Shown here piece after piece: positions 1-45,956 of a stretch of 45,956 nucleotides of DNA. Source of the DNA: Acidimicrobiales bacterium (GTDB taxonomy: Bacteria > Actinomycetota > Acidimicrobiia > Acidimicrobiales > DASWMK01); NCBI GenBank assembly GCA_036399815.1, contig DASWMK010000094.1, positions 1 through 45,956 on the forward strand. Direction: 5' to 3'. The number at the start of each line of letters is the position of its first letter. The stretch's first letter is position 1. Below the pieces are notes generated by a model. It did no database searches, was not told the origin of the DNA, and saw only the letters and a program-made list of their open reading frames with translations. The position numbers and the translations under genes are program-made.

Positions 1-2
1 TG

Positions 3-338
3 CGGCTGGGTGGCGACGGCAGCCTCGACCCCACCTTCGGCGGCGACGGCGTCGTCACCGTGCCGCTCGGGAGCGGGCTCAGCGACGCCGCGGTCGGCGT
101 CGGCGTCCAACCCGACGGTCGGGTGGTCGTGGCCGCCAACGACGACCGCACCGACGGCGAAGCGGTCGCCGTGCTGCGGTTCCGCCCGGGAGGACGCCCC
201 GACCGCACGTTCGGCGGCACGGGGATCGTGTACGTGGAGGCGGGGCAGTCCGCGTGGCACGCGATGGCGCTCGGGCCGGCCGGCGCCCTGATGCTCGGCC
301 GGATCTCGCCGCTCGTGACCGTCCGCGTCGTGCTCTGA
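3..338 (+). CDS. Delta-60 repeat protein, C-terminal end (5' truncated by window)
   Basis: The reading frame is open from the window edge, so only the last 111 residues are seen. Two repeat units read LDPTFGGDGVVTV and PDRTFGGTGIVYVEA, the signature of delta-60 repeats (TIGR02608 type), which form propeller-like extracellular or cell-surface proteins of unknown function. PDGRVVVA between them is the usual strand of the same repeat. The frame ends at a TGA 42 nt before the CSLREA gene, also on the plus strand, so the two secreted repeat proteins may be co-transcribed. The real start lies outside the window. Confidence 0.75.
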   Translation, partial: RLGGDGSLDPTFGGDGVVTVPLGSGLSDAAVGVGVQPDGRVVVAANDDRTDGEAVAVLRFRPGGRPDRTFGGTGIVYVEAGQSAWHAMALGPAGALMLGRISPLVTVRVVL

Positions 339-380
339 CACCGGCACCGGCCCACCAGCAGAACCAGGAGAGGACGACCG

Positions 381-1991
381 ATGCGCACACGGACGGCGAT
401 CGCCGCCCTCGTCGTGGTCGGGGTGGCCGTGCCGGCCACGCCGGCGCCGGCTGCGGAGGGCGGCTCGGCGACCTTCGTCGTCACGACCGTGTCGGACGAC
501 GACACCGGTGGGTGCGACGAGGCCAGCTGCACCCTGCGGGAGGCGATCACGGCGGCGAACGCGCTGCCGGCCGAGACCGCGAGCACGATCGCCTTCGCCC
601 TGCCGGGCTCGCCGCCGTTCGGCATCCGGCCGGCGAGGCCCCTCCCGCCTCTGTTGCGGGGCACGACGATCGACGGCACGACCCAACCCGGCTACGCGGG
701 AGCGCCGGTCGTGGAGATCAACCTCGTCCGCGCCGGGCCGCTGGAGGTCACACCCGCCTACATCTCGCCGATCCCGGTCGTCCGTGGCCTGGCCGTCAAC
801 CGCTCTCGCGCCGAGGGGATCGTCGTCGCCGGCCGCCACTTCCTCCTTGACCGCAGCTTCGTCGGGACCGACGTCACCGGGACGGTCGACCGCGGGAACG
901 CCGGCGACGGCCTCTTCCTCCGCTACGTCGACGCCGACGTCGTCGACAGCGTCGTGTCGGGCAACGGCGGCGTCGGGATCCGGTCCGAGGGCGGCAGCAG
1001 CACGATCGTCAGGGGCTCCCGGATCGGGACGGACGTCGCCGGGACGTCCGCCGTGCCGAACACCGGCGGCGGCGTCTCGATCTCGGCGACCGCGGGCGTC
1101 GTCGCCGACAACGTGATCTCCGGGAACGGGAGCCACGGCGTCGCCGTCGGGTTCGAGCTGGCGTTCGGGCCCGTCGGCCTGCTCGTCGCCGGCAACCGCA
1201 TCGGCACCGACGTCACGGGGACGGCCCCGCTCGCAAACCTGGGCGACGGCATCCGGCAGACGAACGCCACCGTGCGCATCGGCGTCGTCGACGCCCCGAA
1301 CGTCATCGCCGCCAACCGCGGCCGGGGCATCGCGGTCGACGGCTACGGCAACGTGGTCGTCGAGGCCAACGCCATCGGCACCGACCTCACGGGCACGCGG
1401 CGCCTGGGCAACGGCGGCGCCGGCGTGTCGCTGGGCATCGCCACGTCCTGGCCGTACCGGAGCTGGGTCGGCGGGGCGTTCCTGGACGGCACCAACCGCG
1501 TGGCCTTCAACCGGGGCCCGGGGATCGAGCTGCTGGCGGGGGCTGGCAACGTCGCCGTCACGTCCAACCTCGTGCACGACAACGCCGGGCTGGCCGTCGA
1601 CCTCCTCGGCGACGGCGTGACGGCCAACGACCCCGGCGACGAGGACGACGGCCCCAACCGGCTCCAGAACTTCCCGGACATCGCCACGGCGACGGCGGCC
1701 GGCGCGACCACCACCGTCGCCGGCACGCTCGACTCCCTGCCCGAAGCGTCGTTCCGCGTCGAGGTCTTCGCCGACGCCGCCTGCGACGCCTCCGGCCACG
1801 GCGAGGCCGGGCGCCTGCTCGGGTCGGTGACCGTGCGGACCGACGGCGACGGCCATGCGTCGTTCGACGAGTCCTTCTCCGGGCGGAGCCGCCCGGGCCA
1901 GGTCGTCTCGGCGACGGCGACCCAGGTCGTCCACGACCTGGACCAGGCCACCTCGGAGCTCTCGACCTGCGTGGCGGTGGCGGCCGGCTGA
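381..1991 (+). CDS. Secreted CSLREA-domain parallel beta-helix protein
   Basis: 536 residues. An ATG start follows AGGAGAGG 7 nt upstream. Residues 1 to about 25 are a signal peptide (basic start, hydrophobic core, APAAEG cleavage region). Residues about 48-60 carry the CSLREA motif (CDEASCTLREAI), found at the N-terminus of many secreted repeat proteins. The rest is built of units such as GNRIGTDVTGTAP, RIGTDVAGTSA and NAIGTDLTGT alternating with SGNG/ANRGRG turns, the pattern of a right-handed parallel beta-helix. Function is unknown; a surface or carbohydrate-interaction role is an inference. It follows another secreted repeat protein. Confidence 0.8.
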   Translation: MRTRTAIAALVVVGVAVPATPAPAAEGGSATFVVTTVSDDDTGGCDEASCTLREAITAANALPAETASTIAFALPGSPPFGIRPARPLPPLLRGTTIDGTTQPGYAGAPVVEINLVRAGPLEVTPAYISPIPVVRGLAVNRSRAEGIVVAGRHFLLDRSFVGTDVTGTVDRGNAGDGLFLRYVDADVVDSVVSGNGGVGIRSEGGSSTIVRGSRIGTDVAGTSAVPNTGGGVSISATAGVVADNVISGNGSHGVAVGFELAFGPVGLLVAGNRIGTDVTGTAPLANLGDGIRQTNATVRIGVVDAPNVIAANRGRGIAVDGYGNVVVEANAIGTDLTGTRRLGNGGAGVSLGIATSWPYRSWVGGAFLDGTNRVAFNRGPGIELLAGAGNVAVTSNLVHDNAGLAVDLLGDGVTANDPGDEDDGPNRLQNFPDIATATAAGATTTVAGTLDSLPEASFRVEVFADAACDASGHGEAGRLLGSVTVRTDGDGHASFDESFSGRSRPGQVVSATATQVVHDLDQATSELSTCVAVAAG

Positions 1992-2072
1992 CCCGCCCGT
2001 CCCCGCGCTGGCCGTTTCCCCCCGCGAGCGCGAGGGTACGGGGCGGCCGCATTCCGAGTGAGGGGGACGTCG

Positions 2073-3980
2073 ATGGGCCCACGCCCGTGGTGGGGGCGCC
2101 TGCTGGCGCCGGTGCTGGCCGTCCTGGCGGGGGCGACCGTGCTCGTCGCCGCGCCCGCCCCACGGGCGGTCGCGGCGCCGAACGACTACGTCACCATGCC
2201 CGACGGCGTGGACATCGCCGTCAACGTGCGGCTCCCCGACGGCTACCAGCCCGGGCAGCGGTACCCGACCGTGTTCGAGATGTCGGGCTACGACGGCGGC
2301 TCGGCCGAGAACGGCACCTTGCTGAACGACCTCGGCCTGACCATGGTCCCCGTCCTCCCGCACGACGACAGCCGCCAGCTCACCGAGCGGTTCAACCGGG
2401 AGTACGTCACCGTCCACGCGTCCGTGCGGGGCACCGGCTGCTCGGGCGGCGAGTTCGACCTGTTCAGCTGGAAGAGCGCCGAGGACGGGAAGTACGTCAT
2501 CGACGAGTGGATCGCCCGCCAGCCGTGGTCCGACGGCGACGTCGCCATCATGGGCCACTCCTACAGCGGGATCACCGGCTTCATGGTCGCCGCCACCCGG
2601 CCCCGCCACCTCAGGGCCGTCACCGTCTCCGGCCTGATCGACGACCTCTACCGGGGGCTCACGTACCCGGGCGGCGTCGCCAACTACGGCTTCCCGCTGC
2701 TGTGGGCCGGCGCCATCCGCCCGGCCTACGACCTGCTCGGCGGCGTCGCCCCCGGCATCTTCCGGGAGGAGGACGATGACGACGTCGAGAACCGCCGCCT
2801 GCGCTGCGCGAACGACCAGCTGACCAAGCGGCGGACGGTCCTCGACGACCCGCTCGTGCAGGGCCTGAACGACACCGACAGCGAGTGGTTCAGGGCCCGC
2901 TCGCTCGTCACCTACGCCCACCTGATCGACGTGCCGATCCACGTGACCGGCGCGTACCAGGACGAGCAGACGGGGCCGCGCGGCCCGACGCACCTGTGGG
3001 AGCTGGTGCGGGGCGTGCCCAAGCGGCTGGTGATCACCAACGGCGACCACGACACCCAGAACCCGTCGAGCGCCGGGCCGGAGGTGTGGGCCGACCGCAA
3101 GGCCTGGGTCGACCACTGGATGGGCGTGGCCGCCGATCCCCGCTTCGGCGCGCTCGACGAGGACCGCCGCTCGGTGACGACCCTGCTCGAGACCCACCGC
3201 GACGCCGACGGCGTGCTCGTGTCCAACGGGCGGATCGAGTCGACCGACTTCCCGCTCGAGACGACGCGGTGGACGGACTGGCACTTCCGCAGCGGCGGCC
3301 GCCTCACCCGCTCGGCCCCGGGCGTGCTCGAGGCGCCGTCGGACGCGTACCTCTCCGGCTCCCGGCGGCAGGCGTGGTCGTACCAGGCCGGGCCGGCGTT
3401 CGGCCCGCCGTTCACGACCGCCGACGGGCCCGACGAGCTCGTCTACCGCACCTCGCCGATGACCGCGCCGATGGCCGTCGTCGGGCCGATCACCGCCACC
3501 CTGTTCCTGTCGGCCACGTCGGTCGACACCGAGCTGTTCGTCCAGCTGATCGACGAGGCGCCCGACGGCAGCCGCACGTACCTCCAGCGGGGCATGCTGC
3601 GGTCCAGCCACCGGGCCGTCGACGAGACGAAGAGCGACGTCGACGACGGCGTGCTGTACCGGCCGTGGCGGCCGCACACGAACCCCCAGCTGGTCGTGCC
3701 CGGCGCCGTCGAGGAGTACCTGGTCGAGGTGTTCCCGGTCGGCCACGTGTTCCGGCCGGGGCACCGGCTGCTCGTGAAGGTGAGCGCCCCGCCGATCCTC
3801 GACAGCTACTACGCCTACGTCCCGAAGACCACGCCCGGCGTGAACACCTTGTTCCACACCGTCGCCCGGCCCAGCCGGCTCACCCTGCCCCTCGTGCCGC
3901 TCGACGGCGTGGCGCTCGGCCCCGAGCTGGCCTGCGGGGCGCAGGAGGCCGTCCGCTGCATCCCGGCGCCGAACGGGTGA
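2073..3980 (+). CDS. CocE/NonD family secreted alpha/beta hydrolase (X-Pro dipeptidyl-peptidase S15 type)
   Basis: 635 residues. ATG 2073 is preferred over an in-frame GTG at 2058 because AGGGGG (2061-2066) is 6 nt before it. Residues 1 to about 36 are a signal peptide. The N-terminal hydrolase domain contains RGTGCSGGEF (oxyanion-hole region) and the nucleophile elbow GHSYSG with Ser at about residue 163. NGDHDTQ is the likely His region. The C-terminal part from about residue 400 is the beta-sandwich of the family (PF08530 type), with LSATSVDTELFVQL and FRPGHRLLVKVS. The family includes cocaine esterase and glutaryl-7-ACA acylases; the substrate here is unknown. Its stop overlaps the pyruvate kinase start by 3 nt (GTGA). 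Confidence 0.85.
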   Translation: MGPRPWWGRLLAPVLAVLAGATVLVAAPAPRAVAAPNDYVTMPDGVDIAVNVRLPDGYQPGQRYPTVFEMSGYDGGSAENGTLLNDLGLTMVPVLPHDDSRQLTERFNREYVTVHASVRGTGCSGGEFDLFSWKSAEDGKYVIDEWIARQPWSDGDVAIMGHSYSGITGFMVAATRPRHLRAVTVSGLIDDLYRGLTYPGGVANYGFPLLWAGAIRPAYDLLGGVAPGIFREEDDDDVENRRLRCANDQLTKRRTVLDDPLVQGLNDTDSEWFRARSLVTYAHLIDVPIHVTGAYQDEQTGPRGPTHLWELVRGVPKRLVITNGDHDTQNPSSAGPEVWADRKAWVDHWMGVAADPRFGALDEDRRSVTTLLETHRDADGVLVSNGRIESTDFPLETTRWTDWHFRSGGRLTRSAPGVLEAPSDAYLSGSRRQAWSYQAGPAFGPPFTTADGPDELVYRTSPMTAPMAVVGPITATLFLSATSVDTELFVQLIDEAPDGSRTYLQRGMLRSSHRAVDETKSDVDDGVLYRPWRPHTNPQLVVPGAVEEYLVEVFPVGHVFRPGHRLLVKVSAPPILDSYYAYVPKTTPGVNTLFHTVARPSRLTLPLVPLDGVALGPELACGAQEAVRCIPAPNG

Positions 3981-5419
3981 CCGAGCGCCGGGCCGGTCGC
4001 CGCACGAAGGTGGTGGCGACGGTCGGCCCGGCCTGCGACGCCCCGGCCGCGCTCCAGGCGATGGCCGCGGCGGGGATGGACGTGGCCCGGGTGACCCTCG
4101 CGCACGGGCCGACGGACGAGGCGCTGGACCGCGTGCGCCGGCTGCGGGCCGCCGTGCCCGGCGTCGGCGTGATGGCCGACCTCCCGGGGCCGAAGGTGCG
4201 GGCCGCGCCGTTTCCCGAGGGCGGGGCCCGCCTGGTGCCCGGCGCGCCGGTCTCGCTCGTCGGCGCCGGGCCGGGCGACGGCAGCACGTCCGAGCGGGTC
4301 GGGGTCACCGACGACGTCGTGCTCGCCCTCCTCCAGCCCGGCGACCGGGTCGCCCTCGGCGACGGCGGGGTGGTGCTCACCGTCGTCGACCGGTCCGGCG
4401 ACCGCGTGTCGGCGACGGTGCGCAGCGGCGGCACCGTGCAGGGCCGGCCCGGCATCGCCGTCCCCGGCGCCCGGGTCCCGCTCGCCACCCCGACCGCCGA
4501 CGACCTCGAGCGCCTCGACGCGCTCGTGGCCGAGGGCGTGGACCTCGTCGCCGTGTCCTTCGTCCGCTCGGCCGACGACGTCGCCCGCGTGCGCTCGGCC
4601 GCGGGCGCCGACCCGCCCATGCTGGTGGCGAAGATCGAGACGCCCGAGGCGGTCGAGGACCTCGACCGCATCGTGGCGGTGGCCGACGCCGTGATGGTCG
4701 CCCGCGGCGACCTCGGGGTGCGGCTCCCGTTCGAGGAGGTGCCGCACCTCCAGAAGCGGATCATCCGCTCGGGCGTCCGCTACGGCCGGCCGGTGATCAC
4801 CGCCACGCAGATGCTGGAGTCGATGGTGACGGCCACGACGCCGACCAGGGCCGAGGTGACCGACGTGGCCAACGCCGTGCTCGACGGCACCAGCGCGCTG
4901 ATGCTGTCGGGCGAGACGGCGATCGGCGTGGACCCGGTCGCCGCGGTGACGGCCATGGCCCGCATCGCCGAGCGGGCCGAGCGGGACTTCGACTACGCCG
5001 GCTGGGGCGCCAACCTGGGCGTCCAGGAGGTGGCCGGAGGGCGGGGGTCGCCGGCCGGGATCACGGCGGCGACGACGGCCGCCGGCTGGAAGGCGGCCAT
5101 CGACCAGGAGGCGGAGCTGATCGTGGCCTGCACGCGGTCGGGGGCGACGGCCAGGGCCATCTCCCGGTTCCGGCCCGGCATCCCGATCGTGGCCGCCACG
5201 CCGTCGGAGCGCACGGCCCGCCAGCTCACGCTCAGCTGGGGGGTGCGGGCGCTCGTCGTCCCCGAGTCGACGAGCACCGACGACATCGTGTGGTTCGCCG
5301 TGCAGGCGGCCGTGCGGGCCGGGCTGGCCGCCGTGGGCGACGTGGCCGTCGTGCTCGCCGGGTCGCCGACCGAGCCCGAGCCGGCCACCGACACGATGCG
5401 CCTCGTCCGCATCCGCTGA
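3977..5419 (+). CDS. pyk: Pyruvate kinase, K+-independent-type variant
   Basis: 480 residues; makes pyruvate and ATP from phosphoenolpyruvate and ADP, last step of glycolysis, cytoplasmic. GTG 3977 overlaps the upstream stop (GTGA), so translation is probably coupled. Seen: TKVVATVGPA (N-terminal strand), MLVAKIETPEAV (active-site Lys and Glu), MVARGDLGV (metal/PEP site), PVITATQMLESM, and a C-terminal domain with ACTRSGATARAISRFRP. The family motif RxNxSHG reads RVTLAHG (residues 38-44), so the Asn and Ser that bind K+ in classical enzymes are Thr and Ala. The residue equivalent to Glu117 of the rabbit enzyme is Lys73 in DLPGPKVR, the mark of K+-independent enzymes. Ends 16 nt from a converging gene. 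Confidence 0.9.
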   Translation: MTERRAGRRTKVVATVGPACDAPAALQAMAAAGMDVARVTLAHGPTDEALDRVRRLRAAVPGVGVMADLPGPKVRAAPFPEGGARLVPGAPVSLVGAGPGDGSTSERVGVTDDVVLALLQPGDRVALGDGGVVLTVVDRSGDRVSATVRSGGTVQGRPGIAVPGARVPLATPTADDLERLDALVAEGVDLVAVSFVRSADDVARVRSAAGADPPMLVAKIETPEAVEDLDRIVAVADAVMVARGDLGVRLPFEEVPHLQKRIIRSGVRYGRPVITATQMLESMVTATTPTRAEVTDVANAVLDGTSALMLSGETAIGVDPVAAVTAMARIAERAERDFDYAGWGANLGVQEVAGGRGSPAGITAATTAAGWKAAIDQEAELIVACTRSGATARAISRFRPGIPIVAATPSERTARQLTLSWGVRALVVPESTSTDDIVWFAVQAAVRAGLAAVGDVAVVLAGSPTEPEPATDTMRLVRIR

Positions 5420-5435
5420 CGGCGCGCCTGGCCCG

Positions 5436-6794
5436 CTACGGCGCCGCCACGAAGGTGGCGGTCACGGACCTGGCCCGCCGCATGGTCAGGGTGCACGTCG
5501 TGGACGTCCCCGTGCAGTCGCCGCTCCAGCCGGCGAACCGGGCGCCGGTCGCCGGCCTGGCCTTCAGCGTGACGGTCGTCCTGGCCACGAACGTGGCGGC
5601 GCAGTCGCGGCCGCACGTGATGCCGTCCGGCGTGCTGCGCACGGTGCCCCGTCCCGTCCTGGCGACGGTGAGCGCCGCCGTGCCCGGCACGGAACCGGCG
5701 CGCGCCCCCCAGTCGGGCTCGGTCTTGTTGCGGCCGTCGAAGGTCAGCTGCCTCGGCCGGGCGGCGGCGGCCGCGGTGGCGGCGGCGAGCGTCGTGGCCG
5801 ACTCGGGCGAAGGGACGGGCAGGGCGTACAGCTCGTAGGTCCCCGTGACGGCGCTGAGGAAGATGATCTGGGTGCCGTCGGGCGACCAGCCCGGCTGGTA
5901 CTCGTCGTTCGTGCCCGTCCTCGTCACGTTGCGGAGGTCGGTGGGGTCGTCGGCGTTGACGAGCCAGATGTCCCAGTCGCCGGTGCGGAAGCTGGCGAAG
6001 GCGATCAGGCTCGAGTTGGGCGACCACTGCGGGGTCATGTCCTCGGTGGAGCCGCACAGGGCGCTCTCGTCGAAGGTCAGCCGGGTGAGGTCGTCGCCGA
6101 ACCCGTCGCCGTCGAGGTCGTGGGAGTCCATCATCCAGAGGTCGCACGAGTCGACGCCCTCGCCGCGCCCCCGGGACACGAACGCGATCCGCTCGCCGTC
6201 GGGCGACCACGTCACCTGCGAGTCGCTGATGCCGCCGCCGAACTCGGGCAGCGGGTCGGTGGTCAGCCGGGTGGCCGGGGGCAGGTCGCCCGCCTCGCCG
6301 GTCGCGTCCATCACGTACAGCTCGTAGCTCCAGTTGGGGCTCCCGTCGGCGTTCGGGCGGGACGACACGAACGCGATGCGGGTGCCGTCCGGCGACCACG
6401 CGGGCTGGAAGTCGCCGTAGCAGTCGAAGTCGTCCTCGCACGGCTCGCTGACGACGGACCAGTCGTCGGTCGCCGGGTCGGTGTCCATCACCTGGATGCG
6501 GGGCCCGAAGTGGGTGCCCCACCCGTCGAACGCGATCCGGGTGCCGTCGGGGGACCAGTCCGGGTTGCCGTTGTACCGGCCGTCGCTCGTGAGCCGGACC
6601 GGCGCCGCGTCGTGCGTGGCCGGGTCCATCACGTAGATGTCGTAGTTCCCCTGGTCGTCCCAGGACGAGTAGGAGATCAGCCCGTTCGGTGCCGGCGCCC
6701 CTGCGGTCGCCGGCCCGGCGCCGACGATCCCCAACCCGCCGAGCAGCGCCGTCGCCAGTGCGACCGCTGCGGACGTCCGGCTCCGGTGCCTCAT
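5436..6794 (-). CDS. Secreted TolB-type PD40 beta-propeller protein
   Basis: 452 residues with a signal peptide (residues 1 to about 33, ending PATAGAPAP). At least five WSPDGTRIAF-like PD40 repeats are visible between residues about 70 and 330, as in the TolB C-terminal propeller. They alternate with phrases such as LYVMDATG and IWLVNADDP. The last 70 residues hold a GARFAGWSGDCTG / SVTATFVA unit that resembles the InlB B-repeat-like beta domain common at the end of actinobacterial surface proteins. Not a Tol-Pal TolB: no neighbouring tol genes and probably no outer membrane. Function unknown. Converges with pyruvate kinase; 197 nt separate it from the upstream polysaccharide deacetylase. 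Confidence 0.8.
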   Translation of the reverse strand: MRHRSRTSAAVALATALLGGLGIVGAGPATAGAPAPNGLISYSSWDDQGNYDIYVMDPATHDAAPVRLTSDGRYNGNPDWSPDGTRIAFDGWGTHFGPRIQVMDTDPATDDWSVVSEPCEDDFDCYGDFQPAWSPDGTRIAFVSSRPNADGSPNWSYELYVMDATGEAGDLPPATRLTTDPLPEFGGGISDSQVTWSPDGERIAFVSRGRGEGVDSCDLWMMDSHDLDGDGFGDDLTRLTFDESALCGSTEDMTPQWSPNSSLIAFASFRTGDWDIWLVNADDPTDLRNVTRTGTNDEYQPGWSPDGTQIIFLSAVTGTYELYALPVPSPESATTLAAATAAAAARPRQLTFDGRNKTEPDWGARAGSVPGTAALTVARTGRGTVRSTPDGITCGRDCAATFVARTTVTLKARPATGARFAGWSGDCTGTSTTCTLTMRRARSVTATFVAAP

Positions 6795-6991
6795 CTCCGT
6801 CTCGTTTCTCGTGGAATGGCGCCCCCGTGGGCGACCGGTCCCGACGGTACGGCACGGGGTCCAAAGGGACCGTTAAGCAGGGGTGATGTCGCGCCGCTGC
6901 CCGTGATCCGTCGGGCCCGGGACCGCCCTGCCGGCAGCGTCGCTACGGGTCGCGCGCACCGACCTTCAGCCGACGCCGCGCCGGGTCGGGG

Positions 6992-8227
6992 CTAGTACTC
7001 GACGACGGCGATGCCCGCCGCGTCGAGCAGGTGGCGGTCGAGGTGGCCGGCCGCGCCGGTCGGCACGGTCAGGGTCGCCGGGTCGCCGTCGCTCACCCAG
7101 CGGTCGCCGGGGTGGGCCTCGAACCACCAGAACGCCGTCTCCGCGATGCCCTTCTGGGGCTCGGGCTGGATGCGGGGGACGTGGAACGGGTCGAAGCGGT
7201 CGTCGCCCGGCGGGTAGCTCGGCCCGCCCATGGCCTCGACGGCGCCGGCGAACCGGTAGGCGCCGCGTGCGCCGTCGCCGGCCCGGAGGATGCCCTCGTT
7301 GGCCGGGTAGTTGCCGTAGGGGAGGGCGAGGCTGACGACGTCGTAGTCGGGGACGAGCTCGCCGATGGCCGTGTCGGCCGCCGCCAGCTGGTCGATGACC
7401 TGGCCGAAGCCGGCCGTCGCGAGGTCGGCGTGCCAGAGCGTGTGGTTGCCGATCTCCATGCCGTGGTCGACGAGGTAGCGCAGCTTCACCTCGGCCAGCT
7501 CGGGCTGGTCGAACAGGTTGTTGGGCGGCGCCGCCTCGGGGAGCACGAAGAACGTGCCCCGCATCGGCCAGTCGGGGTGCTCGGCGGAGAAGGCGGTGAG
7601 GATGCCGACGGCGCTGTCGGGGGTCGGCACCCACTCGCCGTCGCGCTCCTCCATCGTGAGCTGGCTGTCGCTCGAGTCGTCGAAGGTGAGGACGACCGGC
7701 GTCTTGCCGGCGGGGACGTCGAGGTCCCACTCGAACAGGTCCCGCAGGTTCACCGGGTGGTAGCCGTGCTCGTAGAGGTAGTCGAGCTGGGCCCGGAAGT
7801 CGGCCGGCGAGATGGTGAGGTCCGGCGCCGAGGCGGGGTCCCCGACCCGGTGGTACATGAACACCATAATCCGCCCGGCCTCGTTGGGCGGCAGCCGCGT
7901 GGCGTTGACGGCGGCCCGGTGGGCAACGGCCGGCTCGGCGGCGTCAGCGGCCGCGCCCGGCGACGCATAGTGCGCCCGGCCGAGCAGGAGCCCGACGAGC
8001 AGGCAGTAGGCAAGCGTGTGCCCCGCCCGCTTGTGGTGAGCCGCGTCCAGCCCCAGCAGCTCGCGAAGCGAGTGCCCACCCGGTTGGCGCTCCGGGCCGC
8101 CGCCCCGGAGCCGGCGACGGAGCCGCCCCCAGGCGAGCCCGGGTTGTGCCCCGCCGAGCCTCAGCCGGCCACGAAGCGTGGACCCGGTCGTCTCGTCCCC
8201 GTCGTGGCGCGCCGCGCCGAACCCCAA
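6992..8227 (-). CDS. Membrane-anchored polysaccharide deacetylase (NodB fold)
   Basis: Up to 411 residues; 5' end uncertain. The NodB domain starts near IMVFMYHRVG. Motif 1 TFDDSSDS gives the catalytic Asp and metal Asp; motif 2 GNHTLWHA supplies the two metal-binding His. The fold is continued by SLALPYGNYP and RIQPEP. Members remove N- or O-acetyl groups from peptidoglycan or other polysaccharides. Upstream of the domain is a hydrophobic stretch (TLAYCLLVGLLLG), likely a membrane anchor, preceded by a basic cytoplasmic region. The first start codon of any kind in frame is a TTG at 8227; no ATG or GTG precedes the anchor, and the frame stays open another 100 nt, so the N-terminus may be mis-set. 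It lies against the left edge of the island and may have been altered there. Confidence 0.75.
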   Translation of the reverse strand: MGFGAARHDGDETTGSTLRGRLRLGGAQPGLAWGRLRRRLRGGGPERQPGGHSLRELLGLDAAHHKRAGHTLAYCLLVGLLLGRAHYASPGAAADAAEPAVAHRAAVNATRLPPNEAGRIMVFMYHRVGDPASAPDLTISPADFRAQLDYLYEHGYHPVNLRDLFEWDLDVPAGKTPVVLTFDDSSDSQLTMEERDGEWVPTPDSAVGILTAFSAEHPDWPMRGTFFVLPEAAPPNNLFDQPELAEVKLRYLVDHGMEIGNHTLWHADLATAGFGQVIDQLAAADTAIGELVPDYDVVSLALPYGNYPANEGILRAGDGARGAYRFAGAVEAMGGPSYPPGDDRFDPFHVPRIQPEPQKGIAETAFWWFEAHPGDRWVSDGDPATLTVPTGAAGHLDRHLLDAAGIAVVEY

Positions 8228-8341
8228 CAGGTCCCGGATGCGGTCGATCGCTGCCCTCCCAGGCCGTGCACGTGCCCCGTCGTGTCGGCCGGCCGAGCCC
8301 GTCCCGCTTGCCGGTCGACGGATCGTAGCGCCCCTGCCCGG

Positions 8342-8347
8342 TACGCT
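8342..8347 (+). promoter_or_regulatory. Probable -10 box of the original tRNA-Arg
   Basis: TACGCT lies 11 nt before the 5' end of the tRNA-Arg fragment at 8359. No good -35 is seen. The intact tRNA copy at 19445 has no equally clear box directly before it, which suggests that 8359 is the ancestral position. Confidence 0.35.
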
Positions 8348-8358
8348 CGCCGATGCCC

Positions 8359-8396
8359 GCCCTCGTAGCTCAGGGGAGAGAGCAGCGGTTTCCTAA
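8359..8396 (+). pseudogene. 5' fragment of tRNA-Arg(CCU), left island boundary
   Basis: Matches bases 1-38 of the intact tRNA-Arg at 19445-19482 (acceptor 5' strand, D arm, anticodon 5' stem and loop) with two substitutions in 38 nt. Identity stops exactly after the anticodon loop (TTTCCTAA); the following sequence cannot complete a tRNA. Read as the host-side remnant left when an element integrated into the gene. Confidence 0.75.
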
Positions 8397-8736
8397 TTCC
8401 ACCCGGCCGGTCGCGTCTCCGCTGGACCATGTCGTTCCACAGGTCGGCTGCCGTGTGGAGGTGACCGCGAGGTGCCGCTCACAACTCCCATGCGCCGCCC
8501 GTTGTGGCACGGCGGAGCCATCGGGGTCAGAACGAAACGCCTGCAGACGACGATCTCGTTCGCCTCCGAACCACCGGGTCGCGGGATTCGAACTCAACGT
8601 TCTCCAGACCTGACTCGATCGGGAGCATCGCGACGAGTACCACTTGGACTCATTCGGGCTACGGCGGTAGCTCGGAACGAGCGCCTCGCAGGGGCGGCAT
8701 CTTGTGCCGACCCAGACCTCTTCAAGCGACTCGCCC
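8397..8736. other. Gene-free stretch after the tRNA fragment
   Basis: About 340 nt with no convincing coding frame on either strand and no structured RNA that I can defend. A T-arm-like string (GGGATTCGAAC near 8578) has no matching stem. Confidence 0.4.
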
Positions 8737-8901
8737 TCATTGCGAGTCCCTCGGTGTCGGCGTACGACCCGACACCTCCTCACCGGGTCGAGTACGCGCC
8801 TCCGCGATCAGACCAGGAGCCTGTTCGTTGACCTGCACGACGAACGATCGGGCCTCCTCGAGCGTCAACACGAGATCCAAGTAGTCCGGCTCGGTGGGCA
8901 T
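8737..8901 (-). CDS. Possible 54-residue protein, unknown
   Basis: ATG 8901 follows AGGAGAG with 7 nt spacing, a good ribosome site. The product begins MPTEPDYLDLVLTLEEARSF, acidic with a helical look, and ends PTPRDSQ. Its start overlaps the stop of the preceding 35-residue frame (TGATG), which suggests translational coupling. No family recognised. It may be a small real gene or the residue of a larger one. Confidence 0.35.
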   Translation of the reverse strand: MPTEPDYLDLVLTLEEARSFVVQVNEQAPGLIAEARTRPGEEVSGRTPTPRDSQ

Positions 8902-9008
8902 CAAGTCGCTCTCCTGTCGCGCCGCTTGAGCGCTGCGTAGGCGTCGTCGCGGCTGACCGCCTCATGCCAGCCGACGGCGAGTGCCCACACCGACGTCGTT
9001 GTCTTCAT
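8901..9008 (-). CDS. Possible 35-residue peptide coupled to the next frame
   Basis: ATG 9008, product MKTTTSVWALAVGWHEAVSR followed by DDAYAALKRRDRRAT. Stop and the next start share TGATG. The frame stays open upstream to about 9057 without a start codon, so this may be the 3' end of a truncated gene. No clear ribosome site. No family recognised. Confidence 0.25.
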   Translation of the reverse strand: MKTTTSVWALAVGWHEAVSRDDAYAALKRRDRRAT

Positions 9009-9081
9009 CGTGCCGCCAGAGCCCGCGATAGCGCCCGTGGTGGGGGCTATAAACCGGAGCGGACGTCACGCGGAGCTTGGT

Positions 9082-9228
9082 TCACTCCTGCCCCTTCGGG
9101 TCCTGGCTGCGTTGCTCCACGAACGCACGGACGACGTCGTGCACGTCGACGAAGTCATTCGCCGGCCGTCGCGCAAATGTGTCGAGGGCGAGATCATCGA
9201 GCGCGCGGCGCGTCAGCCGGAAAGGCAC
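9082..9228 (-). pseudogene. Coding-like scrap (48 residues), possibly AbiEii-like
   Basis: Reads from a GTG through TRRALDDLALDTFARRP and NDFVDVHDVVRAF. The RP-x-NDFVDV pattern resembles the RDFVDL region of AbiEii/nucleotidyltransferase toxins, but the resemblance is short and unproven. A stop lies 2 codons before the GTG and no ribosome site is visible. Best read as a fragment of a decayed gene. Confidence 0.3.
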
Positions 9229-9265
9229 AACGCCGAACGTTCACGGGAGGTGTGACGAGCGGGGG

Positions 9266-9499
9266 CTACCCGCGCAGCGCATGGACCGCCTCGGCCCGGC
9301 GCTTCGCCCGCTGCGCTGCCTGCTCGTGGAGACAGTGGGCCACGGCGTCGACGTCTCCGACCGAAGGATGGTCACGCATCAGCTTCACGTGGGCGTCCTG
9401 TCGAACCGAGGCATGGCAATCTCGCTGTCCTTCCGCGCATGACGGGCATACACGAACGTGTGTTCCCAGACAGCCCCCGGGCAAAGTGTCACAGGGCAC
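9266..9499 (-). CDS. Possible small cysteine-rich protein divergent from jetA
   Basis: 77 residues from a GTG; its 5' end is only 16 nt from the jetA start. Contains RVCPSCAEGQRDCHA, a CxxC plus further Cys/His residues that could bind zinc, then a helical basic tail (EQAAQRAKRRAEAVHAL). Both strands are open here, so it could be a chance frame. If real, it could be a transcriptional regulator of the jet operon given its position; that is inference only. Confidence 0.35.
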   Translation of the reverse strand: MPCDTLPGGCLGTHVRVCPSCAEGQRDCHASVRQDAHVKLMRDHPSVGDVDAVAHCLHEQAAQRAKRRAEAVHALRG

Positions 9500-9502
9500 T
9501 TC

Positions 9503-9508
9503 TAGGCT
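9503..9508 (+). promoter_or_regulatory. -10 box for leaderless jetA transcript
   Basis: TAGGCT, then 7 nt, then GTG 9516. This TANNNT-N7-start layout is typical of leaderless actinobacterial genes, and no Shine-Dalgarno is present before either candidate jetA start. No convincing -35. Confidence 0.45.
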
Positions 9509-9515
9509 TGCCCCC

Positions 9516-11045
9516 GTGGGGATGAGTTATCCGGACGACTTCGGTGATCTGTCGCTGTCGATCGCGACCGACGACGGCGCGATCACCCGCCGAGTCAAGG
9601 CGATCGCGGCCACCCGGCCCCTGCACGACCTGGAGCGAAACAAGGCGAGCTTCGGCGGAGACCACTGGGACCGCTACGACCTGATGAGCCTCGCGATCGC
9701 CACGATCGACGAGGTCGCCCTGGCGATGGGCGTCTCCGCAGGCCGGAGCTATGACGAAGCACTTGCTCACTGCGCACGCCAAGCCGCCCGCCAGAATCCC
9801 GAAGATGACGAGACGGAGCACGAGCTCGTCGCGTCGCGGGTGCTGAGCGCGCTTCTCGCCGATGTCCCCGAAGTCGTTACTTACGTCGACCACACCGGAG
9901 ACGCACCGACCCAACGGCGCCACGAGTTCCGGCTCCTGTACGAACAGTGGAACCCGGATGAGACCGTGCATCTGCGTGCCTCCGAACACGCGGTAAACGT
10001 CCTTATCGACGCGCTTGATCTCGACGTCGAGTCAGCCCAGATCGCCGCCGAAGCGCAGATGCGTGCGCTCCTCGAGCGTGGCGCGCTCGACAGCGCCGTC
10101 GAGATCGCCCGACGCGCGGTCTACCTGACGGTGCAGCACCTCGAACAGGTGCGGTCCATCCTGCGGGACACCCAGATGGATCACGAAACCTGGGACTGGG
10201 GCGAAACCGTGCCCTTCATCCTGCGCCGCGCACTCAACCACATTTCCGACCGCATCACCGCCGAGACGCGGCTCCTGTCCGCCGTGGAGGACCGCCGCGA
10301 CGCCGAGCAGGATCCGGTGCAGCGGCAGCGCGCGAACGAGCTCGTGCGCCTGCTCCGGTCGTGCTACTCCCGGCACCTGGACCTTCAGCGCCACCTCATC
10401 GGCGCTCGCCAAGTGCACCGCGACGCCCAGGATGACAGCTTCCGCCGTACCCGCGGGAGCCTCCGACGCGTCGATCTCGAAGCCGATGTCCTCGTACCGC
10501 TGCTTGGCTCACCTACAGGCAAGGTGCAGCGCTGGTGCACGGACATGTTTGAGAGAATGGCCGCGCTGCGGCCCGTTGTGCCCCCGTCGCTAGCCGTGCT
10601 TCTGGACGAGTTGCTGGAGCCGCCGACCGAACCGGACGAAGGCGAGCTAGACGAGGACCCGTTCTTCGACGACGTAGACGTCGATCCGTGGTGGGTCGCG
10701 TACCAGAACCTCGTTGACGGGCTCCTCGCCGATGTCTCCGAACCCGCGTACCTGTCCGACCTGCTTACCCGCGGCCGCGAAGGGGTCAACACCACCGGCG
10801 ACACCCTCGATCCGCGGACCGTTGCGGCCGTGCTCTGCCACGCATCCCATGAGTTGCTGGGCACGAACCTGATGGCGGCCGAGCCCGACACACCTATCCT
10901 CCTTGCGATCTCGACGGGTGCTCGCACCGAGGACCCGACCATCGACGCCGATGATTTACTCGTCGTCCCGGTGAGCGTCACAGCGGCTGCCGTCGAGGGT
11001 GGATGGCCGACGGCTGATGCCGACGCCCTCGATGGCGTGGGGTAG
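9516..11045 (+). CDS. jetA: Wadjet JetA-like protein (kleisin-type subunit)
   Basis: 509 residues from GTG 9516 (or 507 from ATG 9522). First gene of a four-gene run whose last two products are a giant SMC-like ATPase and a Toprim protein, the Wadjet order JetA-JetB-JetC-JetD. JetA is the kleisin (MukF-like) that bridges the JetC heads. The protein is largely alpha-helical and acidic near residues 360-385 (PDEGELDEDPFFDDVDVDPW), a plausible flexible linker. I cannot read a DUF3375 signature, so it is probably not the type I JetA; assignment rests mainly on position and size. The stop is 4 nt before jetB. Known role of the complex: detection and cleavage of small circular plasmid DNA. Confidence 0.7.
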   Translation: MGMSYPDDFGDLSLSIATDDGAITRRVKAIAATRPLHDLERNKASFGGDHWDRYDLMSLAIATIDEVALAMGVSAGRSYDEALAHCARQAARQNPEDDETEHELVASRVLSALLADVPEVVTYVDHTGDAPTQRRHEFRLLYEQWNPDETVHLRASEHAVNVLIDALDLDVESAQIAAEAQMRALLERGALDSAVEIARRAVYLTVQHLEQVRSILRDTQMDHETWDWGETVPFILRRALNHISDRITAETRLLSAVEDRRDAEQDPVQRQRANELVRLLRSCYSRHLDLQRHLIGARQVHRDAQDDSFRRTRGSLRRVDLEADVLVPLLGSPTGKVQRWCTDMFERMAALRPVVPPSLAVLLDELLEPPTEPDEGELDEDPFFDDVDVDPWWVAYQNLVDGLLADVSEPAYLSDLLTRGREGVNTTGDTLDPRTVAAVLCHASHELLGTNLMAAEPDTPILLAISTGARTEDPTIDADDLLVVPVSVTAAAVEGGWPTADADALDGVG

Positions 11046-11049
11046 GAGC

Positions 11050-11817
11050 ATGAGCGTCAAGGGCGAGGATCTGGCCGACATCGGCCGCCTGCTGGGGTAC
11101 GCGGCACGTCCCAAGGAGCTGCCGGCGCGAACTGAGGCATATAGGGAGCTCGTCGACCGGTACCTACATGACGAGCAGTTCGCGCTCGCCGCCGACCGCG
11201 TCGCCGCCGGCACTGGCATCACACTCCATGTCGACCCCGTCGCCGGAGCAATCGCCGTCGCAGATGCTGACGCTCCGTTCAGGATGCCGCTGTCCGAGTT
11301 CCGGAAGAACACATACCCACACGAACGAGCGCTCCTCGGCATCGTGGTCCTGTCGGTGGCCCGGGTCGCGTACCCGACCACCGACCGGCTCGACGACGAC
11401 CAGCGGGTCGCAGTTGTCGCAGTCTCCGGTGTCGTCGACTACCTGAACCGGCTCATCGACCGGCTCTCAGATGCGGCTGCCGCGGACCCCGAGAACAGCG
11501 ACGACGCGCTCATCGAGCTGTGGCGCCAGTGGGTTCGTATGCGCCAGGACCGCTTCGACGCGAAACGCGTGTCGATCAAGGACCGGCTCGGAATCGTGAA
11601 GCGCACGTGCGAGTACCTCGAGGAGCAAGGCTTGCTACAGCGTCGCAGTAACGAGGATGGCGGCACCTACCGGGCCACACACCGGTTCCGGCTCGCGGTT
11701 ACCGCGCTCGTGGAGGACAGTGACGTGTACGCCGGCCTCGTCAAGCTCACCGACAAGCCCACCAGATCCGCGGTGACCGACGCCGAAGGTGCCGCCGGCG
11801 GGAAAGACGAGCGGTGA
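11050..11817 (+). CDS. jetB: Wadjet JetB-like protein (KITE-type subunit)
   Basis: 255 residues from ATG 11050, 4 nt after jetA. The AGGAG at 11044-11048 is too close to be ideal, so ATG 11032, inside jetA, is an alternative start. Residues about 85-120 read FRKNTYPHERALLGIVVLSVARVAYP, helical. Residues about 175-205 read RFDAKRVSIKDRLGIVKRTCEYLEEQGLLQR, a winged-helix-like segment, as expected for KITE/MukE proteins (DUF4194-type in Wadjet). It would sit on the kleisin and JetC heads. The stop overlaps jetC by 4 nt (GTGA), indicating tight coupling. Confidence 0.65.
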   Translation: MSVKGEDLADIGRLLGYAARPKELPARTEAYRELVDRYLHDEQFALAADRVAAGTGITLHVDPVAGAIAVADADAPFRMPLSEFRKNTYPHERALLGIVVLSVARVAYPTTDRLDDDQRVAVVAVSGVVDYLNRLIDRLSDAAAADPENSDDALIELWRQWVRMRQDRFDAKRVSIKDRLGIVKRTCEYLEEQGLLQRRSNEDGGTYRATHRFRLAVTALVEDSDVYAGLVKLTDKPTRSAVTDAEGAAGGKDER

Positions 11818-14800
11818 GCGCACCGACGCCCCCTCCGGAGCTGATGCTGCGCCGCGTCTACCTGCGCAACGTCGGCCCGCCCGCCGCGCGGTTCGACCCG
11901 CTCGACTTGGACCTGTCGATCCCGACCGGCAAGGCCGCCACGAAGGTCCTTTGGTCGCTCACGAACACCGGTGGGAAGACGACGCTCCTTCGTCTGCTCA
12001 CCAGCATCGTCGTGCCTAACGCACGCGCGCAGATGGGCGGCGCAAACCTCGGCGACTTCGTTCAGACCGGCGATACGTCTCATATTGTCGCCGAGTGGGA
12101 GAGCGTCGCCGCCGGCCGCTTCGTCGTCGCCGGATGCTACGAGTGGCCCGGCCGGCAGCGGCCGCGTGACGTCGCCACCGGAAGCCTGAATCGCGCGTTT
12201 TACGCCTTCAGGGTTCCCGAGCGGTTCGACATCGCCGACCTCCCGTTCCTCTCCGACGGCCGCCGACGCACGCTGGACGACTACCGGGTGGCGCTGCACG
12301 AGCTTTTCCGGAACAAGCCAGCGGCCCGATTCGTGTGGACCCGCACGCAGTCGGAGTGGGCGACGGTCCTCGACGAGCAGACGGAGCTCGATCCCGAGCT
12401 GTTCCGCTACCAGATGCGGATGAACGACGACGAGGCCGGCGCAGAACGGCTCGTTGCCAAGCTCAACAGCGCCGACGCCGTCATCGAGTTCTTCGTGTCT
12501 GCTCTCAACGACCGGTCCGTCTCGCTCGACTTCACGACCACACTTCGCGACTACGCCATCGCCGCCGCGAATCGAGCGACGTTAGAGCAGGACGCCGAAT
12601 TCAGCGAGACAATGGCTGGGCACCTCGAGCGGCTCGCCGAGGCCGCCGAATACGCCACCTTGGCCGAAGGCGATGTCTTGATCCGAGCGAGCGCCGCAGG
12701 CGAGCTCACCGCTGCCATCGTCGCCCGTGCCGCCCGAGAGGAGACCGCGCGCGACGAAGCCGCCACTCGCGTGGCCCAGCACGAGGAGCGCTCCACCACC
12801 GCGAACACCGAGATCAACCGACTCGACAACATCCGCAGCCAGCTGAATCTGGACGAAGCCCAGTTCCGCCTCGAAATTGCCGTCACCGCGGAGCAGGACG
12901 CCCGAGCGCGACTCGACGCCGCCAAACGAGAATTCGCGATCTGCAAGGCGCTGGAGCCGGTCGCGCGCCTCCGCAACGCCGAGGTCGCACGCGACGCCGC
13001 GCAAGCCGCGTACGACCTAGCCGAAGCTGACCTCAAGCCACTGCGAGACGCGGTACGAGCACGCGCGGCTGGGCTCGCCGCGAAGTACGGCGAACTCGTG
13101 CGCGCCGAGCTTGCACATCACGAGGAAGCGGCCCGGATTGCCCAGGAGGCTGCGAACAGGCGAGCCGCGGCGGAGACCATACGGACCAGCCAATTGGAGG
13201 GCCGGACGACGGCAAACGTGGACCTCACCCAGATCGACGCGCTCGTCACGGAAGCTAGCGCCGCGCTCGATGAGCTGCGGAGAAACGGCGACGCGAAGCT
13301 AAGCGAGAGCGCGGCCGAGGCCCGGGCGCGCTGGGAGTCCCTCGTCACCGAGTCTGAGGGCCAGCAGCAGTCGACGGAGAGCCGCGTCGCCACCCTAGGA
13401 ACTCAGATCACAGGCCTGCAGCCGAACCGGAAGCACAACGAGCGACAGCTTGCGCAAGCAGAAGCCGAGCTCCGCCGGGCCACCGAGGAACGAGAGCGGT
13501 ATCGGGATGAGCAGGTGAGCCTGCTGCGGCTGGACGACCTGGTGGCGCTCATCGGCGCTGACGAGCCAGGCCCGGCGACCCTAAGGCGCGCGACACAGAT
13601 GCTGGACCAGCAGGCACAGGCCGCGGAACGGACCGCCGCCGATGCTGCGACCGCGCTTCGGGAACGGCAGCACGAGTTCGATGTGCTCGAACGAGACGAC
13701 CTCATGGCGTCGTCGGCCGATGTCGAAAGAGTCCGTGACCACCTCGTCGACGCAGGCGTCGGCGCGACCACCGGGTGGACCTGGATCGCCGCCAATATCG
13801 CCGACGTTGACCAGCGTCGCGATCTCATCTCCAGCCATCCCGAGGTCGCCAACGGCGTCATCGTCACCGACGCCGCCCGGACAGACGAAGCTCGACAGGT
13901 CCTCGAGGACACGGATCTCGCACTCCGCATCGCCGTGCTCGTCACCGCCGCGCCCACCAGTAGTCTGGCCGGGGACCAGGTCGGGTTCGTCGTCGAGCCG
14001 CACCGAGCTGTCTACGACCCGGACTGGGCCGCACGTACCGCTGAGGAGCTCCGCACCGAGATCGACACACTGTCCGAGACAGCAGCGATTTCCCGTGTGA
14101 ACGCAGATCGAATCCGGGCCGCCAGCGCCGAGGTCACGAGCTTTGTGCGCCGCTGGCAGGACAAGCACCCTGCCCTCGATGCGAACGTGATCACGGCCAA
14201 GGTCACTGTGGAGGAGTACACGACCCGGCTCCGAGCGATCGTGGACAAGGTCGCCAAACTCGACACCGAACGGGAACAGCTCCGCGACGCACTCCCGACG
14301 CTGCAGCGCACCATCCGCCAGGCAGAAGCCGCCGCCGCCCGCTGTGGCGCCTGCGACCAGATCGGCATCCGAGCCGCCTCGGCCACCGAGCGGCGACCCG
14401 AGGTTGCGGCAGCGCGCACGAAGGCGCAGCAGGCGATCGATGACGCGGACCGCACGATTGCCGCAGCAGCCACCGAGCGCGACGACGCGCTCGCCCGTGC
14501 AGCTGCTGCGAACGAGACCGCTGCACGCTGGCGTGACCGGCTCGGGTCCGTTGGAGTCGAACCCGGCGACACGGTCCCCGACGCGCCCGTCGAGCAGCTC
14601 GAACAGGAATGGCGTACGCACCGTGCGGCGCTGGAGCAGAGACAGCGCGGCAGCAGCCATGCGGCACTGTTGGACGATGCCGAGGGCCTGGTCGCTCACC
14701 TGGCCGTCGAGGTCACCCGATACGACGCCGAGCTGATGCCCGAGGTGGACACGCGCCTCGCCTCCCACCGGGCCGCCACCCCCGAGGGCCGCACCACGCT

Positions 14801-16244
14801 GCTGGCGGCCGCGGAGGACGCTCAGCAGCGCTGCATGGCCGACCATGTCCGGGCGAACCACGGCTTGGAGCAGGCGCGACGAACCGTCACCGAACGCCAG
14901 CCCGAAGGCCGCGCCGTGTACGTTCAGCTCCCAGAGGAGTGGAAGGCAACCAGCGCTGACGAGTGCGTCGCGATGGTCGTCCGCGTCGACCTGGCGAACG
15001 TGAAGTGGCGCAACCGGCAGCGCGAGGAGAACCAGGCCGCAGCTGCGGCGAAGGCCGAAGCGGAGAACGCCGAGAAGTTCCGGTGGTCGTTCCACAACAC
15101 CGGCAGCCTTTGGCCGGGGGAACCGGTTTCCACCGGAGCTGTGTTCGAGGGCTCGCCCGACGAAGCAACCTCATTGCTCCAGGACCGCATCGCTGCTCAT
15201 CGCGCAACGATCGAGGAACGCGACCGCGCGGCGAAGACCCGAGCCGACCAGCGCGACGCGGTCAAGCGCTGCGCCGTCGACCCGCGCTTCGCCGAGTTCA
15301 CGCTCGCCAAGAAGGCGATGTCCACCAGCGACGAGGAGCTATACGATCGTGCCAAGGCTTGGTCGGTGGAGCTTGGCATCCGGACCAAGAGCATCCGCGA
15401 CGAGCTCCAAGAGCTGAACCGGCACCGAGAGAGCCTCGTGAACCAACTTCACGGCCTCGCCGAAGCCCAGCTCCGCCTCCTGCGCGCCGTGAGCCGTAGC
15501 AGCAACATCCCTGCCGGGTTCGGCGAGCTGTCTGGCAAGCCCGCGTTCAGCATCGACTTCGACAAGCTCGACGAGACCGAGGCGCTGGCCCGGCTCGCCA
15601 CACGCGTCGACACGTGGGCCGTGCAGCTCGCCGCCGACCCGAAGCGTGCAACGCGCACCGAGCAGATCGACCGATGGCTCGCCGAGGCTGCCAAGGACCT
15701 CGTGAAGGTCAACGCCGGCGGCGCATCGTGGCGGGTCAAGGTCCTCAAGCCGCTGCTCGACAACCGGGTCTACTATTGCGCCCCGGACCGCATAGAGAAG
15801 GAGTACTCCGGGGGCCAGGAGCTCACGCTCGCCGTGCTGCTCTATTGCTGCCTCGCAGCCGTGCGGTCCAACCACCGAACCACCGGCCGCCGGCCAGCGG
15901 GCGCGTTGCTGCTGGACAACCCTTTCGGGAAGGCCTCGAATCAGCAGCTCATCGCGATGCAGCAGGCGCTCGCCCGCAAGTCAGGCATCCAGCTCATCTG
16001 TGCGACCGGGCTGAACGACCCGACCGTCATCTCCGCGTTCGAGGGTTCGGACGCCCGGGTCATCCGGCTCCGGAACGACATCGACCAACGCGGTGGCCTC
16101 CATCGCCTGCGCATCAGCGACCCGCTCGTGCACAAGGCCGTCATCGAAGCGATCCTCGACGGCCACGATGCCGACGACCCGAACGGGTATCTGAGTGCGA
16201 CCAGCTACACAGTCAACGAACCTGCCACGCCGGAGAGCCCGTGA
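11814..16244 (+). CDS. jetC: Wadjet JetC, SMC-like ATPase
   Basis: 1476 residues. GTG 11814 overlaps jetB; GGGAAAG lies upstream. Seen: N-terminal RVYLRNVG strand, Walker A NTGGKTTL (about 51-58), long coiled coils (about 260-640 and 745-1150) rich in Ala/Glu/Arg, a compact central hinge-like region (about 650-740, including TGWTWIAANIADVD and VGFVVEPHRAVYD), and the C-terminal head with signature YSGGQELTLAV (about 1331) and Walker B ALLLDNPFGKAS (about 1363). The residue after the Walker B Asp is Asn, not the usual catalytic Glu. A single CGAC sits in the coil after the hinge (about 843-846). In Wadjet, JetC extrudes DNA loops and measures plasmid size before JetD cuts. Confidence 0.85.
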   Translation: MSAPTPPPELMLRRVYLRNVGPPAARFDPLDLDLSIPTGKAATKVLWSLTNTGGKTTLLRLLTSIVVPNARAQMGGANLGDFVQTGDTSHIVAEWESVAAGRFVVAGCYEWPGRQRPRDVATGSLNRAFYAFRVPERFDIADLPFLSDGRRRTLDDYRVALHELFRNKPAARFVWTRTQSEWATVLDEQTELDPELFRYQMRMNDDEAGAERLVAKLNSADAVIEFFVSALNDRSVSLDFTTTLRDYAIAAANRATLEQDAEFSETMAGHLERLAEAAEYATLAEGDVLIRASAAGELTAAIVARAAREETARDEAATRVAQHEERSTTANTEINRLDNIRSQLNLDEAQFRLEIAVTAEQDARARLDAAKREFAICKALEPVARLRNAEVARDAAQAAYDLAEADLKPLRDAVRARAAGLAAKYGELVRAELAHHEEAARIAQEAANRRAAAETIRTSQLEGRTTANVDLTQIDALVTEASAALDELRRNGDAKLSESAAEARARWESLVTESEGQQQSTESRVATLGTQITGLQPNRKHNERQLAQAEAELRRATEERERYRDEQVSLLRLDDLVALIGADEPGPATLRRATQMLDQQAQAAERTAADAATALRERQHEFDVLERDDLMASSADVERVRDHLVDAGVGATTGWTWIAANIADVDQRRDLISSHPEVANGVIVTDAARTDEARQVLEDTDLALRIAVLVTAAPTSSLAGDQVGFVVEPHRAVYDPDWAARTAEELRTEIDTLSETAAISRVNADRIRAASAEVTSFVRRWQDKHPALDANVITAKVTVEEYTTRLRAIVDKVAKLDTEREQLRDALPTLQRTIRQAEAAAARCGACDQIGIRAASATERRPEVAAARTKAQQAIDDADRTIAAAATERDDALARAAAANETAARWRDRLGSVGVEPGDTVPDAPVEQLEQEWRTHRAALEQRQRGSSHAALLDDAEGLVAHLAVEVTRYDAELMPEVDTRLASHRAATPEGRTTLLAAAEDAQQRCMADHVRANHGLEQARRTVTERQPEGRAVYVQLPEEWKATSADECVAMVVRVDLANVKWRNRQREENQAAAAAKAEAENAEKFRWSFHNTGSLWPGEPVSTGAVFEGSPDEATSLLQDRIAAHRATIEERDRAAKTRADQRDAVKRCAVDPRFAEFTLAKKAMSTSDEELYDRAKAWSVELGIRTKSIRDELQELNRHRESLVNQLHGLAEAQLRLLRAVSRSSNIPAGFGELSGKPAFSIDFDKLDETEALARLATRVDTWAVQLAADPKRATRTEQIDRWLAEAAKDLVKVNAGGASWRVKVLKPLLDNRVYYCAPDRIEKEYSGGQELTLAVLLYCCLAAVRSNHRTTGRRPAGALLLDNPFGKASNQQLIAMQQALARKSGIQLICATGLNDPTVISAFEGSDARVIRLRNDIDQRGGLHRLRISDPLVHKAVIEAILDGHDADDPNGYLSATSYTVNEPATPESP

Positions 16245-17263
16245 GCGTAGAAGGGGCCGTCGCCCGGCTCGGCGACCTGCTCCGGACGGCTGGCCGCGTA
16301 CGGGTCCCGCTCGCGACGGTGCAGCAGCACTGGGTCACGGCCGCCCCGGAGCTGGTCGGCTCACCCCACCAGCTTGGCGACCTCGCTCGTGCGCTCGAGA
16401 CGCTTGCCGGCGCCGGGCATGTTGCCCTGCCGGCGAAGGCGAGTTGGGACCGAGCTACCCGACCGCCGCTACCAAGGTTCGTGACCGTGGACGCGAACCG
16501 CACGGTCCCGGTCGGCATGCCATGGAGAACCTACCCGTGGTGCGCTCAGCTCGGCTGGATCGCGTCATTGGCCAAGATCACCGCCACCCAGTACGAGCAG
16601 CTCGTCGCGCTCAACACCTGGCTCGCACGACGCACCAACGACGATGTCGTCCCGATGCGAGTCCGGTCCGCCGAGATCTTCGCGGACGAGAAGGCGCTCG
16701 ACGCCCTGATCAAGACCGGCTTGTTCGGACCCGACCGGCTCAGCTGGGAGCTCCTTGGGTGCCGGCGCTTTCCGCCGCCGCTCACGGTCACCCGCACTGG
16801 CGACGGGCCCGGCGTGCTTGTGGTCGAGAACAGCGACGCGTACTGGGTTGTCCTGGACGCCGCCGGCGCCATCAGCGGACCCGTTGGTCGGGTCGCATTC
16901 GGGTCTGGTAGAGGGTTCGAGCAGTCGATCTACGCGCTAGCCGAGGACGCCGAATTGCCGAAGCGCCTCTGGTACTGGGGCGACCTCGATCCCGATGGGA
17001 TCGCCATCCCTACCCAGGCCGCCAAAGTCGCCGCCACCGTCGGGCTTCCGGAGCTCCAACCCGCACGCCCGCTGTGGGCAGCGATGGCCGAGCTACCGGG
17101 CACGGCAGGAGGCAAGATCAGCTGGGCCGCCACCACGGGAACCTGGCTCGGCGACGAGCTGTGGGCAGCCACAACCCGCGTGCGGGCCGCCGGTGCGCGC
17201 GTCGCCCAGGAACGTGTGGCTCCGCCCCTTGTCGCCGAAGCGCTCGGAGACTTGCACGCGTGA
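16241..17263 (+). CDS. jetD: Wadjet JetD, Toprim nuclease
   Basis: 340 residues; GTG 16241 overlaps the jetC stop (GTGA). The C-terminal Toprim domain is clear: VVENSDAYW supplies the conserved Glu (residue 196), and YWGDLDPDGI supplies the DxD pair (Asp248 and Asp250). This is as in topoisomerase VI subunit A, OLD nucleases and DUF2220 proteins. The N-terminal 150 residues are a winged-helix/helical region (DUF3322-like by position), with WRTYPWCAQLGW and YEQLVALNTWL. JetD is the endonuclease that cuts closed circular DNA after JetABC loop extrusion stalls. Both metal-binding motifs are intact, so the system looks functional. Followed directly by a strong hairpin. Confidence 0.85.
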   Translation: MSVEGAVARLGDLLRTAGRVRVPLATVQQHWVTAAPELVGSPHQLGDLARALETLAGAGHVALPAKASWDRATRPPLPRFVTVDANRTVPVGMPWRTYPWCAQLGWIASLAKITATQYEQLVALNTWLARRTNDDVVPMRVRSAEIFADEKALDALIKTGLFGPDRLSWELLGCRRFPPPLTVTRTGDGPGVLVVENSDAYWVVLDAAGAISGPVGRVAFGSGRGFEQSIYALAEDAELPKRLWYWGDLDPDGIAIPTQAAKVAATVGLPELQPARPLWAAMAELPGTAGGKISWAATTGTWLGDELWAATTRVRAAGARVAQERVAPPLVAEALGDLHA

Positions 17264-17265
17264 GG

Positions 17266-17293
17266 CACTTACGCGTGGTCGCGCACGTGAGTG
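17266..17293 (+). terminator. Hairpin after jetD
   Basis: CACTTACGCGTG (17266-17277) pairs with CGCACGTGAGTG (17282-17293) around a GTCG loop: 12 positions with one mismatch and two G-T pairs. Starts 2 nt after the jetD stop. No T-run, as is common in this GC class. Confidence 0.6.
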
Positions 17294-17510
17294 GATGGGT
17301 CAGTCGCGGTACGCAGCGGCGCGTTGAACCCACCACGGAGCAAGGCGTCCACGTCCGCGTGTCAAGGCGCCGGTGGAACGGCACGTTGCTATGCCCTTCG
17401 TCCAGTAGCGCGATGGCGTCTCGCCGACATTGAGGGCTGCCTCGTTGAGGCGCGCTGGATCCCGCGGAGCGAACGCCGTGCCGATAGCCGCTTGCCGAAT
17501 AGCCGTCGAG

Positions 17511-17600
17511 ATGGCACTCAACCGCTACAGCCACCTGTATCCCGGCGACCTCGAAGACGTGGCGACGCACCTCGACGCGGTGCGCCGCCGCGCCGACCTC
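17511..17600 (+). pseudogene. C-terminal remnant of a tyrosine recombinase (integrase)
   Basis: Reads MALNRYSHLYPGDLEDVATH then LDAVRRRAD, the standard ending of actinophage-type integrases, where the Tyr of NRYSHL is the catalytic tyrosine (codon 17526-17528). Nothing upstream in any frame gives the R-H-R boxes, so only the tail remains. It is in frame with the following membrane-protein gene, so a gene caller could wrongly merge them. Supports mobile-element origin of the island. Confidence 0.7.
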
Positions 17601-17683
17601 AGCCCGCGTCTGCGAGCACCCTCGTGGCAAGGACGGTCGGTCCTGGGACCCGTAGGCCCGGCGAGATCGTCACACCGCCTCGC

Positions 17684-17689
17684 TACGGT
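17684..17689 (+). promoter_or_regulatory. Possible -10 box for kwaAB
   Basis: TACGGT lies 16 nt before ATG 17706; a GGAG ribosome site is between them. No -35 recognised. Placed just before the pair, after the jetD hairpin and the integrase remnant, so kwaAB would be transcribed separately from jet. Confidence 0.3.
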
Positions 17690-17705
17690 TGACGGCGGAG
17701 CATTG

Positions 17706-18386
17706 ATGACGAATGAAGCGACCGAACAAGCACGAACGGCGACCACCGCCCGGGCGGCGAGGCGCGCTCGTGTCGCGGTCCGAACGCCGCGGCGGTCGGA
17801 GGAGCAACCCTCTTCACCCGACGGCACCGGTGGAGCGGTGACCCGTCCGCCGCGGCTCGGCTCACGGTCCGCTCGTGTCGAGCTGGGCCTCATGGCCTTC
17901 TCACCCGCGATGGCTCTCTTGGCCTACAGGGCGCGGGGCGACCTCGTGTGGGTGATCATCTTCGGGGTCCCGGCCCTACTCGGGATATTCGTAGCGGTCG
18001 TGGCTGCGCAGGTCGTTCGCAGGGGCAACCCAGAGCCCTTCGTCTTAACGTCCATAGAAGATGCGAGCGACGAGGTCATCGGCCATGTGGGGAGCTACCT
18101 CCTGCCCGCCGTCGTAGACGTGAGCCAGTCCACCGAACAGGCAGTCATCGCAGCGGTCGCGCTTGCCTTGATCATCCAGATCCACATCGCAACCGGTCGT
18201 GTTAACGTGAACCCTCTGCTGTACCTCTTCGGCTACCGCACGTACCGCGCGATGTCATCAACGGGCGTGGCGTACTACCTGATCGCCCGCACCGACGTCA
18301 GTGGCTGGGATGGCGCTCACCGTCTCGTCCCGCTCGGAGCTTCCCTCCTCGTTGAACGACCACGAGACGGGGTGGCGCAAGGATGA
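17706..18386 (+). CDS. kwaA: KwaA-like membrane protein of a Kiwa defence pair
   Basis: 226 residues from ATG 17706 (GGAG 5 nt upstream). Residues 1-56 are a polar, basic extension and may not all be real: GTG 17838 would give 182 residues. Membrane segments: about 58-74 (VELGLMAFSPAMALLAY), 80-104 (LVWVIIFGVPALLGIFVAVV), a shorter one near 126-138 and 145-162 (VIAAVALALIIQIHIA). After the last segment comes VNVNPLLYLFGYRTYRA; NPLL-x-LFGY-x-x-Y is the motif I associate with KwaA proteins. KwaA forms the membrane sensor of Kiwa, which detects phage infection at the membrane and recruits KwaB. The gene 29 nt downstream has the matching KwaB features. Confidence 0.7.
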   Translation: MTNEATEQARTATTARAARRARVAVRTPRRSEEQPSSPDGTGGAVTRPPRLGSRSARVELGLMAFSPAMALLAYRARGDLVWVIIFGVPALLGIFVAVVAAQVVRRGNPEPFVLTSIEDASDEVIGHVGSYLLPAVVDVSQSTEQAVIAAVALALIIQIHIATGRVNVNPLLYLFGYRTYRAMSSTGVAYYLIARTDVSGWDGAHRLVPLGASLLVERPRDGVAQG

Positions 18387-18415
18387 AGACATGAGACTGC
18401 GCATGGGAGCGTCGC

Positions 18416-19339
18416 ATGGCCAGCCTTGACGACGTCAGAGCGGACGTGGCCGCCAGGAGCGACGAGGCCGTCTCCGTCGTCGTGGGCCGGAAGGGCACCG
18501 ACGGGGAGGTCGACGCCGCGAAGCTCGCCCTCGCAGACGATGCAGCTGAAGCCTTCCGTGACCTCGCCCGCCAGAGCCTCGAAGACCTCGGCCGAAGACA
18601 GTCTGTGCCGTACACGGTCGACGCCGAGCTCAACCGGGGCGAGCTGTTCGTCATCGACGATGCCGACGATCTGGCGGAGCTCGGCGATCTAACGGAGCTG
18701 GCCGACCAAGCCGCGACGCTTCCAATTAGAGCGCCTCGCGATCTCGATCTCGGCATTCAGTTCTATGCCGTCGTCGTTGGCGACGACACGCGCGTGACGC
18801 TGGTTAGACGGACGGATCCCAGGATCGGCTTTCGCCGCGGAGGGTGGATCGCTATCGGTCGCCAGCAGCTGACCAAGCTCGAGGAGCCAGTGTTCAGCTT
18901 CTCGCCAGGTTTCGACTTCGTGCTGGGGCCTGGATGGGCGGTGATCCTCAACCAGATATCGTTCGAGCGGCTCTTCAGAGACATCGGGCTGATCGACAAG
19001 CACGTCCAAGGGTGGGTCGAGGGCATCACCGACCACCTGCCGATGGAGCCGGTGAGCGTGGCCGCGCTACTTCGCGTCGCGCGCGACGACTCACGGACGT
19101 GGAGGCGACTGCGCGAGATCCGCCGTCGTGGCCACCTCGCAAACATCGAACTGGCGGAGGTGCGCAAGTACGCGCGGCGGGTGGGCATCGATCCCAAGTC
19201 GATCATCCGCAACGGCAAGCTCGTGTTCGATCCGGGTGAGCGATTCTCGTTTCTCCACCTGCTGAACGAGGATTTGTACCGGGGGTTCCTTACGGACGTG
19301 ACGTTCGAAGCGCAGCGCAAGGCGGCGGCCGGCCCGTGA
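18416..19339 (+). CDS. kwaB: KwaB-like DUF4868 protein of a Kiwa defence pair
   Basis: 307 residues from ATG 18416 (GGGAG upstream), near the usual KwaB length of about 315. Soluble, with an N-terminal region of helices, a middle with FYAVVVGDDTRVTLVRRTDP, then FSFSPGFDFVLGPGWAVILNQ and IRNGKLVFDPGERFSFLHLL. The end NEDLYRGFLTDVTFEAQRK fits the DUF4868 ending (LLNDDYL...LT...YE...K). In Kiwa, KwaB binds DNA and blocks phage replication and late transcription after activation at the membrane. The pair is 0.4 kb downstream of a Wadjet operon in the same island. Identification is by motif memory and pairing; a profile search would settle it. Confidence 0.7.
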   Translation: MASLDDVRADVAARSDEAVSVVVGRKGTDGEVDAAKLALADDAAEAFRDLARQSLEDLGRRQSVPYTVDAELNRGELFVIDDADDLAELGDLTELADQAATLPIRAPRDLDLGIQFYAVVVGDDTRVTLVRRTDPRIGFRRGGWIAIGRQQLTKLEEPVFSFSPGFDFVLGPGWAVILNQISFERLFRDIGLIDKHVQGWVEGITDHLPMEPVSVAALLRVARDDSRTWRRLREIRRRGHLANIELAEVRKYARRVGIDPKSIIRNGKLVFDPGERFSFLHLLNEDLYRGFLTDVTFEAQRKAAAGP

Positions 19340-19354
19340 TGCGACGCTCGAGCA

Positions 19355-19376
19355 CGCACGTTGTGGCAGACGTGCG
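19355..19376 (+). terminator. Hairpin after kwaB
   Basis: CGCACGT (19355-19361) and ACGTGCG (19370-19376) form a perfect 7-bp stem with an 8-nt loop, 15 nt after the kwaB stop. No T-run. Confidence 0.45.
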
Positions 19377-19444
19377 GCACGATGTCGGCCGCCGGCAGCG
19401 CGAGTAGCGTGTCCAGCGGCCTGAACAGGGCGTCCGTCTATCCA

Positions 19445-19517
19445 GCCCTCGTAGCTCAGGGGATAGAGCGGCGGTTTCCTAAACCGTGTGTCGCAGGTTC
19501 GAATCCTGCCGGGGGCG
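19445..19517 (+). tRNA. tRNA-Arg (anticodon CCU)
   Basis: Full cloverleaf: acceptor GCCCTCG with CGGGGGC (one T-G pair), D arm GCTC/GAGC, anticodon stem GCGGT/ACCGT around TTCCTAA (anticodon CCT, reads AGG), variable GTGTC, T arm GCAGG/CCTGC with loop TTCGAAT, discriminator G19517. CCA is not encoded. Its first 38 nt recur at 8359-8396. It would supply the only intact tRNA of this type in the window, so it probably rescues function after integration. Confidence 0.93.
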
Positions 19518-19528
19518 CAAGAGAAGGT

Positions 19529-19574
19529 GCTGGTCACAGCGGTAGAGCGTCTACCTGGTTCGATCCTCTGCGCC
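19529..19574 (+). pseudogene. tRNA-like remnant
   Basis: Twelve nt after the tRNA-Arg gene, a D-arm-like string (CAGCGGTAGAGCG) and a T-loop-like string (GGTTCGATCC) occur 27 nt apart with no anticodon arm between and no closing acceptor stem. Probably a deleted tRNA copy from repeated insertion at this site. Confidence 0.3.
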
Positions 19575-19662
19575 TGATTCGGTGAGAGTCCGATCAACCT
19601 GTCCCATCCCGCTGCGCAAGGGTGCCCTCCAAGCTCCCGTCGGCAGTCAAGAGGCGTCCCAG

Positions 19663-20088
19663 CTACTTCGACGTCGGGTCGACGGCGGCCTCGACCCACT
19701 GACGAGCTAGCCGCGGCAGGTGACACGGCCAATCCGGGGCTCGGGTAAGAAGGCGAACACGCTGCGGGCCGAGCTGGTGAGGGACGTCGACCAGCGAGAC
19801 GTCCGCGAATGCAAGCCAGGGGGACGACCTGTACGTCGTGCTCCACCATCTTGAGGCGCTCGGCCAGGAGCCGAGGGCGATCCAGGGCTGCTGACAGATC
19901 GCTCGCGGCATCCGCGCGTCCCTCGGCAAGGTGCGGCTGCGGAAGCTGCGGGCAAGCACCTCGACGCCTTCGACGGACCCAATGAGGGACGGCCAAGCCG
20001 GCGACCGTGCGCCGCTACCACGGCTTCATCCACCGCTCGGTCGTCGTGGGAGGCGCCACTAGATGCGCGAATCGCTGGCGCGATACCG
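19663..20088 (+). pseudogene. Decayed tyrosine integrase, N-terminal half
   Basis: Pieces in order on the plus strand: RRRVDGGLDPLTS, an in-frame TAG (19708-19710), PRQVTRPIRGSGKKANTLRA then ELVRDVDQRD (arm-binding N-domain, compare GKRRQVTRTVRGTKKEAE), a frame change, IRASLGKVRLRKLRA, another change, HLDAF, another change, and KPATVRRYHGFIHRSVVVGG (core-binding domain, compare LAPATVRRYHAVL). At least one stop and three shifts; the catalytic half is missing. It begins about 150 nt past the tRNA-Arg 3' end, the normal place for a tRNA-targeting integrase. Confidence 0.7.
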
Positions 20089-20147
20089 AAACCATCGCAG
20101 GCTCGGGCGGTAGCGAAGTGGTATGAGTGGCTACCCGTGGTGAGGCG

Positions 20148-20426
20148 TCAGACAGTGTGCGGGCTCAACGCTCGGTATACGGGACGGCGGATCCCGGCAT
20201 TGATTGGCCCAAGCGCGCTGTGCGGAACGAGGTATTCGTGCGCCTCAAGAGCAACGCCTTCCTTTAGCCCGTCGTATAACGACGTGTGGTCGGCGTACGC
20301 CAGATTGGGAAGTGCGTGGGTCACCCGGACGGATCGAACAGGCAAGACGAGATCATCCAATGGCTCGTCGTCGAATACACCGGTCATGCGCCATCGCGCT
20401 CTCCAGCCGCCGTTCTGTACCTGCAC
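20148..20426 (-). CDS. Unknown protein, probably 5' truncated
   Basis: 92 residues from a GTG at 20426, with protein-like composition: TGVFDDEPLDDLVLPVRSVR, LPNLAYADHTSLYDGLKEG, EYLVPHSALGPINAG. The same frame continues upstream to about 20500 (HAVLLVDVRADWLRTLVQV) without ATG or GTG, then meets a stop. This suggests the gene has lost its beginning. The A/T-rich third positions differ from the surrounding chromosome and match the island. No family recognised. Confidence 0.4.
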   Translation of the reverse strand: MQVQNGGWRARWRMTGVFDDEPLDDLVLPVRSVRVTHALPNLAYADHTSLYDGLKEGVALEAHEYLVPHSALGPINAGIRRPVYRALSPHTV

Positions 20427-20549
20427 GAGCGTCCTGAGCCAATCGGCACGGACATCGACGAGAAGAACTGCGTGCGCAGGTCCGTATCGCGATCGTTGTC
20501 AGCAAAGTTGACGGCCGTGCCCGCTGACCTCTATGGCGAGCACCGATAA

Positions 20550-21152
20550 CGGCTGACGGGTTCACGACCAGACGGGACCTGTAGATCGCGAGCCAGAGCC
20601 CGTCGGGCTGCGTGCGTGGCGTGAACTCCGCGCTCGTGGCTCGGTGGAGGCGTGGGCCGGTGCTGACACCGTCCGGCGGCTACGCTCGAAGCCATGGACC
20701 GCCGGGCATTAGGGCGTCGGTCGGCCGCATCGGCCATGTGCTCAGGATGTTTTTCGCTTCGGAGTCGGTGTACTTACTGCCGGGCACCACAACACCTCCG
20801 CTCCTCGGCGTGGTTGATAGCAAATTGTCCGGCGTAACGGAGCCGTTGTTACGAGCGAGTGATCCGGACCGCCGGGGCGTACGGCCATCTCATGGCGTGG
20901 CCCGTGGTTATCCCCGCTTCTTGTGCTTCGGAGGACAGCGTGGTGGCTCGGCTTGCCGGCGGAGGTCATCGTCATGAAGTCCCCAGCGGGTTCCGTCGTG
21001 TGCGCGTCTTCGAATGGCAGACGATGCACGGCGCTGCGCTCATCGCCTTCATCGTCAGCAGCTGCAACGGTGGATCGCCTCTGGCAACCTGCCCCTCGGT
21101 CGTCAATGGATGGTCACCCTCGCAGTGGACGGCTTCGCCCACGGACCGCGCT
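20550..21152. other. Gene-poor stretch between island relics and the ABC exporter
   Basis: About 600 nt. Apart from a possible 47-residue frame (20694-20837) I see no coding frame with normal codon bias, no RNA gene and no insertion sequence. Base composition is mixed, as in decayed DNA. Confidence 0.4.
20694..20837 (+). CDS. Possible leaderless 47-residue CxxC-x6-CxxC protein
   Basis: TACGCT (20681-20686) stands 7 nt before ATG 20694, the leaderless layout. The product contains MCSGCFSLRSRCTYCRAP, two CxxC pairs six residues apart, as in small zinc ribbons, followed by a moderately hydrophobic tail. It lies in otherwise decayed DNA, so it may be the front of a frameshifted gene. No family recognised. 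Confidence 0.25.
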   Translation: MDRRALGRRSAASAMCSGCFSLRSRCTYCRAPQHLRSSAWLIANCPA

Positions 21153-21989
21153 CTATCGCTCGGCGTTGTACAGGCGCATCGTCATGGGGGCGAAGACCGC
21201 CACCAGCGCGACGCTCCAGGCCAGGACCGCCAGGACGTCTCCGCCGGCCGCGGTGCCGTGCATCAGGGCCCGGCTGGCGTCGGTCAACTGCGTGATGGGG
21301 TTGACCCGCACGAAGGCCTGGACCCAGCCGGGCATGGTGTCGGGGTCGACGAAGACGTTGCTCGCGAACGTCAGGGGGAACAGCACCGTCATGCTCACCT
21401 GCATGACGCTCTCGGGCGTCTGCATGCGCAGGCCGATGATGGTCCACGCCCACGAGAGGCTGAACGAGAACACGAGCAGCAGCGCGACGGCGAGGACCAC
21501 GCCGAGCGGGCCGCCGTCGGGGCGGAAGCCGAGCACCACGCCGAGCACGACGACGACCGCCGACGCCATCGAGTACCGCACCGTGTCGGCCAGCAGCATC
21601 CCGACCAGCACGGCGGGGCGCCAGATCGGCAGCGACCGGAACCGGTCGAACACGCCCTTGGTGACGTCGGTGTTGAGCGCCATCCCCGTGTAGGGCGTGA
21701 TCATCACGACGGTCATCACGAGGATCCCGGGGAGGAGCGCCTGCAGGTACTCGCGGGGCGAGCCGGCCAGCGCGCCGCCGAACAGGTAGGTGAACAGCAG
21801 CACGAACATGATCGGGAACGCCGTCACGTCGAACAGCTGCATCGGGACGTGCTTGATCTTGCGCATCGCCCGCCAGCCGAAGGCGAACGACGCCGCCGCC
21901 GGCGTGGGCCGGGGCGGCCGGGGCCGGGTGGACAGCGCCGAGCGGAGCGTGTCCTCCGCCAGCACCGGGGGCGTGTCGACGGCGGTCAT
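21153..21989 (-). CDS. ABC-2 type exporter permease (DrrB-like)
   Basis: 278 residues. ATG 21989 overlaps the ATPase stop by 4 nt (ATGA). Typical ABC-2 membrane domain of daunorubicin-resistance type: cytoplasmic N-terminus, first segment [15 protein letters not shown], then [18 protein letters not shown], a [15 protein letters not shown] loop (conserved in DrrB-like permeases), further segments ([34 protein letters not shown]), and [16 protein letters not shown] before the last segment. Works with the upstream ATPase to export a lipophilic compound or drug; substrate unknown. Ends at the border of the decayed region. Confidence 0.85.
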
Positions 21990-22969
21990 GCGGCGTCCTC
22001 CGTGGTCGCGGCCTCCTCGGCCGGGTGGCCGGTCAGGGCCAGGAACACCTCGTCCAGGCTGGGCTGGCCGAGCGACAGCTCGGCGACGGCGACGCCGTCC
22101 CGGGCCAGCTCGGCCAGTGCCACCGCCACCCGCTCCGGGTCGGCGGCCCGCACCGTGAGGGCGACGGGGTCGGCGGCCAGCTGGGGCGTCTCGCCCAGCA
22201 CGGTCGCCAGCACCCGGGCGGCGGCCGGCCGCTGCGACGCGTCGAGCACGCGCACGTGCAGGCTCCCCGAGCCGACGAGCGCCTTGAGCTCGCCGCTCGT
22301 GCCCTCGGCGATCACCTTGCCGTGGTCGATGATGGCGATGCGGTCGGCGAGCTGGTCGGCCTCGTCGAGGTACTGCGTGGTCAGCAGCACGGTCGTCCCC
22401 ATCGCCACCAGCACGCGCACGATGTCCCACACCTGGTTGCGGCTCCTCGGGTCGAGCCCGGTGGTCGGCTCGTCGAGGACCAGCAGCTCGGGCGTGACCA
22501 CGATGCTGGCGGCGATGTCGAGCCGCCGCCGCATGCCGCCCGAGTACTCGCGGACCAGGCGGTCGCCGGCGTCGGCCAGGCCGAACGCGTCCAGCAGCTC
22601 GGCGCCCCGTTCGGCGGCGGCGCGCCGCCCGAGGCCGAGCAGCCGGCCGACGAGGACGACGTTCTCGCGGCCGGTCAGCTCCTCGTCGACCGAGGCGAAC
22701 TGGCCGGTCAGGCTCACGCACCCCCGCACGGCGTCGGCCTCCTCGACCACGTCGTGCCCGAGCACGCGGGCGGTGCCGGCGTCCGGCCGGAGCAGCGTCG
22801 CGAGCACTCGGATGGTCGTCGTCTTGCCGGCGCCGTTCGGGCCGAGCACGCCGTAGACGGTCCCCGCCCGCACGGCCAGGTCGATCCCGTCGACGGCCCG
22901 CGTGTCGCCGAACACCTTGACGAGGCCGCGCGTCTCGATGGCCAGCGCCGCGTCGTCCGCAGCGGTCAC
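21986..22969 (-). CDS. ABC transporter ATP-binding protein (DrrA-like)
   Basis: 327 residues from GTG 22969, chosen because AGGGAGGA is 4 nt before it; an ATG about 30 nt upstream is in frame but has no such site. Walker [11 protein letters not shown]-loop [15 protein letters not shown], signature [14 protein letters not shown], Walker [15 protein letters not shown]-loop [13 protein letters not shown], and the C-terminal extension of DrrA family proteins ([17 protein letters not shown]). Forms an operon with the permease. The divergent GNAT gene begins 121 nt upstream. Confidence 0.88.
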
Positions 22970-23090
22970 GTCGTCCTCCCTCGTGGTCGCGCCGCAACCC
23001 ATCAGAGCAGGTCGCGGCGAGGGGTCGCCCTCCTTTATCCGACGACCTCCGCCGCCGGAACTCATCGCCCGGTGTGGCAGCGTTCGGGCC

Positions 23091-24008
23091 GTGCCCCCGA
23101 CCCTGCGACCGGCCGACCGAGGTGACCTCGCCGCCATCGTGGCGGTCTACGCGGACTACGACCTGGTCAACCGTGGTGCGGTCGACTCGGACGAGGACGA
23201 CGTGCTGCGGGACTGGGAGGCGCCGGGGTTCCCGATGCACGAACGGACCCGGGTGCTCGTGGACGACGGCGGCGAGGTGGTCGGGTACGCCGTCGCCTCG
23301 CCGGGCGGGGACGCGGACAGCGTCGCCCGGCCGGGCCGCGGCGGGGACGACGCCCTCCTCGGCTGGCTCGAGTCGCTCGGCGAGCCGCTCCGCCACCACC
23401 TCCCCGCCTCGGACGACGAGGGGTCGGCCCGGATGGGGCGGCGGGGCTGGGTGGCCGACCGCACCTACTGGCGCATGCGCATCGACCTCGCCGAGCCGAC
23501 GCCGACGCCGACGCCGACCCCGCCGCCGGCCTGGCCCGACGGGTTCACGTCCACGGCGCTCGACGTCGACCGGCACGGGCCCGCCGTCCACGAGCTGATC
23601 CAGACCGCGTTCGCCGACATCGGCGACGACCAGCCCCGCGAGGAGTACGGACCGTGGGCGGCGTGGGCGCTCGCGCCCGGGCGCTACGACCCCGACCTGT
23701 GCCGGGTCGTCGCCCGGCACGACGGCACGGTCGTCGCCGCCGACGTCTGCCACCTGTCCGGCGACGCCGGCTTCGTCCGCCAGCTCGCCGTCGCCGCCGC
23801 GGCGCGCGGCCGGGGGCTCGGCCTCGCCCTCCTCCACGACGTCTTCCGGCACGCGCGCGACCGCGGGCTCGCCGCCGTCGAGCTCGGCGTCGACCGCGCC
23901 AACGCCACCGGCGCCCCCCGCCTCTACGAGCGGGCCGGGATGCGGGTGACCGAGGCGTTCACCCGGTGGCGCTGGACGCCCGCGGAGAGGATCGACGGCC
24001 CGCGGTGA
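23091..24008 (+). CDS. GNAT protein with two acetyltransferase domains
   Basis: 305 residues from GTG 23091. The N-terminal GNAT half (about 1-130) begins [18 protein letters not shown] but lacks a clear acetyl-CoA loop and is probably degenerate. [12 protein letters not shown] linker follows at about 140-150. The C-terminal half (about 155-300) is a normal GNAT domain with [20 protein letters not shown] (pyrophosphate-binding loop RGRGLG) and [18 protein letters not shown]. Tandem GNAT proteins of this kind include mycothiol synthase-like enzymes, but no specific substrate can be assigned. Divergent from the DrrA-like gene. Confidence 0.75.
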
Positions 24009-24098
24009 TCTCCTTGCTCTTCGTGACGGGACGGCAGTAGGGTCGCCACCGAGCGGCGTCGAGGCGCGGACCAGGGGTCAGCGCGACGGAGGTGTCCC

Positions 24099-24374
24099 AT
24101 GGCGGAAGCGAGCTCCAGCTCATCCACGCCCGCAGCGGCAACCGGGAACCCGGCGGCGCACGCGGTCCTGTTCGCCAGCGAGGCCATCGCGCCGGGCCTG
24201 AGCCACGTCCTGCGGGGCGACCTCGCCAACGGCGCCGGCTACGGCCTCGCCGGCCTGTTCGCCACCCTCGTGTTCGGCACGCCGGGCCGGGTGCTGGTCG
24301 GCGCGGCGTCGTTCGTGAAGTCGGCGTCCGGCACCGACCTCCTCAGCCTCGTCCGGCCACCCCGCCAGGGCTGA
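24099..24374 (+). CDS. Small membrane-associated protein, unknown
   Basis: 91 residues; ATG 24099 follows GGAGGTG (24089-24095), a strong ribosome site. A Ser/Ala-rich start precedes HAVLFASEAIAPGLSHVLRG and DLANGAGYGLAGLFATLVFG, which look amphipathic to membrane-inserting. The ending is KSASGTDLLSLVRPP. No sure family, though the EAIAPGLSHVLRGDLANGA phrase recalls DUF6072-like small proteins. First of three same-strand genes leading into the HMA-ABC exporter. Confidence 0.6.
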   Translation: MAEASSSSSTPAAATGNPAAHAVLFASEAIAPGLSHVLRGDLANGAGYGLAGLFATLVFGTPGRVLVGAASFVKSASGTDLLSLVRPPRQG

Positions 24375-24391
24375 GGGGTCCGCTCCGCCGC

Positions 24392-24760
24392 ATGCGCAGA
24401 ACCGGAGCGTTCCTCGCCGGGGTCTCCGTCGGCGCCGCGCTCGTCACCAACTGGCGCTCGATCGCCAAGGGCACGGTGAAGGCGGGGATCCGCGGAGGGA
24501 CGACCCTCCGCGCCAGCGCGGCCCGCGCGGCGGAGAACCTGGCCGACGTCGTCCAGGAGGCGACCTGGGAGATGGGCGCGGCCCAGGAGGCGGCGCCCAC
24601 GGCGGCCGGGGCCGGCACGGCCGGGACGACGCCGCCCGCGCCCGCCGCAGGCGAGGCCGCCACCGCCCCGTCCCGGGCGGCCGACGCCGAGCCCACCACC
24701 AATGGCGACGGCGCCGCGACGGGCGCCGCCGTACCGCACGAGTCGGCCAGCCTGACCTGA
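24392..24760 (+). CDS. DUF5132-like small membrane-anchored protein
   Basis: 122 residues. It starts RRTGAFLAGVSVGAALVTNW, a short N-terminal anchor, then SIAKGTVKAGIRGG and SAARAAENLADVVQEATWEM, a helical region. The second half is an Ala/Thr/Pro-rich tail with no fold. The AKGTVKAG plus ENLADVVQEA pattern resembles DUF5132 proteins that accompany HMA-domain transporters. That link fits the next gene, which opens with an HMA-like domain. Gap to the upstream gene is 17 nt. Confidence 0.5.
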   Translation: MRRTGAFLAGVSVGAALVTNWRSIAKGTVKAGIRGGTTLRASAARAAENLADVVQEATWEMGAAQEAAPTAAGAGTAGTTPPAPAAGEAATAPSRAADAEPTTNGDGAATGAAVPHESASLT

Positions 24761-24803
24761 CCGGTGGTCGCGCTGGCCGGCCGGCGCCGACTCGCCTGAC
24801 CCC

Positions 24804-26813
24804 GTGACCTCGAGCGTCCGCTCGTTCATCCCCGGGCGCGCCCGCCTGGACGTGCCCTCCATCCGCGGCGACCGGGCCATGGCGGCCGCCGCCGAGGAGG
24901 CCGTCGCCGCGACCGCCGGCGTCACGGCCGCGACGGCGAGCGCCGTCACCGGCACCGTCCTCGTGCAGTACGACCCGGCGCTCGACTGGGGCGCGCTCCA
25001 CGCCGAGATCGACGCTCGGCTCGACGCCCTCGACCCGGCGACCGCGCGATTCCACCCGGCGGCGCGCGGGCCGCTCCAGCGGGTCCTGCGCCGCTCCCTC
25101 CCCGACCAGGGCAGCCGAGCCGGCCCGGTGCTGCTGACCGTCGGCGCCCACTCGCTGAACATGCTCCAGAACCTGGTCGTCGTCACCGGGGCGAGCGTGG
25201 TCAACGGCGACACCCCGACCGTCCTGCGCTGGCTCGGCGTCACCGACGTGCGGGCCCAGCTCACCGCCATCACCACCACCGGCCTGGCCCTGACCACCGT
25301 CGAGGGGCTGGTCCAGCACCGCCGCCGCCGGGCCTGGCAGGAGGTCGCCCGAGGCGCCGAGGAGCGCCTGCGCTCCGACGTGTTCGCCCGCCTGGAGGCC
25401 CAGGACCTCGCCTTCTTCCACGCCGACGGCACCGGCTCGCTGCTCAACGTGCTCACTGCGGACGTCGACAGCATCGGCGCCCTCGTGGAGTCGACCGACG
25501 TCCTCCTCGAGACCGCGCTCACCGCGCTGGTCGGCGGCAGCGTGCTGCTGCGCACCTCGCCGACCCTGGCCCTCGTCGCCGGCACGGCCGGGCCGCTGGT
25601 CGCCTACTCGATCCGCCGCTTCGGGCCCCGCACCAGGGACGCGTTCATCCGGGCGTCGAGGCCGTCGTCGCGGCTCACCCAGGCCCTCGAGAACATCCTC
25701 TCGGGCATCGTCGAGGTGAAGAGCTTCACCGCCGAGGAGCAGGAGGCGAGGCGGGTGGCCAGGCTCAGCCGGTCGGTGGCCGAGTCCGGGCTGGAGGCCG
25801 GCTCGGCGGCCACCCTCCAGGCGACGTTCACCGAGAAGGTGCTCTATCTCGCCGGGGCGACGGCCCTCGGCTACGGCGCCCGCCTCGCCGTGTCGGGCCG
25901 GGTCGCCCGCCCGACGTTCACGAGGACGATGTACTGGATCCCGGCGATCGTCGGAGCGGTCGGCAGCACCGTGCAGCTGTCCCGCACCTACTACCGGGCG
26001 ACGGCCGGCGTCCGCCAGATCAACCGCGTGCTCGACGCCGTCCCCGCCATCCACAGCGGCCCGGCTGCGCTCGACCCCGCCGCCGTCCGGGGCGAGCTCC
26101 AGCTGGAGGGCGTGTCCTTCGCCTACGAGCCGCCCCGGCGCGTGCTCCGGGACGTCTCGCTGCACGTGCCCGGCGGTACCAGCCTCGGCGTCGTGGGCCC
26201 CAACGGCTCGGGCAAGAGCACCCTGCTCCGCCTGCTGCTGCGCTTCTACGAGCCCGACGCCGGCCGCATCCTCCTCGACGGCCACGACGTCCGCGACCTG
26301 CGCCTCGCCGACCTGCGGGCCTCGGTCTCGCTCGTCAGCCAGGACGTCTACGTCTTCGACGACACCCTCGCCCACAACGTCCGCTACGGCCGGCCCGACG
26401 CCGGCGACGACGAGGTGGTCGCCGCGCTCGCCGCGGCCGGCGCCTCGTCGCTCCTCGACGAGCTCCCCGACGGGCTCGCCACCCGCCTCGGCGAGCGCGG
26501 CCACCGCCTGTCCGGCGGCCAGCGCCAGCGGGTCGCCCTGGCCCGCGCCCTGCTGAAGGGCGCGCCGGTCCTCGCCCTCGACGAGGCGACCTCCCACCTC
26601 GACTACGAGGCCGAAGCGGCGTTCAAGGAGACGCTGCGGACGACGGCGTCCGGGCGGACGGTCGTGCTCATCGCCCACCGCCTGTCGAGCGTTCGGGACC
26701 TCGACCAGATCGTCGTGCTCGACCGGGGCGAGATCCGCGAGCACGGGTCCCACGACGAGCTGCTCGACCAGCGCGGCCTCTACCACCGCCTCTGGCAGCT
26801 CCAGCGGCCCTGA
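24804..26813 (+). CDS. ABC exporter with N-terminal HMA-like domain
   Basis: 669 residues from GTG 24804. Residues 1 to about 75 form an HMA2-like ferredoxin-fold domain ([46 protein letters not shown]) with no CxxC metal motif. Then comes a six-helix ABC exporter membrane domain (about 100-405), including [20 protein letters not shown] and the coupling segment [13 protein letters not shown]. The ATPase domain follows: Walker [11 protein letters not shown]-loop [19 protein letters not shown], signature [16 protein letters not shown], Walker [14 protein letters not shown]-loop [12 protein letters not shown]. Likely a homodimer. The substrate is unknown; HMA domains normally sit on P-type ATPases, so the fusion is unusual. 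Converges with the P450 12 nt away. Confidence 0.85.
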
Positions 26814-26825
26814 CCCGACCGGCGC

Positions 26826-28025
26826 TCAGGCCTCCACCGGGAGCGACCGCAGGCCCCGCAGGATGAGGCTGGGCCGCCACGTCAGCTCCTCGGCGGGCAC
26901 GGCCAGGCGCAGCCGGGGGAGTCGGCGCACCAGCGTGCCGATCCCGATCTGGCACTCCATGCGGGCGAGGGCGGCCCCGATGCAGAAGTGGACGCCCCGG
27001 CCGAAGGCGACGTGCCGGTTGCCGGAGCGGCCCACGTCGAGCCGGTCGGGGTCGTCGAACACCGCCTCGTCCCGGTTGGCCGAGCTCAGCACCACCGTGA
27101 CGAGGTCGCCCTTCGCCACCCGGCAGCCGTCGAGGTCGACGTCCTCCACGGCGTGGCGGTGCAGGGTGGCCGCCGGGCACTCGTAGCGCAGCAGCTCCTC
27201 GACCGCCGGGCCGACGAGCGACGGGTCGGCCCGCAGGCGGGCCAGCTGGTCGGGGTGGCGGAGCAGGGCGACCACGCCGCTGCCGATCGTGCACGCCACC
27301 GACTCGTAGCCGTCCGCGAGCAGCAGCCACACCATGCCGACCAGCTCGTCGGGGGTCAGGTCGCTGCCCAGCAGGTCGCTCACGAGGCCGTCGTCGGGCC
27401 GAGCCCGCTTGGCCGCGAACACGCCGTGGAGGTAGTCGACGATCTCCTCGTTGGCCACCCGGGCCCGGCGCTCGACCTCCTCGGGCGGCATGGGGAAGTC
27501 CCCGTCGATGACCACCCGCGACCACTCGCGGAACAGGTCGCGGTCCTCGGCCGGCAGCCCGAGCATCTCGGCGACGACCACGATGGGCAGCGGGAAGGCG
27601 TACTCGGTCAGGAGGTCGACCGGCCCCCGGCCCTCGATGGCGGCGGCCAGCTCCTCGGCCAGGGCGGTGACGCGCGGCCGCAGCGCCTCGACGGCGGCCG
27701 GCGTGAACGCCCGCCGCACGGTCGCCCGCAGGCGGGTGTGCTCGGGCGGGTCGGTGGTGGTGAGCAGGCGGCCGAGGGGGACGTCGTGGCCGGGCGACCG
27801 GTGGCCGTCGACCGAGGCCGGGTCGCTGGCGAAGCGGTCGCTCGACAGCACGTCGACGACGTCCGCGTGCCGGGTGACGAGCCACGACCACCGCCCGTCG
27901 GGGAGCTCCACGCGGCACACCGGCGCCGCCGCCCGCAGCTCCCGGTAGATCGGGTACGGGTCGGCGTGGCCGTCGACGGTGAGGAGCGCGGCCGGGTCCG
28001 GTCGCCCGCTCGGAGAGCCATCCAA
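26826..28025 (-). CDS. Cytochrome P450
   Basis: 399 residues from TTG 28025, the only start that gives the usual actinobacterial P450 length; AGGCGG is 8 nt upstream. Seen: TTDPPEHTRLRATVRRAFTP (C-helix), I-helix LLLADGYESVA with Glu-Ser instead of the usual Glu/Asp-Thr pair, EELLRYE (ExxR), AFGRGVHFCIGAALARME (heme-Cys loop). A soluble class I enzyme that needs a ferredoxin not encoded here. It is divergent from the M29-like gene and peptide gene, and the promoters overlap, so it may modify that peptide, perhaps at its Tyr residues; inference. A stand-alone oxidation role is equally possible. Confidence 0.85.
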   Translation of the reverse strand: MDGSPSGRPDPAALLTVDGHADPYPIYRELRAAAPVCRVELPDGRWSWLVTRHADVVDVLSSDRFASDPASVDGHRSPGHDVPLGRLLTTTDPPEHTRLRATVRRAFTPAAVEALRPRVTALAEELAAAIEGRGPVDLLTEYAFPLPIVVVAEMLGLPAEDRDLFREWSRVVIDGDFPMPPEEVERRARVANEEIVDYLHGVFAAKRARPDDGLVSDLLGSDLTPDELVGMVWLLLADGYESVACTIGSGVVALLRHPDQLARLRADPSLVGPAVEELLRYECPAATLHRHAVEDVDLDGCRVAKGDLVTVVLSSANRDEAVFDDPDRLDVGRSGNRHVAFGRGVHFCIGAALARMECQIGIGTLVRRLPRLRLAVPAEELTWRPSLILRGLRSLPVEA

Positions 28026-28073
28026 GAGTCGAACCGCCTGTCTCGGGGCCGCTCGCCGGCGAGTGGCGAAGCC

Positions 28074-28102
28074 TTGCGCGGCCGTTCGGCCGAGGGTAGC
28101 GT
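28074..28102 (+). promoter_or_regulatory. Promoter for the M29-like/peptide genes, overlapping the P450 promoter
   Basis: TTGCGC (28074-28079), 17 nt, TAGCGT (28097-28102) on the plus strand. On the minus strand TACCCT occupies 28098-28093, a -10 for the P450 with a weak TTCGTG 17 nt upstream. The two -10 boxes share two bases, so the genes could not be transcribed from here at the same instant. The plus transcript would have a leader of about 215 nt. Confidence 0.45.
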
Positions 28103-28323
28103 CCCCGCCGGGGAACACGAAGAGCGCGAGGCCGCGTTCGCACGGTGTTTCTCGGATCGGCGGTTCCGGCGATGCGAGGACGGGCGCAACGAGTGGTGGC
28201 GGATCGACGGACAGGCACCCCGGCGACGGCGCCGGTCGGGCCGGGTCCGGACCCGATCCCCACGTGGGCGCGGCGGGACCGTCGTCTCCGATGCAGTCGC
28301 ACGGACGAGCAAAGGACGACGAC

Positions 28324-29301
28324 GTGGACGAGCACAGCTCGCTGAACGGCGGGACCGGCCTACGGGTCACGAGCATGGACAACCTCCGGCCGCTGGCCGG
28401 GGGCGAGGGCTTCACCGTCGTCACCGACGAGCCCCGCCTGGTCGACGAGCTGGCGCGCCACGGGCTCCCCGCGGTGCTCTGGGACCCCGACCTGCGCATG
28501 CCCGCCGGCTCCAACGTCGTCGTCGCCCTGTGCCACCGCATGGGCAGCGCCACCATCCGGTCGCAGTTCAGCGACTCCCGGGTGCTCGCCCTGCCCATCC
28601 ACAGCTTCGACGACAGCCTCGCCGGGATCATGTACACGGTGTCGCTGGTCTTCGCCACCGACTTCGTCGACACCACCAGACGCAACAACGAGTGGATCCG
28701 GCTGCTGCGCGACGAGCCCGACGGCGTCCTCGACTTCGCCGGCCCCGGCACCGACCTGCGCTGCACCCTCGGCGAGAACCTCCGCGTCGACACGTCCCTC
28801 GACCTCGAGATCGGGCCGGGGGAGTGGGTCAGCGTCGGCAACTACTGCGAGGTGTCGCTCACCCCGTCGTCGAGCACCGACTGGCACAGCTCGTTCGTGA
28901 TGGACGGCCACGTCGAGGCCGTCGGCGTGCTCGTGGCCGAGGACTCGAGGGCCGGGCAGGACGACACCGCCAAGGCGAGGATCGCCGCGGCGCGCGACCT
29001 GCAGGTCGAGATGGTCGAGCGGGGGCCGGTCCGCCTCGAGCTCGAGGACGGCCGCCTGCGCGCCGCCTACCTCGACGGGCGGGACGTCACCGCCGAGATC
29101 GCGGAGGCGACCAACCCGTCCTACGAGCTGCACGCCACCGAGCTGGGCCTCGGGACCAACCCCGGCATCGGCCCGCTCGTCGACTGGCGGTTCAACTCCC
29201 AGATCAACGAGGGCGTCGGGATGATCCACCTCGGCTTCGGCGAGGGCATCACCGGCGCCCACATGGACTTCGTGGTCGACGGCGTCTCGCTCGCCGGCTG
29301 A
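28324..29301 (+). CDS. M29-like (aminopeptidase T family) metallopeptidase homologue
   Basis: 325 residues from GTG 28324 (AAAGGA 7 nt upstream); ATG 28375 is a later option. The C-terminal half has the M29 metal-site pattern: VGNYCEVSLTP (position of NxPxGE, Glu kept), ELGLGTNPGI (Glu), INEGVGMIHLGFG (Glu and His), GAHMDFVV (HxD). All expected ligands are present. The N-terminal half is divergent and shorter than in true aminopeptidase T, which is about 370-410 residues. Known M29 members are broad metallo-aminopeptidases. Here it precedes a 46-codon peptide gene by 44 nt, so processing or binding of that peptide is a reasonable inference. Confidence 0.65.
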   Translation: MDEHSSLNGGTGLRVTSMDNLRPLAGGEGFTVVTDEPRLVDELARHGLPAVLWDPDLRMPAGSNVVVALCHRMGSATIRSQFSDSRVLALPIHSFDDSLAGIMYTVSLVFATDFVDTTRRNNEWIRLLRDEPDGVLDFAGPGTDLRCTLGENLRVDTSLDLEIGPGEWVSVGNYCEVSLTPSSSTDWHSSFVMDGHVEAVGVLVAEDSRAGQDDTAKARIAAARDLQVEMVERGPVRLELEDGRLRAAYLDGRDVTAEIAEATNPSYELHATELGLGTNPGIGPLVDWRFNSQINEGVGMIHLGFGEGITGAHMDFVVDGVSLAG

Positions 29302-29330
29302 GGTCCTCCGAGGTCTTCTCGACCACCGAA

Positions 29331-29338
29331 AGGAGGTG
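29331..29338 (+). promoter_or_regulatory. Strong ribosome site for the 46-residue peptide gene
   Basis: AGGAGGTG, a perfect anti-16S match within GAAAGGAGGTG, 7 nt before TTG 29346. It is the best Shine-Dalgarno in the window and implies high translation of a very short frame in spite of the TTG start. It also decides that start over the internal ATG 29358. Confidence 0.75.
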
Positions 29339-29345
29339 CAACACC

Positions 29346-29486
29346 TTGCGTAACGTCATGATCGCGGAGCGGTCCTGGACGTCCGACGACCGCGGCGGAG
29401 CCGAGAGCAAGTCGGCCGAGCGGGCGAAGGCGACCGACCCCGTGACCGCGTCCTTCCTCAGCTACAGCAACTACACCTCCGGCTGA
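29346..29486 (+). CDS. 46-residue peptide, candidate RiPP precursor
   Basis: TTG start fixed by the ribosome site. The product has a charged, leader-like N-terminal two thirds (RNVMIAERSWTSDDRGG, then SKSAERAKATDPV) with Trp11, and an abrupt uncharged aromatic/hydroxyl C-terminus, TASFLSYSNYTSG, with Tyr40 and Tyr43 spaced i, i+3. No Cys, no signal peptide, no membrane segment. A charged leader followed by a small core rich in Ser/Thr/Tyr, high expression signals, and a nearby P450 and M29-like enzyme together suggest a ribosomally made, modified peptide. It matches no family I know. It could also be a small regulatory protein. A strong hairpin follows. Confidence 0.6.
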   Translation: MRNVMIAERSWTSDDRGGAESKSAERAKATDPVTASFLSYSNYTSG

Positions 29487-29510
29487 TCACCTCGGTTCGG
29501 GGCTTCGACG

Positions 29511-29553
29511 CGAGGGGCAGCGCGGACCGGATCCCGGCCCGCGGTGCCCCTCG
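29511..29553 (+). terminator. Large hairpin after the peptide gene
   Basis: CGAGGGGCA (29511-29519) pairs perfectly with TGCCCCTCG (29545-29553). Inside, GCGG/CCGC and CCGG/CCGG continue the stem around a 3-nt loop with one mismatch. Begins 25 nt after the peptide stop. No T-run. Likely terminator or transcript stabiliser. Confidence 0.65.
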
Positions 29554-29572
29554 TCGTCGCGTCGGCGCCCGG

Positions 29573-29578
29573 TAGCCT
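29573..29578 (+). promoter_or_regulatory. -10 box of the TlpA-like gene
   Basis: TAGCCT, 8 nt, GTG 29587; leaderless layout. No Shine-Dalgarno is present before the start. Confidence 0.4.
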
Positions 29579-29586
29579 CCGCCCCG

Positions 29587-30261
29587 GTGGGTGAGCCGAG
29601 CGAGGACACCGAGGTCGACGCCGAGCCCGAGGCCGGGCGGCCGGCGGCCGCCGCGCCCTCGCGGGGCGCCGAGCGGTGGCGGCGGGTCGGGCTCGTGCTG
29701 GCCTCGCTCGTGATCGCCACGTCGGCCGCCCTGCTCGCCGCCTCCTACGTGGCCGACGCCACCCGGGACGAGGAGCCGCCGCAGATCACCCTCCAGCCCG
29801 AGACCGACCTGGGCGCCGGCGGCGACCTCCTCGGCGCCAACCCGGTCGGCGACCTCGCGCCCGACGCCCCGTTCGAGCGCTTCGACGGTTCGGAGGGCAC
29901 CCTCGCCGACTACGCCGGCCGGCCCCTCGTCGTGAACTTCTTCGCCGAGTGGTGCGTGCCGTGCCGCGAGGAGCTGCCGGCGCTGGCCGAGGCCGACCGC
30001 CGCTTCGGCGACGAGGTCGCCTTCCTCGGGCTGAACGTGCGGGCGTCGGCCGAGTCGGCCCGGGCGATCGCCGCCGAGGCCGGCGTGGACTACGACCTGG
30101 CCAACGACGTGGAGGACCGTCTGTTCGTCGGCCTCGGGGGGTCGGTGATGCCGTACACGGTGTTCATCGGCGCCGACGGGCAGGTGCTCGACGTGCACCG
30201 GGGTGCCATCACCGAGGACGAGCTGGTCGAGACGATCACGACCGAGCTGCTGCCCGGCTGA
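29587..30261 (+). CDS. Membrane-anchored TlpA/ResA-like thioredoxin
   Basis: 224 residues. An acidic cytoplasmic N-terminus (about 1-33) is followed by one membrane segment (VGLVLASLVIATSAALLAAS) and an extracytoplasmic thioredoxin domain from about residue 95: PLVVNFFAEWCVPCREELPA with active-site CVPC, and GGSVMPYTVFIGADG with the cis-Pro loop. Such proteins keep extracytoplasmic thiols reduced, for example in cytochrome c maturation, or transfer electrons from CcdA. A CcdA homologue is encoded 10 kb away. Start supported by a TANNNT box, not by a ribosome site. The next gene follows after 18 nt. Confidence 0.82.
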   Translation: MGEPSEDTEVDAEPEAGRPAAAAPSRGAERWRRVGLVLASLVIATSAALLAASYVADATRDEEPPQITLQPETDLGAGGDLLGANPVGDLAPDAPFERFDGSEGTLADYAGRPLVVNFFAEWCVPCREELPALAEADRRFGDEVAFLGLNVRASAESARAIAAEAGVDYDLANDVEDRLFVGLGGSVMPYTVFIGADGQVLDVHRGAITEDELVETITTELLPG

Positions 30262-30279
30262 GCGGGGGCGGGGCCGGCG

Positions 30280-30672
30280 GTGGGGACGGTGGTGGTCGAC
30301 GGCAACAACGTCATGGGCGCGGCGGCCGACGGCTGGTGGCGCGACCGCCCGGCCGCCGCCCGCCGGCTCCTCGCCCGGCTCCAGGCGTACGGGCGGGCGT
30401 CGGGCGATCGGGTCGTGCTCGTGCTCGACGTCCCCCAGGCCGACCTGCCCGAGGGCGACGCCGGCGGGGTCGAGGTGCGCTACCCGGCCCGGCGGGGACG
30501 CGACGCCGGCGACGAGCGGGTCGTCGACCTGCTCGACGGCGAGCTGGCCGGCGGCGAGGTCGAGGTCGTCACCTCCGACCGGGCCCTGCGGGAGTCGGCG
30601 ACCGCCCGCCCCGGCGTGTCGGTGACCGGCGCGGGCGCCTTCCTCCGCCGCCTCGACGACCTCGGCTGCTGA
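30280..30672 (+). CDS. YacP-like NYN-domain (PIN-fold) nuclease
   Basis: 130 residues from GTG 30280. Begins with the NYN motif TVVVDGNNVMGA (metal-binding Asp plus Asn-Asn), then a conserved core VVLVLDVPQADL, DERVVDLL and VEVVTSDRALRES, and a C-terminal FLRRLDDL. Family members such as Bacillus Rae1/YacP cut ribosome-bound mRNA, but the function of this small actinobacterial form is unknown. The last acidic residues (DERVVD, TSD) provide the remaining metal ligands. Probably in one transcript with the TlpA-like gene. Confidence 0.72.
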   Translation: MGTVVVDGNNVMGAAADGWWRDRPAAARRLLARLQAYGRASGDRVVLVLDVPQADLPEGDAGGVEVRYPARRGRDAGDERVVDLLDGELAGGEVEVVTSDRALRESATARPGVSVTGAGAFLRRLDDLGC

Positions 30673-30715
30673 CCGAGCGGCTCGGCCGCACCCGTTGGCC
30701 CGTCGGCGCCGCGGG

Positions 30716-31498
30716 CTAGAGGATCTGGCTGAGGAAGAGCTTCGTGCGCTCCTCCTCGGGCTCGGTGAAGAAGTGCTCCGGGGTGCCGACCTCGACGATC
30801 TCGCCGTCGGCCATGAACACGACCCGGTCGGCCACCTTGCGGGCGAAGCCCATCTCGTGGGTGACGACGATCATGGTCATGCCCGAGCGGGCCAGCTCCT
30901 GCATGACGTCGAGGACCTCGGAGATCATCTCGGGGTCGAGGGCCGAGGTGGGCTCGTCGAACAGCATCACCTTCGGCTGCATGGCGAGCGCCCTGGCGAT
31001 GGCGACCCGCTGCTGCTGGCCGCCCGACAGCTGGCCCGGGTACTTCGACGCCTGCTCGGGGATGCGCACCCGCTCGAGCATCTGCATGGCGATCTCCTCG
31101 GCCTTCGCCTTCGGCCACTTGCGGACCTGGCGGGGGGCGAGGGTCACGTTCTCCAGCACCGTCAGGTGCGGGAACAGGTTGAACGACTGGAACACCATGC
31201 CGACCTCGCGGCGGATGCCGGCGATGTTGCGGAGGTCGTCGCTCATCTCGGTGCCGTCGACCACGATCCGGCCCCGGTCGTGCTTCTCCAGCCGGTTGAT
31301 GCAGCGGATCAGGGTGGACTTGCCCGACCCCGACGGGCCGATGACGACGACCACCTCCTGGCGGCCGACGACGAGGTCGATGCCCTTCAGCGCCTGGAAG
31401 TCGCCGAACCACTTGTCGACCTGCTCGCAGGTGATGATCGCCTCGCCGGTGCCGCCCGCGACGGTGGCGGCCTCGGTCAGCGCCCTCGTGTCCGTCAT
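30716..31498 (-). CDS. aapP: Polar amino acid ABC transporter ATPase
   Basis: 260 residues. ATG 31498 overlaps the upstream permease stop by 4 nt. Walker [12 protein letters not shown]-loop [18 protein letters not shown], signature [17 protein letters not shown], Walker [16 protein letters not shown]-loop [13 protein letters not shown]: a textbook GlnQ/AapP-type ATPase. Last gene of a minus-strand substrate-binding protein, permease, permease, ATPase operon that imports polar or general L-amino acids. Converges with the YacP-like gene, 43 nt apart. Confidence 0.9.
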
Positions 31499-32748
31499 CG
31501 CTCCCCGATCCCGAGCCGCTGCTCGAGGCGGCGGCTCTCCCTCGACATCGTGTACGACCCGACCCAGAACACGAAGGCCACGAACGGCAGGGTGACGGCG
31601 GCCAGGCCCCGGCCCCGGAAGTCCGGCTGCTGGGTGGCCGTCTCGCCGACGGTCAGGATCTCGCGCAGCTGGATGACCTCGAGCAGCGAGGTGTCCTTGA
31701 ACAGGCTGATGAACTGGCCCACCATCGCCGGGATCACGGCCCGCAGCGCCTGGGGGAGCACGATCCTCCGGGTCGTCGTCGCCGGCCGCAGCCCGAGCGC
31801 CTGGGCCGCCTCGACCTGGCCCCGGCCGACGGCCTGGAGGCCGCCCCGCACGATCTCGGCGATGTACGCGGCCTCGAACAGCACGATCGAGATCAGCGCC
31901 CGCACGACGAGCCCGGGCGGATCAATCTGGGTCGGCAGGAAGAAGCCGATGAACAGCTGGCCCATGAACAGCAGGGTCACGAGGGGCACGCCCCGGATGA
32001 ACTCGATGTAGACGACGCACACGGCCCGCACGGCGGGCAGCGACGAGCGCCGGCCGAGGGCGAGCAGCACGCCGAACGGGAAGGCGAGGGCGATGCCGAC
32101 CACGGTGACGGCCAGGTTGAGCTGCAGGCCGCCCCACCGGTCCCACCCGACGCCGCCGAAGGCGACGAGCACGCCGACGGCCAGGACCAGGCCGACGACC
32201 ACGATCAGCCAGGCCCGCCCCGCGATCGGGCGGGGGAGGCGGCGGCCGGCCAGCCGGGCGGCCGCGGCGACGGCGAGGGCGGCGGCGAGCAGCAGGACCG
32301 GGACGACGGTCTCGACGAGGAGGGCGATGGCGACGAGCAGGGCGCCGATCGGCCAGAAGCGGCGGGCGGCCGTCCACCACGGGGCCCGGGCGCGGGGCCG
32401 GTCGCCCACCTCGGCGGCGGCCATGCCCGACGCCGCGCCGATCGTGGCGGCCACGACGAACAGCGACGCCCACGGGCGCCACAGCTGGTCCCTCGGGAAG
32501 CTCCCGATCATGAAGGAGGTGAGGTTGCGGCGGACGATCTCCCACTCGGCCGTCACGAACACCCACCGCACGGCCCGGTAGGCGGCCCAGGCGATGACCA
32601 CGCCCATGACGACGGTGACGACGCCGTTCGCCACCGACGAGAACAGGTTGCGCCGCACCCACTCGCCGGGCGGGAGCTTGGCCGACGGCGGCCCCTCGGG
32701 CGGCGCCGGCGGGATCGGCTCCTGGAGGGCGGTGGTCTCGACGGCCAT
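31495..32748 (-). CDS. aapM: Amino acid ABC transporter permease (AapM-like)
   Basis: 417 residues from ATG 32748 (TGATG overlap with the preceding gene). Has the long N-terminal and central insertions of the AapM family, with several hydrophobic segments. The conserved His/Glu/Gln-type permease domain is in the last 220 residues: [56 protein letters not shown] (the EAA loop that contacts the ATPase) and [17 protein letters not shown]. Pairs with AapQ to form the membrane pore. Confidence 0.88.
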
Positions 32749-33914
32749 CAGCGGCTCACCACCTGGAGGCGGCGGTTGACGACGTTGGTGAGCGCCGAGA
32801 TGACGAGCGAGAAGCAGAGGTAGACGCCCATCGTGATGGCGATGACCTGGGGCGCCGGGTTGCCGTTGCCGACCACGATGCGCCCGAGCTGGGTGATCTC
32901 CGGGAAGCCGATGGCGACGGCCAGCGACGTGTTCTTCAGCAGGTTCAGGTACTGGTTGATGAGCGGCGGGATGGCGATGCGGAAGGCCTGCGGGAGGACG
33001 ACGTAGCGGAGGCGCTGGAACTCCGACAGGCCGAGCGCGGTCGACGCCTCCACCTGCCCGCGGGGCACGGCCTGGATCGACCCCCGCACGATCTCGGCGA
33101 CGTGGCTGGCGGTGTAGGCGACGAGGGCGACGAGCATGGCGACGTAGGCGCCCTTCATGCCGACGCCGCCGGTCACCCCGAGGCCCTCCGCGTCGGGCAG
33201 GGTCACCCGCACCGGACCGCCGAGCGCCAGCCAGGCGACGACCCCGAAGGCGGCGACCACGCCGAGCCCCCAGAGGACGCGGTGGTGGGGCCGGCCGGTG
33301 GCGTTCCACCGCCTCGTCCGCCACCAGCCGACGGCGACGGCCACGGCCAGCCCGGCCAGCAGGGCGAGCAGGAACGCACCCGTCCCGTCGCCGGCGTCGA
33401 GCCAGGCGACGGCCACCTCCCGGTTGGACAGGACGAGGACCCGCCCCACCTCCCGCGCCTCCTGGATGCGGGGCAGGCCGAGCACGACGACCGTGAACGT
33501 GAAGATCACGACGAGGACGGGCGGGATGTTGCGCAGCGTCTCGACGTAGAAGGTCGCCGCCTTGCGCACCAGCCAGTTGCCCGACAGGCGGGCGATGCCG
33601 ACGACCACGCCGAGGATCGTGGTCAGCACCACGCCGACGACGGCGAGCGAGGCGGTGTTGCGCACCCCCACCCGCAGCGCGTCGCTCACGGTCTGGGTCG
33701 AGCGGAAGTCCGACCCGGCGATCTGGAAGCCGGCCGGCTGGTCGAGGAAGCCGAAGTCCGTCCGCAGCCCGCGGTTGTGGAGGTTCACCCGCAGGTTGTC
33801 GAACAGGTAGTAGAGGAGGCCGGCGACGATGGCGACGAACAGCGCCTGGAGCACGGCCCGCAGCACCCGGACGTCCCGCCACAGGGGCGGCCGGGCGCTG
33901 CGGGCGACGGCCAC
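32748..33914 (-). CDS. aapQ: Amino acid ABC transporter permease (AapQ-like)
   Basis: 388 residues. Starts with one membrane helix (VLQALFVAIVAGLLYYLFDN) and a periplasmic-type loop with GFLDQPAGFQI, typical for AapQ. The membrane core follows, with VETLRNIPPVLVVIFTF. An insertion of about 130 residues (about 165-260) with two hydrophobic segments sits between core helices, as is normal in the family. EAA loop: HVAEIVRGSIQAVPRGQVEA. Ending: NLLKNTSLAVAIGFPEI and further. Stop/start overlap with aapM shows coupling; 9 nt separate it from the binding protein. Confidence 0.88.
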   Translation of the reverse strand: MAVARSARPPLWRDVRVLRAVLQALFVAIVAGLLYYLFDNLRVNLHNRGLRTDFGFLDQPAGFQIAGSDFRSTQTVSDALRVGVRNTASLAVVGVVLTTILGVVVGIARLSGNWLVRKAATFYVETLRNIPPVLVVIFTFTVVVLGLPRIQEAREVGRVLVLSNREVAVAWLDAGDGTGAFLLALLAGLAVAVAVGWWRTRRWNATGRPHHRVLWGLGVVAAFGVVAWLALGGPVRVTLPDAEGLGVTGGVGMKGAYVAMLVALVAYTASHVAEIVRGSIQAVPRGQVEASTALGLSEFQRLRYVVLPQAFRIAIPPLINQYLNLLKNTSLAVAIGFPEITQLGRIVVGNGNPAPQVIAITMGVYLCFSLVISALTNVVNRRLQVVSR

Positions 33915-33923
33915 GGGGACCGC

Positions 33924-35069
33924 CTAGCGGTACGGCGGGGCGTACTGCAGGCCCCCGTCGAGGTACAGCGCGTTCAGCCCCCGCTCGATGCCGAGCGGGC
34001 CGATGTTGCGCTCGTAGATCTCGCCGTAGTTGCCGACCTGGCTCACGACCTGCACGACGAAGTCGGGCGGGAGGCCGAGGCCGGGGTCGAACACGGCGTT
34101 GTCCTCGCCGACCGGCAGGCCGAGCAGGCGGGCGACGTCCTCGCTGTCCTCACCGGTCTCGTCGGCGATGTTGGTGGAGTCGAGGCCGAGCTCCTCGGCC
34201 TGGATCGTGGCCCACACCACCCAGCTGACGACGTCGAGCCACTGCGGGTCGTCGCCCCGCACGGCCGGCGCCAGCGGCTCCTTCGAGAACCGCTCCTCGA
34301 AGATCGTCAGCGCCTCGGGGCCGCCCTCGGCGTCCGGCCAGGCCGACCGGATGCCGGCCAGCTGCGAGCCGTCGGAGGTCCAGCCGTCGCACTGGCCCTG
34401 GATGAACGCCTCCTGGATGAGGTCGACGTCCTCGAACGACAGCGGCTCGAAGGTCAGCCCGGCCTGGTTGAACCGGGTGGCCAGGTTGAGCTCGGTGGTC
34501 GTGCCGGACAGCACGCAGATGGTGGCGCCGTCCATGTCGTCGATCGACCCGAACCCGCTGTCGGCCGCGACCATCATCGCCTGGCCGTCGTAGAACGTGG
34601 TCGGGGCGAAGGCCGCGCCCTCGCTGCCGTCCCTCGTCGCCGTGTGGGTGGTGTTGCGGACGAGCACGTCGACCTCGCCCGACTGGAGGGCGGTGAACCG
34701 CTCGTCGGCGGACAGGGGCCGGAACTCGACGGCCTCGGCGTCGCCCAGGACGGCGGCGGCGATGGCCCGGCAGTAGTCGATGTCGAAGCCGGAGAACTCG
34801 CCGTTCTCGTCGACCACGCCGAAGCCGGGGACGGCGTCGTTCACGCCGCAGACGAGCGTGCCCCGGTCCTGCACGGTCTGGAGGACGTCGCCGCCGCCGG
34901 TCTGGACGGTGTCGTCCTCGCCCTCGCCGCCCTCGTCGTCGCCCTGCTGGCCGCTCGGCGCCGCGGTGGTGCCCGACGACTCGTCGTTCGGGTCGTCCTC
35001 CTCGCTGCACGCCGCGCCGGCCGTCAGCAGCAACGCCACGACCAGCAGCCGGAACCATCGAAGACGCAC
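33924..35069 (-). CDS. aapJ: Amino acid ABC transporter substrate-binding lipoprotein
   Basis: 381 residues. GTG 35069 follows GGAAGGGTGGG. The signal peptide ends LLTAGAAC with Cys21 as the probable lipidated residue, followed by an acidic, Gly/Ser-rich linker (EEDDPNDESSGTTAAPSGQQ). The class 3 (SBP_bac_3) fold reads TLVCGVNDAVPGFGVVDENG, FSGFDIDYCRAIAAAVLG, ERFTALQSGEVDVLVRNTTH, GATICVLSGTTTELNLA, as in AapJ. Delivers polar amino acids to AapQMP. Being first in the operon and secreted, it is expected at the highest level. Confidence 0.9.
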   Translation of the reverse strand: MRLRWFRLLVVALLLTAGAACSEEDDPNDESSGTTAAPSGQQGDDEGGEGEDDTVQTGGGDVLQTVQDRGTLVCGVNDAVPGFGVVDENGEFSGFDIDYCRAIAAAVLGDAEAVEFRPLSADERFTALQSGEVDVLVRNTTHTATRDGSEGAAFAPTTFYDGQAMMVAADSGFGSIDDMDGATICVLSGTTTELNLATRFNQAGLTFEPLSFEDVDLIQEAFIQGQCDGWTSDGSQLAGIRSAWPDAEGGPEALTIFEERFSKEPLAPAVRGDDPQWLDVVSWVVWATIQAEELGLDSTNIADETGEDSEDVARLLGLPVGEDNAVFDPGLGLPPDFVVQVVSQVGNYGEIYERNIGPLGIERGLNALYLDGGLQYAPPYR

Positions 35070-35168
35070 GGTTGCCCACCCTTCCGCTCGACGGATGCCC
35101 TGCGCCGCGCACCCTAGCCCACACCCCCCGGCGGGTCGGGCGGCCCCGGGCGGGCGCCCGGCCGGCGA

Positions 35169-35660
35169 TCAGTCGAAGCGCCAGCGGGTGGGGGTGCCGG
35201 TGAAGTCGGCCTCCTGCAGGGCGATCACGGTCGCCGGGCGGAGGCGGAACGCGGTCGTCGCCGGGTCGAGGGCGACGGCGCCGTAGCGGCCGCCGTACTT
35301 CTCGTCGGCGGCCGCGGTGAACGCCTCGAGCTCGTCGCGCGCCGTGATCGCCTCGACCGTCCCGTCGACGACGACCGGCTCGTCCGGGTCGGCCGTCGCC
35401 GCCGAGCAGCGGGGGTCGGCGGCCAGGTTCAGCGCCTTGCGGGACCGGGCCGAGCACGACCACTCGAGCGCGCCGCCCCGCCACACGCCCCACACCGGCG
35501 ACAGGTGGGGGCGGCCGTCCGGCCACCGGGTGGCGACCCAGTAGTCGTGGGACCGGGCCAGGCGCTCCGCGGCCCACGACCACGGGAGCAGCCCGGCGCC
35601 CTCGTCGGCGGCGAGGACGCCGTACCCCGGCATGCGGGGCCGGTCGGCCCCCGGGATCAC
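35169..35660 (-). CDS. Pyridoxamine 5'-phosphate oxidase-fold protein (F420/flavin type)
   Basis: 163 residues from GTG 35660, which overlaps the preceding stop by 4 nt; ATG 35633 would give 154. Reads [71 protein letters not shown], the split-barrel fold of PPOX-like proteins. Actinobacteria use many of these with F420 or FMN, or for heme. The cofactor cannot be settled by eye; [13 protein letters not shown] is common in the F420-dependent group. Coupled to a secreted peptidase, probably only by chance. Confidence 0.75.
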
Positions 35661-37228
35661 GCCGCCGCGGACGCGCCCGCAGCCGCCGTCACCCGGAACG
35701 GGCGCGGGCCGGCGCCGCTGCCCCTGGCCAGGTCGACGGTGACGAGGCCCGAGCGGGCGCCGGCGGGGACGACGGCGGTGATCGTGGCGTCGTCCACGAC
35801 CGTGAACGACATCGCCGGCACGCCGTCGAACGCGACGCCGACGGCGCCGGTGAAGCCCCGGCCCGTGATCGTCACGGTCGCGCCCGGCGCGCCGCGGCGG
35901 GGCGCCACGTCGCGCACCCTCGGGCAGTGCTGGGTCGACAGCCCGGCCGCCCGGTACGGGCAGTCGGCCTGCTCGGCGGCGTAGAGGACCATGTCCCGCA
36001 CCCGTGCCGTCTGCGGGGCGATGTCCTCGTCGTCGGGGTAGAAGCCCTCGCCGCCGGTCGGGAACATCTCGGTCGTGATCGTGAACACGCGGTGGGCGCC
36101 GTAGAGCCAGTCGTCGCTCGTCCCGTCCGTGATGTACAGGTCGCTCGCCTGCTCGGCGGTGTAGCAGCCGCCGCCGGTCGCCCGGCACGTGGTGGCGGCC
36201 ATGGCCCTCGCCATGGCGACGAACGTGGCGTGGTCGTCGGGCTCCATGTCGGACGGCACGTCGGCGAACGTGTAGCCGTACGGCCAGAGCACGAGCTCGC
36301 CGTAGGTGTGGAACGAGATGTTCGTGCGCAGCTGCTGCACGCCGTCGACGACGCGGCCGTCGACGAAGTCGCGGTACGCGGCCGTCTCGGGGGCCGAGAA
36401 CGCCGACGGGCCGCGGAACGTCTCGCTGCCCGGCTGGGCGCTCGACCCGCCGCAGCAGCCCCACCGGTAGCCGTAGTTGCGGTTCAGGTCCGTGCCGATG
36501 GCCGTCGAGCCGGGCGTCGGCTGGCGGTTCTTCCGCCAGAACCGGTAGCTGCCGGTGGCGACGTCGTACTCGCCGCCGTCCGGGTTCACCTGGAACAGCA
36601 CCCAGATCTCGCGGCTGTCGACGACGGCCGTCACCCTGGGGTCGGACCCGTAGCCGTCGACGTAGGTGTGGAGGATGGCGATCGCCTCCTCCGTCGTCAG
36701 GTGCTCCCTCGCGTGGTGGAGCGAGTCGTACAGCACCTCGGGCTCGGCCTCGTCGTCGGCGACGTGGTCGCTGATCTTCACCGCCCACAGCTCGCGGCCC
36801 TCGTACGACTGGCCGACGGTGAGCTTCTGCACGATCGACGGGTGGGCGGCGACGGCGGCGTCGATCTCGGCGACCGTCTCCGCGTACGTGTGGAAGCCGC
36901 GGTCGGCGAGCGGGAAGTCGCGGGTGACGATGGCGGACGTGGCGTAGCCGAGGGCGCGGATGGCGGCGGCCTCGGACGGCAGCGCCCGGACGACGACCGA
37001 CGAGGCGCCGACCTGCTCGATCGCCGCGCCCGTGCGGGCGACGGCCGAGCGGGCCTCCCTGGTGGCCACGCCGTCGACCCGGTAGGTCGACGGGGACTCG
37101 GCGGGCGCGGCGGCGGTCGACGGGGCCGGCGCGGAGGACGCCGCCGACGGCGACGGGGCCACCGCCAGCAGCACGAGCACGAGGGCGGCCGGCAGGGCCA
37201 GGAGGACCGGGCGGCGTCGGGAGGGCAT
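35657..37228 (-). CDS. Secreted zinc carboxypeptidase (M14) with IPT/TIG domain
   Basis: 523 residues. Signal peptide residues 1 to about 30. Activation-peptide-like region to about 130, then the M14 domain: zinc ligands in [12 protein letters not shown] (HxxE) and [14 protein letters not shown] (His), substrate residues in [18 protein letters not shown], and catalytic Glu in [18 protein letters not shown]. The C-terminal 85 residues are an IPT/TIG beta-sandwich ([40 protein letters not shown]). Digests peptides outside the cell. A paralogue lies immediately upstream on the same strand (127 nt gap) with the same domain order, so this is a tandem duplication. Confidence 0.88.
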
Positions 37229-37355
37229 GGCGGGCACCGCCGGGAATGGGGGATCGGGCCGGTGAACGGTAGCCGGTCCCGGGGCGGGTGGCACGGGTGG
37301 GGGCGGGCCGGCGTCGCCGCCGACCGGCCCGCCCCCTCCGTCGTTCAGCCGGCGA

Positions 37356-38903
37356 TCAGCCGGCCGCCGCCACCTGGAACCCGGCCGGGCTGGTGCCCGT
37401 GCCCTTGGCGTTGTCGACCGTCACCCGGCCGGCCCTCGCGCCGGCGGGCACGACGGCCCGGATCTGGGAGTCGGACACGACCCGGAACGACGCCGCGGGG
37501 ACGCCGTCGAAGGCGACCGACGTGGCGCCGGTGAACCCGCGCCCGCTGATCGTCACCGTCGAGCCCGGCGCCGCCGCCGTGGGCGACACGCCGCTCACGG
37601 CCGGGCAGTACGTGCCCTGGAGGTTGGCCGCCCGGTACGGGCAGTCGGCCAGCTCGGCGACGTAGAGCACCATCTCCTGGACCCGCGCCGTCTGCGTGGC
37701 GATCTGCTCGTCGGGCGGGTAGAAGCCGGGGTTGCTGTTCTTCGGGTACATCTCGGTCGTCAGCGAGAAGATCCGGTAGGTGCCGTACATCCAGTCCTGG
37801 CTGCTGCCGTCGGTGATGTACAGGTCGCTCGACTGCTGGGGCGTGTAGCACCCGTAGGTCGACGAGCACGTCGAGTTGGCCATGTACTGGCCCATGGCGA
37901 CGAACGTCTGCCGGTCGGCCGAGGTCATGTCCGACGGCACGTCGGTGTACGTGTAGCCATACGGCCAGAGCACGAGCTCGCTGTAGGTGTGGAAGCTGAT
38001 GTTCGTGCGGATCTGCTGCACCCCGCCGATCACCCGGCTCTGCACGAAGCTGCGCACCCGCTGGGTCTCCGGGGCCGAGAAGGCGGCCGAGCCGCGGTAG
38101 GTCTCGCTGCTCGGGCTGCCGCTCGAGCCGCCGCAGCACCCCCACCGGTAGCCGTAGTTGCGGTTCAGGTCGGTGCCCACGTAGGTGCTGCCGCTGTTCG
38201 GCTGGCGGTTCTTGCGCCACGACCGGTAGGTGCCGCTCGAGATGTCGTACTCGAGGCCGTCGGGGTTGAGCGCGAACACGAGGTACAGCTCGCGGCTGTT
38301 CACGATGTTCGTGACGCGGGTGTTCGTGCCGTAGTTGTCGGCGTAGAGGTGGAGGATGGCGATCGCCTCCTCCGTGGTGAGGTGCTCCCTCGCGTGGTGC
38401 AGCGCGTCGTAGAGGACCTCGGGCTCGGCCTCGTCGGTGGCGACGTTGTCGCTGATCTTCACCGCCCAGATCGTGCGGCCCTGGTACGACGTGCCGAGGC
38501 TGATCTTGCGGACGATCCCGGGGCGGGCCGCGACGACGGCGTCGATCTCCGAGCTGATCTCCGCGGTGTTGTGGTAGCGGGAGTCGTAGGTCGGGAAGTC
38601 GCGGGTGGCGACGGCCGTCGGCGAGAACCCGATCGAACGGATGGCCCGTACCTCGTTCGGCATGGCCGTGATCACGACGTAGTTGCGGCCGACCTCGTCG
38701 ATCGCCGCGCCGGTCCGGGAGATGGCGGTCCGCTGCTCCCTGGTCGACACGCCGTCGATGCGGTACGACGCGGAAGTGGAGGCCGATGCCTCGGTGGCGG
38801 CGGACCCGCCGGCCGAGGGTGCGGTCACCGTGGCGGCGAGTGCCGCGAGGATGAGGGGGACGACGAGGAGGACGACCCACTTGGGTCTACCGAGCAGCTT
38901 CAT
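37356..38903 (-). CDS. Secreted zinc carboxypeptidase (M14) with IPT/TIG domain, paralogue
   Basis: 515 residues from ATG 38903. Signal peptide [20 protein letters not shown] and following Ala-rich cleavage region. Same motifs as the neighbour: [70 protein letters not shown], and a terminal IPT/TIG unit ([20 protein letters not shown]). All zinc and catalytic residues are kept, so both copies should be active. Differences cluster in the N-terminal pro-region and surface loops, suggesting different substrates or regulation. Divergent from the thioredoxin gene 114 nt away. Confidence 0.88.
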
Positions 38904-39017
38904 GGTCACCGCCGAGGGATCAGCCGTTGGGGAGCGGAAGCGTAGGCGATCTTTCGAAAGCGTGAACGGTCCGCCACGGTGAGCGCGAACGATCACGAGC
39001 GGTGGCACGCTGGCCGG

Positions 39018-40145
39018 GTGCCCGTCGACGACCACGTCGCCGACCGGGTCGACCTCCCGCCCCTGCCGCCGGCGCCGACCCCCCGCCCGCCGTGGGCCTA
39101 CCTCGTCGCCGCCGTCGCCCTCGTGGCCCTGGCCGTCGGCGCCGTCGCCGTGGCCGCCAGGGTCGACCCCGGCGAGCTCGCGGGCCGGGTCGACCCGCAG
39201 GACCTCCCCGTCGGCGAGCCCGTCCCCGCGCTCCACGTCGAGGGCTGGCTGAACTCGCCGTCGCTCGGCGCCGCCGACCTGGTTGGCCGGGTGGTCGTCT
39301 ACGACTTCTGGACCTACTCGTGCGTGAACTGCGTGCGCACCCTGCCCCACCTGCGGGCGTGGTGGGACCGGTACCGCGACGACGGGCTCGTGATCGTCGG
39401 CGTCCACTCGCCGGAGTTCGACTTCGAGCGCGACCACACCAACGTGGCCGGCGCCGTCGAGCGGCTGGGGGTGACGTGGCCGGTCGCCCTCGACGACCAC
39501 CACGCCGCGTTCGACGCCTTCGACAACCACTGGTGGCCGGCCAAGTACGTGGCCGACCGCGACGGCCGCCTCCGCTACCGCCACATCGGCGAGGGCGCCT
39601 ACGACGAGACCGAGGACGTGCTGCGCGAGCTGCTCGGCGTGGACCCGTCGTCGCCCAGGGCGGCCGGGCCCGGAGGTGCCGATCCGGCCCCGCCCACCGA
39701 GGTCATCACGCCCGAGACCTACCTGGGGACCTCCCGCGGGCGGGCCGGCGCCACCTTCGGCGAGCGCGACTACCCCGACCCCGGCGAGCTCGGCGTCGAC
39801 GAGGTCGCCCTGGCCGGCCGGTGGGCGGCCGACGCCGAGCGGGTCCGGTCGCTCGAGCCGGGCGCCTCGATCGTCCTGCGCTACCGGGCCGCGGAGGTCA
39901 ACCTCGTCCTCGCCGCCGACGGCGACGGCCCGGTCGACGTCACCGTCGAGGTGGACGGGCGGCCGGTCCCGGCCGACTGGCGGCCGGACGGCGTCGCCGC
40001 CGCGCCGGACGGGTCGACCGCGGTCACCGTCACCGTGCCCGACCTCTACCGCCTCGTCCGCTCGCCCGAGGTCGGCGAGCACACCATCCGGCTCACCGCG
40101 CAGGGCGCCGGCGTGTCCGCGTTCGCGTTCACGTTCGGGGGCTGA
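39018..40145 (+). CDS. DipZ-like membrane-anchored thioredoxin with C-terminal carbohydrate-binding-like domain
   Basis: 375 residues from GTG 39018 (GTG 38979 also in frame). Membrane segment about 24-45 ([21 protein letters not shown]), thioredoxin-like domain about 70-210 with [20 protein letters not shown] (active-site CVNC) and [19 protein letters not shown], and a beta-sandwich from about 265 ([14 protein letters not shown] ... VYTV-like strands, ending [10 protein letters not shown]). In Mycobacterium DipZ the same two extracytoplasmic domains are fused to CcdA; here CcdA is a separate gene 3 nt downstream. Function: transfer of reducing power across the membrane to extracytoplasmic proteins. 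Confidence 0.8.
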
Positions 40146-40148
40146 GGC

Positions 40149-40862
40149 GTGGTCGCCGACCTCGTCGCCCTGTTCGGCGCCGGCGTGGCGTCGTTCCTCG
40201 CGCCCTGCCTCGTCCCCTTGCTGCCGGCCTACCTCGGGATGGTGGCCGGCGAGGCGGCCGACGCCCGCACGCCGGCCAGGGCCGTGCCGGCGACGGCGGT
40301 GTTCGTGCTCGGGTTCGCGCTCGTCTTCGCCGGCCTCGGGGCGGCCGCCGGGCTCGTGGGCTCGTCGCTCGGCACCGTGCAGGACGCGCTCGAACGGGGC
40401 GGTGGGGTCGTCGTCGCCGTGCTCGGCCTGTCCCTGCTCGGCGTGGTGCGGGGCCCGCTGGCTCGGGAGCGCCGGCTGCTCCCGACCGTCCCCGACCTGC
40501 CGGGGCGCCTCCGCCCGCTGCGCCCGCTCGTGATCGGCGTGGCCTTCGGGGCGGCGTGGACGCCCTGCGTCGGGCCGCTGCTCGGCGCCGCGCTGACCGT
40601 CGCCGCCCGCTCCGGCCAGGCCGGCCGGGGCGCGCTCCTCCTCACCGCCTACGCGCTCGGCATCGGCGTGCCGTTCCTCGTCGCCTCGCTCGGGATCGCG
40701 TCCTGGCCGTCGCTCGGCGCCCGGCTGCGGCGGGTCGGGCCGGTCGTCCAGCGGGTGGCCGGCGGGCTGCTCGTCGTCCTCGGCGTCCTCCTGGCCACGG
40801 GCGCCTACCGCCACCTCACGTCGTACCTGGCTCGGTTCACGCCCGCCGTCGCCGGTCTCTAG
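40149..40862 (+). CDS. ccdA: CcdA-family thiol-disulfide electron transporter
   Basis: 237 residues, GTG 40149, 3 nt after the thioredoxin stop. Six hydrophobic segments; the two redox Cys stand in the expected places, [16 protein letters not shown] in helix 1 and [16 protein letters not shown] in helix 4. Passes electrons from cytoplasmic thioredoxin to the membrane-anchored thioredoxin encoded just upstream. Together the two genes equal one DipZ. The stop codon TAG is also the first part of the -10 box of the next gene. Confidence 0.88.
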
Positions 40863-40865
40863 CCT
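40860..40865 (+). promoter_or_regulatory. -10 box of the HAD gene (leaderless)
   Basis: TAGCCT, 7 nt, GTG 40873. The box begins with the ccdA stop codon. No Shine-Dalgarno before the GTG. Confidence 0.5.
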
Positions 40866-40872
40866 CGGCGCC

Positions 40873-41583
40873 GTGTTCGACGTGATCGGGCTGGACGGCG
40901 ACGACACCCTCTGGCACAACGAGGCGCTCTTCTCGATGACCCAGGAGCGCTTCGCCGCCCTGCTGGCCGACTACGTCGAGCCGGCCGAGCTGGCCCGCCT
41001 CCTGATCGAGACCGAGCGGCGGAACCTCGTCACGTTCGGCTACGGCGTCAAGGGGTTCACGCTGTCGATGATCGAGACGGCCATCGAGGTGTCGGACCGC
41101 AAGGTCGGGGCCGAGGAGATCGAGACGATCCTGGGGTTCGCGCGGGACATGCTCCGCCACCCCGTCGAGCTCCTCGAGGGGGCGCGGGCGGCGGTCACGG
41201 AGCTGGCCGAGCGCCACCGGCTGGTGCTCGTCACCAAGGGCGACCTGTTCGACCAGGAGAGCAAGGTCGCCCGCTCCGGGCTCGGCGAGCTGTTCTGGCG
41301 CATCGAGATCGTGAGCGAGAAGGACCAGGGCACCTACCGGCGGCTGCTCGAACGGTGGCGGGTGGCGCCCCAGCGGTTCTGCATGGTCGGCAACTCGCTG
41401 CGGTCCGACGTGCTGCCGGTGGTCGCCGTCGGCGGCACCGGCGTGCACGTGCCCTACCCGCTGCTCTCCGGGCTGGAGGAGGCCGACCCCGACGAGGCGG
41501 CGAAGGGCGGCTGGCACGAGGTCGGGTCGCTCGCCGAGGTGCCGGCGCTGCTCGACCGGCTGGCCGCGGCGGGCGCGGCGTAG
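40873..41583 (+). CDS. HAD-family phosphatase (YjjG-like)
   Basis: 236 residues. Motif [17 protein letters not shown] (nucleophile Asp and general acid Asp), an alpha-helical cap (about 18-100), motif [10 protein letters not shown] (Thr), motif III Lys in [13 protein letters not shown], and motif [16 protein letters not shown], where Asn replaces the first acidic residue but the second Asp is present. Motif I keeps both catalytic Asp, so activity is expected. Substrate unknown; relatives act on nucleotides, sugar phosphates or phosphoglycolate. Transcribed from its own leaderless promoter behind ccdA. Confidence 0.85.
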
Positions 41584-41620
41584 CCGTCGGGCGGGGGCGG
41601 TCGCACGGCCGGGCGGCCGG

Positions 41621-42106
41621 CTACGGGGGGTCGAGCAGGCGGGGCGGGACGAGCCAGGTCAGCGAGCCCCCGCCCACGACGGCGTCGGTCCAGCGCTCGA
41701 GCTCGATGCGCACGAGCGTGCCGGTCGGGAGGCGCACGGCCGCCCCGGTGAGCGACTCGACGACGGCGGACCAGGTCGGCTCGTGGCCGACGAGCAGCAG
41801 CGACGTCGTCGACGGGTCCTCGGCCCGCACGAGGGTCAGCACCGACTCCGGCCCCCTGCGGTACAGCTCGCCCGCCACCCGCACGGGGCACGGCCAGCGC
41901 CCGGCCTCGACGGCCAGGTCCAGGGTCGTCCTGGCCCGCTCCGCAGGGGAGGTGACCGCCATGTCCGGCACGGCGCCGATGCGGGTGAGGAACAGGCCGA
42001 CGGCCTTCGCCGCCCGCCGGCCCCTGGCCGTGAGCTGCCGGTCCTCGTCCTTCGTCCCCGCGTCCCAGTCCGACTTGCCGTGGCGGAGCAGGAGGAGCGC
42101 GGGCAT
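41621..42106 (-). CDS. sixA: SixA-type histidine phosphatase
   Basis: 161 residues. ATG 42106 shares a base with the ParA-like stop (TGATG). LLLLRHGKSDWDAG has the phosphorylated His of the RHG motif, SPAERARTTLDLA the second Arg, and LLLVGHEPTW the second His. Small single-domain member of the phosphoglycerate mutase superfamily. SixA removes phosphate from phosphohistidine proteins; relatives act on small phosphoesters. Last gene of the CYTH-CHAD, ParA-like, SixA operon, so a link with phosphate or polyphosphate is plausible. Confidence 0.85.
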   Translation of the reverse strand: MPALLLLRHGKSDWDAGTKDEDRQLTARGRRAAKAVGLFLTRIGAVPDMAVTSPAERARTTLDLAVEAGRWPCPVRVAGELYRRGPESVLTLVRAEDPSTTSLLLVGHEPTWSAVVESLTGAAVRLPTGTLVRIELERWTDAVVGGGSLTWLVPPRLLDPP

Positions 42107-42846
42107 CAGCCGGCCCCCTGCACTTCGCGCCACAGCTCCTCGTACGCCGCGGCCGCCCGGCTCCTCGGCGCGAACACGGGCACCGGCGCCCGGTGCAGGC
42201 CCATGCGTTCCACCTCCGTCGACGATGGCACCGCGGATTGCAGTACCCCGGGGCGGGCCCCGGGGAGCGTCGCCATCACCTCCCGGTGGAGCCGCTTGCG
42301 GCGGTCGGCCATCGAGAAGAAGGCGAGCACGGCCGGCCCCTGCGCCCGCCCGCCGTCGAGGAAGGCGTGGAGCTGGTCGAGCGTGCGCAGGGACAGGGTC
42401 GTGGGGACGAGCGGGACGAGCAGGGTGGCCGCCGCCCGGAACACGCTCTCGGACACGAGCGAGATGCTCGGCGGGCAGTCGAGCAGGACGACGTCGTACT
42501 CGTGGCGCAGCGGCGCCAGCAGGCGGGCGAGCCGGGCGCGGGGCTTCTTCGCCCCGTCGAGCTCCAGGTCGAGGTGGCGGTAGGAGAAGTCGGCCGGGAG
42601 CAGGTCGAGGCCGTCGAAGTCGGTCCCCTTGATGGCGTCGCCGAGGTCGCGCCGGCCCCGCACGAGGGCCGAGCCGCCGCCCTTCACCCTCGGCTTGACC
42701 CGGAACAGCCACGTCGCCGCGCCCTGCGGGTCGAGGTCCCACAGGAGGGTCCTGGCGCCGTCGCGGGAGGCCAGGTAGGCGAGGTTGACGGCCGCCGCCG
42801 TCTTCCCCACGCCGCCCTTGATGCTGTAGGTGGCGAGGACCCTCAC
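42106..42846 (-). CDS. Orphan ParA/MinD-type ATPase
   Basis: 246 residues from GTG 42846, 4 nt after the CYTH-CHAD stop. Deviant Walker A YSIKGGVGKTAAAVNLA, switch I LWDLDPQGAATWLF, Walker B VVLLDCPPSIS. Ends with a helix (AYEELWREVQG). No ParB or parS is visible, and chromosomal ParA is normally encoded by the origin, so this is an orphan positioning ATPase. Such proteins place carboxysomes, chemoreceptor arrays or storage granules on the nucleoid. Sitting between a CHAD gene and sixA, it may position polyphosphate granules, which CHAD proteins bind; inference. Confidence 0.85.
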   Translation of the reverse strand: MRVLATYSIKGGVGKTAAAVNLAYLASRDGARTLLWDLDPQGAATWLFRVKPRVKGGGSALVRGRRDLGDAIKGTDFDGLDLLPADFSYRHLDLELDGAKKPRARLARLLAPLRHEYDVVLLDCPPSISLVSESVFRAAATLLVPLVPTTLSLRTLDQLHAFLDGGRAQGPAVLAFFSMADRRKRLHREVMATLPGARPGVLQSAVPSSTEVERMGLHRAPVPVFAPRSRAAAAYEELWREVQGAG

Positions 42847-42850
42847 CGCG

Positions 42851-44383
42851 TCACCCCGCCCTCAGCAGGCGGTCGGCGCGGCGGCGGGCGGCGGGCGCGT
42901 CGAAGGCGGCGAACACCGTCGCGAACTCGGCCCTCGCCCGCTCGGACCGCCGGCGCAGGTCCTGGACGAGCATCCCGATGGCCATCACCGTGCCGGCGCC
43001 CACGCCGAGGCGCATGAGGTCGTCGCCGGCGCCGCGCAGCCACTCCTCCTGCACCTGGAAGTCCTGGAACCGGCCGAGGTTGTCCTGGAGGACCTTCAGG
43101 TCGGCGACGGCCGGCCCGGGGTCGCCGGGCAGCGCCGGCCCCAGCAGCTCGAGCAGGTAGCGCAGCTCCTTGCCCCGCTTGCGCAGGTCGTGGAGGCTCT
43201 CGGCGGGCGACGAGTCGTCGATGGCCCGGCCCAGGCGGCGCACCCGGCGGTCGGCCCGGCGCACCCGGTCGACGGCGAGCGCGCCGATCGGCGCCCCCGC
43301 CTCGGGGCCGAGGGGCCCGGCGGCGGCCGGGTCGGCCAGCACGCCCCGCCACCACCCGGTGAGCTCCCGCCAGCGCCGGGACCGCAGCACGCGGGTGAGG
43401 TCCCGGCGGGCGGCCTCGCGGCGGTCGCGGAGGTGGGCGACCAGCGGCGCGAGGTCGGCGGCCGCGTCCTCCGGGAGGCGGGCCGCGGCGGCGGCCAGGT
43501 CGACGAGGTGGACGTCGAGGTCCCGCACCGGGCCGGTCACCTGCTGGGCCCACCGGAACCCGTCGGCGGCGGTGGCGAGGACCGCGTCGGGGAGCACGCC
43601 GCGGAAGGCCCGCACGGCGGTGCGGGTGCGGCGGACGGCGACCCGGAGGTCGTGGAGGAACTCCGGGTCGACGTCGCCCCTGGTGCCCTCCTCGTTGGCC
43701 TCGACCACGTCGAGGAGGGCGGTGAGGACGGCCGTGGCGCCGGCGACGGCCGGGGTGGCCGGGTCGAGCGGCACCCGCACCTTCGAGGAGTAGTCGCCCG
43801 GTCGCCGGCCGGCGGCGGCCAGCGCGGCGCGGAGGACGTCGTCGGCGGACGGCTGCAGCCCGAGGTCGTCGACGAGGGCGCGGGCCACCCGCTCGAGCGG
43901 GCGGTCGTAGCCCCGGACGGGCAGCAGGCGGACGCGGTGGCCGATCGGCTCCCGCCCGGCGACGTCGCGGTCGACGGCGATCCTGGCGACCGTCTTCTCG
44001 TCGTCGTCGAGCACCCGGAGGACGGTCGTCGTCGTGCGCACCTTGGCCACGGGGAGCAGGGCCCGGACGTCGAGCACCGGGCCGAGCGCGTCCCGGACGG
44101 GGCCGTCGGGGAGGTCGCCGGCCAGCCGCAGGCCGGGCGGGGCCGGCGCCGTCGCCCGCTCGTCGCCCTCGGCCGTGCGCCACACGAGCCGGGCGCCGGT
44201 GCCGTCCTCCTCGACCTCCAGCACGCCGCCGGCCCCGTGCACGCGCCAGTCGAAGGTGTCGTAGAACGTGCGGCGCCGGCTGACAGGCCGCTCGGCGACG
44301 ACCGGCAGCGCCTGTCGCAGCGCGGCGACGAGGTCCTCGGTGGAGGTCCCGTCGGGCACGGCGAAGCGGCGCGGTGGAGCCAT
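42851..44383 (-). CDS. CYTH-CHAD domain protein (polyphosphate-associated)
   Basis: 510 residues, ATG 44383. The N-terminal CYTH-like barrel (about 1-210) has YDTFDWRVHGAGGVLEV and AKVRTTTTVLRVLDD, but the first strand lacks the ExExK signature of active triphosphatases, so catalysis is doubtful. The C-terminal CHAD domain (about 215-505) has the conserved histidine/arginine helices FLHDLRVAVRRTRTAVRAF and LHDLRKRGKELRYLLELL. CHAD domains bind polyphosphate and localise to polyphosphate granules. First gene of the operon with ParA-like and SixA products (4 nt gap and 1 nt overlap). Confidence 0.85.
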   Translation of the reverse strand: MAPPRRFAVPDGTSTEDLVAALRQALPVVAERPVSRRRTFYDTFDWRVHGAGGVLEVEEDGTGARLVWRTAEGDERATAPAPPGLRLAGDLPDGPVRDALGPVLDVRALLPVAKVRTTTTVLRVLDDDEKTVARIAVDRDVAGREPIGHRVRLLPVRGYDRPLERVARALVDDLGLQPSADDVLRAALAAAGRRPGDYSSKVRVPLDPATPAVAGATAVLTALLDVVEANEEGTRGDVDPEFLHDLRVAVRRTRTAVRAFRGVLPDAVLATAADGFRWAQQVTGPVRDLDVHLVDLAAAAARLPEDAAADLAPLVAHLRDRREAARRDLTRVLRSRRWRELTGWWRGVLADPAAAGPLGPEAGAPIGALAVDRVRRADRRVRRLGRAIDDSSPAESLHDLRKRGKELRYLLELLGPALPGDPGPAVADLKVLQDNLGRFQDFQVQEEWLRGAGDDLMRLGVGAGTVMAIGMLVQDLRRRSERARAEFATVFAAFDAPAARRRADRLLRAG

Positions 44384-44615
44384 AGGCCAACCGGCGACCC
44401 TAGCCGGATGCGGTCACCGCCGATGCTGCCGCCGCCGCGGGGTGCGAGGCGCGGGCAGGGGTGGTGTGGTGTGTCGGCCGGCGCGCCGTGGCCGGTCGCC
44501 GTCTCGGCGCCGGCGCGTGTCGCCGTCGGCGGTGCGCACGTGCCGGCCGTTGCCAACGCGCCGAGCGACCCTTCGGCGCCTCGCCGGCCCATCGGAGGCG
44601 CGCCAGCCCTGGCCG

Positions 44616-45218
44616 TCAGGCGAGGCGGGTGGCGAGGGCGAGGTAGCGGTCGTCGCCGTCGTCGACCGGGCCGGGGTCCCAGCCGGTCGACCGCAGGAGC
44701 CCGGGGAGGCGGGACGGGTCGCGGGGGTCCTCCGTCGACGGCTCGCCGCCGTGGCGGGCGGCCAGCGCCCGGCGCCCGATCGGGTGGAACAGGGCCAGCC
44801 GGCCGCCCGGCCGGGTGACGCGGCCCAGCTCGGCGAGGCCGGCGACCGGGTCGGGCAGGTGGGGTAGGTAGCCGGCGGCGAGGACGGCGTCGACGGACGC
44901 GGCCGGCAGCGGAAGGCGGAGGCCGTCGGCGAGGACGAGCCCGCCGCCGCCCGGCCCGCCCCGTCCCCGCCGGGCGGCCTCGGCCAGCATCTCGGGGGTG
45001 GCGTCGACGGCGACCACCGTGCCGTCCGGGCCGACGGCGGCCCGCAGCGCCGGCACGGCGCGACCCGTGCCGCAGCCGGCGTCGAGCACGGTCGCGCCCC
45101 GGGGCGGGGCGAGGTCGGCGACGGCCCGCTCGTAGGCCGGCTCGTCGCCGGGGAAGCGCTCGTCCCACCCGGCGGCGCGGGGGCCGAAGAACGCCCGGGT
45201 CTCGTCGACGTGGTCGAT
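44616..45218 (-). CDS. Class I SAM-dependent methyltransferase, start unclear
   Basis: About 200 residues if begun near 45218. VLDAGCGTGRAVPAL is motif I; VVAVDATPEML (motif after beta-2), LPLPAASVDAVLAAGYLPHL (motif II, III) and LGRVTRPGGRLAL complete the fold. The normal N-terminal helix region, AIDHVDETRAFFGPRAAGWD, is encoded in frame upstream of GTG 45089, yet no ATG, GTG or TTG lies in frame before it. Starting at GTG 45089 would remove everything before motif I. A rare start (ATC 45218) or a frame change near ATG 45230 is possible. Divergent from the next gene. Confidence 0.7.
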   Translation of the reverse strand: MDHVDETRAFFGPRAAGWDERFPGDEPAYERAVADLAPPRGATVLDAGCGTGRAVPALRAAVGPDGTVVAVDATPEMLAEAARRGRGGPGGGGLVLADGLRLPLPAASVDAVLAAGYLPHLPDPVAGLAELGRVTRPGGRLALFHPIGRRALAARHGGEPSTEDPRDPSRLPGLLRSTGWDPGPVDDGDDRYLALATRLA

Positions 45219-45264
45219 GGCGCGAGCATGCCCGGCCGGCGCGGCGCCGTGGGACGATGCCGGC

Positions 45265-45825
45265 GTGGCCGCCGCCGTGCACGTGTGGGTCGGCGAGGAC
45301 GGGCCGAGGAGCGAGGCGGCGACGGTCGACGTCGACCGGGGGTCGGGCGTGCTGCGGGCGGCGGTGACGGTCGCCTGGTTCGGCCCGGAACCGTGGCGGC
45401 TCGACTACGAGGTTTCCACCCACGCCGGGTACGCCACGGCCGGGGTCTCGTTGGTGGTGACCCGCCCGGGCGCGCTGCGCCGGTTGGCGCTGGTCGGCGA
45501 CGGCGCCGGCGCCTGGGAGGTCGACGGCCGCCCGGCGCCGGCGCTCGACGGCGCGCTCGACGTCGACGTCGGCCTGTCGGTCGTCGCCAACGCCCTGCCC
45601 GTGCTGCGGTGCGGGCTGCTCGCCCCCGAGGCACAGGTGGTCGACCTCGGCGTCGCCCGCGTGGCCGTGCCCGACCTGACCGTCGAGCGCGACGAGCAGC
45701 GGTACGAGCCGCTCGGCGGTGGGCGGGTCCGATTCCGTTCCGGCGGGTTCTCGGCCGAGCTGACCGTCGACGCCGACGGCCTCGTCCGCCGTTACCCGGA
45801 CCTGGCGGTTCGCGTCGGCCGGTAG
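45265..45825 (+). CDS. Glycolipid-binding-fold protein (DUF1089/PF06475 type)
   Basis: 186 residues from GTG 45265, which stands 6 nt after GACGAT, a weak leaderless box. Characteristic phrases: WRLDYEVSTHAGYAT, GAWEVDGRPAPALDGALDVD, LSVVANALPVLRCGL (family TPFTNTLPIRRL), DEQRYEPLGGGRVRF and TVDADGLVRRYPDLAVR. The family has a fold related to LolA/LppX lipoprotein carriers; experiments on members suggest glycolipid or lipid binding, but there is no signal peptide here, so it should be cytoplasmic. The promoter region overlaps the 5' end of the divergent methyltransferase. Confidence 0.75.
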   Translation: MAAAVHVWVGEDGPRSEAATVDVDRGSGVLRAAVTVAWFGPEPWRLDYEVSTHAGYATAGVSLVVTRPGALRRLALVGDGAGAWEVDGRPAPALDGALDVDVGLSVVANALPVLRCGLLAPEAQVVDLGVARVAVPDLTVERDEQRYEPLGGGRVRFRSGGFSAELTVDADGLVRRYPDLAVRVGR

Positions 45826-45892
45826 CCGGCTTCGTCGCCGGGCCGTGCGCGCTGCCCACCCGGACGACCGCCGGCCGGCAGCGAGCTCATCG

Positions 45893-45956
45893 GTGACCCG
45901 GCCCGCCCCGGGCAGTCGGACGATCGTGCGCCGCCTGGCCGCGGGGCGGGCGGTGG
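45893..45956 (+). CDS. Possible start of a further gene (3' truncated by window)
   Basis: A GTG at 45893 opens a frame to the window end (VTRPAPGSRTIVRRLAAGRA). Only 21 codons are seen; no strong ribosome site. Too short to name. Confidence 0.25.
   Translation, partial: MTRPAPGSRTIVRRLAAGRAV

Follow-up and report, generated by a model that had tools for sequence, protein, structure and literature searches.

In the biosynthesis of crocagin, a RiPP and bacterial peptide alkaloid, by Chondromyces crocatus, the precursor CgnA is bound by both CgnB and CgnE (PMC10070186). Binding between CgnA and CgnB is in the micromolar range. The fold of CgnB is nearest to that of the M29 aminopeptidases, and its dinuclear zinc site consists of Glu161, Glu252, Glu274, His280, His291, and Asp293, two of which are lost in CgnE; aminopeptidase activity was seen for neither protein (PMC10070186). 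The zinc site has been proposed to remove water (beta-elimination) from a beta-hydroxy-Tyr made by the dioxygenase CgnC (PMC10070186). In crocagin, a precursor-binding protein of this type works together with an oxidase, and CgnB alone is without effect on its own precursor. Single-copy homologues of CgnB/CgnE retain the metal site, and their loci were already mined for precursors with RiPPER in 2023 (PMC10070186). CgnB-type proteins have nevertheless been characterized in one pathway only, and the role of the zinc site remains a proposal.

The locus studied here lies in a window of 45,956 nucleotides (the whole stretch of DNA that was analysed) and consists of the following features:

24099..24374, + strand: DUF6072 small protein (PF19549, E 1.4e-12; 4.8e-17 for its counterpart in the related contig L019)
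24392..24760, + strand: small DUF5132-like protein (PF17195, E 2.4e-4, weak and under the cut-off)
24804..26813, + strand: MsbA-type ABC exporter with an N-terminal HMA_2 domain, the candidate exporter, between the DUF6072 and CgnB-like genes
26829 to about 28025, − strand: cytochrome P450, CYP107-like (PF00067), involvement unproven
28324..29301, + strand: CgnB-family (crocagin) putative peptide-binding protein, 325 aa, assigned from phmmer, a profile, and the metal ligands
29329..29337, + strand: Shine-Dalgarno AAAGGAGGT, 8 nt ahead of the TTG of the peptide gene
29346..29486, + strand: probable precursor peptide gene, 46 aa, with the TTG start at 29346 and the stop ending at 29486, product MRNVMIAERSWTSDDRGGAESKSAERAKATDPVTASFLSYSNYTSG
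29505..29560, + strand: strong G+C-rich hairpin 3' of the peptide gene, from an RNA fold

It is a real, conserved CgnB-linked RiPP-type locus, new in detail and known in kind. As in crocagin (CgnA/CgnB/CgnC/CgnE; PMC10070186), a ligand-complete CgnB-family gene lies by a short gene for a precursor whose leader is charged and whose C-terminal region is aromatic. However, CgnB/CgnE occurs twice in crocagin, and the metal site of the second copy is broken, whereas a whole-genome search found one CgnB-like copy and no CgnE copy in the genome of the window. The crocagin precursor ends in Tyr-Trp, and the window precursor, which ends in SYSNYTSG, is unrelated to it in sequence; the two related peptides of L019 end in YQYARV and YNYARV. 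No homologue of CgnC, CgnD, or CgnL was recognized near the window locus, and a Pfam scan found no CgnC-type 2-oxoglutarate dioxygenase among the neighboring genes. Instead, a P450, DUF6072, and the HMA_2 ABC exporter are nearby. The single-copy loci of PMC10070186 are similar in that each has one copy, an intact metal site, and a putative precursor close by. In the text of that paper, such loci are placed in Actinobacteria, Cyanobacteria, and three classes of proteobacteria (PMC10070186); loci from Deinococcota and Bacillota are added here.

As to the partner protein, the original prediction had described an M29-type metallopeptidase homologue with all metal ligands, and had known of no peptide family with such a partner. 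A phmmer search of the PDB with the 325-aa protein gave two sequence matches that were counted, both approximately full length: 6zsv (E 4.9e-16, query 32-323) and 6zsu, which is CgnE (E 1.4e-8, query 10-322). We infer from PMC10070186 and from the ligand pattern that 6zsv is CgnB; its PDB title is merely "uncharacterized protein". A profile of six homologues recovered the same two chains, 6zsv at 2.3e-27 and 6zsu at 1.7e-9; up to E 10 there was no further match, and thus no M29 chain. The residues E176, E273, E296, H302, H313, and D315 correspond to all six zinc ligands of CgnB and are invariant in the six homologues. An AlphaFold model built from three sequences had a pLDDT of 45, too poor to use. 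By sequence, the partner belongs over its full length to the CgnB/CgnE family known from crocagin biosynthesis. The six ligands and the M29 ancestry of the original description hold, but the family is that of CgnB/CgnE, and a family with an M29-like partner had already been described (PMC10070186).

This assignment also bears on whether the protein might truly be a peptidase of the M29 type, trimming or degrading a peptide that acts unmodified, for example as a signal. Every metal ligand is kept, the fold of CgnB is nearest to the M29 aminopeptidases, and the window protein has its metal ligand set and fold ancestry in common with peptidase M29 (AmpS, PepS, aminopeptidase T), according to PMC10070186. 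However, the sequence family is that of CgnB, neither CgnB nor CgnE showed aminopeptidase activity (PMC10070186), and the protein matched no Pfam family at E 0.1, peptidase M29 included, and no NCBIfam model. We consider a peptidase role very unlikely.

The gene that follows encodes a peptide with a leader-like part (MRNVMIAERSW...DPVT) and a core-like tail, ASFLSYSNYTSG, in which there are two Tyr. The perfect Shine-Dalgarno, TTG start, and large hairpin attributed to it were all confirmed: AAAGGAGGT occurs as a single exact copy across the 46-kb window, where shuffles expect 0.02, and the GC1/2/3 of the gene is 0.50/0.59/0.96. The hairpin 3' of the gene has a folding energy of −52.8 kcal/mol over 82 nt (29484-29565; z −4.0). 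It has no T-run and is likely to be the transcription end.

The closest relative is in G851, a genome of the same order. It is a single 4.9-kb contig, L019, which encodes a homologue 53% identical to the window CgnB-like protein; directly downstream of its gene lie two short genes in tandem, arranged and oriented as in the window. Their products are MRSVIVEERSWNANDSVPSGRADRRESPDPVTGALVSYQYARV and VRNIIIEDRSWIAELPGTTTAKDDRRLSTDPVSAALVTYNYARV, and each gene has one strong ribosome site (AAGGGAGGT and AAAAGGAGGT). The three peptides have in common MR(N/S)xxxx(E/D)RSW, DPV(T/S), and an (S/T)Y..Y tail, and both Tyr are kept in the L019 paralogues. The L019 peptides are 42% and 36% identical to the window peptide and align to it with scores of 80 and 78 against a shuffle mean of 20-21, corresponding to z values of 13-15 (13.4 and 14.1; 13.6 and 15.0 in a second comparison). 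The annotated peptide frame scored 82 and 79 against L019, compared with 29-56 for the other five frames. At the DNA level, the peptide genes of the window and L019 differ in length by whole codons and their substitutions are commonest at third positions; directly downstream of the peptide genes, no conservation was found between the two DNAs. In this one second genome, the frame is conserved rather than riddled with stops. Two further peptide matches, in G275 and G677 (E 0.007-0.009), lay inside a long frame or across a stop and were dropped.

A short frame with a TTG start and a strong hairpin behind it might be regarded as an ORF present by chance or as a structured leader RNA. This is scarcely credible in view of the protein-level conservation, the in-frame length changes, the excess of third-position substitutions, and the two paralogues. 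The sequence evidence indicates that the 46-residue frame is very probably a true small precursor-peptide gene, in agreement with the RiPP precursor that had been proposed. The locus also shows the arrangement by which a RiPP is recognized, a conserved short leader/core gene adjoining the gene of a modifying or peptide-binding protein.

DUF6072 was found above the cut-off in only two of the 22 genomes searched (G000 and G851) and in one of 396 genomes of the phylum (G000). It lies about 4 kb from the CgnB-like gene in the window, where it is followed by the DUF5132-like gene and then the HMA_2-ABC gene in the interval, and about 0.4 kb from it in L019. Because DUF6072 is near the CgnB-like gene in both, the cluster is likely to extend from 24099 to 29486; this would include the ABC gene, for which L019 is too short a contig to serve as a comparison. 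A Caballeronia plasmid (L033) also carries a DUF6072 relative, and no gene of the CgnB type lies within 6 kb of it.

We suggest that the locus is probably a RiPP-type secreted peptide system, composed of a precursor, a CgnB-type zinc protein that binds the peptide or acts as a catalyst, and an exporter, and that it likely makes a modified peptide, as judged from its gene content. The zinc protein encoded directly upstream would bind the 46-aa precursor (29346-29486) at both the leader and the core, and the zinc site would take part in altering the likely modified region, which is the (S/T)-Y-(x1-2)-Y stretch at the C-terminus. The oxidation might come from the P450, or the zinc protein might act on Ser/Thr, which already bears a beta-hydroxyl. 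The product would then be exported by the HMA_2 ABC transporter.

The original prediction pointed out that P450s cross-link aromatic residues in small peptides such as cittilin and the biarylitides. In the P450-cross-linked RiPPs (biarylitides, cittilin, atropopeptides, and aminopyruvatide), as in the window, a P450 is found near a short gene with a two-Tyr core. On a cross-linking reading, as in biarylitides, cittilin, and aminopyruvatide, the enzyme would join the two Tyr of SYSNY, and the CgnB-like protein would merely present the peptide. The P450 is real: it carries the haem motif FGRGVHFCIG, it lies between the exporter and the CgnB-like gene, and it is divergent from the latter with about 300 bp between them. 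The Tyr of the cores are also suggestive: there are two in the window core, YQY and YNY occur in the L019 cores, and it is the two Tyr of a YLY motif that ApyO links (PMC13192836). However, a tblastn search of eight CgnB-like loci (seven intact and one decayed) gave no match to the P450, and no homologue was found at E 0.001 in G851, which is 89% complete, yet the L019 peptides keep both Tyr. The best PDB matches of the P450 are vitamin D hydroxylase and PikC, which are CYP107-type hydroxylases, and it scored 52 bits against the model of the RiPP P450 ApyO, compared with 198 bits for another family. In contrast to the P450-cross-linked RiPPs, it is the CgnB-like protein, and not the P450, that is conserved with the precursor. 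Because the P450 is not linked to the locus in the relatives, we set cross-linking aside as the core chemistry and consider this reading unlikely, and the defining role given to the P450 in the original prediction is not upheld. On these sequence comparisons, the P450 cannot be a general requirement of the peptide family. It may serve the window locus alone, as a tailoring or hydroxylating enzyme in place of the CgnC dioxygenase.

More distant CgnB-like genes were also found. They are present on plasmids of Thermus thermophilus (pAA2-2c, L003) and Deinococcus sp. QL22 (L004), in Thalassobacillus (L013), Calidithermus (L014), and Scopulibacillus (L015, a partly deleted copy), and in two more actinobacterial genomes, G345 (L011) and G433 (L010). 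L013, L014, and L015 came from a scan with a four-row alignment; a single-protein scan of genome contigs for the CgnB-like protein and a search of viral contigs each gave nothing. The CgnB query also gave short, partial matches in G002, G494, and G552 (E 4e-4 to 5e-4), which we took as chance. Most of the distant CgnB-like genes have a short gene directly upstream, and ABC or MFS transporters are found near them. Precursor-like short genes adjoin the CgnB-like gene in L003, L004, L011, L013, and L014; the products of all five end in a CxC stretch, which the window peptide does not have, and in four of them, all but L013, the core contains (S/T)Y or YSY/YSW. The L003 and L014 peptides have a common leader and contain the stretches FSYSYSVSYSW and AYSYSVNYSW, respectively, and the L004 unit KF(S/T)YAPE occurs in three copies. 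In shuffle tests, several pairs of the distant precursors are related among themselves; compared with the window peptide, L011 reached a z of only 3.5 and L004 of 2.6, and the rest were not above shuffles. We therefore regard them as sister systems and not as homologous precursors.

No oxidase is common to the CgnB-like loci, and in the stretches read of L003, L014, and L019 none adjoins the genes for the precursor and the CgnB-like protein. Since no oxidase is seen beside the genes there, a zinc protein acting on Ser/Thr would fit these three loci. By analogy with CgnB, the CgnB-like protein might even be the sole maturase, dehydrating the Ser/Thr before the core Tyr through its zinc site with no need of an oxidase. 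This would be consistent with the (S/T)-Y kept in the peptide tails of the window, L019, L004, L011, and L003 (YSY/YSW in L014), and with the beta-elimination role proposed for CgnB (PMC10070186). However, it is purely inferred, the L013 peptide lacks the (S/T)-Y motif, and CgnB alone is inert on its own precursor, for which reason we hold it to be quite unlikely. Less probable still would be a widespread RiPP group spanning Actinomycetota, Deinococcota, and Bacillota, with one zinc protein of the CgnB type as the maturase itself, performing direct beta-elimination and ring closure on a Ser/Thr-Tyr core, oxidase-free. The CgnB-like loci offer a minimal setting, in which a single CgnB-like protein accompanies one short precursor, the core is repeated in some cases, and no oxidase adjoins; the role of the zinc site is open to direct test in them.

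Several of the distant short genes are worth mentioning individually. In L004, 5428-5724 is annotated as a hypothetical protein by the CgnB-like gene and resembles a multi-core RiPP precursor, with the repeats KFTYAPE/KFSYAPE/KFSYAPE and the end CPCGTF. In L011, 7341-7787 (G345) contains a duplicated leader-core block (SFSYSNWQHV, LFSYGNWVNG, and SFSYSNWQHV) and a CPC end, and genes for a CoaC-like flavoprotein, an AMP-ligase, an aldehyde dehydrogenase, a TPP enzyme, and a KAS III lie near it. In L010, 8477-8904 on the minus strand (G433) holds a pair of short paralogues, ..EFVDVTVSRTSDESAEAVWMEWR and ..EFVDINVSPTSDKSAEGVWPERY, directly upstream of the CgnB-like gene, and their sequence differs from that of the other distant peptides. 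The Scopulibacillus CgnB-like gene (L015:8776-9279) is without its middle part, adjoins an MFS gene, and looks like a decayed copy. The precursor-like genes L003:5659-5916 and L014:7004-7258 are 48% identical and precede CgnB-like and ABC genes. Such peptide genes are short enough for gene callers to miss, as in the case of the precursor-like gene of the Thermus plasmid (L003), which is missing from the gene table of that record.
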